NCBI RefSeq assembly: GCF_902833045.1
Contig: NZ_CADFDU010000016.1
Span: 1 to 64,000 of the forward strand
Origin: Burkholderia sp. BCC0322
Lineage (GTDB): Bacteria > Pseudomonadota > Gammaproteobacteria > Burkholderiales > Burkholderiaceae
Direction: 5' to 3'
DNA: 64,000 bases
Shown piece after piece: positions 1 to 64,000 of the stretch. The position numbers and the translations under genes were made by a program. The notes under the pieces were generated by a model that was not told the origin of the DNA, made no database searches, and saw nothing but the letters and a program-made list of their open reading frames with translations. The first letter of the stretch is position 1. Each line of letters starts with the position of its first letter.

Positions 1-125
1 GCTATCTGATCCGAGGATCAGCTCGCTTCCATCAAGCGCCCACACTTATCGGCTGTTAATTTTTAAAGAGCATTCTGCGAGGAACTTCGTGTTTCCCGGC
101 AGCGCTGCGTTTTCAGCAGCAGAGA
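1..125 (-). other. 5' leader of an rRNA operon transcribed leftwards out of the window
   Basis: Read on the minus strand, this stretch runs from the presumed start site of the proximal promoter towards the left edge. It carries a boxA element at 63-72 followed by an A/T-rich stretch and the text typical of a Burkholderia 16S rRNA leader. The 16S gene itself would begin beyond position 1 and is not visible. The identification rests on boxA plus two tandem strong promoters with no coding sequence between them; this is inference from known rRNA operon layout. Confidence 0.8.
63..72 (-). promoter_or_regulatory. boxA antitermination element of the rRNA leader
   Basis: The minus strand reads TGCTCTTTAA, an exact match to the bacterial rRNA boxA consensus. 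In known rRNA operons the nascent boxA RNA binds NusB/NusE and makes RNA polymerase resistant to Rho. It sits about 55 nt downstream of the proximal promoter's expected start site, as expected. Confidence 0.85.
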
Positions 126-131
126 AGCGAG

Positions 132-160
132 ATTATGAACCGTGTTTCGCAACTCGTCAA
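132..160 (-). promoter_or_regulatory. Proximal rRNA promoter (P2)
   Basis: On the minus strand there is TTGACG (155-160), a 17-bp spacer, then CATAAT (132-137). An A/T-rich stretch at 161-184 lies immediately upstream and could act as an UP element. It faces left, towards boxA and the rRNA genes. Confidence 0.75.
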
Positions 161-290
161 CAACTTTTTAACACATTGTTGCGACTGCGGGGCTCAACTT
201 CCAGGCCAGTTGTACGCGCCAGACTGCCGCACACCACCAACCCTGCTTCCCTCTCCCGCGCTGCGTTTCCGTTAGCGCGAAAGAGGCGTG

Positions 291-319
291 ATTGTAGGCA
301 GCTCGCAGCATTCATGCAA
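291..319 (-). promoter_or_regulatory. Distal rRNA promoter (P1)
   Basis: On the minus strand there is TTGCAT (314-319), a 17-bp spacer, then TACAAT (291-296). The sequence upstream of the -35 (331-345) contains a T6 run and is A/T-rich, again like an UP element. Together with the proximal promoter it gives the tandem arrangement common for rRNA operons. Confidence 0.65.
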
Positions 320-451
320 GGGGTTTGAAGCAACTTTTTTACAAAAGCTGCAATTCGGCCGGCCGGCCATGCCGCGGCACGAGACCGCTTACGGTGCAAA
401 GAACGGACTAGAATGTGAGGTTCTTCGCCTCTTTCTATATACGTCTTTAAT

Positions 452-1669
452 ATGCGCCAGCGAATCGCCAAACGCCTCCCCCCCGATGCCGACAAACTGG
501 TCGGTTTGTCGCTTGCGCTCTTCGCCTCGGGCAGCCGCATCGAGGATCGCTTCTGGGAAGCGAAGCTCGACGCGCTGCTCGCCAAGATTGTCCGCAACGG
601 CAACCAGACCACGCTCGACGCAGCGCTCGACCATCTGCAGCAGAATCATCCCGACGCTTATGGCGCGCTCGCCGACATGGCCGAGACACACAGCGAGTCG
701 ATGGTGGTCGAGCACGACGGCCAACCGTTCGATGCGCTGCTGGTCGCCGTCCCGGTTCTCGCGTGGACGCGCTACATGATTCCGTCGGGCCCGCTCAAGG
801 GTGACGTTGCCGACGCGCTGCGAACCCACCTGCAGGCGCACGTCCTTGCGAACGGCACCCTCGTCGGGCTTGCACCGTTCCTCTACAGCATCGACCAGTT
901 GCCGCGACACCACGTCGAGACCTACCGGCTCGCCCAGCAGCTCGCGCATGCGGCGATCAGCCAGCATCCGCCCAAGCTCAGCTTCGGCGACCTGCCCGAA
1001 ACCTCGCCGATCCTGGCCGACCCGCGCTTCCTGCTCGCCGTCGTCGCTGCCCCCGCCGGCGCACCGCTGTTCCGCTGGCAGGAAGAAGAAGGCGGCAGCC
1101 GGATCGAACGTGGCCAGTGCCTCGAACAATGGACGGCCCAGGGCGGCCCGAACCTGTCGATCGCCCTGCCCGGCTGCGAGTTCGAATGCCTACTTCCGGA
1201 CGCGTACTACTCCGCTTGCCGCGATGCGGACGAACGTGTGCGTCCGCACACGGTGAAAACGGCCATTCGTTATCTTTTCGACACACTTGGTGCAGCACCG
1301 CAAGAGCTGCGCGCGGTGGTCGCAGGCTTCGGTGAACGCCGTATCGACGAGTACCGTGTCGGCTTCACGCGGCGTGCCAGCAACGACGTAATCTACGGCG
1401 TCGTATGGCCGCTCTACGGCCGTGAAAACGGTGACATGTCGATCGACAGCGCAACGCTAGAAGGTGAAGCACCGATCGAAGGACCGGTCGAGGAAATCGT
1501 GAGCCTGCTGAAGGAATGCGGCGTAACCGACGTCCGGCGGCACGCGGGCCGCTTCGAGCCGGAATATTGCGATGACTGCGGCGTGCCGCTCTACGCAGAT
1601 CCGCTCGGTGAAATCGTCCACGCGGAAATGCCGGAAGACGCTTCACCCGCCCAGCCGCACTTTCACTAA
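452..1669 (+). CDS. DUF2863 family protein
   Basis: A 405-residue protein that I recognise as the DUF2863 family of beta-proteobacteria; no biochemical function is known to me. It has no signal peptide and no clear membrane segment, so it is probably cytosolic. Near the C-terminus (about residues 371-376) it reads EYCDDC, a CxxC pair (C373, C376) that could bind metal or form a disulfide. The start has no good ribosome binding site (TCTTTAAT precedes the ATG); a TAGAAT -10-like hexamer at 409-414 may drive it. It diverges from the rRNA operon and ends just before a clear terminator, so it looks monocistronic. Confidence 0.8.
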   Translation: MRQRIAKRLPPDADKLVGLSLALFASGSRIEDRFWEAKLDALLAKIVRNGNQTTLDAALDHLQQNHPDAYGALADMAETHSESMVVEHDGQPFDALLVAVPVLAWTRYMIPSGPLKGDVADALRTHLQAHVLANGTLVGLAPFLYSIDQLPRHHVETYRLAQQLAHAAISQHPPKLSFGDLPETSPILADPRFLLAVVAAPAGAPLFRWQEEEGGSRIERGQCLEQWTAQGGPNLSIALPGCEFECLLPDAYYSACRDADERVRPHTVKTAIRYLFDTLGAAPQELRAVVAGFGERRIDEYRVGFTRRASNDVIYGVVWPLYGRENGDMSIDSATLEGEAPIEGPVEEIVSLLKECGVTDVRRHAGRFEPEYCDDCGVPLYADPLGEIVHAEMPEDASPAQPHFH

Positions 1670-1706
1670 CCCGCTGCACAGCAGGCCCTGACGGCCTGCC
1701 CGCTCG

Positions 1707-1740
1707 AAGCCGCTCACGGTTCCCGCCGGAGCGGCTTTTT
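1707..1740 (+). terminator. Rho-independent terminator after the DUF2863 gene
   Basis: Stem AAGCCGCTC (1707-1715) pairs with GAGCGGCTT (1729-1737) and runs into a T tract (1736-1740). Confidence 0.8.
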
Positions 1741-1882
1741 ACTTGTCTGCCATCCCGCCGCCCGAAATTTCATACTTTTCCTAAGCCTTTCAGCCAAGCA
1801 GACATCGTGTAAGGTCTTTGTCATCATTAGACCCAAGGCATGCCAGACGGCAGATCAATGGCTCACATCACGGAGGTTGAAT

Positions 1883-2719
1883 ATGCGGTTCCTGATGCTC
1901 AATTCAGACGCCGAGCGGCGTGACGGACTGAAGGCCCTGTTGCGACAGATCGACCGTCACGCCGGCATCAACGATGCGCCCGACAGTTTCCACGCGCGCA
2001 GGCTGCTGCGCAACCAGCGTTTCGACCTCGTCGCGATCGACTGGCTCGACGTCGGCCGGCTCAGCGACCTCCAGGCGCTTTGCAGCGCGTGCTCGCCGAC
2101 ACCCGTCGCCGTCCTGGTCGACGAAACATCGCCCGAAGCCATCCAGCGCTTCTTCAACTATGGAGTCGCCGGCGTGATCCCGCATTCCACGCGGCCGCAC
2201 CTGATCGTGCGTGCGCTCGAGATCGTGCTGCTGGGCGGACACTACATTCCGCCGATCGCGCTCCGTCTGCTGCCGTCTGCTGCGGCGGCGCGCTACGACG
2301 CCCATTTCCAGACACTCGCCGGATCGCTTCCCCGCCGGCCGCCGAGCGGCCTCTTGTCACCGCGGCAAGCGCAGATCATGCGCTTCGTCCACATGGGCAG
2401 CACCAACAAGATGATCGCGCGCACACTCGGCATCAGCGAAGGCACCGTCAAGATCCACCTCGCCAGCATCTTCCAGCAGCTCGGCGCCGCCAATCGCGCC
2501 GCCGCGGTCGCGATCTACAACGGCTGGCTGTCGCCCCACCTCGAGGTGCTTCTGGCGAACCGCAGTCGCGCGCGCAAGCCGCCCATCGGCGAACACGGCC
2601 CGGTTCCGCTGCGTACACAACGGAATGACCGCCTGTATCCGTTGCCGCCCTCGATCGACAGCGCGCAGGAGCTACCGATCGCCGCCGAGCCGCCAGCGCG
2701 GTTCCGGCGCGAACGCTAG
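1883..2719 (+). CDS. LuxR/FixJ-family response-regulator-like transcription factor with degenerate receiver
   Basis: A 278-residue regulator. Residues 1-125 follow a CheY-like receiver fold and residues about 157-216 are a LuxR-type helix-turn-helix (LSPRQAQIMRFV...NKMIARTLGISEGTVKIHL). A candidate phospho-acceptor Asp53 is present (FDLVAIDW), but the acidic pair after the first strand is poor (LNSD), the conserved Thr/Ser after strand 4 is absent (VLVDE), and the invariant Lys of strand 5 is His101 (GVIPHST). It may therefore act without canonical phosphorylation. No histidine kinase is adjacent. The ATG at 1883 is preceded at good spacing by CGGAGG; a TTG two codons earlier is too close to it. 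The C-terminal 60 residues are Pro/Arg-rich and unassigned. Confidence 0.8.
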   Translation: MRFLMLNSDAERRDGLKALLRQIDRHAGINDAPDSFHARRLLRNQRFDLVAIDWLDVGRLSDLQALCSACSPTPVAVLVDETSPEAIQRFFNYGVAGVIPHSTRPHLIVRALEIVLLGGHYIPPIALRLLPSAAAARYDAHFQTLAGSLPRRPPSGLLSPRQAQIMRFVHMGSTNKMIARTLGISEGTVKIHLASIFQQLGAANRAAAVAIYNGWLSPHLEVLLANRSRARKPPIGEHGPVPLRTQRNDRLYPLPPSIDSAQELPIAAEPPARFRRER

Positions 2720-2794
2720 GCAAACAGTCTCGATATTGCGACGGTCGGCGTGTCCGGATTCCCACCTTTGATGCTCAACGAGTAATATGGACGC

Positions 2795-3469
2795 ATGGGT
2801 TTTCTCTTCACACCGCTTCCGCTCTGGGTTGGCATCGGTGGCTGGATCGCCGCCGTGGTCCTGCTCGCGCTCGCGATCTGGAAGCGCCCCTTCGTGCGCC
2901 TGCAGGACGCCACGCTCCAGCACGTGTGGCTCGCGCTCGTCACCGCCATCGCTGTCCTCTGGGCCTCGAATGCGTGGCTCGAAGACGGCATCGTCATGCA
3001 TCTGCTCGGCGCGACGCTGCTCGTCACACTGTTCGACTGGACACTCGCACTGATCGCGATGGGCGCCATCACGGCGGTCGCCGCGATCATCTTCGACGCG
3101 CCCTGGCAGGGCATTGGCCTGACCTATCTGATCTACGGCGCGCTGCCGGTCGCCGTGTCGGCATTGCTGCAGCGCGCCGCACTCGCATGGTTGCCGCACA
3201 ATCTCGCGTCGTTCATTACCGGCCAGGGATTCCTGTCGCCGGCCATCGCGATCGTCGCGGTCGCCGCTGCGGCGGCCGGGGTCCAGCTCGCGCTCGCGGA
3301 CGGCGTGCCCGTCGTGATTCCCGCCGGCTATCTGCTGAACACCGCGCTGCTCGCACTCGGCGAAGCGTGGTTCACCGGCATGGCGACGGCACTCATCGCC
3401 GTCTATCGCCCCGCATGGGTCACGACGTTCGACGTCCGGCGCTATCGTCTCGGCGGCCCGCGCGCCTGA
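2795..3469 (+). CDS. CbiM-like energy-coupling-factor permease family membrane protein
   Basis: A 224-residue, highly hydrophobic protein with about six to seven predicted membrane segments, resembling the CbiM/NikM integral membrane component of ECF-type metal transporters. CbiM proteins form the substrate-specific part of cobalt or nickel importers. No CbiQ, CbiN or CbiO partner is adjacent, and no cobalamin riboswitch precedes it, so the transported ion is unknown and a different role is possible. It ends in a short basic tail. It follows the LuxR regulator by 75 bp on the same strand. Confidence 0.6.
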   Translation: MGFLFTPLPLWVGIGGWIAAVVLLALAIWKRPFVRLQDATLQHVWLALVTAIAVLWASNAWLEDGIVMHLLGATLLVTLFDWTLALIAMGAITAVAAIIFDAPWQGIGLTYLIYGALPVAVSALLQRAALAWLPHNLASFITGQGFLSPAIAIVAVAAAAAGVQLALADGVPVVIPAGYLLNTALLALGEAWFTGMATALIAVYRPAWVTTFDVRRYRLGGPRA

Positions 3470-3608
3470 ATTGCCCTCTGGCGGCCGCACCGTCATCGCG
3501 TGCCGGCAGCCCCTCGCGCAGCACGGCAGAATGCTACATCTACTGCCGCACAACTTTTTTACGCTAAGATTGAACTCCGGTTCTTCATCGGGCATCTATA
3601 CGTGCCCG

Positions 3609-4265
3609 ATGCCTCATTCGCTCCTCACCAATAACCAGATGGACAGCTCTCCTGCGTCGCTCCGGATTTTCCGGGCGCTCGGCAAGCTGGCAGCCTGTAT
3701 TGCGGGCCTGTCGCTTGCGCTTCCGACACCGGCATTCGCCGATCTGCTCGACCAGCGCTCCGAACTGATCAACAAATTCGTCAACGAAATGCATGCCGAT
3801 CCGCTCGCCGCCGATTGTGCAGCGCACGGCAGCTTCATTGCCAGCACGTCGTCTGCCTTCGACCGCGTCGACTTCGCGCCGAACGCATTCGACAGCGGCA
3901 ACGCGACGATCACGCCATGGAACGACTCGTTCGACCAGGGCAAGCAGCGCGTGAAGGTCGACAATATCGTCACGGTCGACGGCCTCGGCATCCACAGCGA
4001 CGGCAGCGACCCGACGCCGCTGAAATTCCGATGCGGCTATGTCGGTCAGCAAATGCTCGCGTTCAGCTGGAACGACCCGGTTCCGCCGCTTAAGCCGCGC
4101 GTCGAGCGCTCCTCGTCCTCGACGAAGAAATTCAAGGGCAAGACGCACCGAGGCAAGGGCAAGGCAAAGGCATCGAGCCGCACCGGCAGCAAGAAGGCCG
4201 TTGCAACGAAAAAGTCGAGCGGCCAGAAGAAGGTCGTGAAGAAGAAAACCGCGAAGAAGTCCTGA
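3609..4265 (+). CDS. Secreted BspC-like protein with a lysine-rich C-terminal tail
   Basis: A protein of 218 residues with a Sec signal peptide ending around residue 44 (LALPTPAFA before DLL). A small mature domain follows with two cysteines (C70, C142) that could form a disulfide. The last 48 residues hold 18 lysines together with Ser, Thr and Ala, a histone-H1-like basic tail. I recall the family as BspC-domain proteins of Burkholderia but cannot verify the name here. Neither the ATG at 3609 nor the one at 3639 has a strong ribosome binding site; both keep the signal peptide. The tail could bind nucleic acid, LPS or peptidoglycan outside the membrane; that is inference. Confidence 0.65.
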   Translation: MPHSLLTNNQMDSSPASLRIFRALGKLAACIAGLSLALPTPAFADLLDQRSELINKFVNEMHADPLAADCAAHGSFIASTSSAFDRVDFAPNAFDSGNATITPWNDSFDQGKQRVKVDNIVTVDGLGIHSDGSDPTPLKFRCGYVGQQMLAFSWNDPVPPLKPRVERSSSSTKKFKGKTHRGKGKAKASSRTGSKKAVATKKSSGQKKVVKKKTAKKS

Positions 4266-4292
4266 TACGACGAAGCGACATCGACAGAAAGC

Positions 4293-4329
4293 AAAAAGCC
4301 GGGGCATCCTGAGATGCCCCGGCTTTTTT
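4293..4329. terminator. Bidirectional terminator between convergent genes
   Basis: An 11-bp stem (GCCGGGGCATC, 4298-4308, with GATGCCCCGGC, 4313-4323) has a CTGA loop, five A on the left and six T on the right, so it can end transcription from both sides. Confidence 0.9.
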
Positions 4330-4347
4330 CATGCAGCGACGCTACGC

Positions 4348-5502
4348 TTACGCGAACGTGTCGACGTGCACCAGGATCGCCGCCAGCATCGCCGCGCCAA
4401 GCGCCGCGCTGCGCTCGCCGTTCCAGCCGACTCGTTCATCGGGCAGGTTGGCGTTGTCCTTGAACGGCATCTCGAGCGTCAGCGACAGGCAGCCGAACTG
4501 ATGGCCGATGTACTTCGACGCGAGCTTGAGCGCGTCCTCCTTGTACTTGCTCGCGGCATAGCCGTGCTCAGTCTGGAAATCGGGGCTCGCGACCTTGAAC
4601 GCTTCGATGAACGCGGCCTGCTCCTTGCCCTGCTGCTCGGTAAAGCTCGGCAGCATCTCCGACCCTGCAACGAACACGTACGGCAGATCCTCGTCGCCGT
4701 GAATGTCGAAGAACATGTCGCAGCCGATCGCGTGGATTGCATCGCGCACGGCCAGCACCTCGGGGCTGCGCTCGGCATCGGGCGCCATCCACTCACGGTT
4801 CAGGTTCGCGCCTGCCGCATTAGTGCGCAGGTTGCCATGCACGCTGCCGTCCGGGTTCATGTTCGGGACGATATGGAACGTCGCACGATCGTACAGCTTG
4901 CGCGCGACCGGATCGCCGGCCCAGTCGCCCCATCCGGCCAGCCGCTTGACGAGGCCTTCGACGAACCATTCGGCCATCGACTCACCGGGATGCTGGCGCG
5001 CGATGATCCACACCTTCTTCTTCGGCGTGCCGTCGGTTTCCGGCGTACCGAGCGTCAGCAGCGACATCGGACGGCCCTCGACGGTGCGGCCGAGTTCGAC
5101 GACGCTCGCCTGCGGCAATTGCTGGACCGCGCCGAGAAATGCCGCGTGACGCTCTTCCGAGTACGGTTCGAAATACGCGTAATAGATGCTGTCGAATTCC
5201 GGCGTATGGTCGATGGTCATTGTCTTGCCGTCGAACGTCGTCGGCACGCGGAACCAGTCGACCCGGTCATAGCTCGCCACCGCGCTGTAATTGCGCCAGC
5301 CCGACGGATACGCGCATTCGGCAGCATTCTCGAACGTCATCACGCAGCGTTCGCCGCGCGCGCCGGTCAAGCGGTAGTAAAACCATTGCGCGAATTCCGA
5401 GTGGGTGTCGCCGCGCACGCGCAGCCGAATCGCATCGGGACTGTCGCACGACACGACGTCGATTGCGCCTGCGTCGAAATTGCTGGTGATCGAAAGGGCC
5501 AT
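4348..5502 (-). CDS. M14-family cytosolic carboxypeptidase (BcCCP type)
   Basis: A 384-residue zinc carboxypeptidase. Residues 1 to about 130 match the N-terminal beta-sandwich of cytosolic carboxypeptidases (M14D) and the rest is the peptidase domain. Zinc ligands are visible as H171 and E174 (RQHPGES) and H268 (FDIHGDED); substrate-binding N235/R236 lie in GANLNREW; the catalytic Glu is E344 (LTLEMPF). No signal peptide, so cytosolic. A protein of this type from B. cenocepacia has been structurally characterised and is related to eukaryotic tubulin deglutamylases; the bacterial substrate is unknown to me. The start at 5502 is set by AAGGAGAG upstream. It is followed closely by other minus-strand genes but has its own terminator. 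Confidence 0.85.
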   Translation of the reverse strand: MALSITSNFDAGAIDVVSCDSPDAIRLRVRGDTHSEFAQWFYYRLTGARGERCVMTFENAAECAYPSGWRNYSAVASYDRVDWFRVPTTFDGKTMTIDHTPEFDSIYYAYFEPYSEERHAAFLGAVQQLPQASVVELGRTVEGRPMSLLTLGTPETDGTPKKKVWIIARQHPGESMAEWFVEGLVKRLAGWGDWAGDPVARKLYDRATFHIVPNMNPDGSVHGNLRTNAAGANLNREWMAPDAERSPEVLAVRDAIHAIGCDMFFDIHGDEDLPYVFVAGSEMLPSFTEQQGKEQAAFIEAFKVASPDFQTEHGYAASKYKEDALKLASKYIGHQFGCLSLTLEMPFKDNANLPDERVGWNGERSAALGAAMLAAILVHVDTFA

Positions 5503-5590
5503 CTGTCTCTCCTTGGTCGACCGGAACAGGCGGTGTAGCGTTTGCCCGGCCTCATGCATGCGCCGGCCGTCTCGTGAACGGCCGGCAGGG

Positions 5591-6373
5591 TCACTCGCCG
5601 ACTCGCCGGCGATATACGTAAGTCGAATCATTCGACGCAGCCGCATCGAACGCATAACCTTCCGTCGCGAAATCCTTCAGCGCCTTCGGGTCGGCAATAC
5701 GGTTCTCGACGATAAAACGCGCCATCAGCCCGCGTGCACGCTTTGCATGGAAACTGATGATCTTGTAGCGGCCGCCCTTCCAGTCCTCGAAAACCGGCGT
5801 GATGACGGGCGCGGCCAGGAGTTTCGGCTTGACCGACTTGAAGTATTCGGTCGATGCGCAGTTGACCAGCACGCGCGCCGCGCCGCTGCGCGTTTCGAGC
5901 TGTTCGTTCAGCGCCTGCGTGATGCGGTTGCCCCAGAACGCGTACAGATCCTTGCCGCGCGCGTTCGCGAAGCGCGTACCCATCTCGAGCCGGTACGGCT
6001 GCAGCAGGTCGAGCGGACGCAACAGCCCGTACAGGCCCGACAGCACGCGCACGTGCTGCTGCGCATAGTCGAGATCGGCGGGTGACAGCGATTTGGCGTC
6101 GAATCCTTCATATACGTCGCCATTGAACGCGAGCACGGCCTGTTTCGCGTTGGCCGGCGTGAAGATCGGCGACCAGTCGGCGTAACGCTGGAAATTCAGG
6201 CGTGCGAGCGGATCGGAGATATCCATCAGCGTCGCGATGTCCTGCGGCGACAGCTTGCGCAGGCCGTCGATCAGTTCCGACGCGTCGTCGACGAATGCAG
6301 GCTTCGTGTAAGACTGGACGTGCGCGGGCGTATCGTAGTCGAGGGATTTGGCTGGAGAGAGAACGATTATCAT
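5591..6373 (-). CDS. yaaA: Peroxide stress protein YaaA (DUF328)
   Basis: A 260-residue protein beginning [12 protein letters not shown], the diagnostic start of the YaaA/DUF328 family. Internal blocks [33 protein letters not shown] and FWGNRIT are family hallmarks, and it has full family length. In E. coli YaaA is OxyR-controlled and limits DNA and protein damage during hydrogen peroxide stress by lowering free iron. No OxyR site is evident here. It is divergent from the PIN gene, with 57 bp between the start codons. Confidence 0.93.
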
Positions 6374-6430
6374 AGAGGCTCGCTGGCACGCCGTGCCTTG
6401 CGGTCAGACGAAAACCACCGATTGTAACGA

Positions 6431-6910
6431 ATGACCCGCTCTCTCGCCCCGCATGCCGCGCATCGCGTCGTGCTCGACTCGAACGTCTGGATCGACATCC
6501 TCGTATTCGACGACCCTGCGACGCGCCCGATCCGTGCCGCGCTCGAACGCGGCACGCTTGCCGCCGTGATCGACGGCCGCTGCCTGACCGAACTCGAGTA
6601 TGTGCTCGATTATCCGCAGTTCCAGGCGCGCGCTGTCGACAAGGCGGCTGCGCTCGCGACCGTCGCCCGCCTGGCGAGCCTCGTGGAGCCGCCGGCCATC
6701 GATGCCGACGCGCCGCCGCTGCCGAAGTGCAAGGACCGCGACGACCAGAAGTTTCTTGAACTCGCCCGCGCCGCCCAGGCCGATTGGCTCGTGTCCAAAG
6801 ACCGCGCGCTGCTGAAGCTCGCGAAGCGCACTGCACGCGACTTCGGCTTCAGGATCGCTCAGCCTGCGCCCTTTGCCGAGGCTTGCGCGCTCGACGCCAC
6901 GCCGGCCTGA
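6431..6910 (+). CDS. PIN-domain protein (putative toxin-antitoxin nuclease family), no antitoxin visible
   Basis: A 159-residue single PIN domain of the COG1569 type. Acidic residues expected for the metal site are present: D16 in VVLDSNVWID, E54 in CLTELEYVL, D102-D105 in CKDRDDQKF, and D124 in LVSKDRALL. Proteins of this family are often labelled toxin components of toxin-antitoxin pairs, but no small antitoxin gene precedes or follows: the upstream side is 57 bp to divergent yaaA and the downstream gene is an aminotransferase 33 bp away. It may be a solitary housekeeping ribonuclease co-transcribed with the aminotransferase. Confidence 0.8.
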   Translation: MTRSLAPHAAHRVVLDSNVWIDILVFDDPATRPIRAALERGTLAAVIDGRCLTELEYVLDYPQFQARAVDKAAALATVARLASLVEPPAIDADAPPLPKCKDRDDQKFLELARAAQADWLVSKDRALLKLAKRTARDFGFRIAQPAPFAEACALDATPA

Positions 6911-6943
6911 CGCACGCACCACCACCCGATTTCGACCGTATCG

Positions 6944-8116
6944 ATGAACGCTCCTTCAGACATGCCAACGACTCCCGTTTTCCCTTCGCGCCTGCCGAAC
7001 GTCGGCACGACGATCTTCACGGTCATGAGCGCGCTTGCCGCAGAAAAAGGCGCGGTGAACCTCGGCCAGGGCTTTCCGGATTTCGACTGCGATCCGCGCA
7101 TCGTCGATGCGGTTGCCGGCGCGATGCGCAACGGGCACAACCAGTATCCGCCGATGGCCGGTGTCGCGCCGCTGCGCGACGCGATCGTAGACAAGATCGC
7201 GCAGGTCTATGGCCGGCGTTACGATCCGGCGACCGAGATCACCGTCACGGCCGGCGCGACGCAGGCACTGCTGACGGCGATCCTGTGCACGGTGCATCCC
7301 GGTGATGAAGTGATCGTCGTCGAACCGACCTACGACAGCTACCTGCCGTCGATCGAACTCGCGGGCGGCACGCCCGTGTTCGTCACGCTGGAGGCGCCCG
7401 ACTACGCAATCCCGTTCGACCGTCTGGCGGCCGCGATCACGCCGAAAACACGCATGATCCTGATCAACACGCCGCATAACCCGACGGGTACCGTGTGGCG
7501 CGAGGCGGACATGCGCAAGCTCGAAGAGATCGTGCGTGGCACCAACGTGCTGATCCTGTCCGACGAGGTCTACGAGCACATGGTCTATGACGGCGCGCGC
7601 CACGAGAGCGTCGCACGCTATCCGGAACTCGCCGCGCGCAGCTTCATCGTGTCGAGCTTCGGGAAGACCTATCACGTAACGGGCTGGAAAGTCGGCTATG
7701 TCGCGGCGCCTGCCGCACTGACCGCGGAATTCCGCAAGGTCCACCAGTTCAACGTATTCACGGTGAATACGCCGATGCAGATCGGGCTCGCCGACTACCT
7801 GCGCGACCCGGCGCCGTACCTGACGCTTGCCGACTTCTACCAGAAGAAGCGCGACTTTTTCCGAGCCGGCCTCGAACGCACGCGCTTCAAGCTGCTGCCC
7901 TGCACGGGCACGTACTTTCAGTGCGTCGATTATTCGGCGATCAGCGACCTGCCGGAAGCGGAATTCTCGAAGTGGCTCACGTCGGAGATCGGCGTGGCCG
8001 CCATTCCGGTGTCGGCGTTCTATCACGAGCCGCACGAATCGGGCGTCGTCCGATTCTGCTTCGCGAAGCAGGAAAGCACGCTCGCGTCCGCGCTCGAACG
8101 GCTCGCCCGCCTGTAA
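6944..8116 (+). CDS. PLP-dependent aminotransferase (class I; methionine aminotransferase-like)
   Basis: A 390-residue class I aminotransferase of the YbdL/KAT subgroup. The Schiff-base lysine is K241 in SSFGKTYHVTGWKVG; N179 (HNPTG) and D207 (LSDEVYE) are the usual PLP contacts, and the Arg of VVRFCFAK near the C-terminus would hold the substrate carboxylate. YbdL-type enzymes prefer methionine and aromatic amino acids with 2-oxo acids and serve methionine salvage; the exact substrate here is inferred. An in-frame second ATG lies six codons in, but the upstream start gives the fuller N-terminus. It probably shares a transcript with the PIN gene. Confidence 0.87.
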   Translation: MNAPSDMPTTPVFPSRLPNVGTTIFTVMSALAAEKGAVNLGQGFPDFDCDPRIVDAVAGAMRNGHNQYPPMAGVAPLRDAIVDKIAQVYGRRYDPATEITVTAGATQALLTAILCTVHPGDEVIVVEPTYDSYLPSIELAGGTPVFVTLEAPDYAIPFDRLAAAITPKTRMILINTPHNPTGTVWREADMRKLEEIVRGTNVLILSDEVYEHMVYDGARHESVARYPELAARSFIVSSFGKTYHVTGWKVGYVAAPAALTAEFRKVHQFNVFTVNTPMQIGLADYLRDPAPYLTLADFYQKKRDFFRAGLERTRFKLLPCTGTYFQCVDYSAISDLPEAEFSKWLTSEIGVAAIPVSAFYHEPHESGVVRFCFAKQESTLASALERLARL

Positions 8117-8158
8117 GACCCGCACGGGCGGTCGCACGCCGCCCTGCGGGAACCGCGC

Positions 8159-8815
8159 TTACGAACGCGCGACGCTCGTCGCCTCGATATAGGCCTTGCG
8201 GTCGGCCGCCACGCGCTGCGCGGCAGGCCGCTCGCCCACCTTCTTCGCATGCGCTTTCCAGTCGATGCCTGCATCGAGCAGGAAATCGCGTCCGAATATG
8301 GCTTTCGTCGACATGCCGATGACCGGCAGATGGACCCAGGCGGCGATGTCGGCGAGTCCGAACGACTCGCCGAGCGCATACGGCGAAAACCGCGTCATCT
8401 GCCTGAACGAATCGATCGCGCGCAGCAGGCGCTTCTCGACGTGCGCCTTCGTCCCGTCGCTGACCTTGCCGCCGAAAAACGCTTCGGTGTAGACCTCGCG
8501 CGCCACCCATTCGAGATACAGCTCGAGCGTCTCGATCAGTTCGCGCACCTTCGCGCCTGCAAACGGGCTTGCCGGAAAGATGCGTTTCTCGGGATAGCGC
8601 GCGGCCAGGTACTCGATGATCACCTGCGACTCGAACAGCGCGCCTTCTTCGGTCTTCAGAAATGGAATCTTGCCGAGCGGCGAATCGGCGAGTTGTGCCG
8701 GATCGCTGATCGGCAATCCGCATACCGACTCCTCGAACGGAATGTCGTGCTCGAGCAGGACGAACTTCACCTTGTTGTAATAGTTGGACAACGGAATACC
8801 GCACAGCTGTAGCAT
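8159..8815 (-). CDS. Glutathione S-transferase family protein
   Basis: A 218-residue protein with an N-terminal thioredoxin-like domain (SNYYNKVKFVLLEHDIPFEE, then LGKIPFLK with its cis-proline) and the glutathione-binding Glu-Ser pair in FESQVIIEYL. An all-alpha C-terminal domain follows. It would conjugate or reduce electrophilic substrates with glutathione in the cytosol; the substrate is unknown. The start is well supported by AAGGAGG. It converges on the aminotransferase gene and diverges from the enoyl-CoA hydratase gene. Confidence 0.87.
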   Translation of the reverse strand: MLQLCGIPLSNYYNKVKFVLLEHDIPFEESVCGLPISDPAQLADSPLGKIPFLKTEEGALFESQVIIEYLAARYPEKRIFPASPFAGAKVRELIETLELYLEWVAREVYTEAFFGGKVSDGTKAHVEKRLLRAIDSFRQMTRFSPYALGESFGLADIAAWVHLPVIGMSTKAIFGRDFLLDAGIDWKAHAKKVGERPAAQRVAADRKAYIEATSVARS

Positions 8816-9016
8816 CAGGGCCTCCTTCCTTGCTGAAGCGCGGCCACATCGATGCCGGCCGCTTCGGGATTCATCGCGCTGAAAAGCACGTTCGTGCTAG
8901 TCTAAAGCAAGTTTTGCGTTCGTCATGGCAACACTATTTCTGCTACTACATCGCCGCATCAGCGTGCGCTATGCGCCCGCTGCCGCAGCCCAGCCATCCG
9001 ATGGAGACACGCTCGC

Positions 9017-9808
9017 ATGAGTGCTGAACTGCTGGCCTCGCGTCCGCCCGAGAGCGAATCGACGCTCGTCCTCACGCTATCCAATCCCGGCGCACGCAAT
9101 GCGCTGCATCCCGACATGTACGCAGCCGGCATCGAAGCGCTCGCCACCGCCGAACGCGATCCCGGGATTCGCGCGGTCGTGCTCACCGGCGCCGATCGCT
9201 TCTTCTGCGCGGGCGGCAATCTGAACCGGCTGCTCGACAACCGCTCGAAGGATCCGTCCTATCAGGCCGACAGCATCGATCAGCTCGCCGCATGGGTGAC
9301 GGCGATCCACGCTTCGACGAAGCCGGTGATCGCAGCGGTCGAAGGCGCCGCGGCCGGCGCGGGCTTCTCGCTCGCGCTCGCGTGCGACCTGATCGTTGCC
9401 GCGCACGACGCGAAGTTCGTGATGTCGTACGCGCGCGTCGGCCTAACGCCCGACGGGGGCGGTTCGTGGTTTATCGCGCGCGCGCTGCCGCGTGCGATCG
9501 CGGCCGAGATCCTGTTCGAGGGCAAGCCCGTCGCAGCCGAGCGTCTGCACACGCTTGGCGTCGTCAACCGGCTCGCCGTGCCCGGCGCGGCACTGGCCGA
9601 TGCGCTGGCATGGGCCGATGCGCTCGCCGGCATCTCGCCGAATGCCCTCACGCGCATCAAGTCACTGCTCGACGACGCGACGTCGCAACCACTCGACGCG
9701 CATCTCGCGACGGAGCGCGATCATTTCGTCGCATCGCAGCATCATGCGGACGGCCTCGAAGGCATCACCGCATTTCTCGAGAAACGCCCGCCCCGCTACA
9801 AGCGCTGA
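9017..9808 (+). CDS. Enoyl-CoA hydratase/isomerase (crotonase) family protein
   Basis: A 263-residue crotonase-fold protein. Oxyanion-hole regions are visible at FFCAGGNLNRLL and AAGAGFSLALACD. At the position where classical hydratases carry a second catalytic Glu it reads GLTPDGGGS, so an Asp takes that place and substrate or reaction may differ. Related Burkholderia proteins are sometimes labelled oxepin-CoA hydrolase (alternative type) of phenylacetate breakdown, but no paa genes are near. The beta-oxidation-like cassette at 10791-14112 on the other strand is the closest functional neighbour. Confidence 0.8.
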   Translation: MSAELLASRPPESESTLVLTLSNPGARNALHPDMYAAGIEALATAERDPGIRAVVLTGADRFFCAGGNLNRLLDNRSKDPSYQADSIDQLAAWVTAIHASTKPVIAAVEGAAAGAGFSLALACDLIVAAHDAKFVMSYARVGLTPDGGGSWFIARALPRAIAAEILFEGKPVAAERLHTLGVVNRLAVPGAALADALAWADALAGISPNALTRIKSLLDDATSQPLDAHLATERDHFVASQHHADGLEGITAFLEKRPPRYKR

Positions 9809-10050
9809 ACCGTCGCGCCCGCTTTCGAATTGACACATCGTCACCGCATCGACCCGATGCGGCACGGCCGCGCCTCCATCTCGACGACTCGGGACGACAT
9901 GCGCCCCCGACGCGATGTAGCTCGACACGCGCGCACGCGCATCGGCGCGCCCATTTCCGTCGCCAGCAGCCCGCATCGATCCATGCTCTAATGACCGCCT
10001 GTCGCGGCGCTGCCTGCGCCGCTTTCGCGCATGCAACAAAGGAGTTCACG

Positions 10051-10743
10051 ATGATCGACGTCTATAGCTGGGCGACCCCGAACGGCCACAAGGTGCACAT
10101 CATGCTCGAGGAAACGGGCCTCGCTTATCGTGCCCACCCGGTCGATATCGGCGCCGGCGACCAGTTCAAGCCGGAGTTCCTGAAGATCAGCCCGAACAAC
10201 AAGATCCCCGCGATCGTCGATCCGGACGGCCCCGGCGGCAAGCCGATCTCGCTGTTCGAATCGGGCGCCATCCTGATCTACCTCGCGGAGAAGACCGGCA
10301 AGTTCCTGCCGACCGATCCGGCCGCACGCTATGCGACGCTCGAATGGCTGATGTTCCAGATGGGCGGGGTCGGCCCGATGCTCGGGCAGGCGCACCACTT
10401 CCGCCTGTATGCGCCCGAGAAGATCGAATATGCGGTCAACCGCTACACCAACGAAGCGAAGCGCCTGTACAACGTGATGGACAAGCGTCTCGGCGAATCC
10501 GAATATCTCGCGGGCGACGCGTACACGATCGCGGACATTGCGACGTTCCCGTGGACGCGCTCGTGGCAGAACCAGGGCATCATGCTCGACGAATTGCCGA
10601 ACGTGAAGCGCTGGTACGACGCGATCGCCGCACGACCGGCCGTGCAGCGCGGCGTCGAAGTACTCGCGTCGCTGCGCAAGGCGCTGCAGGACGACAAGGC
10701 GCGCGAGGTGCTGTTCGGCGCGACGCAATACGCGAAGCACTGA
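10051..10743 (+). CDS. Glutathione S-transferase family protein (YfcG/YghU-like)
   Basis: A 230-residue GST starting MIDVYSWATPNGHKVHIMLEE, which resembles the Nu-class YfcG/YghU enzymes that act as disulfide-bond reductases with glutathione. The Asn of TPNGHK is the usual functional residue of that class, and NNKIPAIVDPDG plus LFESGAILIYLAEKTG complete the glutathione site. The ATG at 10051 follows AAAGGAG at ideal spacing. The 240 bp upstream hold a TTGACA at 9829-9834 but no convincing -10 at standard distance. Confidence 0.87.
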   Translation: MIDVYSWATPNGHKVHIMLEETGLAYRAHPVDIGAGDQFKPEFLKISPNNKIPAIVDPDGPGGKPISLFESGAILIYLAEKTGKFLPTDPAARYATLEWLMFQMGGVGPMLGQAHHFRLYAPEKIEYAVNRYTNEAKRLYNVMDKRLGESEYLAGDAYTIADIATFPWTRSWQNQGIMLDELPNVKRWYDAIAARPAVQRGVEVLASLRKALQDDKAREVLFGATQYAKH

Positions 10744-10753
10744 CGCGCATGTG

Positions 10754-10782
10754 AAAAACGGAGCGGCATCCGTGCATGCCGC
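10754..10782 (-). terminator. Terminator of the acyl-CoA dehydrogenase/MaoC operon
   Basis: On the minus strand a 7-bp stem (GCGGCAT/ATGCCGC, 10782-10763) is followed by CTCCG and five T (10758-10754), just after the stop of the last MaoC gene. Confidence 0.7.
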
Positions 10783-10790
10783 CCCGCGCA

Positions 10791-11267
10791 TCAGAAGTAA
10801 TGCTGCGTGATGAATTCCGCTGCGCAAACAGGCAGTGGCGCGTCGGGGCGCTCGACCTGCATCGTCACCGACCACATCACCTGCACACCGTCCCGCGCGG
10901 CCTCGGCGGTTTCCTTTACCGCAAACAGCGCACGCACGCGCGCGCCGACCGGCACCGGCTTCAGGAACCGCACGCGGTTCAGTCCGTAGTTCACGCCCAT
11001 CTTCTGCTCGAAACGCATCGCATCGGCCATCAACGCCGGAATCAGCGACAGCGTCAGGAACCCGTGCGCGATCGGGCCACCGAACGGAGATTCGCGCCGC
11101 GCGCGTTCGGGATCGACGTGAATCCATTGATGATCGCCGGTCGCATCAGCAAAGCCATCCACACGGCGCTGGTCGATCGCGATCCAGCCGCTCGCGAGCG
11201 GCTCTGCGCCCACACGTGCCTGCAGCGCTTGTGCCGATGCAATCAGCGGCATGGTCGCGTCGGTCAT
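10791..11267 (-). CDS. MaoC family dehydratase (hot-dog fold enoyl-CoA hydratase 2)
   Basis: A 158-residue single hot-dog protein with the hydratase-2 motif intact (ATGDHQWIHVDPERA), supplying the catalytic Asp and His; the GGPIAHGFLTLSLIP segment follows as in (R)-specific enoyl-CoA hydratases. It would hydrate a trans-2-enoyl-CoA. Its ATG overlaps the stop of the upstream MaoC gene by four bases (ATGA), so translation is coupled. It is the last gene of the operon of two acyl-CoA dehydrogenases and two MaoC proteins. Confidence 0.85.
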   Translation of the reverse strand: MTDATMPLIASAQALQARVGAEPLASGWIAIDQRRVDGFADATGDHQWIHVDPERARRESPFGGPIAHGFLTLSLIPALMADAMRFEQKMGVNYGLNRVRFLKPVPVGARVRALFAVKETAEAARDGVQVMWSVTMQVERPDAPLPVCAAEFITQHYF

Positions 11268-11725
11268 GCTTGCTTGCCTCCCGGATGGCGCAGCCCGAAG
11301 ATCACCTTGGTATGCACGGTGATCACCGTCTCGCCGGCGCCGTTCACGCCGACCCACTCCGTCGACACGATGCCGCGGTCGGGCTTGCTCTCCGACACGC
11401 GCTTGTCGTGGACCTTCTGATACATCGTGATCGTGTCGCCGGCGCGCACCGGCTTGAGCCAGCGGATCGAGTCGATGCCGGGCGAGCCCATGCTCGTCGA
11501 GTCCGACCCGAGCTTCTTGACGAGCAGGCTCATGAACACCGAACACGTATGCCAGCCGCTCGCGACGAGCCCGCCGAAATGCGATGCTTTCCCGGCCTCT
11601 TCGTCGAGATGGAACGGCTGTGGATCATAGCGTTGTGCGAACGCCTTGATGTCGTCGGGTTCGAACGTGTAACGGCCCACTTCGGTGGTGCTGCCGACCA
11701 CCAGGTCTTCGTAACTGATGCCCAC
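11264..11725 (-). CDS. MaoC family dehydratase, GTG start
   Basis: A 153-residue hot-dog protein (GISYEDLVVGSTTEVGRYTF...). The Asp and His of the hydratase motif are present in FAQRYDPQPFHLDEEAGKAS, followed by HFGGLVASGWHT. The start is a GTG at 11725 with AAGGGGA upstream; no in-frame ATG precedes it at a plausible distance. It overlaps the next MaoC gene by four bases, suggesting equimolar production and perhaps a heteromer, although both proteins keep complete catalytic motifs. Confidence 0.83.
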   Translation of the reverse strand: MGISYEDLVVGSTTEVGRYTFEPDDIKAFAQRYDPQPFHLDEEAGKASHFGGLVASGWHTCSVFMSLLVKKLGSDSTSMGSPGIDSIRWLKPVRAGDTITMYQKVHDKRVSESKPDRGIVSTEWVGVNGAGETVITVHTKVIFGLRHPGGKQA

Positions 11726-11762
11726 TAGGTGTCCCCTTGTCTGGCGCGCTCTCGCGTCGCCG

Positions 11763-12896
11763 TCATGCCGCGTCGGTCTGCGCGAAATCGGGCAGCGCCG
11801 CGATGCGGGCAAGATGATGATCGGTGTCGCCGAGCGTCGTCTCGATGATCGTCAACCGCTTGAACAGGTGCGCGGCGGCGACCTCGTTGGTCACGCCCAT
11901 TCCGCCGTGCAGTTGAACGGCCTGCTGGCCGACGAAGCGAGCGGCGGCGCCGACACGTGCTTTCGCGGCCGACACGGCCTTCCTCCGCGCATCGGCATCG
12001 CCGCTCGCGTAGCGTACGGCCGCAAGGTAGGTCAGCGAACGCGCCTGCTCGGCGTGGATCAGCATGTCGACCATCCGGTGCTGTAGCGCCTGGAAACGCG
12101 CGATCGGCACGCCGAACTGCTCGCGCGTCTTCGTGTATTCGACCGTGACGCGATTCAGTTCGTCGAGCACGCCGACTGCTTCCGCGCACAGCAGGAACGT
12201 CGCGTAATCGGCAACCTGCTCGAGGGCCGCAGCGTCGCGCGCACCGCCCGTCAGCAGTCGCGCCGGCGTTTCATCGAACTCGATCGTCGCAGCACGCTGG
12301 CCGTCGATCGTCCGGTAGTCGACTACCTTCGCGTTCGCGGCATTCCGTTCGACGACGAAGAGGCCGATGCCGCCGCCGTCGACGCGTGCGGGCACGATCC
12401 ACACATCCGCCTGTGCGCCATGCTGAACGACCGACTTCGTGCCGGTCAGCCGGGACGTGCCGCCCTGCTCGCGCGCATGGGTGCCGATTTCGAACAGGTC
12501 GTAGCGCGCATGCGGTTCGTGGAACGCAAACGCCACGCGCTTCTGCCCCTGCGCGATCGCCTCCAGCAGGGCCGCATCCTCACCGGCGCCGCCGCCAGCG
12601 ATGCGCAAGGCCTCGACACCCACCGTCGTTGCCCAGTACGGCTCGATCACGAGCGCGCGGCCGAGCTCCTGCATCACGACCAGCATATCGACCGGGCCGC
12701 CGCCGAAGCCGCCCTGCGCGTCCGGCACGGGCAGCGCGGTCAACCCCAGTTCGGTGAACGCGCGCCATTGCGTGTCCGACACGCCCGCGTCACTGCGCAC
12801 GATGGCCTGGCGCGCTTCGAAGCCGTATTGCTCGCCGAGATAACGACGTAGCGCGTCGGCGAACTGCTGCTGCTCATCGGTAAAGCTGAAATCCAT
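11763..12896 (-). CDS. Acyl-CoA dehydrogenase-like subunit, degenerate active site
   Basis: A 377-residue acyl-CoA dehydrogenase-fold protein (MDFSFTDEQQQFADALRRYL...VQLHGGMGVTNEVAAAHLFKRL). The segment where FAD-contacting SEPGSGSD normally lies reads FHEPHARYDLFEIG (about 125-138), the helix position of the catalytic Glu carries ADYATFLLCAE instead of ER, and the C-terminal Glu motif is replaced by IIETTLGDTDHHL. This pattern recalls the non-catalytic partners in heterotetrameric dehydrogenases of actinobacterial steroid side-chain degradation. It lies 19 bp downstream of a normal-looking dehydrogenase gene and 37 bp upstream of the MaoC pair. Alternative: a homomeric enzyme with unusual residues. 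Confidence 0.82.
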   Translation of the reverse strand: MDFSFTDEQQQFADALRRYLGEQYGFEARQAIVRSDAGVSDTQWRAFTELGLTALPVPDAQGGFGGGPVDMLVVMQELGRALVIEPYWATTVGVEALRIAGGGAGEDAALLEAIAQGQKRVAFAFHEPHARYDLFEIGTHAREQGGTSRLTGTKSVVQHGAQADVWIVPARVDGGGIGLFVVERNAANAKVVDYRTIDGQRAATIEFDETPARLLTGGARDAAALEQVADYATFLLCAEAVGVLDELNRVTVEYTKTREQFGVPIARFQALQHRMVDMLIHAEQARSLTYLAAVRYASGDADARRKAVSAAKARVGAAARFVGQQAVQLHGGMGVTNEVAAAHLFKRLTIIETTLGDTDHHLARIAALPDFAQTDAA

Positions 12897-12915
12897 GGTT
12901 GTCTCCGTTCCCTGA

Positions 12916-14112
12916 TCACAGCCCCAGAATCATCTGCGCGATGATGTTCTTCTGGATCTCGTTCGAACCGCCGTAGATCGACGTCTTCCGGTAATTGAAG
13001 TAGTACGCGGCAAGCGGCGCCGCATCGTCGTCGCCCGCGGCGCTGTGCTCGCGCTCACCGTCGAGAAACGGTACGTCGAACGGTGCGGCGAGCGGGCCGA
13101 TCGCGTCGACCATCAACTCGGTGAGCGCCTGCTGCACTTCCGTGCCCTTGATCTTCAGCATCGACGCCTCGGGGCCCGGCCCCTTCCCGCTCGTCTCGCG
13201 GCTGACGACGCGCAGCACCGTCACCTCGAGCGCCATCAGTTCGACCTCGAGCGCCGCGACCTTCGCGGCGAACACGGGATCGGCGAGCAACGGCTTGCCG
13301 TTCTTGCGCTGGTTCGACGCCACGCGCTTCAGGAACGCGAGCTCGCGCTTCGACGCACCGACTCGCGCGATGCCGGTGCGCTCATGGCCAAGCAGGTATT
13401 TCGCGTAGGTCCAGCCGCGGTTCTCGTCGCCGACGAGATTGTCGACCGGCACCTTCACGTCCTCGAAGAACACCTCGTTGACCTCGTGATCCTCGTCGAG
13501 CATGACGATCGGGCGCACCGTGATACCGGGCGTCTTCATGTCGATCAGCAGGAACGAGATGCCCTCCTGTTTCTTCGCGGCCGGATCGGTACGCACGAGG
13601 CAGAACATCATGTCGGCGTACTGGCCGAGCGTCGTCCAGGTCTTCTGGCCGTTGACGACGTAGTGGTCGCCCTGGCGCTCGGCACGCGTGCGCAACGATG
13701 CGAGGTCGGATCCCGAGCCCGGCTCCGAGTAGCCCTGGCACCACCAGTCGGAGCCGTCGAGAATGCGCGGCAGATAGTGACGTTTCTGCACTTCGCTGCC
13801 GTATTTCATCAACACGGGCGCGACCATCGATACGCCGAACGGCAGCACGGTCGGCGCGCCGATCCGCGCGCACTCCTCGTCCCAGATGTGTCGTTGCGTC
13901 GCGTTCCAGCCCGGGCCGCCGTATTCGACCGGCCACGCGGGCGTGGACCAGCCGCGCTGGCCGAGAATCCGGTGCCAGCTCGCGAAATCCTCGCGGTCGA
14001 GTCGTTTGTGATCGAGTACCTTGGCGCGCAGTGCGTGAGGCAGGTTGGCCTCGAGCCAGGCGCGAACGTCGACGCGGAACGCGTCGTCGGCGGGGGAATA
14101 ATCCAGATCCAT
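12916..14112 (-). CDS. Acyl-CoA dehydrogenase, catalytically competent partner
   Basis: A 398-residue acyl-CoA dehydrogenase. FAD-binding signatures are intact (CQGYSEPGSGSDLASL, 125-140; QKTWTTLGQYADMMF, 156-170). A catalytic base is likely E244 in LLGHERTGIAR, the position used by isovaleryl- and long-chain-type enzymes, because the medium-chain position near the C-terminus is Gly (SIYGGSNEIQ). It is the first gene of the cassette and its neighbour is a degenerate homologue, so an alpha2-beta2 complex is plausible. The substrate is unknown. No regulator is adjacent; DUF1178 lies 54 bp upstream on the same strand. Confidence 0.87.
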   Translation of the reverse strand: MDLDYSPADDAFRVDVRAWLEANLPHALRAKVLDHKRLDREDFASWHRILGQRGWSTPAWPVEYGGPGWNATQRHIWDEECARIGAPTVLPFGVSMVAPVLMKYGSEVQKRHYLPRILDGSDWWCQGYSEPGSGSDLASLRTRAERQGDHYVVNGQKTWTTLGQYADMMFCLVRTDPAAKKQEGISFLLIDMKTPGITVRPIVMLDEDHEVNEVFFEDVKVPVDNLVGDENRGWTYAKYLLGHERTGIARVGASKRELAFLKRVASNQRKNGKPLLADPVFAAKVAALEVELMALEVTVLRVVSRETSGKGPGPEASMLKIKGTEVQQALTELMVDAIGPLAAPFDVPFLDGEREHSAAGDDDAAPLAAYYFNYRKTSIYGGSNEIQKNIIAQMILGL

Positions 14113-14166
14113 GCGCAGTGTCTCCTCGCCACGGCCGTCCGGCCCGGCGAGGATCCACTGCGTACG

Positions 14167-14589
14167 TCATTGCAGCGGTTCTTTCAGCGCGGCGGGAATC
14201 GGCAGCGGCATCACGTCGATGCCTTCTTCGACCAAGGATTGCGCATCTTCCGGCGTCGTGACGCCACGAATGCTGCGTGCCGGCGCCTCGTTGTAATGGA
14301 TGCGCCGCGCTTCCTCGGCGAAGCGCTCGCCCACGTTCTCGGTCTTCTCCAGCACCTCGCGCAGCGCGCGCATCACCTGCGCCTGCAGCGCACGCGGATC
14401 GGCCGACTGTGCCTGCGTCGCGCCCGACAGGTTCAGGCGCGGCGCCGACGGCAGACGGTTGACCTCGGTCGTCCCGCACACCGGACATTCGACCAGCTTG
14501 CGGGACAACTGCGCTTCGAATTCATCGGCGGAAGCGAACCAACCTTCGAACCGATGACCGTGCGGGCACTGTAAATCGAGGACCTTCAT
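14167..14589 (-). CDS. DUF1178 family protein (zinc-ribbon-like)
   Basis: A 140-residue protein beginning MKVLDLQCPHGHRFEGWF and continuing VECPVCGTTEV, the pattern of the DUF1178 family. C8, H10 or H12, C35 and C38 probably bind zinc. The C-terminal half (IRGVTTPEDAQSLVEEGIDVMPLPIP) is also conserved in the family. Function is unknown to me. In many beta-proteobacteria it lies near the end of the nuo operon next to a Nudix gene, as here (136 bp away); shared transcription is possible but not shown. Confidence 0.88.
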   Translation of the reverse strand: MKVLDLQCPHGHRFEGWFASADEFEAQLSRKLVECPVCGTTEVNRLPSAPRLNLSGATQAQSADPRALQAQVMRALREVLEKTENVGERFAEEARRIHYNEAPARSIRGVTTPEDAQSLVEEGIDVMPLPIPAALKEPLQ

Positions 14590-14725
14590 GCTGAATCAGG
14601 GCGTGTGGCGAGTGTAGCGCAAAAACAGGTTTTGTGAACGATCGTGCTAAATCCCGATCGCGCAACGCGGAAGGGCCGCGTCACTGGATTGTAACGCGGC
14701 GCCCCACCCGCCGCTGACGCCGCGC

Positions 14726-15316
14726 TCAGGGCGTCAGGACCGGCCCGAGCGGCCACGTGCCGGACAGCACCTTGTCGAGCCACATCGCGCCGATGATCGT
14801 CTTCACATCGGAGATCTGGCCCGTACGCACCCATTCCTGCAAATCGGCCTGCGTCGCGATGAAGGTCTCGAGAAATTCGCCTTCGTCGAGCTTGCGCTCG
14901 CCGGCCGTCAGCCCGCGCGCCAGGTACAGGTCGATGAATTCGGTCGAATAGGAAATGATCGGGTGAATCCGGGCCAGGAACACGTACTCGCGTGCCGTGT
15001 AGCCGGTTTCTTCGCGCAGTTCGCGCACCGCGCATGCGAGCGCGCCTTCGTCGGGATCGAGCTTGCCGGCCGGGAATTCGGCCATCACCTTGCCGATCGG
15101 GTAGCGATACTGGCTTTCCATCAGCACGCTGCCGTCGTCGAACAGCGGGATCACCATCACTGCGCCCGGATGCTGGACGTATTCGCGCGTGGCCTTCTTG
15201 CCGTCCGGAAGACGGACGGTATCACGCTTGAGCTTGAGGAACGCGCCTTCGAAGATTGCCTCGCTTTCGAGGCAGGTTTCGGTCAGTACGGCGTCGTGAT
15301 TGGGTAGTTCGGCCAT
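14726..15316 (-). CDS. Nudix hydrolase (ADP-ribose pyrophosphatase-like)
   Basis: A 196-residue Nudix enzyme with a perfect Nudix box: G84, five residues, E90, seven residues, then R98-E99-L100, E102-E103 and G105 (GKLDPDEGALACAVRELREE...). The N-terminal strands (AIFEGAFLKLKRDTVRLPDG) and QHPGAVMVIPLFDDG match the ADP-ribose pyrophosphatase subgroup, which hydrolyses ADP-ribose or related nucleoside diphosphates. It sits 36 bp downstream of the DUF2818 gene and so probably on the complex I transcript, where it could clear NAD breakdown products; that link is inference. Confidence 0.88.
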   Translation of the reverse strand: MAELPNHDAVLTETCLESEAIFEGAFLKLKRDTVRLPDGKKATREYVQHPGAVMVIPLFDDGSVLMESQYRYPIGKVMAEFPAGKLDPDEGALACAVRELREETGYTAREYVFLARIHPIISYSTEFIDLYLARGLTAGERKLDEGEFLETFIATQADLQEWVRTGQISDVKTIIGAMWLDKVLSGTWPLGPVLTP

Positions 15317-15352
15317 CGGCGGCTCCGGGAATGAGCGCGACGGCCGAAGCCG

Positions 15353-15649
15353 TCAGCGTCGTTTGACGAGATACTGGAACGTGAAGCCGGGAAACGCGAA
15401 CACGACGAAAAGACTGAACGTGATCGCGTAGAACTGCCAGCCTTGTTCGAAGCGGTTGCCGGCGCGCGACTCGAGCCAGAAGCCGAGTGCGCCAACGATG
15501 AAGTACAGCACGATCAGCTCGCCGATCCGCACCCACCCGCTCTTCTTCGCCGTGCCGAACGGCACGACGGCGAAGAGACGTTGGTTCAGGAACGGCAGGT
15601 TGGCGCAGACGAGCGCCAACAGCACGATAAACCAGCCGGCTGCCGACAT
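15353..15649 (-). CDS. DUF2818 family membrane protein, coupled to nuoN
   Basis: A 98-residue protein with three predicted membrane segments (about 4-22, 42-62 and 70-92) and a basic C-terminal end. It belongs to the DUF2818 family found after nuoN in beta-proteobacteria. Its ATG shares one base with the nuoN stop codon (TAATG), so it is translationally coupled to complex I synthesis. A role as an accessory or assembly factor of complex I is a reasonable inference; no function is established that I know of. Confidence 0.85.
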   Translation of the reverse strand: MSAAGWFIVLLALVCANLPFLNQRLFAVVPFGTAKKSGWVRIGELIVLYFIVGALGFWLESRAGNRFEQGWQFYAITFSLFVVFAFPGFTFQYLVKRR

Positions 15650-17118
15650 TACAGCGGCAGCGTGTGACGAATTGCCTGCAGGCAGGCCGTCAGCAGCGGG
15701 CTCGGGATCAGGCCGAGCGCGACGACCGCCAGGCCGTTCAGCACGAGGATCGTGCGCTTGCAGAAATCGCCCGAGATCGGCGTCGTATCCTGCGGTGCAT
15801 CGAAGTACATCAGCTTCACGATGCGCAGGTAGTAGAACGCGCCGAACAGCGACGTGACCACGGCCAGCACGGCCAGCCACGTGAGGCCCGCGTTGACGGT
15901 CGCCTCGAGCACGGCGAGCTTCGCGTAGAAGCCGACGGTCGGCGGAATACCGGCCAGCGAGAACATCATGACCATCATCACGAACGCGAACACCGGGCTG
16001 CGCTTGTTGAGGCCCTTGAAGTCGTCGATCGTCTCGGCTTCGAAATCGCGGCGGGCGAGCAGCATCACCACGCCGAACGAGCCGAGCGTCGTGATCAGGT
16101 AGACGATCGCGTAGAACATCGCCGAGCTGTATGCGTTCGCCGGCGCCGTCGCGTCGCCCTTCACGATGCCCGCGAGCAGGCCGAGCAGCACGAAGCCCAT
16201 GTTCGAGATCGCCGAGTACGCAAGCATCCGCTTGATATTGCGCTGGACGATACCCGTGATGTTGCCCACGATCAGCGACAACGCGGCGAGGATCACGAGC
16301 GCGGTCTGCCAGTTCTGCGCGAGCGGCAGCAGGCCCATCACCAGGAAGCGCAGGCCCCATGCGAACGCGGCAACCTTCGGGCCGCCGCCGACGAACAGCG
16401 TCATCGCGGTCGGTGCGCCCTGGTAGACGTCCGGCACCCACATGTGGAACGGCACGGCGCCGAGCTTGAACGCGATACCGGCGACGATGAAGACCACGCC
16501 GAACATCAGCACGGCTGCGTCGGTGTTGCCGCCGACCGCCTTGTACACCTCGCCCAGCTCGAGCGAGCCGGTCGCGCCGTACAGCATCGAGATGCCGTAC
16601 AGCACGAAGCCCGATGCGAGCGCGCCCAGCACGTAGTACTTCATCGCGGCTTCGCTCGACTGCGCGGCGTCACGGCGCAGCGCGATGACTGCGTACAGCG
16701 ACAGCGACATCAGTTCGAGACCGAGGTACAGCGTCAGGAAGTTGTTGCCCGACACCATGACCAGCTGACCGAGCAGCGAGAACATGCCGAGCAGGAACAC
16801 GTCCCCGCGGAACATGTCGCGATCTTCGAGGTACTTGCGCGAATAGACGAGCGAGACCGCGAAACCGAACGACACGACAGCCTTCATCATGCTCGCGAAC
16901 GAGTCGACGACGACCATCTTCGAGAAGAAGTAGTACTGCTGCGGGTCGAGCGCCTGCACCGCGAACCACACGCCGGCGACGACCGACGATACGACCGCGA
17001 TCAGATAAGTCAGGCGGCGGCCGGAGGCACCGGTAAAGGTGTCGTTCAGCCATGCGACGACGATGGCGGCCATCACCAGCGCGTCAGGCAACAGGACATT
17101 CATAGGAGCGTTTTGCAT
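15649..17118 (-). CDS. nuoN: NADH-quinone oxidoreductase subunit N
   Basis: A 489-residue polytopic membrane protein of the Mrp-antiporter-like family, one of the three proton-pumping subunits of complex I. Key charged residues are visible: E135 in YLGLELMSLSLYA and K218 in AGIAFKLGAVPFHMWVPD. The second start codon MNVLL lies five codons in; the first ATG gives the longer N-terminus and is kept. It is the last structural nuo gene, 24 bp after nuoM. Confidence 0.96.
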   Translation of the reverse strand: MQNAPMNVLLPDALVMAAIVVAWLNDTFTGASGRRLTYLIAVVSSVVAGVWFAVQALDPQQYYFFSKMVVVDSFASMMKAVVSFGFAVSLVYSRKYLEDRDMFRGDVFLLGMFSLLGQLVMVSGNNFLTLYLGLELMSLSLYAVIALRRDAAQSSEAAMKYYVLGALASGFVLYGISMLYGATGSLELGEVYKAVGGNTDAAVLMFGVVFIVAGIAFKLGAVPFHMWVPDVYQGAPTAMTLFVGGGPKVAAFAWGLRFLVMGLLPLAQNWQTALVILAALSLIVGNITGIVQRNIKRMLAYSAISNMGFVLLGLLAGIVKGDATAPANAYSSAMFYAIVYLITTLGSFGVVMLLARRDFEAETIDDFKGLNKRSPVFAFVMMVMMFSLAGIPPTVGFYAKLAVLEATVNAGLTWLAVLAVVTSLFGAFYYLRIVKLMYFDAPQDTTPISGDFCKRTILVLNGLAVVALGLIPSPLLTACLQAIRHTLPL

Positions 17119-17142
17119 GATCTTGAGTTCCTCCGCTCGCGA

Positions 17143-18633
17143 TTACTGCGCCAGCGGCAGCTTGGACTGCGCGACATGGGAGAGGAGGTTTTCCACGGAA
17201 ACGTGCATCACGTCGGTGAAAGGCTTCGGATAAAGGCCCATCAGCAGCGTGAACGCGGCAAGCACGGCCAGCATCAGGAATTCGCGACGGCCGATGTCCT
17301 TCAGCTTGGCGACGTGATCGTTCGCGACCGCGCCGAAGTACACGCGCTTGTACATCCACAGCGTGTAGGCGGCGCCGAGGATCAGCGTGAATGCCGCGCC
17401 GAATGCGATCCAGAAGTTGTACTGGACGGCGGCGAGGATCACCATGAACTCGCCGACGAAACCCGACGTACCCGGCAGGCCGCAGTTGGCCATCGAGAAC
17501 AGCATCGCGAAAGCCGCAAACTTCGGCATCACGTTGACGACGCCACCGTAGTCGGCGATCTGACGCGAGTGCACGCGGTCGTACAGCACGCCGATGCAGA
17601 GGAACATCGCGCCCGACACGAAGCCGTGCGAGATCATCTGGACGATCGCGCCTTCGACGCCGAGCTGGTTGAAGATGAAGAAGCCGAGCGTGACGAAGCC
17701 CATGTGCGCGATCGACGAATACGCGACCAGCTTCTTCATGTCGGCCTGCACCATCGCGACGAGGCCGATGTAGATCACCGCGATCAGCGACAGCGTGATC
17801 ACGACGGGCGCCAGGAAGTGGCTCGCGTCAGGCGTGATCGGCAGCGAGAAGCGCAGGAAACCGTAAGCGCCGAGCTTCAGCATGATCGCAGCCAGCACGA
17901 CCGAGCCGCCCGTCGGCGCTTCCACGTGCGCGTCCGGCAGCCAGGTGTGGACCGGCCACATCGGCACCTTCACCGCGAACGCAAGGAAGAACGCGATGAA
18001 CAGCAGGATCTGCGGCGTCATCGCGATCTTGGCGTTCTGCCACGTCGCGAGGTCGAACGAATGCGTTTCCGTGTACAGGTAGATCAGCGCGACCAGCATC
18101 AGCAGCGAACCGGCCAGCGTGTACAGGAAGAACTTGAATGCCGCATACACGCGGTTCGGGCCGCCCCATACGCCGATGATGATGTACATCGGAATCAGGG
18201 TCGCTTCGAAGAACACGTAGAACAGCAGGCCGTCGGCCGCCGAGAATACGCCGATCATGATCCCGGACAGGATCAGGAACGCCGCGAGGTACTGCGCGAC
18301 GTTCTCGGTGATCACTTCCCATGCGGCGATCACGACGATCACCGTGATCAGCGCAGTCAGCACGACGAACCACATCGAAATGCCGTCGACGCCGAGGTGA
18401 TACGCGATGTCGAAGCGCTCGATCCAGGTCGACTTCTCGACGAACTGCAGCGCAGCCGTGCTCGAATCGAAGCCCGTGATCAGCGGAATCGTGACCGCCA
18501 GGCCGAGCAGCGAACCGATCAGCGCGATCCAGCGGGCCGTCCCCGGATTTTTGTCGTTACCCACCGCAAGCACGAGGAGGCCGAAAACGATCGGCAGCCA
18601 GATCGCGGTACTGAGAATCGGAAAAGCGTGCAT
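17143..18633 (-). CDS. nuoM: NADH-quinone oxidoreductase subunit M
   Basis: A 496-residue antiporter-like pumping subunit in the membrane arm of complex I. The channel residues E143 (VFFEATLIPMY), K222 (AFAVKVPMWPVHTWLPDAH) and E395 (GFVGEFMVI) correspond to the functionally important Glu/Lys/Glu of E. coli NuoM. Length and motif order are normal. It sits 17 bp after nuoL. Confidence 0.97.
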   Translation of the reverse strand: MHAFPILSTAIWLPIVFGLLVLAVGNDKNPGTARWIALIGSLLGLAVTIPLITGFDSSTAALQFVEKSTWIERFDIAYHLGVDGISMWFVVLTALITVIVVIAAWEVITENVAQYLAAFLILSGIMIGVFSAADGLLFYVFFEATLIPMYIIIGVWGGPNRVYAAFKFFLYTLAGSLLMLVALIYLYTETHSFDLATWQNAKIAMTPQILLFIAFFLAFAVKVPMWPVHTWLPDAHVEAPTGGSVVLAAIMLKLGAYGFLRFSLPITPDASHFLAPVVITLSLIAVIYIGLVAMVQADMKKLVAYSSIAHMGFVTLGFFIFNQLGVEGAIVQMISHGFVSGAMFLCIGVLYDRVHSRQIADYGGVVNVMPKFAAFAMLFSMANCGLPGTSGFVGEFMVILAAVQYNFWIAFGAAFTLILGAAYTLWMYKRVYFGAVANDHVAKLKDIGRREFLMLAVLAAFTLLMGLYPKPFTDVMHVSVENLLSHVAQSKLPLAQ

Positions 18634-18650
18634 TAAGTTGTCCCCCCGCC

Positions 18651-20705
<2,055 letters not shown>

Positions 20706-20722
20706 AACAGCGTTGCCTGAAA

Positions 20723-21028
20723 TTAACCTTTGAGCTGATCGAGATCCTCGACATTGATCGTGTCGAGCTTACGGAACAGGGTCACCAGAATCGCAAGACC
20801 GATCGCGGCTTCCGCTGCGGCGACAGTCAGCACGAAGAACACGAAGATCTGGCCGTGCACATCGCCGAGGTAGTGCGAAAACGCGACGAAGTTGGTATTC
20901 ACCGCCAGCAGCATCAGCTCGATCGACATCAGGATGATGATGACGTTGCGGCGGTTCAGAAAGATCCCGACGATCGCGATCGCAAAGAGGATCGCGCCGA
21001 GCACGAGGTAGTGAGCAAGAGTCAGCAT
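20723..21028 (-). CDS. nuoK: NADH-quinone oxidoreductase subunit K
   Basis: A 101-residue, three-helix membrane subunit of complex I. The two buried glutamates needed for proton transfer are present: E37 ([14 protein letters not shown]) and E73 ([12 protein letters not shown]). Spacing to nuoJ (18 bp) and nuoL (17 bp) is tight. Confidence 0.97.
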
Positions 21029-21046
21029 GGTTTTCCTTTCCTCCGC

Positions 21047-21697
21047 TTAGCCGTTGGTGCTCGAACCGGCTTCGCTCTGCGCCGTTTCCGGCTGCGGCTT
21101 TTCCGCGTCCATCTTCACGAGGCGCACGCGATCGTTGCGGCGCACCTTGACCTGATCCGACACGCGCTGGCGCTTGCTGTCCTTGCCCTTGCGCTCGGTC
21201 AGCCCGATCGCGGCAATGATCGCGACCAGCAGCACGAGGCCGGCGATTTCAAACGCGAAGATGTAGTCGGTATAGATCACCTTGCCGATCAGGCGCGTGT
21301 TCGACCAGTTGGCCATCTCGCCCGTCGCCATCGCGTGCACCGTCTGCGTGTCGCCGTAGCCGCGCCACAGGATCAGCGCGGTTTCGATCACGATGATCGC
21401 GCCGACCACGGTCGCCATCGGGACGAAGCGCTTGAAGTCGCGGCGCAGGTAGTCGATGTTGATGTCCAGCATCATCACGACGAACAGGAACAGCACCATC
21501 ACGGCGCCCACGTAGACCAGCACCAGCAGGATCGCGAGGAACTCCGCTTCCAGCAGCATCCAGATCGCGGCGGCGTTGAAGAACGCCAGCACAAGGAAAA
21601 GCGCAGACGCCACCGGGTTGCGCGAAGTGATCACCTTCAGCCCTGATACCACCAGGAGCAGCGCGAAGATGTAGAACAGTACGGTCGTGAATTCCAT
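21047..21697 (-). CDS. nuoJ: NADH-quinone oxidoreductase subunit J
   Basis: A 216-residue membrane subunit with five predicted helices (MEFTTVLFYIFALLLVVSG..., then the YVGAVMVLFLFVVMMLDI helix typical of NuoJ). The C-terminal 35 residues are charged and low-complexity (KRQRVSDQVKVRRNDR...). A 112-bp gap separates it from nuoI, longer than elsewhere in the operon. Confidence 0.96.
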   Translation of the reverse strand: MEFTTVLFYIFALLLVVSGLKVITSRNPVASALFLVLAFFNAAAIWMLLEAEFLAILLVLVYVGAVMVLFLFVVMMLDINIDYLRRDFKRFVPMATVVGAIIVIETALILWRGYGDTQTVHAMATGEMANWSNTRLIGKVIYTDYIFAFEIAGLVLLVAIIAAIGLTERKGKDSKRQRVSDQVKVRRNDRVRLVKMDAEKPQPETAQSEAGSSTNG

Positions 21698-21809
21698 GAT
21701 TACCGGTTCATCGTTAGGCCATAGTCAGGCGCGGCTTGCGGAACGCTCTCGCGTGCCGCACCCGTCGCGGCGGCTCGGCCCTGGCTTCGGGCCGGCACTG
21801 CAAACACAA

Positions 21810-22298
21810 TCAACGATACGGCGCGTCGGCAGCCTTCGCCGCGGCGATGTCCTTCTCGTAGCGATCGCCCACCGCGAGCAGCATTTCCTTCGTGAAATAC
21901 AGGTCGCCGCGCTTTTCGCCGTGGTACTCGAGAATCTGCGTCTCGACGATCGAATCGACCGGGCAGCTTTCTTCGCAGAAACCGCAGAAGATGCACTTCG
22001 TCAGGTCGATGTCGTAGCGCGTCGTGCGGCGCGTGTTGTCCGCGCGCGTTTCCGACTCGATCGTGATCGCCATCGCGGGGCACACGGCCTCGCACAGCTT
22101 GCACGCGATGCAGCGCTCTTCGCCGTTTTCGTAGCGGCGCAGCGCATGCAGCCCGCGGAAACGCGGCGAAATCGGAGTCTTTTCTTCCGGGAACTGCACG
22201 GTGACCTTGCGCTTGAACGTGTAACGGCCGGTCAGCGCGAGCCCCTGCAGGAGCTCGGTCAGGAAGAAGGTCTTAAAGAAGTGTTGGATTGCCGTCAT
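21810..22298 (-). CDS. nuoI: NADH-quinone oxidoreductase subunit I (two 4Fe-4S clusters)
   Basis: A 162-residue ferredoxin-like subunit carrying clusters N6a and N6b. Two complete 4Fe-4S motifs are visible: [12 protein letters not shown] (C63, C66, C69, C73) and [12 protein letters not shown] (C102, C105, C108, C112). The amphipathic N-terminus (about 1-30) contacts the membrane arm. It lies 12 bp after nuoH. Confidence 0.97.
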
Positions 22299-22310
22299 GA
22301 TTTCGTCCGA

Positions 22311-23378
22311 TTACTTCACCCAGATGTTGAGCGGCGACATCATCCAGAAGCCGACCACGACCACCCAGACCACCGTGACGGGCAGGAACACCTTCCAGCC
22401 CAAGCGCATGATCTGGTCGTAACGGAAACGCGGGAACGTCGCGCGAACCCAGATGAACACCGACAGCAGCGCGAATATCTTCAGCACCAGCCAGAAGATG
22501 CCCGGAATGAACGACAGGAATTCGAACGGTGCATCCCAGCCGCCGAGGAACAGCGTGGAGGCCAGCGCCGAGATCACGATCATGTTGATGTACTCGGCGA
22601 GGAAGAACAGCGCGAACGCCATACCCGAGTAATCGATCATGTGACCGGCAACGATTTCCGACTCCCCTTCCACCACGTCGAACGGGTGGCGGTTCGTTTC
22701 GGCGATGCCCGAGATGAAGTACACGACGAACGCGGGCAGGAGCGGCAGCCAGTTCCACGACAGGAAGTTCACGCCGTGGCCCGCGAAGAAGCCGTGCTGC
22801 TGCGAACCGACGATTTCCGACAGGTTCAGGCTGCCGGCCGTCATCAGCACCAGCACCAGCGCGAAGCCCATCGAGATTTCGTACGACACCATCTGCGCCG
22901 CGGCACGCATCGCGCCGAGGAACGCGTACTTCGAGTTCGACGCCCAGCCCGCGAGAATCACCGCGTACACGCCGATCGACGAGATCGCCATCGCGTACAG
23001 CAGGCCCGCGTTCACGTTCGCGAGGACCGCTTCGGCCTGGAACGGAATCACGGCCCACACGGCAAACGCCGGCACGACGGTCATCACCGGCGCGATCAGG
23101 TACAGCCAGCGGCTGGCGGCGCTCGGCTGAATGACTTCCTTCAGCAGCAGCTTCAAGACGTCGGCGATCGGCTGCAGCAGGCCGCCGGGGCCGACGCGGT
23201 TCGGGCCGAGACGCACGTGCATCCAGCCGATCAGCTTGCGTTCCCACAGAATCAGGTACGCGACGCACAGCAGGATGACGACGGAGACGACGAGGATGCG
23301 CACGATTGCCCACACCGTCGGCCACGCGAAGCCGAGAAGCTGGGACCCGCCCGCGTTGATCGTATCGAACAAGCTCAT
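22311..23378 (-). CDS. nuoH: NADH-quinone oxidoreductase subunit H
   Basis: A 355-residue, eight-helix membrane subunit forming part of the quinone chamber. The signature [20 protein letters not shown] is present near residue 45-65, as is the charged loop [15 protein letters not shown] and [15 protein letters not shown] with its conserved acidic residues. Its ATG directly follows the nuoG stop codon with no gap. Confidence 0.97.
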
Positions 23379-25709
23379 TTACGCCTTCTCCACCACCAGT
23401 TCACCGGACAGGCTGCCGAGCGCTGCGCCGGCAGGCGTCGCCGCCGACACGCGAACGACGGTCTCCGCAAGATTCGCGTCACGCACGGCCGGCAACTGCA
23501 CCGCACGCTCGCCCTGGCGCACGCGCACCGCGTCGCCTTCCTTCAAGCCCAGCTTGTCGAACAGCGCGGCCGGCAGGGCTGCGGCATTCGCCGCCTTCGC
23601 GGCGGCCGTCAGGTGCAACGCACCTGCGCGGCGCACGAGTGCGTCGGCGTGATAGATCGGCACATCGGCCAAGCGCTCGAAACCGCCGTTCGCGGCATTC
23701 GCCGCAGCGCGCACCGGCGCGACCGACGTCTGGTTCGACAGGCGGCCCGCAACGCCGGCATCGCCGAGTGCTGCGAGACGCACGTCTTCCACGGTCTCGT
23801 ATTCGAAGTTCGGCAGGCCGAGCAGGCTGCCGAGCACGCGCAGCACCTTCCAGCCCGGACGCGTGTCGCCGAGCGGGCGCACGACGCCGTTGAAGCTCTG
23901 CACGGTGCCTTCCGCATTCACGTACGTACCGGCCGTTTCCGTGAACGGCGCAACCGGCAGCAGCACGTCGGCGTAGTCGACGCCGTGCTTGAACGGCGAC
24001 ATCACGACGACCATTTCCGCCTGGTTCAGCGCGGCAAGCGCCTGTGCCGGATCCGCGGTGTCGAATTCCGGCTCGACGTTCAGCAGCACGTAGCCCTTGC
24101 GCGGCTGCGCGAATGCTTCGCGTGCGTTCAGGCCGCCTTCGCCCGGCAGCGCGCCGACGACGTGCGCGCCGACCGTGTTCGCCGCTTCCGTCAGGAAGCC
24201 GAACGTGGCGCCGGTGTTATCGGCGATCCACTTGGCGACGGCGTGCAGCTTTGCGAATTCCGGATGGCGGACCGCGACGTTGCCGAGCAGCACCGCGCGG
24301 CGTTCGCCGTTCGCGAGCGACTGGGCGACGGCCTGCGCGGCCGGCGATGCCGTGACGCCCGCGAGCGTGTCGGGCAGTGCGACGCCGCGCAGTTGCGCGA
24401 CGGCCGCTGCGATACCGGCCAGCTGGTCGAGCCATGCCGACGGTGCGGCAACGATGCGCTGCGCGGTCGGGATCAGTGCGTCGTCACCGGTCGCGTGCAG
24501 GAAGTGCAGCTTCGCGCCGTTCTTCGCGGCCTGGCGCAGGCGGGCGGCGAACAGCGGGTGGTCGCGGCGCAGGAACGAACCGACGACGAACGCGGCGTCC
24601 ACGTTCGACAGGTCGGCGATCGGCATGCCGAGCCACGGTGCGCCCTGGACCGGCGCCGAGAAATCCTGCTGACGCAGACGGAAATCGACGTTCGGCGTCT
24701 TCAGTTCGTTGGCGAGCTGCTTCACGAGGAACAGCTCTTCAGCGGTGCTGTGCGCGCTCGCGAGCATCGCCAGCGCGTTCGCGCCGTGATCCGCGGCGAT
24801 GCCCTTCAGGCCCTTCGCGACGTATTCGAGTGCGGTCTGCCAATCGGTTTCGATCCACTGGCCGCCCTGCTTCAGCATCGGCTTCGTCAGGCGCTCTTCG
24901 CTGTTGAGGCCTTCATACGAGAAGCGATCCTTGTCCGAGATCCAGCATTCATTGATGGCTTCGTTCTCGAACGGCAGCACGCGCATCACGCGGTTGTTCT
25001 TCACTTGAACGACGAGGTTCGCGCCGACGGAATCGTGCGGGCTCACCGACTTGCGGCGCGACAGTTCCCAGGTACGCGCGCTGTAGCGGAAAGGCTTGCT
25101 GGTCAGCGCGCCGACCGGGCACAGGTCGATCATGTTGCCCGACATTTCGGAATCGACCGTCTTGCCGACGAACGTCGTGATTTCCGAGTGCTCGCCACGG
25201 CCCAGCATGCCGAACTCCATCACGCCGGCGACTTCCTGACCGAAGCGGACGCAGCGCGTGCAGTGGATGCAGCGCGACATTTCTTCCATCGAGATCAGCG
25301 GGCCCACGTTCTTGTGGAACACCACGCGCTTCTCTTCCGAGTAGCGCGACGACGACTTGCCGTAACCGACCGCCAGATCCTGCAGCTGGCATTCGCCGCC
25401 CTGATCGCAGATCGGGCAGTCGAGCGGATGGTTGATGAGGAGGAATTCCATCACCGACTGCTGCGCCTTCACGGCCTTGTCGGATTGCGTATGGACGATC
25501 ATGCCGGCCGACACGGGGGTCGCGCAGGCAGGCACGGCCTTCGGCATCTTCTCGACTTCGACGAGACACATCCGGCAGTTGGCCGCAACCGACAGTTTCT
25601 TGTGATAGCAGAAGTGAGGAATGTACGTATCCGCCTTGTGCGCAGCCTGGATCACCATGCTGCCTTCGGGCACCTCGACCTTCTTGCCGTCTATTTCAAG
25701 TTCAACCAT
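23379..25709 (-). CDS. nuoG: NADH-quinone oxidoreductase subunit G (lacks cluster N7 motif)
   Basis: A 776-residue subunit. The N-terminal ferredoxin domain holds the 2Fe-2S cysteines C34, C45, C48 and C62; next come H94 with C98, C101 and C107 (cluster N5), and C147, C150, C153 with C197 (cluster N4). The large C-terminal part is molybdopterin-oxidoreductase-like without cofactor. The additional CxxCxxxC motif of cluster N7 in E. coli NuoG is not seen after residue 200, so this is the N7-less type. It is 82 bp downstream of nuoF. Confidence 0.96.
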   Translation of the reverse strand: MVELEIDGKKVEVPEGSMVIQAAHKADTYIPHFCYHKKLSVAANCRMCLVEVEKMPKAVPACATPVSAGMIVHTQSDKAVKAQQSVMEFLLINHPLDCPICDQGGECQLQDLAVGYGKSSSRYSEEKRVVFHKNVGPLISMEEMSRCIHCTRCVRFGQEVAGVMEFGMLGRGEHSEITTFVGKTVDSEMSGNMIDLCPVGALTSKPFRYSARTWELSRRKSVSPHDSVGANLVVQVKNNRVMRVLPFENEAINECWISDKDRFSYEGLNSEERLTKPMLKQGGQWIETDWQTALEYVAKGLKGIAADHGANALAMLASAHSTAEELFLVKQLANELKTPNVDFRLRQQDFSAPVQGAPWLGMPIADLSNVDAAFVVGSFLRRDHPLFAARLRQAAKNGAKLHFLHATGDDALIPTAQRIVAAPSAWLDQLAGIAAAVAQLRGVALPDTLAGVTASPAAQAVAQSLANGERRAVLLGNVAVRHPEFAKLHAVAKWIADNTGATFGFLTEAANTVGAHVVGALPGEGGLNAREAFAQPRKGYVLLNVEPEFDTADPAQALAALNQAEMVVVMSPFKHGVDYADVLLPVAPFTETAGTYVNAEGTVQSFNGVVRPLGDTRPGWKVLRVLGSLLGLPNFEYETVEDVRLAALGDAGVAGRLSNQTSVAPVRAAANAANGGFERLADVPIYHADALVRRAGALHLTAAAKAANAAALPAALFDKLGLKEGDAVRVRQGERAVQLPAVRDANLAETVVRVSAATPAGAALGSLSGELVVEKA

Positions 25710-25791
25710 GATGGTGAATGGTCCTTAACCTATTTCCGCCCGTTCGCGCCTTCGCCCGACCGTGCGCTCAAATTCCGCAACCGGGTTCGCT

Positions 25792-27102
25792 TCAGGCTGC
25801 CGCCGCGTGCGCGTGGCCGCCGACCATGCAGTGCTTGTGCTCGACGTGGTACGCGAATTCGTCCCAGTAGTGCTTGAGCATCCCGCGTACCGGCATCGCC
25901 GCCGCATCGCCGAGTGCACAGATCGTGCGGCCCATGATGTTCTCGGCAACCGAGTTCAGCAGGTCCAGATCTTCCTGGCGGCCTTCGCCGTGCTCGATAC
26001 GGTTCACGACGCGATACAGCCAGCCGGTGCCTTCACGGCACGGCGTGCACTGGCCGCACGATTCCTCGTAGTAGAAGTACGACAGGCGCAGCAGCGAGCG
26101 CACCATGCAGCGCGTCTCGTCCATCACGATCACCGCGCCGGAACCGAGCATCGAGCCCGCCTTCGCGATCGAATCGTAGTCGAGATCCGTCTGCATCATG
26201 ATGTCGCCCGGGATCACCGGCGCCGACGAACCGCCCGGAATCACGGCCTTGATCTTCTTGCCGCCGCGCATCCCGCCGGCAAGCTCCATCAGCGTCGCGA
26301 ACGGCGTGCCGAGCGGCACTTCATAGTTGCCCGGACGCTCGACGTCGCCCGACACCGAGAAAATCTTCGTGCCGCCGTTGTTCGGCTTGCCGATCTCGAG
26401 GTAATTCTGCGGCCCGATGGACAGCAGGAACGGCACCGCCGCGAACGTCTCGGTGTTGTTGATCGTGGTGGGCTTGCCGTACACGCCGAAGCTCGCCGGG
26501 AACGGCGGCTTGAAGCGCGGCTGGCCCTTCTTGCCTTCGAGCGACTCGAGCAGTGCCGTTTCCTCGCCGCAGATGTACGCGCCGTAACCGTGGTGCGCGT
26601 GCAGCTGGAACGAGAATTCCGAGCCCATGATGTTGTCGCCGAGGAACCCGGCAGCGCGCGCCTCGTCGAGCGCGGCTTCGAAGCGTCGATACACTTCGAA
26701 GATTTCGCCGTGGATGTAGTTGTAGCCGACGGTGATGCCCATCGCGTACGCGCCGATGGCCATGCCTTCGATCAGCGCGTGCGGGTTCCAGCGCAGGATG
26801 TCGCGATCCTTGAACGTGCCCGGCTCGCCTTCGTCCGAGTTGCAGACGAGATACTTCTGCCCCGGGAACTGGCGCGGCATGAAGCTCCACTTCAGGCCGG
26901 TCGGGAAGCCTGCGCCGCCACGGCCACGCAGGCCCGACGCCTTGACGTCGGCGATCACCTGCTCGGGCGGAATCTTTTCTTCGAGAATGCGGCGCAGCTG
27001 CTTGTAGCCGCCGCGCGCGACGTAATCTTCGAGATGCCAGTTCTCGCCGTTCAGACCAGCGAGGATCAGCGGTTTGATGTGACGGTCGTGGAGGGACGTC
27101 AT
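25792..27102 (-). CDS. nuoF: NADH-quinone oxidoreductase subunit F (NADH/FMN binding)
   Basis: A 436-residue subunit that oxidises NADH and holds FMN and cluster N3. The glycine-rich NADH/FMN site is [14 protein letters not shown] (59-72), with the [15 protein letters not shown] segment following. The 4Fe-4S ligands are C349, C352, C355 ([12 protein letters not shown]) and C395 (TICALGD). Its ATG overlaps the nuoE stop by four bases (ATGA), so production with NuoE is coupled. Confidence 0.97.
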
Positions 27103-27584
27103 TTCGAGAGCTCCTCAAGCAGCTGGTCGATCTTGTCGCGGCTCATGAAGCTGCACATTCTGTGATTGTTCACCAGCAGCACCGGTGCATCGCCGCACGA
27201 GCCCATGCATTCGCCTTCCTTCAGCGTGAACTTGCCGTCGGGCGTGGTCTCGCCGAAGCCGATGCCCAGCTTCTGTTTCAGGTAGTCGGCAGTCGCTTCA
27301 GCGCCACCGTCCGGACCCAGCTGGCACGGCAGGTTCGTGCAGAGCGTGATCTTGTGCTTGCCGACCGGGTTGAGCTCGTACATCGTGTAGAACGTCGCGA
27401 CTTCCTGCACGGCAACGGCCGGCATGCCGAGATAGTCCGCAACGAACTGCATCAGTTCGGGCGACAGCCAGCCGTGCTCTTCCTGAGCAACGGCCAACGC
27501 CGACATCACGGCGGACTGTTTCTGATCGGCGGGATACTTCGTCAACGCTCGATCGATTTCCTTCAGGCCTTCAGCTGAGATCAT
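27099..27584 (-). CDS. nuoE: NADH-quinone oxidoreductase subunit E (2Fe-2S)
   Basis: A 161-residue thioredoxin-like subunit holding the off-path 2Fe-2S cluster N1a; ligands C82 and C87 ([10 protein letters not shown]) and C126 and C130 ([11 protein letters not shown]). The start is not certain: the ATG at 27584 has only AAAGAG some 12 nt upstream, while a TTG at 27605 with TAGGAA would add seven residues. I prefer the ATG because the family starts there. A 172-bp gap precedes it after nuoD. Confidence 0.94.
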
Positions 27585-27756
27585 TTTCAGACACGACTCT
27601 TTCAATTCCTACCGAACGAACAACCTGCCGCACACTGGGGTGCATGGACGGCAGACCTGGCGCTCACTCTGTTGACAGCTTGCGAAGCCGCGCCGGTTCA
27701 GCGCGCATCGCGTGTGACTTACTGCTCGCCGCCCGCTCGCGCGGGCAGCGCAACCA

Positions 27757-29010
27757 TTAGCGATCGATTTCGCCGAACACGATGTCCTGCGTACCGATGA
27801 TCGTGACGGCGTCGGCGATCATGTGACCGCGCGCCATTTCGTCGAGCGACGCCAGGTGAGCGAAACCCGGTGCGCGAATCTTGAGGCGATACGGCTTGTT
27901 CGCACCATCCGACACGAGGTAGATGCCGAACTCACCCTTCGGATGCTCGACCGCCGCGTACGCTTCGCCTTCCGGCACATGGAAACCTTCGGTGAAGAGC
28001 TTGAAGTGGTGAATCAAGTCTTCCATGTTGGTCTTCATGCCGACGCGCGACGGCGGTGCAACCTTGTGATTGTCCGTCATCACCGGGCCCGGATTCTTGC
28101 GGAGCCACTCAATACACTGTTTCGCGATGCGGATCGACTGGCGCATTTCTTCGACGCGCACTAGATAGCGGTCGTAGCAATCGCCGTTCACGCCGACCGG
28201 CACGTCGAAATCCAAGCGATCGTACACTTCGTACGGCTGCTTCTTGCGCAGGTCCCAGGCGATGCCCGAGCCGCGCAGCATCGGGCCCGTCAGGCCCATC
28301 TGCAGCGCGCGTTCCGGGCTGACCACGCCGATCCCGACCAGACGCTGTTTCCAGATCCGGTTGTCGGTGAGCAGCGTTTCGTATTCGTCGACGCACTTCG
28401 GGAAGCGCGTGAAGAAGTCGTCGATGAAGTCGAGCACCGAACCGCTGCGCGCTTCGTTCATCTTCGCGAGCGCCTTCTCGTTGCGAATCTTCGACGCCTT
28501 GTATTGCGGCATTGCGTCAGGCAGGTCGCGGTAGACGCCACCCGGACGGTAGTACGCCGCGTGCATCCGGGCGCCGGACACCGCTTCGTACACGTCCATC
28601 AGGTCTTCGCGTTCACGGAATGCGTACAGGAACACGGCCATCGCGCCGACGTCGAGCGCGTGCGCACCGATCCACATCAGGTGGTTCAGCACACGCGTGA
28701 TTTCGTCGAACAGCACGCGGATGTACTGCGCACGCTCCGGCACGTCGATGCCGAGCAGCTTTTCGATCGCGAGCACGTAGCCGTGCTCGTTGACCATCAT
28801 CGACACGTAGTCGAGACGGTCCATGTACGGCACGGACTGGATGAACGTCTTGGATTCCGCGAGCTTTTCGGTCGCGCGGTGCAGCAGGCCGATGTGCGGA
28901 TCGGCACGCTGGATGACTTCGCCGTCGAGCTCGAGCACGAGGCGCAGCACGCCGTGCGCTGCCGGGTGCTGCGGGCCGAAGTTGAGCGTGTAGTTCTTGA
29001 TTTCTGCCAT
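27757..29010 (-). CDS. nuoD: NADH-quinone oxidoreductase subunit D
   Basis: A 417-residue 49-kDa-type subunit related to NiFe-hydrogenase large subunits but without the metal cysteines. It lines the quinone site with NuoB; the [14 protein letters not shown] segment near residue 11-25 is the diagnostic quinone-site loop. The C-terminus ends [14 protein letters not shown] as usual. It follows nuoC by 9 bp. Confidence 0.97.
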
Positions 29011-29019
29011 GACGCCCCC

Positions 29020-29622
29020 TTAATGTTTCAGACCGCCATAGCGATCCTCGCGGATCACGCGCGGCGTGATTTCGCGCGGCTCGATCGTCACCGGCTGGTA
29101 CACGACCCGCTTCTCTTCCGGGTCGTAACGCATTTCGACATAGCCCGACACCGGGAAGTCCTTGCGGAACGGGTGGCCGATGAAGCCGTAGTCGGTGAGG
29201 ATGCGGCGCAGGTCGGGGTGGCCTTCGAACACGATGCCGTACAGGTCGAACGCTTCGCGCTCGTACCAGTTCGCGGAGGTCCAGATGTCGACCAGCGATG
29301 CCACGATCGGCAGGTCGTCGTCCGGCGCGAATGCGCGCAGGCGCAGGCGCCAGTTGTTCGTGACCGACAGCAGGTGCGACACGGCCGCGAAACGCGGGCC
29401 GTCGTAGGCGCCGTCGCCGAAGGTCTGGTAGTCGACGCCGCACAGGTCGATCAACTGCTCGAAACGGAGCTTCGGATCGTCGCGCAGTGTCTTTGCGACT
29501 TCGAGGTAATCGCTCGCCTTCACGACGAGCGTCAGTTCACCGATCGCTTCGGTGAGGCTCACCACGCGCGCGCCGAGCGCGGCTTCGAGGTTTGCCTTGA
29601 GAGTCTCGATTTTGCTTGCCAT
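29020..29622 (-). CDS. nuoC: NADH-quinone oxidoreductase subunit C
   Basis: A 200-residue 30-kDa-type subunit of the connecting module. The family signature [20 protein letters not shown] is present around residues 121-140, followed by [17 protein letters not shown]. It is separate from nuoD, unlike the fused NuoCD of E. coli. It lies 21 bp after nuoB. Confidence 0.97.
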
Positions 29623-29643
29623 ATTGAGGGAACGCTCGGGGCT

Positions 29644-30123
29644 TTATTGACGGGCGATGGTATTGGTGCGACGGATCTTCGCCTGAAGCTGGATCACGCC
29701 GTAGACCAGCGCCTCGGCCGTGGGCGGACAGCCCGGCACGTAGACGTCGACCGGCACGATCCGGTCGCAGCCACGGACCACCGAGTACGAGTAATGGTAG
29801 TAGCCGCCGCCGTTCGCGCACGATCCCATCGAGATCACCCAGCGCGGCTCGGCCATCTGGTCGTACACGCGACGCAGCGCGGGCGCCATCTTGTTGCAGA
29901 GCGTGCCAGCGACGATCATCACGTCCGACTGACGCGGGCTCGGGCGGAACACGACGCCGAACCGGTCCAGGTCGTAACGGGCCGCGCCCGCATGCATCAT
30001 TTCGACGGCGCAACACGCGAGCCCGAACGTCATCGGCCACAGCGAGCCGGTACGCGTCCAGTTGATCAGCTTGTCAGCCGTCGTGGTGACAAACCCTTCC
30101 TTCAAGACCCCTTCGATACTCAT
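29644..30123 (-). CDS. nuoB: NADH-quinone oxidoreductase subunit B (cluster N2)
   Basis: A 159-residue subunit holding the terminal 4Fe-4S cluster N2 next to the quinone site. Ligands are the tandem cysteines C37-C38 ([11 protein letters not shown]), C102 (MGSCANGGG) and C132 ([11 protein letters not shown]). The ATG at 30123 begins [11 protein letters not shown] as in relatives; the frame is open 14 codons further upstream but that part is not family-like. Confidence 0.97.
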
Positions 30124-30185
30124 TTGCTTTCCACTCCAGACGAGCGACCGAGCGTGGCCGCCCATGCAAACCGGCGATTAACCCA

Positions 30186-30545
30186 TCACTCCCAGTCGAG
30201 GCCGCCTTTCTTCCAGATATAGGCAAAGCCCAGCAGGAATTCGAGCAGAAAAATCATCATTGCGATGAAACCCGGCCAGCCGATATCCCGGAGCGCGACG
30301 CCCCACGGAAACAGGAATGCGGTTTCGAGATCGAAGATGATGAACAGGATAGCGACGAGGTAGTACCGGACGTCGAATTTCATCCGGGCGTCTTCAAAGG
30401 CCTCGAAGCCGCACTCGTACGGTGCATTCTTCTCGACGTCCGGCTTGTTGGGACCCAGGAGCTTGCCGATGCTGACCAGCGCTATACCTAAACCAGTGCC
30501 CACGAGGAGGAACAACAAGACGGGGTAATAGGCTGCGAGGTTCAA
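30186..30545 (-). CDS. nuoA: NADH-quinone oxidoreductase subunit A
   Basis: A 119-residue, three-helix membrane subunit, first gene of the complex I operon. The acidic pair in [16 protein letters not shown] and the cysteine loop [12 protein letters not shown] are the family hallmarks. The whole set nuoA to nuoN is present in canonical order on the minus strand, giving all 14 subunits. A candidate promoter lies just upstream and a terminator separates it from the tRNA gene. Confidence 0.97.
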
Positions 30546-30579
30546 GGCAATCCTCTATCGGTTGGTTCTGAGCGTCCGG

Positions 30580-30588
30580 AGAATACCA
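30580..30588 (-). promoter_or_regulatory. Candidate extended -10 promoter for the nuo operon
   Basis: The minus strand reads TGGTATTCT, an extended -10 (TG, one base, TATTCT) about 35 bp before the nuoA start. No good -35 lies at standard spacing. It is the best candidate between the upstream terminator (30655-30690) and nuoA. Confidence 0.4.
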
Positions 30589-30654
30589 CCATCCGGCGGA
30601 AGGAATCATTTCGGAGTACAGGCGATCGCAAGACAACCGCAAGCACACCCCAGA

Positions 30655-30690
30655 AATGAAAAATGCCAGCCACTAGAAGCGGCTGGCATT
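30655..30690 (-). terminator. Terminator after tRNA-Leu
   Basis: A 10-bp stem (AATGCCAGCC, 30662-30671, with GGCTGGCATT, 30681-30690) is followed on the minus strand by a T-rich stretch. It separates the tRNA unit from nuoA. Confidence 0.75.
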
Positions 30691-30699
30691 GAGTAACTT

Positions 30700-30784
30700 T
30701 GGTGCCGACGGCGAGACTCGAACTCGCACAGCTTTCGCCACTACCCCCTCAAGATAGCGTGTCTACCAATTTCACCACGTCGGC
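30700..30784 (-). tRNA. tRNA-Leu (anticodon GAG)
   Basis: An 85-nt tRNA with the CCA end encoded. The acceptor stem is GCCGACG paired with CGTCGGC. The anticodon loop TTGAGGG sits on a 5-bp stem (CTATC/GGTAG), giving anticodon GAG, which reads CUC and CUU. A long variable arm and a GTTCGAGTC T-loop region fit class II tRNA-Leu. It lies between secG and nuoA, where several proteobacteria carry this tRNA. Confidence 0.93.
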
Positions 30785-30896
30785 ACTGCATGCAACCGGG
30801 GTTGTAACTACTTGTTTCCCGCGAATCGCTTCAAGAATTAAATTCTAACCCGACTTCCAGAATTGTTCAACGCACAACCGCAAAAATTTTAACTTT

Positions 30897-31274
30897 TTAT
30901 TTCGGGACGTCCTGGCCCGGCGCGCTTGCAGCCGAACCTGCCGCAGCGGATGCCGCAACAGCCGGTGCCGATGCCGCAGGCGCGGATGCCGGGGCGGTCG
31001 CGACCCCACCCAGCACGCCCGCCGACGGCGTCGACTTGTACGAACCGAGGTACGTCAGCGCGAGCGTCGCGACGAAGAAGATCGTCGCAAGAATGCCCGT
31101 CGTACGCGACAGGAAGTTCGCCGAGCCCGTTGCGCCGAACAGGCTGCCCGACGCGCCGCTGCCGAACGCAGCGCCCATGTCCGCACCCTTGCCGTGCTGC
31201 AACAGCACGAGACCAATCACACCGAGTGCAGACAGCACCTGCACCACAATAATCAGCGTCTTGAATAACAGCAT
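30897..31274 (-). CDS. secG: Preprotein translocase subunit SecG
   Basis: A 125-residue inner-membrane protein with two hydrophobic helices (LLFKTLIIVVQVLSALGVIG and TTGILATIFFVATLALTYLG) and the family stretch LLQHGKGADMGAAFGSGASG between them. SecG assists SecYE and SecA in protein export. The C-terminal 35 residues are almost only Ala, Ser and Pro. The ATG at 31274 is preferred over a GTG three codons upstream. It lies 67 bp downstream of tpiA. Confidence 0.95.
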   Translation of the reverse strand: MLLFKTLIIVVQVLSALGVIGLVLLQHGKGADMGAAFGSGASGSLFGATGSANFLSRTTGILATIFFVATLALTYLGSYKSTPSAGVLGGVATAPASAPAASAPAVAASAAAGSAASAPGQDVPK

Positions 31275-31341
31275 CACACCCACCCGAATGGATCAGGCGA
31301 CCGACCGGCCGCCGTCATGGTTCAATTCGATCGCAGACCGC

Positions 31342-32097
31342 TCAACGCGCGGCCCGGCAGATCGCCAGGAAATCTTCCGCCTTCAGCGACGCGCCGCCGA
31401 TCAGGCCACCGTCGATGTCCGGCTGCGCAAACAGCTCTTCCGCGTTGTCCGGCTTCACGCTGCCGCCGTACAGCACGGACACGTCCGCCGCGCCCTTTGC
31501 CGCGAGACGTGCGCGCAGGAATGCGTGCACGTCCTGTGCCTGCGCCGACGTCGCGCTCTTGCCTGTGCCGATCGCCCAGACCGGCTCGTACGCGACGACG
31601 ATCCGTGCAGCCTCGTCGGCCGTCAGCACGGCCAGCACGGCGTCGATCTGCGCACCGACCACCTGCTCGGTCGCACCCGACTCGCGCTCGTCGAGCGTCT
31701 CGCCAACGCACACGACAGGCGTGAGCCCCGCTGCGAGCGCGCGCTGCGCCTTCGCCGCGACCGTCTCGTTGCGTTCGCCGTGATACGCGCGGCGCTCCGA
31801 GTGACCGACAATCGCATAACGCGCGCCAAACTCCGCGACCATCACGGCCGCCACTTCACCGGTGAACGCGCCTTGCTCGTGCGCCGACACGTCCTGCGCA
31901 CCCCATGCGATACGGCCGCCGTCGAGTTGCGCCTGAACCTGCGCGAGATACGGGAACGGCACGCACACGCCGACCGACGTTTCGGCCGCCACCGCGCCCG
32001 CGCCCTGCACCACTTCGTTCAGCAACGCCTGGTTGCCGGCCAGCCGGCCGTGCATCTTCCAGTTGCCGATCACACGCTTAGTTCTCTGTTTCGACAT
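31342..32097 (-). CDS. tpiA: Triose-phosphate isomerase
   Basis: A 251-residue TIM barrel that interconverts dihydroxyacetone phosphate and glyceraldehyde 3-phosphate. Catalytic residues are visible: N12 and K14 (GNWKMH), H98 (IVGHSERR) and E170 ([12 protein letters not shown]). The phosphate-binding YGGSVKPDN and GGLIGGASL loops complete the site. Full length. Confidence 0.98.
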
Positions 32098-32238
32098 CGT
32101 GTCTGTCTCGTCACCGCTTGGTCATTAACGCGCCGGAATCCGGCCGTCAGGTTTGATCTGGCGAAGCAAACCGGCGATTTTACTGCGCGCGGCTTGAACC
32201 GGTCAAACCGCGCATGTCAAGCCCGGCCGCATGGGCCG

Positions 32239-33258
32239 TCAGGCGTTCGTACCCCAATCGAGCACGATCTTGCCGGTGTGCTCGCTGCTTTCCATCAGCG
32301 CGTGCGCCTGCGCGGCGTCCGCAGCCGGCAATACGCGATAGATCACCGGCTTGATGCGGCCGTCGGCAAGCAGCGGCCACACGCGCGCCTTCAGTTGCGC
32401 GGCGATCTGCGCCTTGAACTCGACCGGACGCGGGCGCAGCGTCGAACCCGTGATCGTCAGCCGGCGACGCAGGATCTCGCCCAGGTTGACATCGGCCTTC
32501 GCACCGCCGAGCAGCGCGATCAGCACGAGACGGCCGCCATCCGCGAGCGCGGACAGTTCGCGCGACACGTACGAGCCCGCCACCATGTCGAGAATCACGT
32601 CGACGCCGCGATCGTGCGTCAGCGACTTCACGACCTCGACGAAGTCTTCGGTCTTGTAGTTGATCGCGCGTTCGGCGCCGAGCGCCTCGCACGCGCGGCA
32701 TTTGTCGGCGGTGCCGGCCGTCGCGAACACGCGAAAGCCAAGCGCATGCGCGATCTGGATTGCCGTCACGCCGATGCCGCTCGAGCCGCCCTGCACGAGC
32801 AGCGTTTCCTGCTCGCCCCCCTCTCCCGTGCCGAGCTGCGCACGGTCGAACACGTTGCTCCACACCGTGAAAAACGTTTCGGGCAGCGACGCGGCCTCGA
32901 TATCGGTGAGCCCGCCGGGCACCGGCAGGCATTGCGGCAGCGGCGCGACCGCATACTCGGCATAGCCGCCGCCCGCGAGCAACGCGCACACGCGATCGCC
33001 GAGCTTCAGGCCGAACGGATTCAGCGCGGCGTCCGACAGATCGCCGCCGACGATCTCGCCCGCGACCTCGAGGCCCGGCAGATCCGACGCACCCGGCGGC
33101 GGCGCATACGCGCCCTTGCGCTGGAACACGTCGGGCCGGTTCACACCGGAAGCCGCCACCTTGATCAGCACTTCGCCGCGCTTCGGTTCGGGGCGCGAAC
33201 GCTCCGCAAGCTTCAGCACGTCGGGGGCACCGAATTCGGTGATTTCGATGGCTTTCAT
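32239..33258 (-). CDS. NAD(P)H-quinone oxidoreductase, zinc-independent MDR family (PIG3-like)
   Basis: A 339-residue medium-chain dehydrogenase/reductase starting MKAIEITEFGAPDVLKLAER. The cofactor loop (GGSSGIGVTAIQIAHALG) and VDVILDMVAGSYVSRELSALADGGRLVLIALLGG place it with the TP53I3/PIG3-type quinone oxidoreductases; the zinc ligands of alcohol dehydrogenases are absent. It would reduce quinones one electron at a time with NADPH. The start was set to 33258 because the preceding open frame has no family similarity. It lies between tpiA (141 bp) and the pnp terminator. Confidence 0.88.
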   Translation of the reverse strand: MKAIEITEFGAPDVLKLAERSRPEPKRGEVLIKVAASGVNRPDVFQRKGAYAPPPGASDLPGLEVAGEIVGGDLSDAALNPFGLKLGDRVCALLAGGGYAEYAVAPLPQCLPVPGGLTDIEAASLPETFFTVWSNVFDRAQLGTGEGGEQETLLVQGGSSGIGVTAIQIAHALGFRVFATAGTADKCRACEALGAERAINYKTEDFVEVVKSLTHDRGVDVILDMVAGSYVSRELSALADGGRLVLIALLGGAKADVNLGEILRRRLTITGSTLRPRPVEFKAQIAAQLKARVWPLLADGRIKPVIYRVLPAADAAQAHALMESSEHTGKIVLDWGTNA

Positions 33259-33352
33259 GGTGGTGGTCGCTCCAGGATCAGGATCGGATGGCGCGCCCGC
33301 ACGCGGCACGGGCGCCTGGCCGGCGCTGCTGCGCCGCACAACGATGCTACAG

Positions 33353-33389
33353 AAAAAACGGCCGGCACGCTTTCGCACTGCCGGCCGTT
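33353..33389 (-). terminator. Terminator of pnp
   Basis: An 11-bp stem (AACGGCCGGCA with TGCCGGCCGTT) is followed on the minus strand by six T (33358-33353), directly behind the pnp stop. Confidence 0.88.
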
Positions 33390-33404
33390 GGTCCGCCTGC
33401 CCGC

Positions 33405-35552
33405 TTACTGCTGCGGCGGCGTGTCCGACTGCGGCGCCGCCGCTGTTTCATTCAGCAGCGCCTTCGCCGACAGACGCACGCGACCCTTTTCGTCCGTCTG
33501 GATGACCTTGACCTTCACTTGCTGGCCTTCCTTCAGGTAGTCGTTGATGTCCTTCACACGCTCGTTGACGATTTCCGAGATGTGCAGCAGACCATCCTTG
33601 CCCGGCAGCAGGTTCACGATCGCGCCGAAATCGAGCAGCTTCAGAACCGTGCCTTCGTACACCTGGCCGACTTCGATTTCGGCCGTGATGTTCTCAATGC
33701 GCTTCTTCGCTTCGGCCATGCCGTCGCTGTTCGTGCTTGCGATCGTCACGACGCCGTCGTCGGAGATGTCGATGGTCGTGCCGGTTTCTTCCGTCAGCGC
33801 ACGGATCACCGAACCGCCCTTGCCGATCACGTCGCGGATCTTTTCCGGGTTGATCTTGATCGTGATCATGCGCGGAGCGAATTCCGACAGTTGCGTGTTC
33901 GCACCGGAAACGGCCTGCGTCATCTTGCCGAGGATGTGCATGCGGCCTTCCTTCGCCTGCGCGAGCGCGACCTGCATGATTTCCTTCGTGATGCCCTGGA
34001 TCTTGATGTCCATCTGCAGTGCCGTCACGCCTTGCTCCGTGCCGGCCACCTTGAAGTCCATGTCGCCGAGGTGATCTTCGTCGCCGAGGATGTCGGTCAG
34101 CACCGCGAACTTGTTGCCTTCGAGGATCAGGCCCATCGCGATACCCGCGACGTGCGCCTTCATCGGCACGCCGGCGTCCATCAGCGCGAGACAGCCGCCG
34201 CACACCGATGCCATCGACGACGAACCGTTCGATTCGGTGATTTCCGACACGACGCGGATCGAGTAGCCGAATTCATCTGCGCTCGGCAGGCACTTGACCA
34301 GCGCACGCTTCGCGAGGCGGCCGTGGCCGATTTCGCGGCGCTTCGGCGAGCCGACGCGGCCCGTTTCGCCGGTTGCAAACGGGGGCATGTTGTAGTGGAG
34401 CATGAAGCGCTCGCGGTACTCGCCTTCGAGCGCATCGATGATCTGCTCGTCACCCTTCGTGCCGAGCGTCGCGACGACCAGCGCCTGCGTCTCGCCGCGC
34501 GTGAACAGCGCCGAGCCGTGGGTACGCGGCAGCACGCCGGTGCGGATTTCGATCGGGCGCACGGTGCGCGTGTCGCGGCCGTCGATGCGCGGCTCGCCGT
34601 TCAGGATCTGCGAACGGACGATCTTGGCTTCGATGTCGAACAGCACGTTGCCGACGGTTGCCTTGTCCGCTGCGACCGTACCGGCCGCCAGCGCGTCTTC
34701 CTCGAGCTTCGCCGAGGTTGCTGCGTAGACTTCCTTCAGCTTCGCCGAGCGTGCCTGCTTGTCGCGGAGCTGGTAAGCAGCGAGCAGGTCGTTCTGTGCC
34801 AGCTCGGTCACGCGCGCGATCAGCGCTTCGTTCTTCGGTGCCGGCTGCCAGTCCCACTCGGGCTTGCCGCCTTCGCGCACCAGTTCGTGGATCGCGTCGA
34901 TCGCGACCTGCATTTGCTCGTGGCCGAACACCACGGCGCCCAGCATCACGTCTTCCGACAGTTGATCGGCTTCCGATTCGACCATCAGCACGGCACGTTC
35001 CGTACCCGCGACGACGAGGTCGAGGCTCGACGCCTTGATCTGGTCACGCGTCGGGTTCAGCACGTACGCGTTGTCGATGTAGGCAACGCGTGCGGCGCCG
35101 ACCGGGCCGTTGAACGGCAGACCCGACACGGCGAGCGCAGCCGATGCGCCGATCAGCGCGGGGATGTCCGCCGGGATTTCCGGATTCACGGACAGCACGT
35201 GGATCACGACCTGGACTTCGTTGTAGAAGCCTTCCGGGAACAGCGGGCGCAGCGGACGGTCGATCAGGCGCGACGTCAGCGTCTCGTGCTCCGACGGACG
35301 GCCTTCGCGACGGAAGAAGCCGCCCGGGATCTTGCCGGCCGAGTAGGTCTTCTCGAGGTAGTCGACGGTCAGCGGGAAGAAATCCTGACCCGGCTTCGCC
35401 GACTTCGCGCCGACGACGGTTGCCAGCACGACGGTGTCTTCGACGTCGACGATCACGGCACCACTTGCCTGGCGAGCGACTTCACCGGTTTCGAGGCGCA
35501 CCTTGTGCTGGCCCCACTGGAATTCCTTCACGACCTTGTTGAACATGGACAT
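33405..35552 (-). CDS. pnp: Polyribonucleotide nucleotidyltransferase (PNPase)
   Basis: A 715-residue 3'-5' phosphorolytic exoribonuclease, core of the RNA degradosome. Two RNase PH-like domains are followed by a KH domain ([21 protein letters not shown]) and an S1 domain ([33 protein letters not shown]). The ATG at 35552 follows AAAGGAG at 5-nt spacing, which decides the start over an upstream in-frame codon. It lies downstream of rpsO, as in E. coli, with hairpins in between. Confidence 0.97.
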
Positions 35553-35651
35553 GGTTGCTCCTTTGAATTCATGCATTTCATTCGCCGCGCCGGCCATCCC
35601 GCGCGGCGGCGTCCCGACCGAATCACCCGGAGCAAGGTGTGTTTTTTATGC

Positions 35652-35690
35652 CATTCCAGCGCGGCGCTCGTGCAGCGACGCGCTGGAATG
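35652..35690 (-). promoter_or_regulatory. Perfect 12-bp hairpin in the pnp leader
   Basis: CATTCCAGCGCG (35652-35663) and CGCGCTGGAATG (35679-35690) form a perfect 12-bp stem with a 15-nt loop, 100 bp before the pnp start and with no T tract behind it. In E. coli a pnp leader hairpin is cut by RNase III and mediates PNPase autoregulation; the same role here is inference from position. Confidence 0.5.
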
Positions 35691-35780
35691 ACACAAATCC
35701 TGCCCCGGTATCGGTCGTGGCGGCGGCCCCGCACCTACGTGCCGGACAGCCTGCGGTGCGCGTGACGCTACGCACCGCGC

Positions 35781-35819
35781 AAAAACAAAATGCCTGTATC
35801 AGCGGACTGACACAGGCAT
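35781..35819 (-). terminator. Terminator of rpsO
   Basis: A 13-bp stem (35790-35802 with 35807-35819, one G-U pair, loop of four) is followed on the minus strand by TTTGTTTTT. It should end or attenuate rpsO transcription before pnp. Confidence 0.82.
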
Positions 35820-35842
35820 CTTGCTGGCGGCAATCGCCTCGA

Positions 35843-36112
35843 TTACTTACGCAGACCCAGCTTCTCGATCAGTGCGCGGTAACGGTCGGCATCCTTGCCC
35901 TTGAGGTAGTCGAGCAGCTTGCGGCGGCGGCTCACCATGCGCAGCAGGCCGCGGCGGCTGTGGTGATCCTTCGCGTGGGTCTTGAAGTGACCCGTCAGTT
36001 CGACGATACGTGCGGTCAGCAGTGCGACCTGGACTTCGGGCGACCCCGTGTCGTTGGTACCGCGGGCGAACTGAGCAACAACTTCCGACTTCTTGATATC
36101 TGCAACAGACAT
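35843..36112 (-). CDS. rpsO: 30S ribosomal protein S15
   Basis: An 89-residue S15 ([34 protein letters not shown]..., [22 protein letters not shown]). It binds the central domain of 16S rRNA early in 30S assembly. Size and sequence are canonical; the GTGSPEVQ-like loop and the HHSRRGL motif are intact. It sits directly upstream of pnp in the conserved order. Confidence 0.98.
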
Positions 36113-36219
36113 GTGATTTCCTTTCTAACTGAACAGGCGGACACGGAAGAATGGCCGTGCCGTGACTTACAACCGGCGCGCATTGTAGCACAACTCCGCG
36201 CCGTTCTTACCGCCCCCTG

Positions 36220-37479
36220 TCACGGGCGCGTCATCGAGCAGGCGGACGGCATCTCCGTGCGCTGCGCCGGCACCGCGAGCACCGTCCGGAAGCCGTAGCC
36301 CGAACCCTCGTTGTCGAAGCGCACGCCCGGCGTACCCGCCTTGTCCATCTCCATCACGTAAAGGGGCTGGATCAATTGATGATCCTGCGCACGCATCCGC
36401 GACGCGTGGAAGCCGTCGTCGAACGACAGGCCCTCCAGTGCACGCGCGACCGCGACGGGGTCGGCCGAACCCGCGCGGTTCATCGCGGCGGCCAGCATCT
36501 CGATCATCAGGCTCATTCGTCGCACCGGATAGTCGTCCTGGGCGGCCAGAAAGCGGTTCCGGAACGCGCGGTAGAACGCATCGGATTTCGCGCCGCCCGC
36601 GTTCGGGTGCCAGTCCGCCACGGCCACGACCCGCCCGACACCGGCATCGCCGAGTGCGGCCGGCGCGCCCAGGCTGTTGCCGTAGAAGGTATAGAACTTC
36701 GCATTCAGCCCCTGCTCGCGCGCCGCCTTCACGAGCAGCGTGAGGTCGTTGCCCCAGTTCCCGGTCACGACGGCGTCGGCGCCGCTCGCGCGGATCTTCG
36801 CGATGTACGGCGAGAAATCCTTGATTCGTCCGATCGGGTGGAATTCATTGCCGGCGATCGCCACGTCCGGGCGCCGCGCGGCCAGCGCCTGCCGTGCGAG
36901 CGCGCTGACGTCGTGGCCGAAACTGTAGTCCTGATTCAGCAGGTAGACCTTGCGGAGCGCCCGGTCGCGCGCCATCACGTCCGCGAGCGCGGCCATCCGC
37001 ATGCCCGCGTGCGCATCGAAGCGGAAATGCCAGAAACTGCAGCGCGCCCCGGTCAGCGACGGATCGTCGGCCGAATAGTTGAGGAACAGCGTCCGGCTAT
37101 CCGGATCGCGCGCGTTCAGCTTGTCGAGCGCCGCGACCAGCGCGGCGGCGACGGCCGAGCTGTTGCCCTGCGTGACGAACCCGATATGGCGGTCCGCGGC
37201 CGCGCGCAGCTGCACGAGTGCTTCCTCGGGGCTGCCCTTGCTGTCGAGCACGACAAGTTCGAGCGGATGCGCGCCGTCGCGCAGCTTCACGCCGCCCGCC
37301 GCGTTGACCTGCTCGACGCCGAAGCGCAGGTTGCGCTCGACCGCCGCGCCCGCATTCGCGAACGGGCCCGACATCCCTTCGATCAGCGCGATCCGCACCG
37401 GCTCGCCGCCGGCAAACGCGGACGACGCCAGCATCCACCCCGCGCTCAACGCGAGCGCACACCGCTTCCACCCCTGCAT
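36220..37479 (-). CDS. ABC transporter substrate-binding protein (branched-chain amino acid type)
   Basis: A 419-residue periplasmic binding protein of the Leu/Ile/Val-binding superfamily. A signal peptide ends at ASSAFA (about residue 23), then VRIALIEGMSGPFANAG opens the first lobe. The mature part shows KVYLLNQDYSFGHDVSALARQAL and ADAVVTGNWGNDLTLLVKAAREQG, typical of this family. No permease or ATPase gene is adjacent, so it is an orphan component whose ligand is unknown. The ATG at 37479 follows AGGTGG. Confidence 0.85.
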   Translation of the reverse strand: MQGWKRCALALSAGWMLASSAFAGGEPVRIALIEGMSGPFANAGAAVERNLRFGVEQVNAAGGVKLRDGAHPLELVVLDSKGSPEEALVQLRAAADRHIGFVTQGNSSAVAAALVAALDKLNARDPDSRTLFLNYSADDPSLTGARCSFWHFRFDAHAGMRMAALADVMARDRALRKVYLLNQDYSFGHDVSALARQALAARRPDVAIAGNEFHPIGRIKDFSPYIAKIRASGADAVVTGNWGNDLTLLVKAAREQGLNAKFYTFYGNSLGAPAALGDAGVGRVVAVADWHPNAGGAKSDAFYRAFRNRFLAAQDDYPVRRMSLMIEMLAAAMNRAGSADPVAVARALEGLSFDDGFHASRMRAQDHQLIQPLYVMEMDKAGTPGVRFDNEGSGYGFRTVLAVPAQRTEMPSACSMTRP

Positions 37480-37646
37480 CGGCCACCTGCCCTTCAATCT
37501 GCCCGAGAAGCGCGGATCATAGGCCGTCACCCCCGCCGCCCGCAAGCGCGGCGCCCCGGCGATCCGCACCGAATTTTTCCGCGCGATGCGCGGTCGCGCG
37601 CCGTCCGTGATAAAACGGGACTTGTTTCCGTGTTCTGGAGAATCCC

Positions 37647-38159
37647 ATGCGCATTCGCATTTCCGCGCGCCTGCCGGTGCTGCTCGCCAGCGCCGCCGCG
37701 CTGCTGGCCGGTTGCGCGCAACCGTGGCAGCAATACCAGGCCGGCCAGGACGAGTCGGCGATCGTCGCACGCATGGGCCCGCCGCGCGAGATCTACGACC
37801 TGCCCGGCGGCGGCAAGCGCCTGATGTGGCCGACCCAGCCGATGGGAGAAATCACCATCGCGGCCGACGTCGACGCGGCCCACAAGATCGTCAACGTGCG
37901 CCAGGTCCTGCAGCCGAACGAGTTCTATCGCGCAGAGATCGGCAAATGGACGAAGACCGACGTCCTCGTCAACTTCGGACGCCCCGTCGAGACATCCTAC
38001 TTTCCGCTGATGAAGCGCGAGGTATGGACCTACCGGTATCTCGAGGACAACGTCTGGTACATGATGTACAGCTTCTACTTCGATCCGCAGGGCATCCTGC
38101 GTATCACGCAGAAAACGCCCGACCCGCTGCACGACCCCGACCGCCGCAACCTGTTCTGA
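37647..38159 (+). CDS. Outer-membrane lipoprotein (BamE/SmpA-like fold suspected)
   Basis: A 170-residue lipoprotein. The signal peptide ends in the lipobox LLAGC with lipidated C23. The mature part has a repeated layout (SAIVARMGPPREIYDLPGGGKRLMWPT, later DVLVNFGRPVETSYFPLMKREVWTYRY), reminiscent of the SmpA/OmlA/BamE fold in which a G-x-P loop precedes aromatic strands. The function is not established. GGAG lies at good distance before the ATG. It diverges from the binding-protein gene. Confidence 0.7.
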   Translation: MRIRISARLPVLLASAAALLAGCAQPWQQYQAGQDESAIVARMGPPREIYDLPGGGKRLMWPTQPMGEITIAADVDAAHKIVNVRQVLQPNEFYRAEIGKWTKTDVLVNFGRPVETSYFPLMKREVWTYRYLEDNVWYMMYSFYFDPQGILRITQKTPDPLHDPDRRNLF

Positions 38160-38190
38160 CCGATTACGCATTTACGCGCAATTTTCACCA

Positions 38191-38234
38191 TGGCCATTCA
38201 CGAATCATTGCGTGAATGGCCACTTCCTTTTTTC
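38191..38234 (+). terminator. Terminator after the lipoprotein gene
   Basis: A perfect 12-bp stem (TGGCCATTCACG, 38191-38202, with CGTGAATGGCCA, 38211-38222) leads into CTTCC and six T. Confidence 0.85.
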
Positions 38235-38542
38235 CGCTTCTCTATTAATTCGGAAAATTCGGCGGAAATCTTTTCCGATCGATGACATTCCGATGGCACC
38301 ATCGCTGACATCCCCGTCATGCGGGCCTTTACGCGAAAACAGGCAAGCGCGGGGCATGTCATGCGGCGAATTGGTGCACGCAGTGCACTACGCCAAATCA
38401 ATTTGAAACAATTTGTTTCAACCCACCCGAAGCACTAGGGCATACCCCTAATATCAGTCAAAACCAAACCTTTCAATTTAGAAAGAATATCATTGCGTCA
38501 TTTCCGCCGATATCCATTTGCCTTTATCACAAAGGAGTCCTC
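38235..38542 (+). promoter_or_regulatory. A/T-rich control region of the carbonic anhydrase/SulP pair
   Basis: A 308-bp stretch with no gene, more A/T-rich than its surroundings. It holds a duplicated GTGCAC (38374-38379 and 38383-38388), a perfect palindrome TTGAAACA-ATT-TGTTTCAA (38403-38421), and TAGGG-CATAC-CCCTA (38436-38450). Such spaced inverted repeats are the usual form of dimeric repressor or activator sites; the protein is unknown. I could not assign a confident -35/-10 pair. Confidence 0.5.
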
Positions 38543-39184
38543 ATGAATCGCCCCAAGAGCATGCTGGTTGCCAACATCGCCTGGGCCCGCGAAACGCGTG
38601 AATACACGCCCGGCTTCTTCGACGCGCTGGCGCGCGGCCAGAACCCGCGCGTGCTGTGGATCGGCTGCGCCGACAGCCGCGTGCCGGCCGAAACCATCAC
38701 GCACTGCGCGCCCGGCGAGCTGTTCGTCCATCGCAACGTCGCGAACCTGTTCCATCCCGACGACGACAATTCCGCCAGCGTGCTCGAGTATGCGGTGCGC
38801 GTGTTGCAGGTCGACCACGTGATCGTGTGCGGGCACTACGGATGCGGCGGCGTACGCGCGTCGCTGCTGCCGCCGCCAGCCGACCTGCCGCACGTCGCAC
38901 GCCGCATCGCGCCGCTGTGCGCGCTCGCGCGGCGCCATCGCGACGCGCTGGACGGGCTCGACGACACGGCCGCCGCAGACCGCCTCGCCGAACTCAACGT
39001 GCTCGAACAGGTGCGGCTGCTGCGCGCGTCCCCAATCGTGCACGGCCGCGAACGGCCGCCGCTCGTGCACGGCTGGATCTTTTCGCTTGCCGATGGCCGC
39101 CTGCAGGAACTCGATTCCGGCTACACCACGCCGGCCGTCGACGTCGAATCCGTGCAGGCCGCGACGGCCAGCGCGCTCGGTTGA
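38543..39184 (+). CDS. Beta-class carbonic anhydrase
   Basis: A 213-residue beta-carbonic anhydrase that interconverts CO2 and bicarbonate. Zinc ligands C42 (GCADSRVPAE), H98 and C101 (CGHYGCGG) and the Asp44-Arg46 dyad are present. No signal peptide, so cytosolic. The ATG follows AAAGGAG. It is 37 bp upstream of a SulP transporter, and the pair makes sense as bicarbonate uptake plus interconversion. Confidence 0.94.
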   Translation: MNRPKSMLVANIAWARETREYTPGFFDALARGQNPRVLWIGCADSRVPAETITHCAPGELFVHRNVANLFHPDDDNSASVLEYAVRVLQVDHVIVCGHYGCGGVRASLLPPPADLPHVARRIAPLCALARRHRDALDGLDDTAAADRLAELNVLEQVRLLRASPIVHGRERPPLVHGWIFSLADGRLQELDSGYTTPAVDVESVQAATASALG

Positions 39185-39221
39185 CCTACCCCGCCCCCAA
39201 GCCAATGAAATCGCCCCAACC

Positions 39222-40772
39222 ATGAAACTGAACGAGCGCCTGTCCACCCTGCCGCGCGACATCGTCGCCGGCGTCGTCGTTTTCCTCGTCGCGCTGCCGC
39301 TATGTCTCGGCATCGCCAATGCTTCCGGCGTCGAGCCATTCGCCGGGCTCGTGTCCGGCATCGTCGGCGGCATCGTCGTCGCGCTGCTGAGCGGCTCGTC
39401 GCTGTCCGTCAGCGGGCCGGCCGCCGGCCTCGTCGTGATCGTCGTCGAAGGAATCGCGCAACTCGGCAGCTTTTCCGCGTTCCTGCTCGCGGTCCTGCTG
39501 TCCGGCGTACTGCAGTTCGGGTTCGGCATGCTGCGCGCCGGTCGTTTCGCCGCCTATGTGCCGTCGCCCGTCATCAAAGGCATGCTCGCCGCGATCGGGC
39601 TCCTGCTGATCGTGAAGCAGATTCCGTTCGCACTCGGTATCGGCGGCTCCGCCGCGCAATCGTTTGCGAATTGGCCAGGCCTGCCGGTCGCGTGGGCCGC
39701 GACGGCCATCGCGCTCGCGTCGCTCGCACTGCTGGTCGCATGGGACACGCCCGCGCTGCGCCGCTTCGTACTGGTGCGCTCGGTGCCGGCCCCGCTCGCC
39801 GTGGTCGTGCTGGGTATCGGCGCCACGCTCGCGCTGAGCGTCGTCGCACCGTCGGTTGCGCCGGGCGCCGCCCATCGCGTGACGCTGCCCGAACTCGGAT
39901 CGTTCGCGGCATTCGCGGCGTCGCTCAAGCATGCGGAGCTCGGCCCGAACTTCGCGCAGCTCGTCAATCCGGACGTGTGGCGCGTCGCGATCACGCTTGC
40001 GGTCGTCGCAAGCCTAGAGACGCTGCTGAGCCTCGAAGCAGTCGAGCAGATCGACCCGAAGCGCCGGCCGACCCAGCCCGACCGCGAACTCAAGGCCCAG
40101 GGCGTCGGCAATCTCGTCGCGGGTGTGGTCGGCGGGCTGCCGATCACGTCGGTGATCGTGCGCAGCTCGGTGAACGTCAATGCGGGCGCGCAAAGCCGGA
40201 TGTCGGCAATCGTGCACGGGATGCTGCTGCTCGCGAGCGTGTTCGCGCTCACCGGCCTGATCAACCTGATCCCGCTCGCGAGCCTGGCCGCGATCCTGAT
40301 CCACACCGGCTTCAAACTCGCGAAACCGGCGCTGTTCCGTTCGGTGATGAAACAGGGGCCGGCCGCGTTCGTGCCGTTCGCCGCGACGATCGCCGGCGTG
40401 CTCGCGGTCGACCTGCTGTTCGGCATCGCGCTCGGCCTTGCCTGCAGCGTGCTGGCAGTCGCCGTCGCGAACCTGAAGAGCCCCGTCACGCTCGCGCAGC
40501 ACGACGACCACTTCCTGCTGTCGTTCCGCAAGGACGTGTCGTTTCTCGGCAAGGTCCAGGTCAAGCACCACCTGCGGCACATTCCCGACCGGGCCGCGGT
40601 GATCATCGACGCGACGCGCGCCGACTACATCGACCACGACGTGCTCGAACTGCTCGACGCGTTCGTCGCCGATGCGCCGCGACGCGGCATCGCGGTCGAG
40701 TTCCGGCGGCGCAGCCCGGCGCCGCGCACGGCCTCGCGCCGCTGGCTGTTCCGCGCGCCGGCCGCAGAATGA
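39222..40772 (+). CDS. SulP family inorganic anion transporter (probable bicarbonate transporter)
   Basis: A 516-residue SulP protein with about ten to twelve membrane segments (LPRDIVAGVVVFLVALPLCLGIANASGVEPFAGL... near the N-terminus) and a short STAS-like C-terminal domain (AVIIDATRADYIDHDVLELLDAF). Many bacterial SulP proteins next to carbonic anhydrase genes carry bicarbonate with sodium; this is the likely role here. There is no clear ribosome binding site before the ATG at 39222, so translation may depend on the upstream gene. Confidence 0.88.
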   Translation: MKLNERLSTLPRDIVAGVVVFLVALPLCLGIANASGVEPFAGLVSGIVGGIVVALLSGSSLSVSGPAAGLVVIVVEGIAQLGSFSAFLLAVLLSGVLQFGFGMLRAGRFAAYVPSPVIKGMLAAIGLLLIVKQIPFALGIGGSAAQSFANWPGLPVAWAATAIALASLALLVAWDTPALRRFVLVRSVPAPLAVVVLGIGATLALSVVAPSVAPGAAHRVTLPELGSFAAFAASLKHAELGPNFAQLVNPDVWRVAITLAVVASLETLLSLEAVEQIDPKRRPTQPDRELKAQGVGNLVAGVVGGLPITSVIVRSSVNVNAGAQSRMSAIVHGMLLLASVFALTGLINLIPLASLAAILIHTGFKLAKPALFRSVMKQGPAAFVPFAATIAGVLAVDLLFGIALGLACSVLAVAVANLKSPVTLAQHDDHFLLSFRKDVSFLGKVQVKHHLRHIPDRAAVIIDATRADYIDHDVLELLDAFVADAPRRGIAVEFRRRSPAPRTASRRWLFRAPAAE

Positions 40773-40782
40773 GCGACGAATG

Positions 40783-40820
40783 AAAAACGCCCCGGCGGCG
40801 CAGGGCCGCACGGGGCGTTT
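40783..40820. terminator. Terminator shared by the SulP gene and leuA
   Basis: A 10-bp stem (AAACGCCCCG, 40785-40794, with CGGGGCGTTT, 40811-40820) with an inner GC-rich part. The minus strand ends in five T, the plus strand in three, so it is stronger for leuA. Confidence 0.65.
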
Positions 40821-40843
40821 CGGTGATGCGCAGCGCGCTGCGA

Positions 40844-42388
40844 TTATGAGCGCTGCGGATTGACCTTGTCGTCCTTCGAATGCAGCTTGTTCAGTGCGGA
40901 GATGTACGCCTTCGCGGATGCGGCGACGATGTCCGGATCGGTGCCGACGCCGTTGACGATCCGCCCGCTCTTCGACAGACGAACCGTCACTTCGCCCTGC
41001 GCCTGCGTGCCGGTCGTGATCGCGTTCACCGAGTACAGCAGCAGCTCGGAGCCGCTGCCGACTTCGCTCTCGATCGCATTGAACGTCGCGTCGACCGGAC
41101 CGTTACCGCGTGACTCGCCCGTCACTTCCTTGCCTTCGACCCCGAACACGACCTTCGCGTGCGGCTGCTCGCCCGTTTCCGAGTGCTGCGACAGCGACAC
41201 GAATTTGAAGTGCTCCTGCTCGTGCGCGAGCGCCGATTCCTCGGACACGATCGCGATGATGTCTTCGTCGAAGATCTCGGCCTTGCGGTCGGCCAGATCC
41301 TTGAAGCGCATGAACGCGGCATTCAGTTCGCTCTCGCTGTCGAGCGACACGCCGAGCTCCTGCAGGCGCTGCTTGAACGCGTTGCGGCCCGACAGCTTGC
41401 CGAGCACGATCTTGTTCGCGGTCCAGCCCACGTCTTCCGCGCGCATGATCTCGTAGGTGTCACGCGCCTTCAGCACGCCGTCCTGGTGGATGCCCGATGC
41501 GTGTGCGAACGCGTTCGCGCCGACCACCGCCTTGTTCGGCTGCACGACGAAACCGGTGATCTGCGACACGAGCTTCGACGTCGGCACGATCTGCGTCGTG
41601 TCGATGCCGACGTCGAGGCCGAAGTAGTCCTTGCGCGTCTTCACGGCCATCACGATTTCCTCGAGCGACGTATTGCCCGCGCGCTCGCCGAGACCGTTGA
41701 TCGTGCACTCGATCTGACGCGCGCCGCCGATCTTCACGCCGGCGAGCGAGTTCGCGACGGCCATCCCGAGGTCGTTGTGGCAGTGCACCGAGAAGATCGC
41801 CTTGTCCGAATTCGGAATGCGTTCGCGCAGCGTCTTCACGAGGTTGCCGTACAGCTCCGGTACGCCGTAGCCGACCGTGTCGGCGATGTTGATCGTCGTC
41901 GCACCTTCGGCAATCACGGCTTCCAGCACGCGGCACAGGAAGTCCAGGTCGGAGCGACTGCCGTCTTCCGGCGAAAACTCGACGTTGTCGGTGAACTTGC
42001 GCGCGAAACGCACCGCGAGGCGCGCCTGCTCGAACACCTGGTCGGGCGTCATCCGCAGCTTCTTCTCCATGTGCAGCGGCGACGTCGCGATGAACGTGTG
42101 GATCCGGAAGCTCTCGGCCGGCTTCAGCGCGTCGGCCGCACGCTGGATGTCCTTGTCGTTGGCACGCGCCAGCGAGCAGATCGTGCTGTCCTTCACGAGA
42201 CCGGCGATCGTGTGGATCGCGTCGAAATCGCCGTTCGAGCTGGCCGCGAAACCGGCCTCGATCACGTCGACCTTCATCCGCTCGAGGTGCTTCGCGATGC
42301 GGATTTTCTCTTCCTTCGTCATCGACGCACCGGGCGATTGTTCGCCGTCACGCAACGTCGTATCGAAAATGATCAGCTTGTCTGTCAT
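40844..42388 (-). CDS. leuA: 2-isopropylmalate synthase
   Basis: A 514-residue enzyme that condenses acetyl-CoA with 2-oxoisovalerate, the first committed step of leucine synthesis. The HMGL-like TIM barrel begins at [18 protein letters not shown] with the metal-binding Asp and the catalytic Arg; [20 protein letters not shown] carries the metal-binding histidines. The C-terminal regulatory domain that binds leucine is full length. TGGAG precedes the ATG. Its own promoter and a leucine-rich mini-gene lie upstream, and a terminator separates it from pssA. Confidence 0.97.
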
Positions 42389-42490
42389 GGGGGGCTCCAG
42401 GGCTCTTTATACGGAAGTCAAACGTAACGAGATCGCGCCACCGCTGGCGACGCTCAACAACAGACGAGGCTTGACGGGGGGCGAGAACGG

Positions 42491-42571
42491 TCAGCGCGGC
42501 AGGCGCGCCAAAGCTAGCGCGCGTAGCGGCGCACCGGCTAGAAGGAGGGAGAGGCGGGAAAATGCAGTCAT
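42491..42571 (-). CDS. Putative leuA leader peptide (26 codons, leucine-rich)
   Basis: An open frame of 26 codons plus TGA, 102 nt before leuA. It begins MTAFSRLSLLLAG and contains eight leucines, including a run of three; three of the eight use CTA, a very rare codon in this GC-rich genome, and the others use CTC (2), CTT, TTG and CTG. That is the signature of an attenuation leader whose ribosome stalls when charged tRNA-Leu is scarce. The ATG lies at or within about two bases of the start site predicted from TATAGT at 42579-42584, so it may be translated from a leaderless mRNA. No U-run terminator follows, only a 5-bp hairpin at 42436-42449, so the control step may be Rho or translation. 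Confidence 0.65.
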   Translation of the reverse strand: MTAFSRLSLLLAGAPLRALALARLPR

Positions 42572-42578
42572 GCCGACG

Positions 42579-42607
42579 ACTATAGCGGCATTCCGTTAGG
42601 TGCGCAA
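42579..42607 (-). promoter_or_regulatory. Probable leuA promoter
   Basis: On the minus strand there is TTGCGC (42602-42607), a 17-bp spacer and TATAGT (42579-42584). It lies between the pssA terminator and the leucine-rich mini-gene and points at both that frame and leuA. The -35 is weak. Confidence 0.55.
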
Positions 42608-42653
42608 TCGGACGGCACCCCGGGACTTCCAGCGGCCCGGTTCGAAAAAGGGG

Positions 42654-42685
42654 CAAAAGAAAACGGCGGCCCCAGGCCGCCGTTT
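42654..42685 (-). terminator. Terminator of pssA
   Basis: An 11-bp stem (AAACGGCGGCC with GGCCGCCGTTT, 42661-42685) with a 3-nt loop is followed on the minus strand by TCTTTTGCCCC. It makes leuA a separate transcription unit. Confidence 0.8.
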
Positions 42686-42703
42686 CCGGGCAAAAAACGC
42701 GCG

Positions 42704-43576
42704 TCAGTGATCGCGCTGCGACGAGCGCGCCGGATTCGCACGCCCGCGAATGGCCATGTAGGCCCAGAACACGTAGCCCGACAGCCCGTACAGCACGAAC
42801 AGGCAGAACAGCATCAGCGGCGGATCGGACGACACCAGCACGAACGCGACGACGACGAGCAGGATCGCCGCGAACGGCACGCGGTGCCGCACGTCGAGCG
42901 CCTTGCCACTGTAGAACGGCGCGTTCGACACCATCGTCACGCCCGCGTAGATCGTCAGCACGAACGCGACCCACGGCAGCCAGCCGAGCTTCATCGGCAC
43001 GCGGTTATCGGTAGCGAGCCACACGAAGCCCGCGATCAGCGCGGCGGCGGCCGGACTCGGCAGCCCCTGGAAGAAACGCTTGTCGACGACGCCGATGTTC
43101 GTATTGAAGCGCGCGAGCCGCAGCGCGGCGCCCGAGCAATAGACGAACGCGGCGAGCCAGCCCCAGCGGCCGAGATCCTTCAGCACCCACTCGTACATCA
43201 CGAGCGCGGGCGCGACGCCGAACGACACCATGTCCGACAGGCTGTCGAACTGCTCGCCGAACGCACTCTGCGTATGCGTCATGCGCGCGACGCGCCCGTC
43301 CATCCCGTCGAGCACCATCGCGACGAAAATCGCGATCGCGGCGATCTCGAAACGCACGTTCATCGCCTGCACGACCGCGAAGAAGCCGCAGAACAGCGCG
43401 GCGGTCGTGAACGCGTTCGGCAGCAGGTAGATGCCGCGCGTCTTCAGGAACCGCTGGCGCGCGGCGCGGCGGCTCTCGATGGGTACCGGATCGGCGGCCA
43501 TCCCCTTGTTGCGGCGGAACGGGCGTGGCGTCTGGCCGGCGCCGTTGCGCGGCCGACGCGGTTTGAATGCGGCCAT
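42704..43576 (-). CDS. pssA: CDP-diacylglycerol-serine O-phosphatidyltransferase
   Basis: A 290-residue integral membrane enzyme that makes phosphatidylserine. The CDP-alcohol phosphotransferase motif is complete (LDGMDGRVARMTHTQSAFGEQFDSLSD, with the DG..AR and G...D...D residues). An N-terminal cytosolic tail of about 50 residues is rich in Arg and Pro. Around six to eight membrane segments follow. It is 15 bp downstream of psd, the next enzyme of the same route. Confidence 0.95.
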   Translation of the reverse strand: MAAFKPRRPRNGAGQTPRPFRRNKGMAADPVPIESRRAARQRFLKTRGIYLLPNAFTTAALFCGFFAVVQAMNVRFEIAAIAIFVAMVLDGMDGRVARMTHTQSAFGEQFDSLSDMVSFGVAPALVMYEWVLKDLGRWGWLAAFVYCSGAALRLARFNTNIGVVDKRFFQGLPSPAAAALIAGFVWLATDNRVPMKLGWLPWVAFVLTIYAGVTMVSNAPFYSGKALDVRHRVPFAAILLVVVAFVLVSSDPPLMLFCLFVLYGLSGYVFWAYMAIRGRANPARSSQRDH

Positions 43577-43591
43577 CGTGCGCCCCGCCGC

Positions 43592-44236
43592 TTACTGTTC
43601 GAGCTCGGCGAGGATCGTCGACGACGCGTAGACCTTCTCGCCGATCGACACCTTCGCGCGGCTGCCGATCGGCAGGTACACGTCGACGCGCGAACCGAAG
43701 CGGATGAAGCCGTAGCGCTGGCCGCGCGACAGCGGCTCGCCGGCGCGCACGTAGCAGAGGATCCGGCGTGCGACGAGGCCGGCGATCTGCACGGCGGTGA
43801 CGGTCTTGCCGCTCGCCGTCTGGATCACGACCGCGTTGCGCTCGTTCTCGGTCGACGCCTTGTCGATCGCCGCGTTCAGGAACGCGCCCGGGAAGTACTC
43901 GACCTTGGAGATCGCGCCATCGACCGGCGAACGTTGCGAATGGACGTTGAAGACATTCATGAACACGCTGATCTTCAACGCTTCGCGGTTCGCGTACGGG
44001 TCTTGTGCGGTCTCGACCGCGACGATGCGGCCGTCCGCCGGGCACAGCACCGCGTTCGGCTGCGCCGGGATCGGACGCTGCGGATCGCGGAAGAACTGGA
44101 CGACGAAGACGAGCAGCAGCCAGAACGGCCACGCGAAGCCGAAGCCCCCGACGGCATGGATCAACAACGCGATGACGGCTGCAATCGCGATGAACGGCCA
44201 GCCTTCGCGCGCGATGATCGGATGAGGATAGTTCAT
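43592..44236 (-). CDS. psd: Phosphatidylserine decarboxylase (proenzyme, short type)
   Basis: A 214-residue proenzyme that turns phosphatidylserine into phosphatidylethanolamine. The GS self-cleavage site is in [13 protein letters not shown], where the Ser becomes the pyruvoyl group; two hydrophobic segments near the N-terminus ([26 protein letters not shown]) anchor it. It belongs to the short subclass. With pssA directly behind it the pair forms the phosphatidylethanolamine branch. Confidence 0.95.
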
Positions 44237-44280
44237 GGATTCGTTCTGTGTTCGGTGAATTGCAAAGCCCGTAGGATAGC

Positions 44281-44320
44281 AAAAGCCGCCCGGGGCACTG
44301 CTGCCTTCGGGCGGCTTTTT
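44281..44320 (-). terminator. Terminator of ilvC
   Basis: A 12-bp stem (AAAAGCCGCCCG, 44281-44292, with CGGGCGGCTTTT, 44308-44319) between the ilvC stop and psd. A second GC-rich hairpin (44325-44348) lies closer to ilvC. Confidence 0.7.
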
Positions 44321-44363
44321 GGTACCGGCCCTCTATTCGAGGGGCCGGAACAGCACGCGGTGC

Positions 44364-45398
<1,035 letters not shown>

Positions 45399-45475
45399 TC
45401 AAAAATTCAACAATTTGTTCGGATGGAGTACTGCGGGCCGGGACTTGACGGCGCACCCGGCGTGCCCGTCTGGCA

Positions 45476-45967
45476 TCACACCTTCAGGATGCGCTCGCCG
45501 CGTCCGATGCCGGAGCTGCCGGTGCGCACGGTCTCCAGGATCGCGCCCGCGTCCAGCCCCTGGATGAATGCGTCGAGCTTGTCGCTCGCGCCCGTCAATT
45601 CGATCGTGTAGGTCTTTTCGGTCACGTCGATGATGCGGCCGCGGAAAATGTCCGCCATCCGCTTCATTTCTTCGCGCTCCTTGCCCACTGCACGTACCTT
45701 GATCAGCATCAGCTCGCGTTCGATGTGTGCACCGTCGGTCAGGTCCACCACTTTCACCACCTCGATCAGGCGGTTCAGATGCTTCGTGATCTGTTCGATC
45801 ACGTCGTCGGAGCCAATGGAAACGATGGTGAGCCGCGACAGCGATTGGTCTTCGGTCGGCGCCACCGTCAAGGTTTCAATGTTGTAGCCGCGTGCGGAAA
45901 ACAGACCGACCACGCGCGACAGCGCGCCCGGTTCGTTCTCCAGCAGGACGGAAATGATGTGTCTCAT
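45476..45967 (-). CDS. ilvH: Acetolactate synthase small (regulatory) subunit
   Basis: A 163-residue ACT-domain protein (MRHIISVLLENEPGALSRVVGLFSARGYNIETL) that binds valine and controls IlvB. The second, C-terminal domain is complete. The ATG at 45967 follows GGAAG; the open frame upstream is not family-like. It lies 112 bp after ilvB. Confidence 0.96.
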   Translation of the reverse strand: MRHIISVLLENEPGALSRVVGLFSARGYNIETLTVAPTEDQSLSRLTIVSIGSDDVIEQITKHLNRLIEVVKVVDLTDGAHIERELMLIKVRAVGKEREEMKRMADIFRGRIIDVTEKTYTIELTGASDKLDAFIQGLDAGAILETVRTGSSGIGRGERILKV

Positions 45968-46079
45968 GTTCGCTTCTTCCAGAATGTGTCCGTGTCGATT
46001 CACTCGCGCCGCGCGCTGCCGCGTGCCGCACCGCCCTTCGTGAAGGCGGCCGCATCGGGCTCAGGCGCGCGTCGCGCCG

Positions 46080-47846
46080 TTACAGATCTTCCGATCCGAG
46101 CAGCATCTCGGTGATGCCCTTGCCGGCCTGTACCATCGGCCAGACGTTTTCGGTCGGATCGGTCTGGAAGTCGAGAAACACGGTGCGGTCCTTCAGGCGC
46201 AGCGCTTCCTTCAGCGCCGGCTCCACATCCGAGGTCTTTTCGATCCGCATGCCGACATGGCCGTACGCTTCGGCAAGCTTCACGAAATCAGGCAGCGCAT
46301 CCATGTACGAATGCGAATAGCGCTTGCTGTATTCGATCTGCTGCCACTGGCGAACCATGCCGAGATAGCGGTTGTTCAGCGAAATGATCTTCACGGGCGT
46401 GTCGTACTGCAGGCAGGTCGACAGTTCCTGGATGCACATCTGGATCGAGCCTTCGCCCGTGATGCACAGCACGTCGTCGTCCGGGTGCGCCATCTTGACG
46501 CCCATCGCTGCCGGCAGGCCGAAGCCCATCGTGCCGAGGCCGCCGGAGTTGATCCAGCGACGCGGCTTGTTGAAACGATAGAACTGCGCCGCCCACATCT
46601 GGTGCTGGCCGACGTCCGAGCACACGAACGCATTGCCGTCCGTCAGCTCCCACGCCTTCTCGACCACGTACTGCGGCTTGATGATCTCGCTTTCGCGGTC
46701 GTATTTCAGGCAGTCCTTCGAGCGCCAGCCCTCGATGTCCTTCCACCATTGCGCGAGCGCCTCGGTGTCGGGGCCATGCTCGGCCGTCTGCAACTGCTCG
46801 ATCAGCTCCTTCAGCACTTCCTTCACGTCGCCGACGATCGGGATGTCGACCTTCACACGCTTCGAGATCGACGACGGGTCGATATCGATGTGGATGATCT
46901 TGCGCGGACGCGACGCGAAGTGCGCCGGATCGCCGATCACGCGGTCGTCGAAGCGGGCACCGATCGCGATCAGCACGTCGCAGTGCTGCATCGCCATGTT
47001 CGCTTCGTAAGTGCCGTGCATGCCGAGCATGCCGAGGAATTTCTTGTCCGACGCACGATAGCCGCCAAGGCCCATCAGCGTGTTCGTGACCGGATAGCCG
47101 AGCAGGTCCGCGAACTGGTTCAGTTCGCGCGACGCGTCAGCGAGGATGATGCCGCCACCCGTGTAGATGTACGGACGCTTCGCCGTCAGCAGCAGCGACA
47201 CGGCCTTGCGGATCTGGCCCGAATGGCCCTTCGAGACCGGGTTGTACGAACGCAGCGACACGCTCTTGACGGGCTCGTACTCGCACGGCGTCTTCGAGAT
47301 GTCCTTCGGGATGTCGATCAGCACCGGGCCCGGACGGCCGGTGCGGGCGATATAGAACGCCTTCTTGACGGTTTCCGCGAGGTCGCGCACATCCTTCACG
47401 AGGAAGTTGTGCTTCACGCACGGACGCGTGATGCCGACGGTGTCGCACTCCTGGAATGCATCCTGGCCGATCGCGGCCGTGGGCACCTGGCCGCTGATCA
47501 CGACCATCGGGATCGAATCCATGTACGCCGTGGCGATGCCGGTCACCGCGTTGGTGACACCGGGGCCCGACGTCACGAGACAGACGCCGACCTTGCCGGT
47601 GGAACGCGCATACGCATCGGCTGCGTGCACGGCCGCCTGTTCGTGGCGCACCAGCACGTGCTGAATCTTGTCCTGCTTGTAAAGCTCGTCGTAGATGTAG
47701 AGTACCGAGCCGCCGGGGTAGCCCCAGATGAATTCGACGTTTTCATCGGCCAGTGCCTTCATGAGCACGGTACCGCCGATGGAGTCGCTATCGGGAGGGC
47801 AATGGGGTTCCGACGTGGAGAATTCCGCGCTGGGCATGTTCATGTT
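46080..47846 (-). CDS. ilvB: Acetolactate synthase large (catalytic) subunit
   Basis: A 588-residue ThDP enzyme that makes 2-acetolactate from two pyruvates. The N-terminal domain has the catalytic Glu (VRHEQAAVHAADAYARSTG); the ThDP/Mg motif begins at ITGEGSIQMCIQEL and ends LNNRYLGMVRQWQQ; RCDVLIAIGARFDDRVIG-like text marks the middle FAD-type domain. AAAGG precedes the ATG at 47846; the longer upstream frame is not used by the family. First gene of the ilvBHC unit. Confidence 0.96.
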   Translation of the reverse strand, partial: NMNMPSAEFSTSEPHCPPDSDSIGGTVLMKALADENVEFIWGYPGGSVLYIYDELYKQDKIQHVLVRHEQAAVHAADAYARSTGKVGVCLVTSGPGVTNAVTGIATAYMDSIPMVVISGQVPTAAIGQDAFQECDTVGITRPCVKHNFLVKDVRDLAETVKKAFYIARTGRPGPVLIDIPKDISKTPCEYEPVKSVSLRSYNPVSKGHSGQIRKAVSLLLTAKRPYIYTGGGIILADASRELNQFADLLGYPVTNTLMGLGGYRASDKKFLGMLGMHGTYEANMAMQHCDVLIAIGARFDDRVIGDPAHFASRPRKIIHIDIDPSSISKRVKVDIPIVGDVKEVLKELIEQLQTAEHGPDTEALAQWWKDIEGWRSKDCLKYDRESEIIKPQYVVEKAWELTDGNAFVCSDVGQHQMWAAQFYRFNKPRRWINSGGLGTMGFGLPAAMGVKMAHPDDDVLCITGEGSIQMCIQELSTCLQYDTPVKIISLNNRYLGMVRQWQQIEYSKRYSHSYMDALPDFVKLAEAYGHVGMRIEKTSDVEPALKEALRLKDRTVFLDFQTDPTENVWPMVQAGKGITEMLLGSEDL

Positions 47847-48200
47847 GACCTTTCGAATTTTCGGCAAAAAATTGATCGGGTGCTCTCTGCCGGGCTTGTG
47901 GCTCGGGTTCAAGCGGCGCGTCCAGTTTGAAGGGCAGGCTTCTTGGGCCAGCCTCAAATGTGACTATCACTTCATGTTGCGAATCATTGACGATAGCGGG
48001 TCGCGAATGGGTCGTCAAGCAAAATATCCCGCAGCGCGTCATGGGCGCCGCCCGGCACCCCGCCGCCGCGGCTCGCGCGCAACGTGCGGCGCCCAACCCG
48101 GTGCCAAGCGGCGCGAAAATTTGATAGCATCCGCGGGTTTTACGAAATTTTTCGTCCTTTTTTACACCACGCAGCGGCCCGCAGCGCATACCTTCACGGA
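47847..48200. other. Divergent intergenic region between ilvB and the ECF sigma gene
   Basis: A 354-bp stretch without a gene. It holds the ilvB promoter (47990-48018) and an ilvB leader of about 135 nt. I searched the leader for an Ile/Val/Leu-rich mini-gene and found none. The right part, towards the sigma gene, is A/T-rich around 48115-48170 but shows no convincing ECF-type promoter. Confidence 0.6.
47990..48018 (-). promoter_or_regulatory. Promoter of ilvBHC
   Basis: On the minus strand there is TTGACG (48013-48018), a 17-bp spacer and TATCGT (47990-47995), 144 bp before the ilvB start. Confidence 0.65.
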
Positions 48201-48764
48201 ATGGCATCAGACAAGGAACTCGCCGACTTTCTGGCGGGCGTCGAAAGGCGCGCGTTCAAGCAGGCTGCGTACGCCGTGCGTGACGACGATGCGTCGCTCG
48301 ACATCGTGCAGGACGCAATGATCAAGCTTGCGGAGAAGTACGGCGACCGGCCGGCGGCCGAGTTGCCGCTGCTTTTTCAGCGGATCCTGCAAAACGCGAT
48401 CCACGACTGGTTCCGCCGGCAGAAAGTCCGCAACACGTGGGTCACGCTCTTCTCGTCGCTGAGCAACGCCGACGATGACGACTTCGACCCGCTCGAAACA
48501 CTCGAATCCGCGGACGACAACGTGGGCGTCGAGAGCAGCGAGCACCGTCTCGAACGAGAGCAGGTTCTGGCCCTGATCGACGAAGAAATCCAGAAGCTTC
48601 CGGCGCGTCAACGGGAAGCGTTCCTGATGCGTTATTGGGAAGATATGGATGTCGCCGAGACTGCCGCCGCAATGGGGTGCTCCGAGGGCAGCGTGAAGAC
48701 GCACTGCTCACGGGCCACCCACACGCTGGCGCACGCGCTCAAGGCCAAAGGAATCACGCTATGA
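48201..48764 (+). CDS. ECF-type RNA polymerase sigma factor
   Basis: A 187-residue sigma-70 family protein of the extracytoplasmic-function class. Region 2 is visible at about residues 20-75 (AVRDDDASLDIVQDAMIKLAEKY... LQNAIHDWFRRQKVRN) and region 4 at about 127-183 (LPARQREAFLMRYWEDMDVAETAAAMGCSEGSVKTHCSRA). Region 3 is missing, as in the class; an acidic linker (NADDDDFDPLETLESADD) joins the two. Its stop overlaps the start of the DUF3619 gene (ATGA), typical of a sigma/anti-sigma pair, though no ASD or zinc anti-sigma motif is seen in the partner. Confidence 0.9.
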   Translation: MASDKELADFLAGVERRAFKQAAYAVRDDDASLDIVQDAMIKLAEKYGDRPAAELPLLFQRILQNAIHDWFRRQKVRNTWVTLFSSLSNADDDDFDPLETLESADDNVGVESSEHRLEREQVLALIDEEIQKLPARQREAFLMRYWEDMDVAETAAAMGCSEGSVKTHCSRATHTLAHALKAKGITL

Positions 48765-49186
48765 GCTCCGCTCCCGCAAATCGAGAATACGAATTCGCGT
48801 TGAAGGTGCGCCGCGCGCTGGACGAGCGCGCGGCCGACCTGCCTGCCGCGACCACCGACCGTCTGGCCGTCGCCCGCCGGGCTGCGCTCGCGCGCAAGAA
48901 GCCCGAGGCCGCGACCGTGCCGGTGTTCGTGCCGGCCTTCGCCGGCGCGGCCGGTGCGTACGGCACGGCACCCGCGAGCCGCCCGCAGGCGTCGTTCGCG
49001 CGCCGCCTGCTGCGCGCGTGGCCGCTGGCGCTGCTGCTCGCAGGGCTCGTCGGCATCGCCTACTGGGAAGACATGCAGCGCACCGCCGAACTCGCCGACA
49101 TCGACGCGGCGATGCTCAGCGACGACCTGCCGCTCAACGCGTATCTCGATCACGGGTTCAACGCGTATCTGTCGCGCGCTCACTAA
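48761..49186 (+). CDS. DUF3619 family single-pass membrane protein (candidate anti-sigma factor)
   Basis: A 141-residue protein: about 85 cytosolic residues rich in Arg and Ala, one membrane segment (AWPLALLLAGLVGIAYW, about 87-104), and a short C-terminal tail outside. I recognise it as DUF3619, always found behind this sigma factor in relatives. Size, topology and the four-base overlap with the sigma gene are those of anti-sigma factors; the role is inferred, as I see no known anti-sigma domain. Confidence 0.75.
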   Translation: MSSAPANREYEFALKVRRALDERAADLPAATTDRLAVARRAALARKKPEAATVPVFVPAFAGAAGAYGTAPASRPQASFARRLLRAWPLALLLAGLVGIAYWEDMQRTAELADIDAAMLSDDLPLNAYLDHGFNAYLSRAH

Positions 49187-49212
49187 CAGACAATAACGAG
49201 GGGATCGCACGG

Positions 49213-49971
49213 GTGAGTCAGAAACGCGGCCTGGCCGTATTTTTCGGATGCGTAATCGCGATCGCCGTTTCCTACGTCGCCACTTACCCACGATTCCACC
49301 CGGCCCCCGCGACGACCACCGCCGCGGCCAACAGCCCTGCCGCGCCCGCATCGGCCGCGACCGGGCTGACTACCGAACTCCCCCCGCTACCCCTGCCGCT
49401 GCCGGCCGCGACCGGCCCGCTGTCGTGGGCGCGCCTCACGCCGGCACAGCACGCGGCACTCGCGCCGTTCGCCGACCAGTGGGACGGCTTCAGCGACGCC
49501 CGCAAGCGAAAATGGCTGAAGATCGCATCGCGTTTCTCGAAGTTGACGCCTGATGACCAAAAACGCCTGCAGGACCGGATGACCGAATGGGCGCGGATGA
49601 CGCCCGAGCAGCGCCGCGTCGCGCGCGAGAATTACCAGAGTGCGAAGGAGCTTTCCGCGCAGGCGCGCGAACGTGCGTGGAAGGCGTACCAGCAACTCCC
49701 CGAAGAGCAGAAGGAACGTCTCGCGGCCGCCGAGCGCCGCCGCCGGCCGAGCGTCGTCAGCGCGCCGCCGACCGTTGCCGACCGGGATGTGCGCCGCCTC
49801 GTCAATTCGCACGAACACCCGGCAAGCGGCCCGGCCACCGCACCGGCGCCCGCCTCGGCCGCCGTCGCGCCGGCGGTGCCCGCGTCGTCGACGGCCGGCA
49901 CCGCATCCGCACCGGCTGCCGTGGCGCCGGTGTCGCCCGCCGACGCACCCTCGCTGTTCAAGGGCTCCTGA
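49213..49971 (+). CDS. DUF3106 family membrane-anchored periplasmic protein, GTG start
   Basis: A 252-residue protein with an N-terminal membrane anchor (GLAVFFGCVIAIAVSYVATY), a Pro/Ala linker, then a helical domain at about 80-180 with repeated LTPAQ, LTPDDQ, MTPEQR and LPEEQ units. Such LTxxQ-like repeats occur in the CpxP/Spy group of periplasmic stress proteins; the likeness is by eye. The C-terminal 70 residues are low-complexity Ala/Pro/Ser. The GTG at 49213 follows GAGGGG at 9-nt spacing. Confidence 0.78.
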   Translation: MSQKRGLAVFFGCVIAIAVSYVATYPRFHPAPATTTAAANSPAAPASAATGLTTELPPLPLPLPAATGPLSWARLTPAQHAALAPFADQWDGFSDARKRKWLKIASRFSKLTPDDQKRLQDRMTEWARMTPEQRRVARENYQSAKELSAQARERAWKAYQQLPEEQKERLAAAERRRRPSVVSAPPTVADRDVRRLVNSHEHPASGPATAPAPASAAVAPAVPASSTAGTASAPAAVAPVSPADAPSLFKGS

Positions 49972-49977
49972 GCGGCC

Positions 49978-50484
49978 GTGGCGAAGGCCCGCACACCTGA
50001 AAGCCCGGCCGCCGCGCCGTCCGTACGGCGGCGCCTCGCCGCGCTACTCTACGAAGGTGTGCTGCTGTTCGGCGTGGTGTTCTTCGCCGGACTCGCGTTC
50101 AGCCTCGCCACGCAACAACGCAACGGCCTCGTCCATCACAACCTGCTCGCCGCCTGGATCGCGCTCGTGGTCGGCGCGTACTTCGTCTGGTTCTGGACCC
50201 ACGGCGGCCAGACGCTGCCGATGAAGACCTGGCGGCTGCGGCTCGAATCGTCGAGCGGCCAGCCGCTGAGCGCGGGTCACGCGCTCATCCGCTATGCGCT
50301 CGGCTGGCTGTGGTTTCTACCTCCGCTCGCGCTGCATCCGCTCCTCGGCCTGTCGGTACCCGTCACGCTCGCGCTCACCGCCGCCTGGATCGTCGTGTGG
50401 GCCGGCGCCGCGCGGCTGCATGCCGGCCGCCAATTTCCGCACGACCGGATCGCCCGCACACGTGTCGTTGCGATGCCACGTTGA
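49978..50484 (+). CDS. RDD family membrane protein, GTG start
   Basis: A 168-residue protein with three to four membrane segments and the RDD-domain pattern (VRRRLAALLYEGVLLFGVVF, THGGQTLPMKTWRLRLES, HDRIARTRVV). RDD proteins are small transport- or channel-like proteins of unclear function. The gene starts 6 bp after the DUF3106 stop with a GTG and a weak ribosome binding site, so it probably depends on coupling. Last gene of the sigma operon. Confidence 0.82.
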   Translation: MAKARTPESPAAAPSVRRRLAALLYEGVLLFGVVFFAGLAFSLATQQRNGLVHHNLLAAWIALVVGAYFVWFWTHGGQTLPMKTWRLRLESSSGQPLSAGHALIRYALGWLWFLPPLALHPLLGLSVPVTLALTAAWIVVWAGAARLHAGRQFPHDRIARTRVVAMPR

Positions 50485-50641
50485 CACGCCGCATTCGCCA
50501 GACGAAAACACCTCGCCGAGGCGACGCCCGCCCGGCCCGACAGCCTTGCCGGACAACGGTCGGCCGTTCCGTACGGCAGATTGCACAACGCCCGGTCATT
50601 CATCGCTAAACACCGTGCGGCAGTCGTAATAAGAACGTCTC

Positions 50642-50698
50642 GTGACTGTCACGGCACAGTCACGCCCGCATGGCGGAATGCCGGTAATGTCAACCGGC
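50642..50698 (+). promoter_or_regulatory. Two stem-loops before the metallophosphatase gene
   Basis: GTGACTGT-CACGGC-ACAGTCAC (50642-50663) is a perfect 8-bp inverted repeat; GCCGGT-AATGTCA-ACCGGC (50680-50698) is a second, 6-bp one, ending 12 bp before the start codon. Without a T tract they are not terminators. They could be an operator or a translational control structure. Confidence 0.4.
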
Positions 50699-50709
50699 AC
50701 GAGTCATGC

Positions 50710-51648
50710 ATGGGCCAGAAAACGTCCGCGACCTCCCTGTTCCGTCACCCCATCGGCGCCCGCGCCGCCACGGCTTTCCTGTCCGGTTCTGCCGCAACCG
50801 ACGGGCGGGTGTCGCAAGACCCGCCTGCCGGGCACGCCACGCAGCATGACGATCCCGATTCGTCTGCCCACCGCTACCGCACCATCTGGCTGTCCGACAT
50901 CCACCTCGGCTCAAGCGGCTGCCAGGCGCCGTACCTGCTCGACTTCCTGCGCCACAACGATTCGGAGTACCTGTACCTCGTCGGCGACATCATCGACGGC
51001 TGGCAGCTGAAGAAGGGCTGGTACTGGCCGCAGGCACACAACGACGTCGTGCAGAAGATCCTGCGCAAGGCACGCAAGGGGACGCAGGTCGTCTACATCC
51101 CCGGCAACCACGACGAAGGCGCGCGGCAGTTCTGCGACCTCGCGTTCGGCGACATCCAGGTGCGCGGCGAGGCATTCCACACGACGCTCGCGGGCAAACG
51201 TTTGTGGATCGTGCACGGCGACCTGTTCGACGGCGTGATCCAGCACGCGAAATGGCTCGCGTACCTCGGCGACACGCTCTACACGCTGATCCTCGTGCTG
51301 AACCGCTGGTTCAACCGGATCCGCAGCCGGCTCGGCTTCCAGTACTGGTCGCTGTCGCAGTACCTGAAGCACCAGGTCAAGAACGCCGTCAACTTCATCT
51401 CGCAGTTCGAGACCGTGATGACCGACGAGGCGCGCCGCCGCGGCTGCGACGGCGTCGTGTGCGGCCACATCCACAAGGCGGAGATCCGCGACATCGACGG
51501 CGTGCTGTACTGCAACGACGGCGACTGGGTCGAAAGCCTGTCCGCGCTCGTCGAAACGATGGAAGGCGAACTGAAGATCGTCTACTGGACGGTGATGCGC
51601 ACCGCACCGACAGAGACCACGTCGCGCAAGGCCAAGGCCACTGCCTGA
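50710..51648 (+). CDS. LpxH-like metallophosphatase (UDP-2,3-diacylglucosamine diphosphatase family)
   Basis: A 312-residue calcineurin-type phosphatase. All metal motifs are present: WLSDIHLGSSG (DxH), YLVGDIIDGW (GDxxD), YIPGNHDEG (GNHD), IVHGDLFDG and GHIHKAEIRD. An N-terminal tail of about 55 residues precedes the domain and is unlike the family, so the true start may be later; the ATG at 50710 has a weak ribosome binding site. The neighbours are a GT4 glycosyltransferase and DgkA, suggesting an envelope glycolipid pathway. Confidence 0.83.
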   Translation: MGQKTSATSLFRHPIGARAATAFLSGSAATDGRVSQDPPAGHATQHDDPDSSAHRYRTIWLSDIHLGSSGCQAPYLLDFLRHNDSEYLYLVGDIIDGWQLKKGWYWPQAHNDVVQKILRKARKGTQVVYIPGNHDEGARQFCDLAFGDIQVRGEAFHTTLAGKRLWIVHGDLFDGVIQHAKWLAYLGDTLYTLILVLNRWFNRIRSRLGFQYWSLSQYLKHQVKNAVNFISQFETVMTDEARRRGCDGVVCGHIHKAEIRDIDGVLYCNDGDWVESLSALVETMEGELKIVYWTVMRTAPTETTSRKAKATA

Positions 51649-51676
51649 CACCCCCTACTTACAGGACAAAGCCGCG

Positions 51677-52711
51677 ATGAAGATCATGATCGTCACCGAC
51701 GCGTGGGAACCGCAGGTCAACGGCGTCGTGCGCACGCTGAAGAGCACGTCGCGCGAACTCACTGCGCTCGGCCACCGCGTCGAACTGCTGACGCCGCTGG
51801 AATTCCGCACGGTGCCCTGCCCGACCTACCCGGAGATCCGCCTGTCGATCCTGCCGTACCGCAAGCTGCGCGCACGGATCGATGCGTTCGCACCCGACGC
51901 ACTGCACATCGCGACCGAAGGCCCGCTCGGCCTCGCCGCACGACGCTACGCGCGTTCGCGCAAGCTGCCGTACACGACTGCGTACCACACGCGTTTTCCG
52001 GAATACGTGCAGGCGCGCTTCGGCATCCCGCTCGCCGCCACCTACCGCTTCCTGCATTGGTTCCACGGCCCGTCGCTCGCGGTGATGGCGCCGACGCCCG
52101 TCGTCAAGCAGGATCTCGAGAAATTCGGCTTCACGAACGTCGTGCTGTGGACGCGCGGCGTCGATCTCGACATCTTCCACCCGATGGAATCGAAGGTACT
52201 CAATACCGCGCGGCCGATCTTCCTGTACGTGGGCCGCGTCGCGATCGAGAAGAACGTCGAGGCCTTCCTGCGCCTCGACCTGCCTGGCTCGAAGTGGGTC
52301 GCGGGCGAAGGCCCCGCGCTTGCGGAACTGAAGTCGCGCTATCCGGAAGCAAACTATCTCGGCGTGCTGTCACAGGCCGAGCTCGCAAAGGTGTATGCTG
52401 CGGCCGACGTGTTCGTATTCCCGAGTCGCACCGACACGTTCGGCCTCGTGCTGCTCGAGGCGCTTGCCTGCGGCACGCCGGTTGCCGCGTATCCCGTGAC
52501 GGGCCCGATCGACGTGCTCGGCGATGGCGACGCCGGCGCAATGCACGAAGACCTGCAGGAAGCCTGCCTCGAAGCGCTGAAGATCGAACGCACCACTGCG
52601 CGCGAGTGGGCCGAACGCTTCTCGTGGCGCGCGGCATCCGAGCAGTTCGCGTCGCATCTGAAGCCGCTGCCGAAGACCGCGTACTCGCCAGCAGAAGGTG
52701 CCGCCGTTTGA
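51677..52711 (+). CDS. GT4-family glycosyltransferase
   Basis: A 344-residue retaining glycosyltransferase of the GT-B fold. The N-terminal domain starts MKIMIVTDAWEPQVNGVVRTLKS; the C-terminal nucleotide-sugar site shows VFPSRTDTFGLVLLEALACGTPVAAYPVTGP with the E-x7-E pair. Relatives include PimB/MgtA-like mannosyl- and glucosyltransferases acting on diacylglycerol or sugar-lipid acceptors; the substrate here is unknown. 28 bp after the phosphatase gene. Confidence 0.87.
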   Translation: MKIMIVTDAWEPQVNGVVRTLKSTSRELTALGHRVELLTPLEFRTVPCPTYPEIRLSILPYRKLRARIDAFAPDALHIATEGPLGLAARRYARSRKLPYTTAYHTRFPEYVQARFGIPLAATYRFLHWFHGPSLAVMAPTPVVKQDLEKFGFTNVVLWTRGVDLDIFHPMESKVLNTARPIFLYVGRVAIEKNVEAFLRLDLPGSKWVAGEGPALAELKSRYPEANYLGVLSQAELAKVYAAADVFVFPSRTDTFGLVLLEALACGTPVAAYPVTGPIDVLGDGDAGAMHEDLQEACLEALKIERTTAREWAERFSWRAASEQFASHLKPLPKTAYSPAEGAAV

Positions 52712-53244
52712 AACGAGACCTGAACGACAAGACCCCGCCCCCCAACGCAACGCTGCAACGGCACCGCCCGTTCGACGAGGAAGAGCCGCACGCCGACGCG
52801 GACGTGCACGCACACGAGCCGCTCGGCCCCGACGATCGGCTCGCGCCGCTGCCGCCGAACCCGTACAAGCGCCATCGCGGCATCACGCGCGCCTGGTACG
52901 CCCTCAAGCATTCGCTGAACGGCTTTCGCGTCGCGATTCGCGAGGAGAGCGCGTTTCGCCAGGAACTCACGCTCGCCGCGCTGATGCTCCCGATCGGCGC
53001 GTTCGCGCCGGTGCCGGCCGCATCGCGTGCACTGCTGATCGCGTCGGTGCTGCTCGTGCTGATCGTCGAGCTGCTGAACTCGAGCGTCGAGGCCGCGATC
53101 GACCGCATCTCGCTCGAACGCCACGAACTCTCGAAGCGCGCGAAGGACCTCGGCAGCGCAGCCGTGACGGTCGCGCTGTTCGCGTGCGTGACGACGTGGG
53201 GCTTCGTGCTCGGACCGGTCGTCGCACACTGGCTCGGCTTCTAG
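52708..53244 (+). CDS. dgkA: Diacylglycerol kinase, with N-terminal extension and TTG start
   Basis: A 178-residue protein whose last ~120 residues are a standard bacterial DgkA: three membrane helices and the motif VELLNSSVEAAIDRIS with the catalytic glutamates. It phosphorylates diacylglycerol to phosphatidate using ATP. The first ~55 residues are an acidic/His-rich cytosolic extension (EEEPHADADVHAHEPLGPDD) not present in E. coli DgkA. The TTG at 52708 overlaps the glycosyltransferase stop; AGAAGG lies nine bases upstream. There is no in-frame ATG before the domain. Confidence 0.87.
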   Translation: MKRDLNDKTPPPNATLQRHRPFDEEEPHADADVHAHEPLGPDDRLAPLPPNPYKRHRGITRAWYALKHSLNGFRVAIREESAFRQELTLAALMLPIGAFAPVPAASRALLIASVLLVLIVELLNSSVEAAIDRISLERHELSKRAKDLGSAAVTVALFACVTTWGFVLGPVVAHWLGF

Positions 53245-53449
53245 ACGACTGGCCGGCGGGTACGTGATGTACCGCCAGCGTGCGGCGCTGCAACATGCGC
53301 CGCGCGGGGCTGCGCTCACGAAATGCCCCGACGTGGCGAAACCCCGGTTTATAATCGTCCGCTAGACATAGAACAGCAACCCGCGCCGGACGAATCACGC
53401 AGCATCGATTGCAGCGCCCGCCAGTCCGGCACACACAGGGCCGGACGAC

Positions 53450-54208
53450 ATGGAAGCGAAACCTCCCCGCCGCACCCGCGAACGGATTCTCGAGTTGTCG
53501 TTGAAACTCTTCAACGAGATCGGCGAGCCGAACGTCACGACCACGACGATCGCCGAGGAAATGGAAATCAGTCCAGGCAACCTGTACTACCATTTCCGCA
53601 ACAAGGACGACATCATCAACAGCATCTTCGCGCAGTTCGAGCAGCAGATCGAACGGCGGCTGCGCTTTCCCGAAGATCATCGTCCGACGATCGACGAAAC
53701 CTGGTCATACCTGCAGTACATGGCCGATTTCATGTGGACCTACCGGTTCCTGTATCGCGACCTCAACGACCTGCTTGCCCGCAACCGCACGCTCGAGACG
53801 CACTTCAAGCAGATCATCAGCCACAAGGTGCGCTTCGCGCGCGACATGTGCGAACTGCTCGTGTCCGACACCGAGATGGTCGCGACGCCCGCCGAGATCG
53901 AGGTCATCGCCACCAACATGGCCGTCATTTCGACGTACTGGCTGTCGTATCAGTACGTGATGCATCCGCGCAAATACAACGACCAGGACGCGATCCGCGA
54001 GGAACTGCACCAGGTCAGCATGCACGTGATCTCCGTGATGGCACCTTACCTGCGCGGCCGTTCGCGCCAGTTGTTCGACGACCTGGTCTCCGGCAAGCTG
54101 CCGAAGCGCCAGTTCACCGACTACCTGCCGCCGCGCGACGGCTCGCCGCGCCCCGCCGGCAGCCCGGTCGTCGTTGGGCAAGCCCCCGCCAAGGATTCCA
54201 AGCAATGA
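53450..54208 (+). CDS. TetR family transcriptional regulator
   Basis: A 252-residue TetR protein. The helix-turn-helix is VTTTTIAEEMEISPGNLYYHFRNKDDI (about residues 29-55); the rest is a helical ligand-binding domain of the kind labelled bacterial transcriptional repressor (LQYMADFMWTYRFLYRDLNDLLARN). No palindromic operator is obvious upstream. It overlaps the LOG-family gene by four bases (ATGA). Confidence 0.88.
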   Translation: MEAKPPRRTRERILELSLKLFNEIGEPNVTTTTIAEEMEISPGNLYYHFRNKDDIINSIFAQFEQQIERRLRFPEDHRPTIDETWSYLQYMADFMWTYRFLYRDLNDLLARNRTLETHFKQIISHKVRFARDMCELLVSDTEMVATPAEIEVIATNMAVISTYWLSYQYVMHPRKYNDQDAIREELHQVSMHVISVMAPYLRGRSRQLFDDLVSGKLPKRQFTDYLPPRDGSPRPAGSPVVVGQAPAKDSKQ

Positions 54209-54786
54209 AGGCAGTATGTGTTTACTGCGGCTCGTCGTCCGGCGTGCGGGCCGTCTATGCCGACGCCGCGCGCGCATTCGGCCGCGCGCTCGTGGATGCG
54301 GGCCTCACGCTCGTCTACGGCGGCGGCCGGGTCGGCCTGATGGGCGTGATCGCCGACGAAGTGATGGCGGCCGGCGGCCGTGCGGTCGGCGTGATCCCCG
54401 AACTGCTCGTCGACAAGGAAGTCGGTCATACGGGGTTGTCGGAACTGCACGTCGTGCCCGACATGCACCACCGCAAGAAAATGATGGCCGACCTGTCCGA
54501 CGCGTTCGTCGCGATGCCCGGCGGCGCGGGTACGCTCGAGGAGCTCTTCGAGGTCTACACGTGGGCGCAGCTCGGCTATCACCGCAAGCCCGTCGCGCTC
54601 TACAACATCGATTCGTTCTACGATCCGCTGATCGCGCTGCTGCGCCATACGGTCGACGAGGGTTTCATGCGTGCGGCCTATTTCGACGCACTGTGCGTCG
54701 AATCGGAGCCCGTCGAACTGATCGAGCGACTGCGCCGCTACCAGCCGCCCGCCCGCGACAAGTGGGCGCCCGACGCAGCCAAATAA
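54205..54786 (+). CDS. LOG family protein (cytokinin riboside 5'-monophosphate phosphoribohydrolase-like)
   Basis: A 193-residue Rossmann-like protein. The signature PGGAGTLEELFEVYTW and the GGGRVGLMG loop are those of the TIGR00730/LOG family, which includes nucleotide 5'-monophosphate nucleosidases; several bacterial members act on AMP, and some make cytokinins. Which applies here is not visible. It is translationally coupled to the TetR gene. Confidence 0.9.
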   Translation: MKAVCVYCGSSSGVRAVYADAARAFGRALVDAGLTLVYGGGRVGLMGVIADEVMAAGGRAVGVIPELLVDKEVGHTGLSELHVVPDMHHRKKMMADLSDAFVAMPGGAGTLEELFEVYTWAQLGYHRKPVALYNIDSFYDPLIALLRHTVDEGFMRAAYFDALCVESEPVELIERLRRYQPPARDKWAPDAAK

Positions 54787-54808
54787 TCGTCACCGGAACC
54801 CGCACGCG

Positions 54809-55570
54809 ATGACCGCATCGTCCGACCGCAAGGCCGTCCTCATCACCGGCGCGAGCCGTGGCATCGGCCGCGCGACCGCCGTGCTCGCGGCCGAACGCGG
54901 CTGGGACGTCGGCATCAACTACGCGCGCGACGCCGCGGCGGCCGAACTCACCGCGCAGGCCGTCCGCGACGCGGGCGGCCGTGCGTGCGTCGTCGCGGGC
55001 GACGTCGCGAACGAAGCCGATGTCATCGCGATGTTCGACACCGTGACGGCCGCGTTCGGCCGCGTCGACGCGCTCGTCAACAACGCGGGCATCGTCGCGC
55101 CGTCGATGCCGCTCGCCGACATGCCGGCCGACCGGCTGCGGCGGATGTTCGACACCAACGTGCTCGGCACGTACCTGTGTGCGCGCGAAGCCGCGCGCCG
55201 GCTGTCCACGGACCGCGGCGGCCGCGGCGGCGCGATCGTCAACGTATCGTCGATCGCCTCCCGGCTCGGCTCGCCGAACGAGTACGTCGACTATGCGGGG
55301 TCGAAAGGCGCGGTCGACTCGCTGACGATCGGCCTGGCGAAGGAGCTCGGCCCGCACGGCGTGCGCGTCAACGCGGTACGCCCCGGCCTGATCGAGACCG
55401 AAATTCACGCGAGCGGCGGCCAGCCGGGCCGTGCGGCCCGCCTCGGCGCAACGACGCCGCTCGGCCGCGCGGGCGAAGCGCAGGAGATCGCCGAAGCGAT
55501 CGTCTGGCTGCTGGGCGACGCGGCGTCCTACACGACGGGCGCCCTGCTCGACGTCGGCGGCGGCCGGTAA
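54809..55570 (+). CDS. Short-chain dehydrogenase/reductase (SDR)
   Basis: A 253-residue classical SDR. The nucleotide loop is VLITGASRGIGRATAV, then NNAGIV, the catalytic Ser in VNVSSIASR and Tyr/Lys in YVDYAGSKGAVDS. It oxidises or reduces an alcohol/ketone with NAD(P); substrate unknown. 22 bp after the LOG gene, so probably one operon with tetR. Confidence 0.9.
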   Translation: MTASSDRKAVLITGASRGIGRATAVLAAERGWDVGINYARDAAAAELTAQAVRDAGGRACVVAGDVANEADVIAMFDTVTAAFGRVDALVNNAGIVAPSMPLADMPADRLRRMFDTNVLGTYLCAREAARRLSTDRGGRGGAIVNVSSIASRLGSPNEYVDYAGSKGAVDSLTIGLAKELGPHGVRVNAVRPGLIETEIHASGGQPGRAARLGATTPLGRAGEAQEIAEAIVWLLGDAASYTTGALLDVGGGR

Positions 55571-55636
55571 TTCCGCCCGGCGGCGCTTCAAAATCGCCGC
55601 CCGAAACAATCCGTCGTCACGACACCACAAATCTCC

Positions 55637-55727
55637 ACAATTCCGTGACACGAACGGTAAACCTCCGTAACAATTCCGTGGTTTACTGGCGGACATTCAG
55701 ACAGATGTCATAAACACCTGTCCGCCA
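55637..55727. promoter_or_regulatory. Paired direct repeat and inverted repeat upstream of the GT39 gene
   Basis: ACAATTCCGTG occurs at 55637-55647 and again at 55670-55680, 33 bp apart, about three DNA turns. A perfect 9-bp inverted repeat (TGGCGGACA, 55687-55695, with TGTCCGCCA, 55719-55727) follows. The direct repeats look like sites for a regulator binding one DNA face; the inverted repeat could be an operator or RNA hairpin. Confidence 0.45.
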
Positions 55728-55798
55728 CCCATTGATATGACCCTAATCGGTCCTGCCCATGTCGCCGGACCGGCTCGACTCGACCCGAGATTCCTTCC

Positions 55799-57691
55799 AT
55801 GCCTGGAACCGCAGCGCCCAGCCGGCGACGCACGTCCGTGCCCGCCCCGGCCCAGCACACCCGCTCGACCGCCGACGCCGGCTTCACTGCGATGCTCGAC
55901 GCCGCCGGCACGCCCGTCGCCGCCTCGACCGCCGCTGCCGGCACCACGCGCGAACGCTCGCTCCTGCTCGGCTGGCGCACGTGGCTGTTCGTTGCCGCGC
56001 TGATCTGCGCCTATACGCTGCCAGGCGTGCTCGGCCACGATCCGTGGAAGCAGGACGAAACCTACACGTTCGGCATCATCCAGCACATGCTCGAGACCGG
56101 CGACTTCGTGGTGCCGACCAATGCCGGCCTGCCGTTCATGGAAAAGCCGCCGCTTTACGCGTGGGTCGCGACCAGCCTCGCCTGGCTGCTGCAGCGCGTG
56201 ATGCCGCTGCACGACGCGGCACGGCTCGCGAGCGCGTTGTTCGCCGCACTTGCGTTCGGCTTCATCGCGCGCGCGGCGCGCGTCGCCAGCCGCGCAGACT
56301 CCTGGTTCGATCTGCGCGTGATCGGTCCCGTCGTGCTGAGCGCGGGCACGCTCGTCGTCATCAAGCACGTGCACGACATGATGACCGACGTCGCGCTGTT
56401 CGCCGGCACGGCAATCGGCTTCTGCGGGTTGCTCGAACTCGTGATGCAGCACGTCGCCCGCGCGCAGCAGATGCGGCACGGGCTGCCGGTCCGGCCGCCG
56501 GGCCGCTGGCCCGCGCCGATCTTCGGCGCGGGCGTCGGCATCGCACTGATGACGAAGGGGCTGTTCGTGCCGCTCGTGTTTGCCGCCACGCTCCTCGGCG
56601 CGCTGGCGCTCTATCCGGCCTGCCGCACCCGCTCGTTCGCGCGCTCGCTCGGCATCGCCGCACTGGTGTTCGCGCCGTTCGCGCTCATCTGGCCGACCGC
56701 GCTGTTCCTGCGCTCCGAGACGCTGTTCATGACGTGGTTCTGGGATAACAACGTCGGCCGCTTCTTCGGGTTCTCCGTCCCTGAACTGGGCGCGGAAAAC
56801 GACAAGCCGTTCTTCATCCTGCGCGCGTTCCTGCTCGTCGGTTTCCCGGTGGCGCCGCTCGCGATCGTCGCGCTCGCGCGCGGTGCGTGGCGCGACTGGC
56901 GCACGCCGCGCATCGCGCTGCCCGTGATGTTTGCGGGTATCGGGCTCGTCGTGCTGCAAGTGTCCGCAACGTCGCGCCAGCTCTACATCCTGCCATTCTT
57001 CGCCCCGCTTGCGCTGGTCGCTGCGCAGGCGATCGAACGCCTGCCGCGCCAACTGCATCTCGCGTGGGACTATCTGAGCCGCATCCTGTTCGGCACCGCC
57101 GCCGCGCTCGCATGGGCAATCTGGGCGGTGATGGCCGATCCGGCCTCGTCGCGCAAGGATCTCGCGCTGCTTGGCCGCTGGCTGCCGCTCGACTGGACGA
57201 TGCCGATCGAACCCACGCTCGTGATCGCTGCACTTGCGCTGACGGTCGGCTGGCTGACGCTGCTGCCGAAGCTTCGCGCGACGGGCGTCTGGCGCGGTGC
57301 GCTGTCGTGGGGCGCCGGCGCACTCGTCGCATGGGGGCTCATTTACACGCTGCTGCTGCCGTGGCTCGACGTCGCGAAGAGCTACCGCTCGGTGTTCGAC
57401 GACCTGAACGCGCACCTCGCGCTCGAATGGAATGACGGCGACTGCATGGCGAGCCTGCACGGGCTCGGTGAATCGGAAGCGCCGATGCTGTACTACTTCT
57501 CGGGCATCCAGCACACGCCGATCGCCGACGCGAAGACGACGCGCTGCACCTGGATGATCGTCCAGGGTGTGCGGGCCGTCGATCCGGCGCCCGGCAACGA
57601 ATGGAAGCTGTTCTGGACGGGCGCACGCCCGGGCGACAACGAGGAACTGCTGCGCGTGTACGTACGCACGCCCGAACAGCGCTTCGAGTAA
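55799..57691 (+). CDS. Glycosyltransferase family 39-like membrane protein (ArnT/PMT type)
   Basis: A 630-residue GT-C fold protein with about 12 membrane segments. The first external loop reads DPWKQDETYTFG, the Asp-Glu motif of ArnT/PMT enzymes that use polyprenyl-phosphate sugars; MEKPPLYAW follows as in ArnT. It would transfer a sugar to an envelope lipid or protein on the periplasmic side. No arn genes are adjacent. The ~50-residue N-terminal tail is low-complexity, and the start codon has a weak ribosome binding site. Confidence 0.83.
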   Translation: MPGTAAPSRRRTSVPAPAQHTRSTADAGFTAMLDAAGTPVAASTAAAGTTRERSLLLGWRTWLFVAALICAYTLPGVLGHDPWKQDETYTFGIIQHMLETGDFVVPTNAGLPFMEKPPLYAWVATSLAWLLQRVMPLHDAARLASALFAALAFGFIARAARVASRADSWFDLRVIGPVVLSAGTLVVIKHVHDMMTDVALFAGTAIGFCGLLELVMQHVARAQQMRHGLPVRPPGRWPAPIFGAGVGIALMTKGLFVPLVFAATLLGALALYPACRTRSFARSLGIAALVFAPFALIWPTALFLRSETLFMTWFWDNNVGRFFGFSVPELGAENDKPFFILRAFLLVGFPVAPLAIVALARGAWRDWRTPRIALPVMFAGIGLVVLQVSATSRQLYILPFFAPLALVAAQAIERLPRQLHLAWDYLSRILFGTAAALAWAIWAVMADPASSRKDLALLGRWLPLDWTMPIEPTLVIAALALTVGWLTLLPKLRATGVWRGALSWGAGALVAWGLIYTLLLPWLDVAKSYRSVFDDLNAHLALEWNDGDCMASLHGLGESEAPMLYYFSGIQHTPIADAKTTRCTWMIVQGVRAVDPAPGNEWKLFWTGARPGDNEELLRVYVRTPEQRFE

Positions 57692-57873
57692 TGCGGGGAG
57701 GCACGGCGTCGTGCTTGCCCTGATGCCAGGCGTGGAAGAACCGGCACCACCGCCTGAGCAACGAGCAGCCTCTTGGAAATGCGCACCGCCGCCCAGCGCC
57801 GCCGGCTAACACTGAGCCCGCGCGACTGCGCGGGCCTGCCCCCTCCCCCGCGTCACACCGCCGGCCCGGATCT

Positions 57874-58491
57874 TCAGAACGAGGAACCGGGCTCGCTAAG
57901 AAACGCCATCTCCTCGTCGCTCGACGCCCGACCGAGAATCGCGTTCCGGTGCGGAAAACGGCCGAAGCGCTCGACGACGGCCGCGTGCAGCACCGCGAAG
58001 CGGTGATAGCGCTCGCACCCTGCCTCGTCCCGGATGCCCGCGCACAGGCGCACGGCCTCGCGCTGGCTCTCGACCGTCTCGTCGTGCTCGAACGGCAGAT
58101 ACGCAAACGCGCGGTGATGCCCGCTCGGCAACTGCGCGTCCCAGCCGGCCGCAACGACGCGGCGCGCGAGCGCGAGTGCCTTCGGATCGGCTGCAAACGC
58201 GCGCGGGGTGCCGCGATGGATGTTGCGCGAGAACTGATCGAGCACGACGATCAACGCAAGCGCACCCGACGGCGAGCCTGCCCAGTGATCGCACGCGCCG
58301 TCGCACGCGGCGTCGAGCAATGCGCCGTAGCGCGTGCGCAGCACGTCGTCGAACGCCGCGCCGCCGTTGAACCAGACCTTGCGGTTCTGCCCGAATTCGG
58401 CCGAGCCCGGCTCACCGAACCAGAAATCCAGAATCTCCCGCGCGTGCGGATCGAGCGCCGCCGCGCCCGTCACCCCGGTGTCGATCGTCAT
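57874..58491 (-). CDS. DUF924 family protein
   Basis: A 205-residue, helical, TPR-like protein of the DUF924 family (ILDFWFGEPGS, LIVVLDQFSRNIHRGTPRAFAADPKAL, AFAYLPFEHDETVESQ). Function unknown. It shares four bases (ATGA) with the end of the alaX gene and so is translationally coupled to it. Confidence 0.87.
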   Translation of the reverse strand: MTIDTGVTGAAALDPHAREILDFWFGEPGSAEFGQNRKVWFNGGAAFDDVLRTRYGALLDAACDGACDHWAGSPSGALALIVVLDQFSRNIHRGTPRAFAADPKALALARRVVAAGWDAQLPSGHHRAFAYLPFEHDETVESQREAVRLCAGIRDEAGCERYHRFAVLHAAVVERFGRFPHRNAILGRASSDEEMAFLSEPGSSF

Positions 58492-59219
58492 GCAAACTCC
58501 AGCACGAGGCGCCGCGTGCGCGCACTCTTCTTTTCAAGTTTCGCGACGCGCAGCTCGCCGATTTCGGACGTGTTGCGCACATGCGTGCCACCGCACGGCT
58601 GCAGGTCGACCTGCTCGATGCGCAGCAGCCGCACACGGCCGAGGCCCATCGGCGGCTTCACGCTCATCGTGCGCACGAGGTCCGGCCGTGCGGCCATCTC
58701 GTCGTCGGTGATCCATTCGGTCGTGACCGGGTGTGCGCCGGCCACCAGGTCGGCGAGGCGCCGCTCGACGTCATCGCGATCGATCGGCTCGGAAGTCGCG
58801 AAATCGAGCCGCACGTAGTCGGCCGTCACGCTGCAGCCGTCGACCGCGTACGGCAGCACCGCGCACATCAGGTGTGCCGCCGTATGCAGCCGCATGTGGC
58901 GGTAGCGGCGCAGCCAGTCGATCTCCGCGACCACGCGCGTGCCCGGCACGAGCGCCGCGACACTCGCCTCCTGCCCCGGTACGGGCACGTGCACGGCGTC
59001 GTCGGGCGTCGCGCCGTCGAACCTGGCCTTGCGCGTATCGGCAATCGCGATCGGGCTGCCGTCGGGCAACGTCAGCGTGCCGGTGTCGCCGGCCTGGCCG
59101 CCGCCAAGCGGATAGAACACCGTGCGGTCGAGCCGGATGCCGTCGTCGCCGACGGCCAGGACGACCGCGTCGCATTGAGTGAGGTACGCGTCGTCGCGAA
59201 ACAGCGCTGTTGTCGTCAT
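58488..59219 (-). CDS. Alanyl-tRNA editing protein AlaX
   Basis: A 243-residue free-standing editing domain related to AlaRS, which deacylates Ser- or Gly-charged tRNA-Ala. Zinc-binding motifs are HTAAH (HxxxH, around residue 112) and CGGTH. The N-terminal beta-barrel (FYPLGGGQAGDTGTL) marks the longer AlaX type. Cytosolic. Paired with DUF924 by overlap. Confidence 0.92.
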   Translation of the reverse strand: MTTTALFRDDAYLTQCDAVVLAVGDDGIRLDRTVFYPLGGGQAGDTGTLTLPDGSPIAIADTRKARFDGATPDDAVHVPVPGQEASVAALVPGTRVVAEIDWLRRYRHMRLHTAAHLMCAVLPYAVDGCSVTADYVRLDFATSEPIDRDDVERRLADLVAGAHPVTTEWITDDEMAARPDLVRTMSVKPPMGLGRVRLLRIEQVDLQPCGGTHVRNTSEIGELRVAKLEKKSARTRRLVLEFA

Positions 59220-59324
59220 CGGGCGAGCCTCGTATCGATTGGGGGAAGCAGCCAGTGTCGCGCCGCTCGGCGCACGCGCCCAGACGCAGATTGTCCCGCG
59301 CGCGGGCGGCGGCGTACCGGTCGA

Positions 59325-59735
59325 TCAACCGGGCCGGTTGCGCATCCAGTCGGCCGTGTCGTAGAACGAATGCATGAGCCGCTCGCGCAGCGGCTCGGGC
59401 AGCCCGATGTCGTCCATCGCCCACGCCATGCAGCGCAGCCACTGGTCGCGCTCGACCGACGCGATCGGGAACGGCAGGTGCCGCGCGCGCAGCCGCGGAT
59501 GGCCGAACCGGCTGATGTAGTGGTCCGGGCCGCCGAGCCACCCGCACAGGAACCAGAACAGCTTGTCGCGCGAGCCGTCGAGCGATACCGGGTGCAGCGC
59601 GCGAATCTGCGCGAACTCGGGCTCGAGGTCCATCAGGTCGTAAAAGCGGTCCACCATTTCGCGCACGCGGGCTTCACCGCCCACGAGCTCGAACGCCGTC
59701 GGCTGCGACGGCGCATCGTCATTCACATCGGTCAT
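59325..59735 (-). CDS. Group II truncated haemoglobin
   Basis: A 136-residue globin. FELVGGEARVREMVDRFYDLMD opens the fold; the haem-binding His is in LRARHLPFPI, and the Trp in RDQWLRCMAWAMDD is typical of group II. Such globins bind oxygen and handle NO or peroxide. The ATG at 59735 was chosen as the family start. 43 bp after the permease gene. Confidence 0.92.
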   Translation of the reverse strand: MTDVNDDAPSQPTAFELVGGEARVREMVDRFYDLMDLEPEFAQIRALHPVSLDGSRDKLFWFLCGWLGGPDHYISRFGHPRLRARHLPFPIASVERDQWLRCMAWAMDDIGLPEPLRERLMHSFYDTADWMRNRPG

Positions 59736-59778
59736 ACGGATAGTCGGAAAACAGGGGCTTCGGGGCCGCCGGCGACGC

Positions 59779-62340
59779 TCATGCGTCGCGCAGGGACTGC
59801 AGCGCGGGGCGCCGCAACACATTATGCAGGCTCAGCCAGCCGGCCGCACCGGCGCACGCGACGCCGGCCACGATGCCGGCCGGCACGAGCCACGGATCGA
59901 CGGCGAGCTGGAAGTCGAACACGCGCGACGCAAGCACCCAGCCGACCGCGATCGCACCCGCCGATGCCAGCGCACCGGCCAGCGCGCCGACCACGACGAA
60001 CTCCGCGCGCTGCACCGCGTTGACCTGCGCCCGTGACGCGCCGAGCGCGCGCAGCAGCGCGGCTTCGCGCACCCGCTCGTCGCGCGTGCCGGCAAGCGCC
60101 GTGTACAGCACGAGCACGCCGGCCGCAAGCGTGAACGCGAACAGGAACTGCACCGCGCCGACCACCTGCAGCATCATCCGCTGCAACTGCGCGAGAATCG
60201 GCGCGACGTCGATCGCGGTCAGGTTCGGGTAGCGCGCGATCAGCGGATCGAGCAGCGCGGCGTCCGATGCCGGCAAATGGAAGCTCGTCAGGTACACGGC
60301 CGGGAAATCCTTCAGCACCGGCGGCGGCATCAGCACGAAGAAATTGACGCGGAACGAACCCCAGTCGAGCTTGCGCACACTCGTGATCGGCGCGTCGACC
60401 GTCAGCCCCGTCACGTCGAAACGCAGCACGTCGCCCGGCTTCACGTTCAGCGTCTTCGCGAGGCCCGCCTCGATCGACTTCTGCGGCGTGGCCGCGGTGC
60501 CGAACCAGCCGCCTTCGACGATCCGGTTGTCGGACGGCAGCTCGGTCGTATAAGACAGGTTGAACTCGCGGTCGACGAGCCGGCGCGCCTCCTCGGACGG
60601 GTACGCGTCCGGGTTCACCGGCTTGCCGTTGATCGCGACGAGCCGGCCGCGCACCATCGGCGCGGGCACCGCGTCGCGCACACCGTGCGCGCTCAGGTAG
60701 GCCGCGACGTCAGCGCGCTGGTCCGGCTGGATGTCGATCAGGAATTGATTCGGCGCATCGGGCGGTGTCGACTGCCGCCAGCCCGCGACGAGGTCGTTGC
60801 GCGTGATCGCGATCAGCAGCAGGCACATCAGGCCAAGCGCGAGCGCGGTGATCTGCAGCGCGCTGGCCGTGCCGCGCCGGTGCAGCGACGCGAGTGCGTA
60901 GCGCCAGCCGATGCCCGCGGCCACGCGTGCATTGCGCACCACGCGCGCGGCGGCGAACAGCACGAGCCGCGCGATCAGCGCGAAACCGACCAGCGCGCCG
61001 GCGAAACCGCCCGTGACGATCAGCCCGAGTTTCAGGTTGCCGGCGGCCACGATCAGCAGCCCCGCGAACAGCACGACACCGATCGCGTACGCGGCCCATG
61101 CCGTGCGCGACGCGTCGCCCCACTCGCGCCGCAGCACGCGCACCGGCGGCACGCGCGTGAGCGGCACGAGCGGCGGCAGCGCGAAGCCGAGCAGCAGCAC
61201 GAGCGCGACGCCCACGCCGATCAGCGCCGGCCACGGCGTGGGCGGCGGCAGCACCACGTCGATCAGGCCGCCGAGCGCGGCCAGCAACGCCCAGTGGCCG
61301 CCGTAGCCGAGCACCGCGCCTGCGGCGCCGGACACGATCCCGATGCCGGCGAATTCGAGTGCGAACAGCGCGCCGAGCGTGCGGCGGCTCACGCCGAGGC
61401 AGCGCATCGTCGCGCAGCCGTCGAGATGGCGCCGCATGTAGCGCTGCGCGGCCATCGCGATCGCGACCGCCGCGAGCAGCGCGGTGAGCAGTGCGACGAG
61501 CGTCAGGAAGTGGCGCGCACGATCCAGCGTCTGCCGCACCTGCGGCTGGCCCTCCTGCAACGACTCCAGACCGACGCCGCGCAGTTTCCCGCCGTCGACA
61601 CGTGCGTGCGCATACGCTTCGAAGCGCGCGACGGCCTGCTGGTCGCCGGCAACCAGCAGCCGGTACGTGACACGGCTGCCATAGCCCGTGAGCCCCGTCG
61701 CGGCCAGCTCGTCCGCGCGCATCATCAGTCGCGGCGAAAAATTGACGAAGGAAAAACCGCGATCGAGTTCGCGGGAGATCGAGGCGGCGACCTTGAACAC
61801 GCGCAGCCCGAGGCGCACCGTGTCCCCCGCTTTCAGGTGCAGCGCATCGAGCAGTGCCGGATCGGCCCACACGGTGCCGGGCGCGGGAATCCCGGCGGCC
61901 TTCTGCGCGACGGCAGCGCCGGCCGGCAGGATCTCGACCGCGCCGCGCAACGGATAGCCGGGGGACACGGCCTTCACGGCCGCGAGGCGCGAGGGCGCAG
62001 CGTCGGCCGCCTGCCCGCCGGTGGCGGACGCGATCATGCTCGGGAAGATTGCGGTCGTCGCGGTACGCAGGCCGAGCGCGCGGGCCTGCCCGTCGAACGA
62101 CGGATCGACGGGGCGATCGGCCCGCACGACGAAATCGGCGCCCAGCATCTGGCGCGCGTCGCGCTCGAGCCCCTGGCGCAGCCGGTCGGCGAGGAAGCCG
62201 ACGCTCGTCAGCGCCGCGACCGCGAGCACCAATGCAAGGACGAGCAGCGTCAACTCGCCCGCGCGCCAGTCGCGCGCGGTCATCCGTGCGGCCTGGCGGA
62301 CCAGGTCGCGCAGGCCGAAGCGGCCGGCAGGCGCGCTCAC
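59779..62340 (-). CDS. Large FtsX/LolC-type ABC transporter permease (YbbP-like), GTG start
   Basis: An 853-residue permease with two FtsX-type four-helix units around large periplasmic domains, about ten membrane segments in total (LTLLVLALVLAVAALTSVGFLADRLRQGL at the start; VQFLFAFTLAAGVLVLYTALAGTRDERVREAALLRALGASRAQV near the end). It matches the YbbP family, which works with the ATPase YbbA. No ATPase gene is next to it. The GTG at 62340 has a poor ribosome binding site; the ATG nineteen codons later is an alternative. Confidence 0.85.
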   Translation of the reverse strand: MSAPAGRFGLRDLVRQAARMTARDWRAGELTLLVLALVLAVAALTSVGFLADRLRQGLERDARQMLGADFVVRADRPVDPSFDGQARALGLRTATTAIFPSMIASATGGQAADAAPSRLAAVKAVSPGYPLRGAVEILPAGAAVAQKAAGIPAPGTVWADPALLDALHLKAGDTVRLGLRVFKVAASISRELDRGFSFVNFSPRLMMRADELAATGLTGYGSRVTYRLLVAGDQQAVARFEAYAHARVDGGKLRGVGLESLQEGQPQVRQTLDRARHFLTLVALLTALLAAVAIAMAAQRYMRRHLDGCATMRCLGVSRRTLGALFALEFAGIGIVSGAAGAVLGYGGHWALLAALGGLIDVVLPPPTPWPALIGVGVALVLLLGFALPPLVPLTRVPPVRVLRREWGDASRTAWAAYAIGVVLFAGLLIVAAGNLKLGLIVTGGFAGALVGFALIARLVLFAAARVVRNARVAAGIGWRYALASLHRRGTASALQITALALGLMCLLLIAITRNDLVAGWRQSTPPDAPNQFLIDIQPDQRADVAAYLSAHGVRDAVPAPMVRGRLVAINGKPVNPDAYPSEEARRLVDREFNLSYTTELPSDNRIVEGGWFGTAATPQKSIEAGLAKTLNVKPGDVLRFDVTGLTVDAPITSVRKLDWGSFRVNFFVLMPPPVLKDFPAVYLTSFHLPASDAALLDPLIARYPNLTAIDVAPILAQLQRMMLQVVGAVQFLFAFTLAAGVLVLYTALAGTRDERVREAALLRALGASRAQVNAVQRAEFVVVGALAGALASAGAIAVGWVLASRVFDFQLAVDPWLVPAGIVAGVACAGAAGWLSLHNVLRRPALQSLRDA

Positions 62341-62390
62341 CTCATGACCGGGTTGCCCGGCCGGCGGCTGCGCCGCGTGTCGCCGCTCCT

Positions 62391-63008
62391 TCAATCGCGC
62401 TTCCCCCCGATCGAGTTCAGCCGCGACACCATGTGGTTCGCCATGCCGCGAAAGCCGCCCGAGACGCCGCGCCACAGGCGCGGGAGCGCCCACGCGGAGG
62501 CCGCGATGAAGGCGGCAAGCAGCACGAGGAACGCGAGCGGAACGAAGAACGCGAGCACGAGCCCGCCGACCACGAGGCCGTCCTCGGTCGACGAGGCGAT
62601 CCAGTTCGAAATCGGTTCGGGCGACAGGTTGATCATCGCCCGCGTGCCGGCCTTCGCCACATGCGCGGCACCGGCGAGCGAGCCGCCCGCGAGCCCCGCG
62701 ACCGCGAGCACGGTCGGATCCGCATGGCCGAGCGCGCCGGCTGCGAGCACGGCGCCGGCCGGAATGCGGATGAAGGTGTGCACGGCATCCCACAGCGAGT
62801 CGAACGCGGGGATCTTGTCGGCAAGGAATTCAGTGACGGTGAGCACGGCTGCGGCGCCGATGACCCACGGCGACGTCAGGACGGCCAGCGTGTCGGGCAG
62901 GTGGAGCCAGCCGAACCGCGCCAGCACGCCGGCGATCAGCACCGTCAGGTACAGGCGCAGGCCGCTCGCCCACGCGAGCCCCGCGCCGAGCGAAATGGCT
63001 TCGATCAT
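62391..63008 (-). CDS. DUF4126 family membrane protein
   Basis: A 205-residue membrane protein (MIEAISLGAGLAWASGLRLYLTVLIAG..., PAFDSLWDAVHTFIRIPAGAVLAAGALG) with five to six hydrophobic segments, belonging to DUF4126; function unknown. AGGAGAG four bases before the ATG settles the start. It lies 50 bp upstream of the permease. Confidence 0.85.
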   Translation of the reverse strand: MIEAISLGAGLAWASGLRLYLTVLIAGVLARFGWLHLPDTLAVLTSPWVIGAAAVLTVTEFLADKIPAFDSLWDAVHTFIRIPAGAVLAAGALGHADPTVLAVAGLAGGSLAGAAHVAKAGTRAMINLSPEPISNWIASSTEDGLVVGGLVLAFFVPLAFLVLLAAFIAASAWALPRLWRGVSGGFRGMANHMVSRLNSIGGKRD

Positions 63009-63186
63009 GGCCCTCTCCTTGCACTTTCCGTGCGCTTTGCCGATTGATCGGATCGAGGCGGACAGACCAGCCGCGCGGCGCGTGGCGACCGGCACCGCGT
63101 GCCGCGAAAAGCACGACGGTATTCAGGCCCGAATGCGTTCCATTATAGACAGGCTGGACGGGCGGCACCGCGCAATTCCGCAGTGC

Positions 63187-63216
63187 GGCACCCCGGCACG
63201 GGGGCGCCGGGGTGCC
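63187..63216 (-). terminator. GC-rich hairpin after the exporter gene, likely terminator
   Basis: A perfect 10-bp stem (GGCACCCCGG, 63187-63196, with CCGGGGTGCC, 63207-63216) lies 5 bp past the stop codon but has no T run, so termination is not certain. Confidence 0.4.
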
Positions 63217-63220
63217 TTCG

Positions 63221-63541
63221 TCAGGCAGCCGACGACAGCTTGAGGCCGATCAGCCCCGCGACGATCAGCACAGCGCTCGCGACGCGCGCGACGGTCAGCG
63301 CCTCGCCCATCATCACGATGCCGAACACGAACGCACCGACCGCGCCGATGCCCGTCCACACCGCGTACGCGGTGCCGAGCGGCAACTGGCGCATCGCGAC
63401 CGCGAGCAGCCCGAAGCTGGCCAGCGCCGTCACGATCGTAAACACCGACGGACCGAGCTTCGTAAAACCGTCCGACGATTTCATGCCGGCCGCCCAGGCC
63501 ACTTCCAGCAAACCGGCAATGAACAACAACACCCACGCCAT
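63221..63541 (-). CDS. sugE: SMR family guanidinium exporter (Gdx/SugE)
   Basis: A 106-residue, four-helix small multidrug resistance protein (MAWVLLFIAGLLEVAWAAGMKSSDGFT). E13, the proton- and substrate-coupling Glu, is present. The KSSDGFTKL and GTAYAVWTGIGA segments mark the SugE/Gdx subtype, now known to export guanidinium. A guanidine-II riboswitch lies directly upstream, which supports the function independently. AAGGAGT precedes the ATG. Confidence 0.93.
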   Translation of the reverse strand: MAWVLLFIAGLLEVAWAAGMKSSDGFTKLGPSVFTIVTALASFGLLAVAMRQLPLGTAYAVWTGIGAVGAFVFGIVMMGEALTVARVASAVLIVAGLIGLKLSSAA

Positions 63542-63563
63542 CTCGACGTACTCCTTATCGGAT

Positions 63564-63607
63564 GGGGCCGTCCCCGTTGAAACGAATGACCCGGGGTCGT
63601 CCCCGGG
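63564..63607 (-). promoter_or_regulatory. Guanidine-II (mini-ykkC) riboswitch
   Basis: On the minus strand two hairpins stand in line: CCCGGGG-ACGA-CCCCGGG (63607-63590) and GGGG-ACGG-CCCC (63575-63564), 14 nt apart. Two GC-rich stems with ACGR tetraloops are the definition of the mini-ykkC motif, which binds guanidine. The second hairpin ends 8 nt before the AGGAG of the exporter gene, so control is probably at translation start. Confidence 0.88.
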
Positions 63608-63615
63608 CGGCGCCG

Positions 63616-63624
63616 AGTATAACA
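63616..63624 (-). promoter_or_regulatory. Extended -10 promoter of the riboswitch/exporter unit
   Basis: The minus strand reads TGTTATACT, an extended -10. The expected start site is at about 63609, immediately before the first riboswitch hairpin. Confidence 0.6.
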
Positions 63625-63686
63625 AGATGCTTACGGACGCGGCGCGTGGCCGGGGGCCGATCGGGGGCGCGACCGGCCGGGCCCGG

Positions 63687-63971
63687 TCAGTTCGATACGC
63701 GCTTCGGCGCGGCGCCGCCGACGCAGCGGTCATCGCGGTACAGCGCCCACTCCTCGCACACGCGACCATCCGTGAACACGCACATGCCGACCTGCCCGCT
63801 CGACAGGTTGCGGATCGTGTGGCGACCGCCGAGCTTGGCGCAATTGACCGACGCGGGATTGGCCATCGCCTGCTGGGACGACGACGGTTGCTGCCCGGGC
63901 GGCAGCGGTTGGGCGAACGCGCCAGACGCAGTCAGCGCCAGCGCACAGATGACGACCAGACGGACGGACAT
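63687..63971 (-). CDS. DUF333 domain-containing secreted protein
   Basis: A 94-residue protein with a signal peptide (VRLVVICALALTASGAFA) and the DUF333 domain: NPASVNCAKLGGRHTIRNL...GQVGMCVFTDGRVCEEWALYRDDRC. Four cysteines (about 44, 64, 73 and 83) could form two disulfides. Sometimes labelled putative haemolysin, which has no good support that I know of. GAGGAG precedes the ATG. Confidence 0.88.
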   Translation of the reverse strand: MSVRLVVICALALTASGAFAQPLPPGQQPSSSQQAMANPASVNCAKLGGRHTIRNLSSGQVGMCVFTDGRVCEEWALYRDDRCVGGAAPKRVSN

Positions 63972-64000
63972 TGCACGCTCCTCGTTTTCGTTCGCGGAAC

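Follow-up and report, generated by a model that had tools for sequence, protein, structure and literature searches.

The window, the whole 64,000-nt stretch of Burkholderia sp. BCC0322 DNA analyzed here, carries the gene order ilvI-ilvH-ilvC-psd-pssA-leuA. The frames come from the ORF list and the six names are presumptive; the product of leuA is presumably 2-isopropylmalate synthase. A leucine-rich frame (uORF) precedes leuA on the minus strand, and 102 nt separate its stop from the leuA ATG (Table 1). The predicted peptide, MTAFSRLSLLLAGAPLRALALARLPR, contains eight leucines encoded, in order, by CTC, CTC, CTT, CTA, CTA, CTA, TTG, and CTG. Upstream, TTGCGC, a 17-nt spacer, TATAGT, and a further 7 nt lead to the uORF ATG. 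These features bear out the initial annotation, which had described a 26-codon frame with eight Leu codons, three of them CTA, 102 nt before leuA, an ATG near the start site predicted from a TTGCGC-17-TATAGT promoter, and a pssA terminator that isolates the unit; a terminator-like hairpin does lie upstream.

Table 1. Features of the leuA leader region in the window (position 1 is the first nucleotide of the window).
Feature	Position	Strand	Basis or remark
−35 element TTGCGC	42602..42607	−	Sequence; several relatives have TTGCGC or TTGCAC in this position (visual comparison)
−10 element TATAGT	42579..42584	−	7 nt before the uORF ATG
Leu-rich uORF, probably leaderless	42491..42571	−	26 codons plus stop; ATG at 42571, stop ends at 42491
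CTA codon 11	42539..42541	−	CTA in 56/63 genus uORFs of 26 codons
CTA codon 16	42524..42526	−	CTA in 63/63 genus uORFs of 26 codons
CTA codon 19	42515..42517	−	CTA in 58/63 genus uORFs of 26 codons
C-rich, G-poor tract	42466..42490	−	Directly 3' of the uORF stop; rut-like by composition
Strand A (CGCCCCCCGTC)	42473..42483	−	Able to pair with the 3' side of the distal hairpin
Distal hairpin GCGTCGCC-AGC-GGTGGCGC	42435..42453	−	No U-run after it
leuA Shine-Dalgarno-like GGAG	42395..42398	−	Sequence
leuA (regulated gene)	40844..42388	−	2-isopropylmalate synthase (presumed); ATG at 42388
pssA terminator-like hairpin with T-rich tail	42662..42681	−	Upstream of the unit; generic terminator scan

Within the 64-kb window, the uORF is the only ATG frame of 10–60 codons that lies 5–9 nt behind a −10 hexamer (at least 5/6 matches). 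Among 591 short ATG frames (10–60 codons, nested starts counted apart), two contain three or more CTA codons: the uORF and a frame at 8925–9020 (+), which has no −10 element before it. CTA had been described as hardly used elsewhere, and indeed the six neighboring coding sequences (leuA, pssA, psd, ilvC, ilvH, and ilvI) contain none. A generic promoter scan listed no promoter at the locus; TTGCGC matches the −35 consensus at 3/6 positions and the limit of the scan is 4. A targeted search of the interval between the uORF and leuA found no U-run terminator, as the initial annotation had stated, and a generic scan qualifies this by one weak terminator site at 42441–42424. No leader was seen by eye before ilvI in the window.

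Searches of 65 Burkholderia genomes yielded 64 fetched loci (G025, at a contig edge, was left out). The uORF is intact in all 64, with 26 codons in 63 and 28 in one, and its ATG lies 7 nt behind the −10 element in every case, in a set selected for spacings of 5–9 nt. Codon 21 of the 63 uORFs is TTG in 36, CTA in 14, and TCG (Ser) in 13. CTA accounts for 196/485 of the uORF Leu codons in the genus vs 0/1381 in the leuA stretches, many of which are partial, and for 40–57% vs 0–0.24% across Burkholderiaceae. This enrichment directly before leuA makes ribosome stalling in the uORF under leucine shortage the simplest reading. In 29 thinned Burkholderiaceae leaders, gaps in pairwise alignments are multiples of three in 388/388 cases within the uORF and in 255/1997 downstream, counts that rest on few independent events. 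A test of synonymous change in the genus was not significant (23 synonymous vs 30 non-synonymous, P 0.21).

Conservation of the frame and its distance to the promoter

To follow the leader beyond the genus, we scanned 194 distinct leuA upstream regions (213 minus 19 repeats; L104 and L109, whose leuA start was not found, were left out). A strict scan for a promoter-linked Leu-rich frame recovered 103/194 regions vs 0.5 in shuffles, and a looser one, at a Leu threshold of 15%, 141/194 vs 4.5; requiring at least one CTA in the promoter-linked frame gave 138/194 vs 1.75. An even draw across the order (160 genomes, 134 with a leuA match, 80 regions taken, one of which, L228, was too short) was scanned with a threshold of 13%. 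Here the uORF was present in 35/65 regions in a first pass, vs 4.4 in shuffles, and in 49/79 usable regions after the addition of 14 whose leuA starts had been missed by the first start pattern, or 45 without four doubtful cases. A combined set of 183 loci leaves out doubtful L216, L256, L279, L293, L194, L209, and L210, of which L216 may be real.

Order-wide uORFs have a variable N-terminus and often end in LLLRxAR-stop (the comparison covered 37 distinct L[LW]LR tails), and 22/49 order-wide loci without a terminator have a uORF of 27 codons. Their Leu codons are mostly CTG, which fills 99/111 positions at the LLL triplet. Rare codons are thus a trait of only part of the lineages, Burkholderiaceae and Comamonadaceae among them.

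The scans above already demand a −10 element 5–9 nt before the start. We therefore also picked frames by Leu content alone, which yielded 119/194 regions and 39/79 in the order draw. Hexamers that match the −10 element at five or more positions and are located 0–39 nt before these ATGs cluster sharply: 96/102 lie at 6–8 nt in the 194-region set, and 30/35 at 6–10 nt in the order draw. This clustering argues that the uORF is very probably translated from a leaderless mRNA, with a start predicted from the −10 spacing. In the 183-locus set, 173 loci have a −10 to ATG distance of 6 or 7 nt, and a Shine-Dalgarno-like motif precedes 0/183 uORFs vs 175/183 leuA genes; both figures are partly due to locus selection, because most of the space for a Shine-Dalgarno motif is taken up by the −10 element.

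Loss of the frame or its Leu codons in close relatives, which the initial annotation had named as an observation that would count against it, does not occur within the genus and does occur in part of Paraburkholderia. In L033, L034, L158, L161, and L163, from Paraburkholderia and genomes grouping with it, there is no ATG 6–8 nt behind TATAGT; in L159 and L164 this ATG is present, but the frame is different and Leu-poor. All seven keep TATAGT, and three (L033, L034, and L161) of the five viewed loci without a uORF keep the hairpin and the tract. These losses provide a natural experiment for the role of the leader. In L034 an ATG located 213 nt before leuA and 10 nt behind TATAGT opens a frame that runs through the leader into the leuA frame, by chance or as an N-terminal extension of leuA.

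The leader was also scored absent in Variovorax and Pseudacidovorax loci and in most Oxalobacteraceae loci of the set. Seven such loci (L046, L047, L055, L065, L077, L070, and L097) represent Variovorax, Pseudacidovorax, some Polaromonas, and Janthinobacterium/Duganella, and in some loci of these genera a different gene appears by eye to lie upstream of leuA. L066 was scored negative only by the 50-codon limit, as its Leu-rich frame has 53 codons. L110 has, by eye, a short frame 7 nt behind TATATT with too few Leu codons for the scan.

Two arrangements between the uORF and leuA

The leuA leader comes with either of two downstream architectures, a U-run terminator or a C-rich tract without a terminator. 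U-run terminators lie between the uORF and leuA in 44/141 loci (46 were scored, and the genus matches L137 and L144 were judged spurious and dropped), which belong to Comamonadaceae, Polynucleobacter, and Cupriavidus-type lineages; none was found in the window or in Burkholderia. In a tree of 108 leuA proteins, built by a quick method and with many weak forks, the U-run type occupies two parts, and the tract type is found at early branches and in Burkholderiaceae (L031 and L032, removed as duplicates, are labeled N although they have a uORF). This distribution agrees with intrinsic terminators having been gained at least twice.

Terminator loci with a GCCCGT arm show a match between the uORF and the terminator: the uORF tail holds ACGGGC in 18/23 vs 0.3 in shuffles. 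The codon overlapping this motif varies (AAC, CAC, or GAC) while ACGGGC itself is fixed, which points to RNA pairing. Over all 44 terminator loci, the exact match between tail and arm has a mean of 5.45 vs 4.15 in shuffles. In the GCCCGT group a tail matches its own arm better than other arms; this advantage is slight for GCCCGC loci and missing in the Cupriavidus-type group. Polynucleobacter-type tails fit the arms of Cupriavidus-type loci slightly better than Polynucleobacter-type arms. Duplex energies give a weak signal, with own arms better than cross pairs in 28/44 and P <0.05 against shuffles in 14/44; nine Cupriavidus-type loci are strong in this antiterminator test.

Loci without a terminator share a composition instead. 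The 25 nt behind the uORF stop are C-rich and G-poor in 124/138 loci without a terminator, 11/45 with one, and 30/552 control windows, counts that, like the others on the two architectures, are uncorrected for relatedness; 13/49 order-wide loci without a terminator fail the criterion. Over the first 12 nt past the stop, C and G make up 51.9% and 3.9% of the bases in order-wide loci, 57.3% and 16.8% in the genus, and 31.1% and 28.1% in terminator loci. A hairpin often starts about 25–38 nt behind the stop, with a sequence that is unrelated between families. A U-run follows the best stem in 0/22 sampled genus loci, 0/24 other Burkholderiaceae, and 2/46 order-wide loci, by a test that finds only 26/44 terminator loci and thus misses some.

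In Burkholderiaceae the distal hairpin has the form GCGUCGCC-NNN-GGUGGCGC, with loops AGC, TGC, AAC, or ATC, and both arms are identical in 74/89 leaders (18/29 thinned). The tract holds CGCCCYCCGUC or a near form, which could pair with the 3' side of the hairpin. When the 12 nt that follow the stop were masked in folding the window leader, as by a ribosome at the stop, the distal hairpin was predicted to form; with these 12 nt free, strand A paired long-range with the hairpin 3' side. In a broader folding run, the probability of the window hairpin fell only from 0.87 to 0.54. A drop of more than 0.4 was obtained in 10/22 sampled genus loci, 10/25 other Burkholderiaceae, and 3/49 others. The predicted structural switch is thus only partial in Burkholderia, and a universal switch lacks support outside Burkholderiaceae.

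Compared with shuffles, order-wide leaders fold into more stable structures (mean z −1.20; 12/49 below −2), and those of the genus sample (every third locus, 22 of 64) are no more stable (mean z −0.10). The mean unpaired fraction of the tract is 0.42 in the genus sample, 0.43 in terminator loci, and 0.63 in order-wide loci.

Related leaders and sequence families

The locus has the hallmark of a leu-type attenuator, a short ORF rich in codons for the pathway product before a biosynthetic gene. Escherichia coli and Salmonella leuL, the Rfam Leu leader (RF00512), shares with it a Leu-rich short peptide before leuA and the logic of ribosome stalling. leuL likewise uses CTA codons; it differs from the Burkholderia leader by its ordinary 5' leader and by its U-run terminator.

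None of the RNA and protein family libraries searched accounts for the leader. An Rfam cmscan of window positions 42000–43000 returned nine weak matches, none to the Leu leader, and in 20 relatives no match came up to the gathering score of its family; a known RNA family was therefore set aside. The best of the nine (23.2 bits vs a gathering score of 229) was to the Brucella sRNA CI337 at 42513–42687 (+), and we took it as chance. The window peptide had no Pfam or NCBIfam match up to E 10. A known peptide family was dismissed as well: the peptide of one relative matched two sorting-domain models, both below their cut-offs (better E 0.041). Phage records gave no match.

Leaderless leader peptides are already known from Actinobacteria and Sinorhizobium, and the leuA leader described here is a variation on them. 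Examples are Streptomyces lividans LeuL1, a leaderless Leu-rich peptide of 15 residues (MRFGLLLLSCRGEGL) before leuA that also lacks a typical Rho-independent terminator and differs from the uORF in its length, its actinobacterial host, and its end (PMC8079986), and Sinorhizobium meliloti trpL/rnTrpL, a proteobacterial leader-peptide mRNA that begins at its AUG, responds to tryptophan, and yields an attenuator sRNA with further roles (PMC10117765). The actinobacterial LEU element resembles the uORF in placing a run of Leu codons before leuA, and the same source, which also treats cys uORFs, raises the Rho idea for terminator-free leaders; unlike the uORF, the LEU element forms a pseudoknot in which the Leu codons pair with the leuA Shine-Dalgarno sequence (PMC1262725). 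Ribosomes on an upstream ORF decide Rho termination in the tna operon and at mgtL (PMC5021804), at CruR of Bordetella (PMC9426467), and at orf34/speF (PMC6386406). CruR, like the Burkholderia leader, belongs to a betaproteobacterium, and a C>G bubble is described for it (PMC9426467). The signals in these systems are tryptophan, proline, copper, and arginine, and Rho action is reported there, whereas at the leuA leader we infer it.

We found no description of a betaproteobacterial leuA leader in the open-access literature searched. A comparative study by Vitreschak and colleagues reportedly appeared in 2004. leuA is unnamed in the main text of a Burkholderia cenocepacia start-site study (PMC4603805) and in the accessible part of a Cupriavidus metallidurans transcriptome paper (PMC7563307), and no leuA leader from Burkholderia is mentioned in the accessible parts of two surveys of attenuation (PMC2965389, PMC3766115). 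A review refers to putative leaders before branched-chain amino acid genes in various Gram-negatives (PMC6123439), so parts of the present finding may already have been noted.

Control of leuA and competing explanations

In all probability, the product of the uORF is the leucine leader peptide of leuA. The initial annotation had proposed that leucine controls attenuation by way of a leaderless mini-gene; this reading is supported at the level of sequence and fits the order-wide conservation. Its guess of a Rho-dependent or translational mechanism can be narrowed: the C-rich, G-poor tract favors Rho without showing it. The tract, the missing U-run, and the precedents for upstream ORFs governing Rho together favor Rho for termination in Burkholderia. 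Predictions of RNA structure partly contradict this assignment, and we regard the odds of Rho dependence as even.

The mechanism that we propose builds on the conservation, promoter-ATG geometry, CTA enrichment, and tract composition observed here, and adds to them a start site, stalling, Rho action, and a direction of control. Transcription would start on the A of the uORF ATG or an adjacent base, and ribosomes would load on the 5' end. With leucyl-tRNA plentiful, a ribosome would pass the rare CTA codons, reach the stop, and leave; the C-rich tract would then be open to Rho, the distal hairpin would form, and transcription would stop before leuA. When leucine is short, the ribosome would stall on the CTA codons in the middle and second half of the uORF and either block Rho or let the tract pair with the 3' side of the hairpin, so that polymerase would reach leuA. 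Several points count against this scheme. With the usual footprint, a ribosome stalled at the Leu codons would reach only to about the stop codon, which would leave the tract uncovered. In addition, the tract in Burkholderia is not predicted to be especially open, its unpaired fraction being close to that of terminator loci. Further points are the partial structural switch, the lack of extra folding stability in the genus sample, the non-significant synonymous test, the Paraburkholderia loci that retain hairpin and tract after losing the uORF, and the exceptions to the tract criterion on both sides. Taken as a whole, from leaderless initiation through stalling on CTA to Rho control of leuA, the scheme may or may not hold, with neither outcome favored.

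Attenuation might instead be structural throughout, the Burkholderia distal hairpin acting as an imperfect intrinsic terminator and strand A as the antiterminator, as in the relatives with U-runs. Those relatives carry their terminators at the same place in the leader, the ACGGGC matches point to pairing of uORF tails there, and in Burkholderia the hairpin 5' arm has strand A as a competitor for one partner. The near-complete lack of U-runs behind the best stems, in a test that misses some, and the weak duplex energies of the antiterminator test nevertheless make this reading unlikely. We consider it quite improbable that control is translational, with the leader folding after uORF stalling or completion so as to hide or free the leuA ribosome site. 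A GGAG-like site precedes leuA in the 175/183 loci mentioned above, and CTCC, which could pair with it, occurs within 25 nt behind the stop in 40/64 genus loci, 18/25 other Burkholderiaceae, and 17/49 order-wide loci vs 1/45 terminator loci; in the actinobacterial LEU element, Leu codons pair with the leuA Shine-Dalgarno sequence (PMC1262725). However, CTCC arises by chance in a C-rich tract, it is missing from the tract of the window and from 32/49 order-wide loci, and the U-run relatives point to transcription as the controlled step.

Two further explanations were considered. If the hairpin sequence were a DNA operator that binds a regulator, with the uORF incidental or only tuning the basal level, the identity of the inverted-repeat arms in most Burkholderiaceae leaders and the survival of the repeat in three of five viewed Paraburkholderia-type loci without a uORF would be accounted for. 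Yet no regulon-like spread of the pattern was seen in 10 genomes: eight carry it at leuA and at 0–2 scattered sites that differ in the inner bases, one carries it only away from leuA, and one lacks it. As the hairpins of other families are also unrelated in sequence, we rejected this very unlikely idea. That the uORF is a functional small protein that merely happens to lie before leuA is extremely unlikely: its C-terminal LLLRxAR-type end is conserved, and a drug-resistance function is reported for the Sinorhizobium leader peptide peTrpL (PMC10117765), but the N-terminal half of the uORF peptide is variable, rare codons are used in some lineages, the place before leuA is fixed, and no Pfam or NCBIfam family matches it past its cut-off.

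Returning to the leaderless leucine leader with Rho control, we tentatively extend it, with somewhat more doubt than belief, to an ancient betaproteobacterial device. In this joint reading, a leaderless leader, often of 27 codons and ending in LLLRxAR-stop, would abut a Rho loading tract, sense leucine starvation, and control leuA via Rho, and two or more lineages, among them Comamonadaceae/Sphaerotilaceae and Polynucleobacter/Cupriavidus, would have coupled it anew to intrinsic terminators that are unrelated in sequence. One sensor would then serve two termination machines. Leucine synthesis in many betaproteobacteria would be under a leaderless peptide unmatched in the RNA and protein family libraries searched, providing a natural comparison of one stalling sensor with a U-run terminator and with, probably, Rho. 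A change of attenuator termination machinery would become directly testable, and the leader would be a clean case of leaderless initiation as a regulatory input.

The 3' end of the uORF is itself conserved at the level of bases in L217–L292, many of which share CTGCTGCGC-NNN-GCGCGC-stop, and Arg is CGC in 37/37 distinct tails. By eye, these L217–L292 tails contain possible small GC hairpins in shifted registers, and the order-wide tail may serve as a hairpin for pausing or as an arrest motif.
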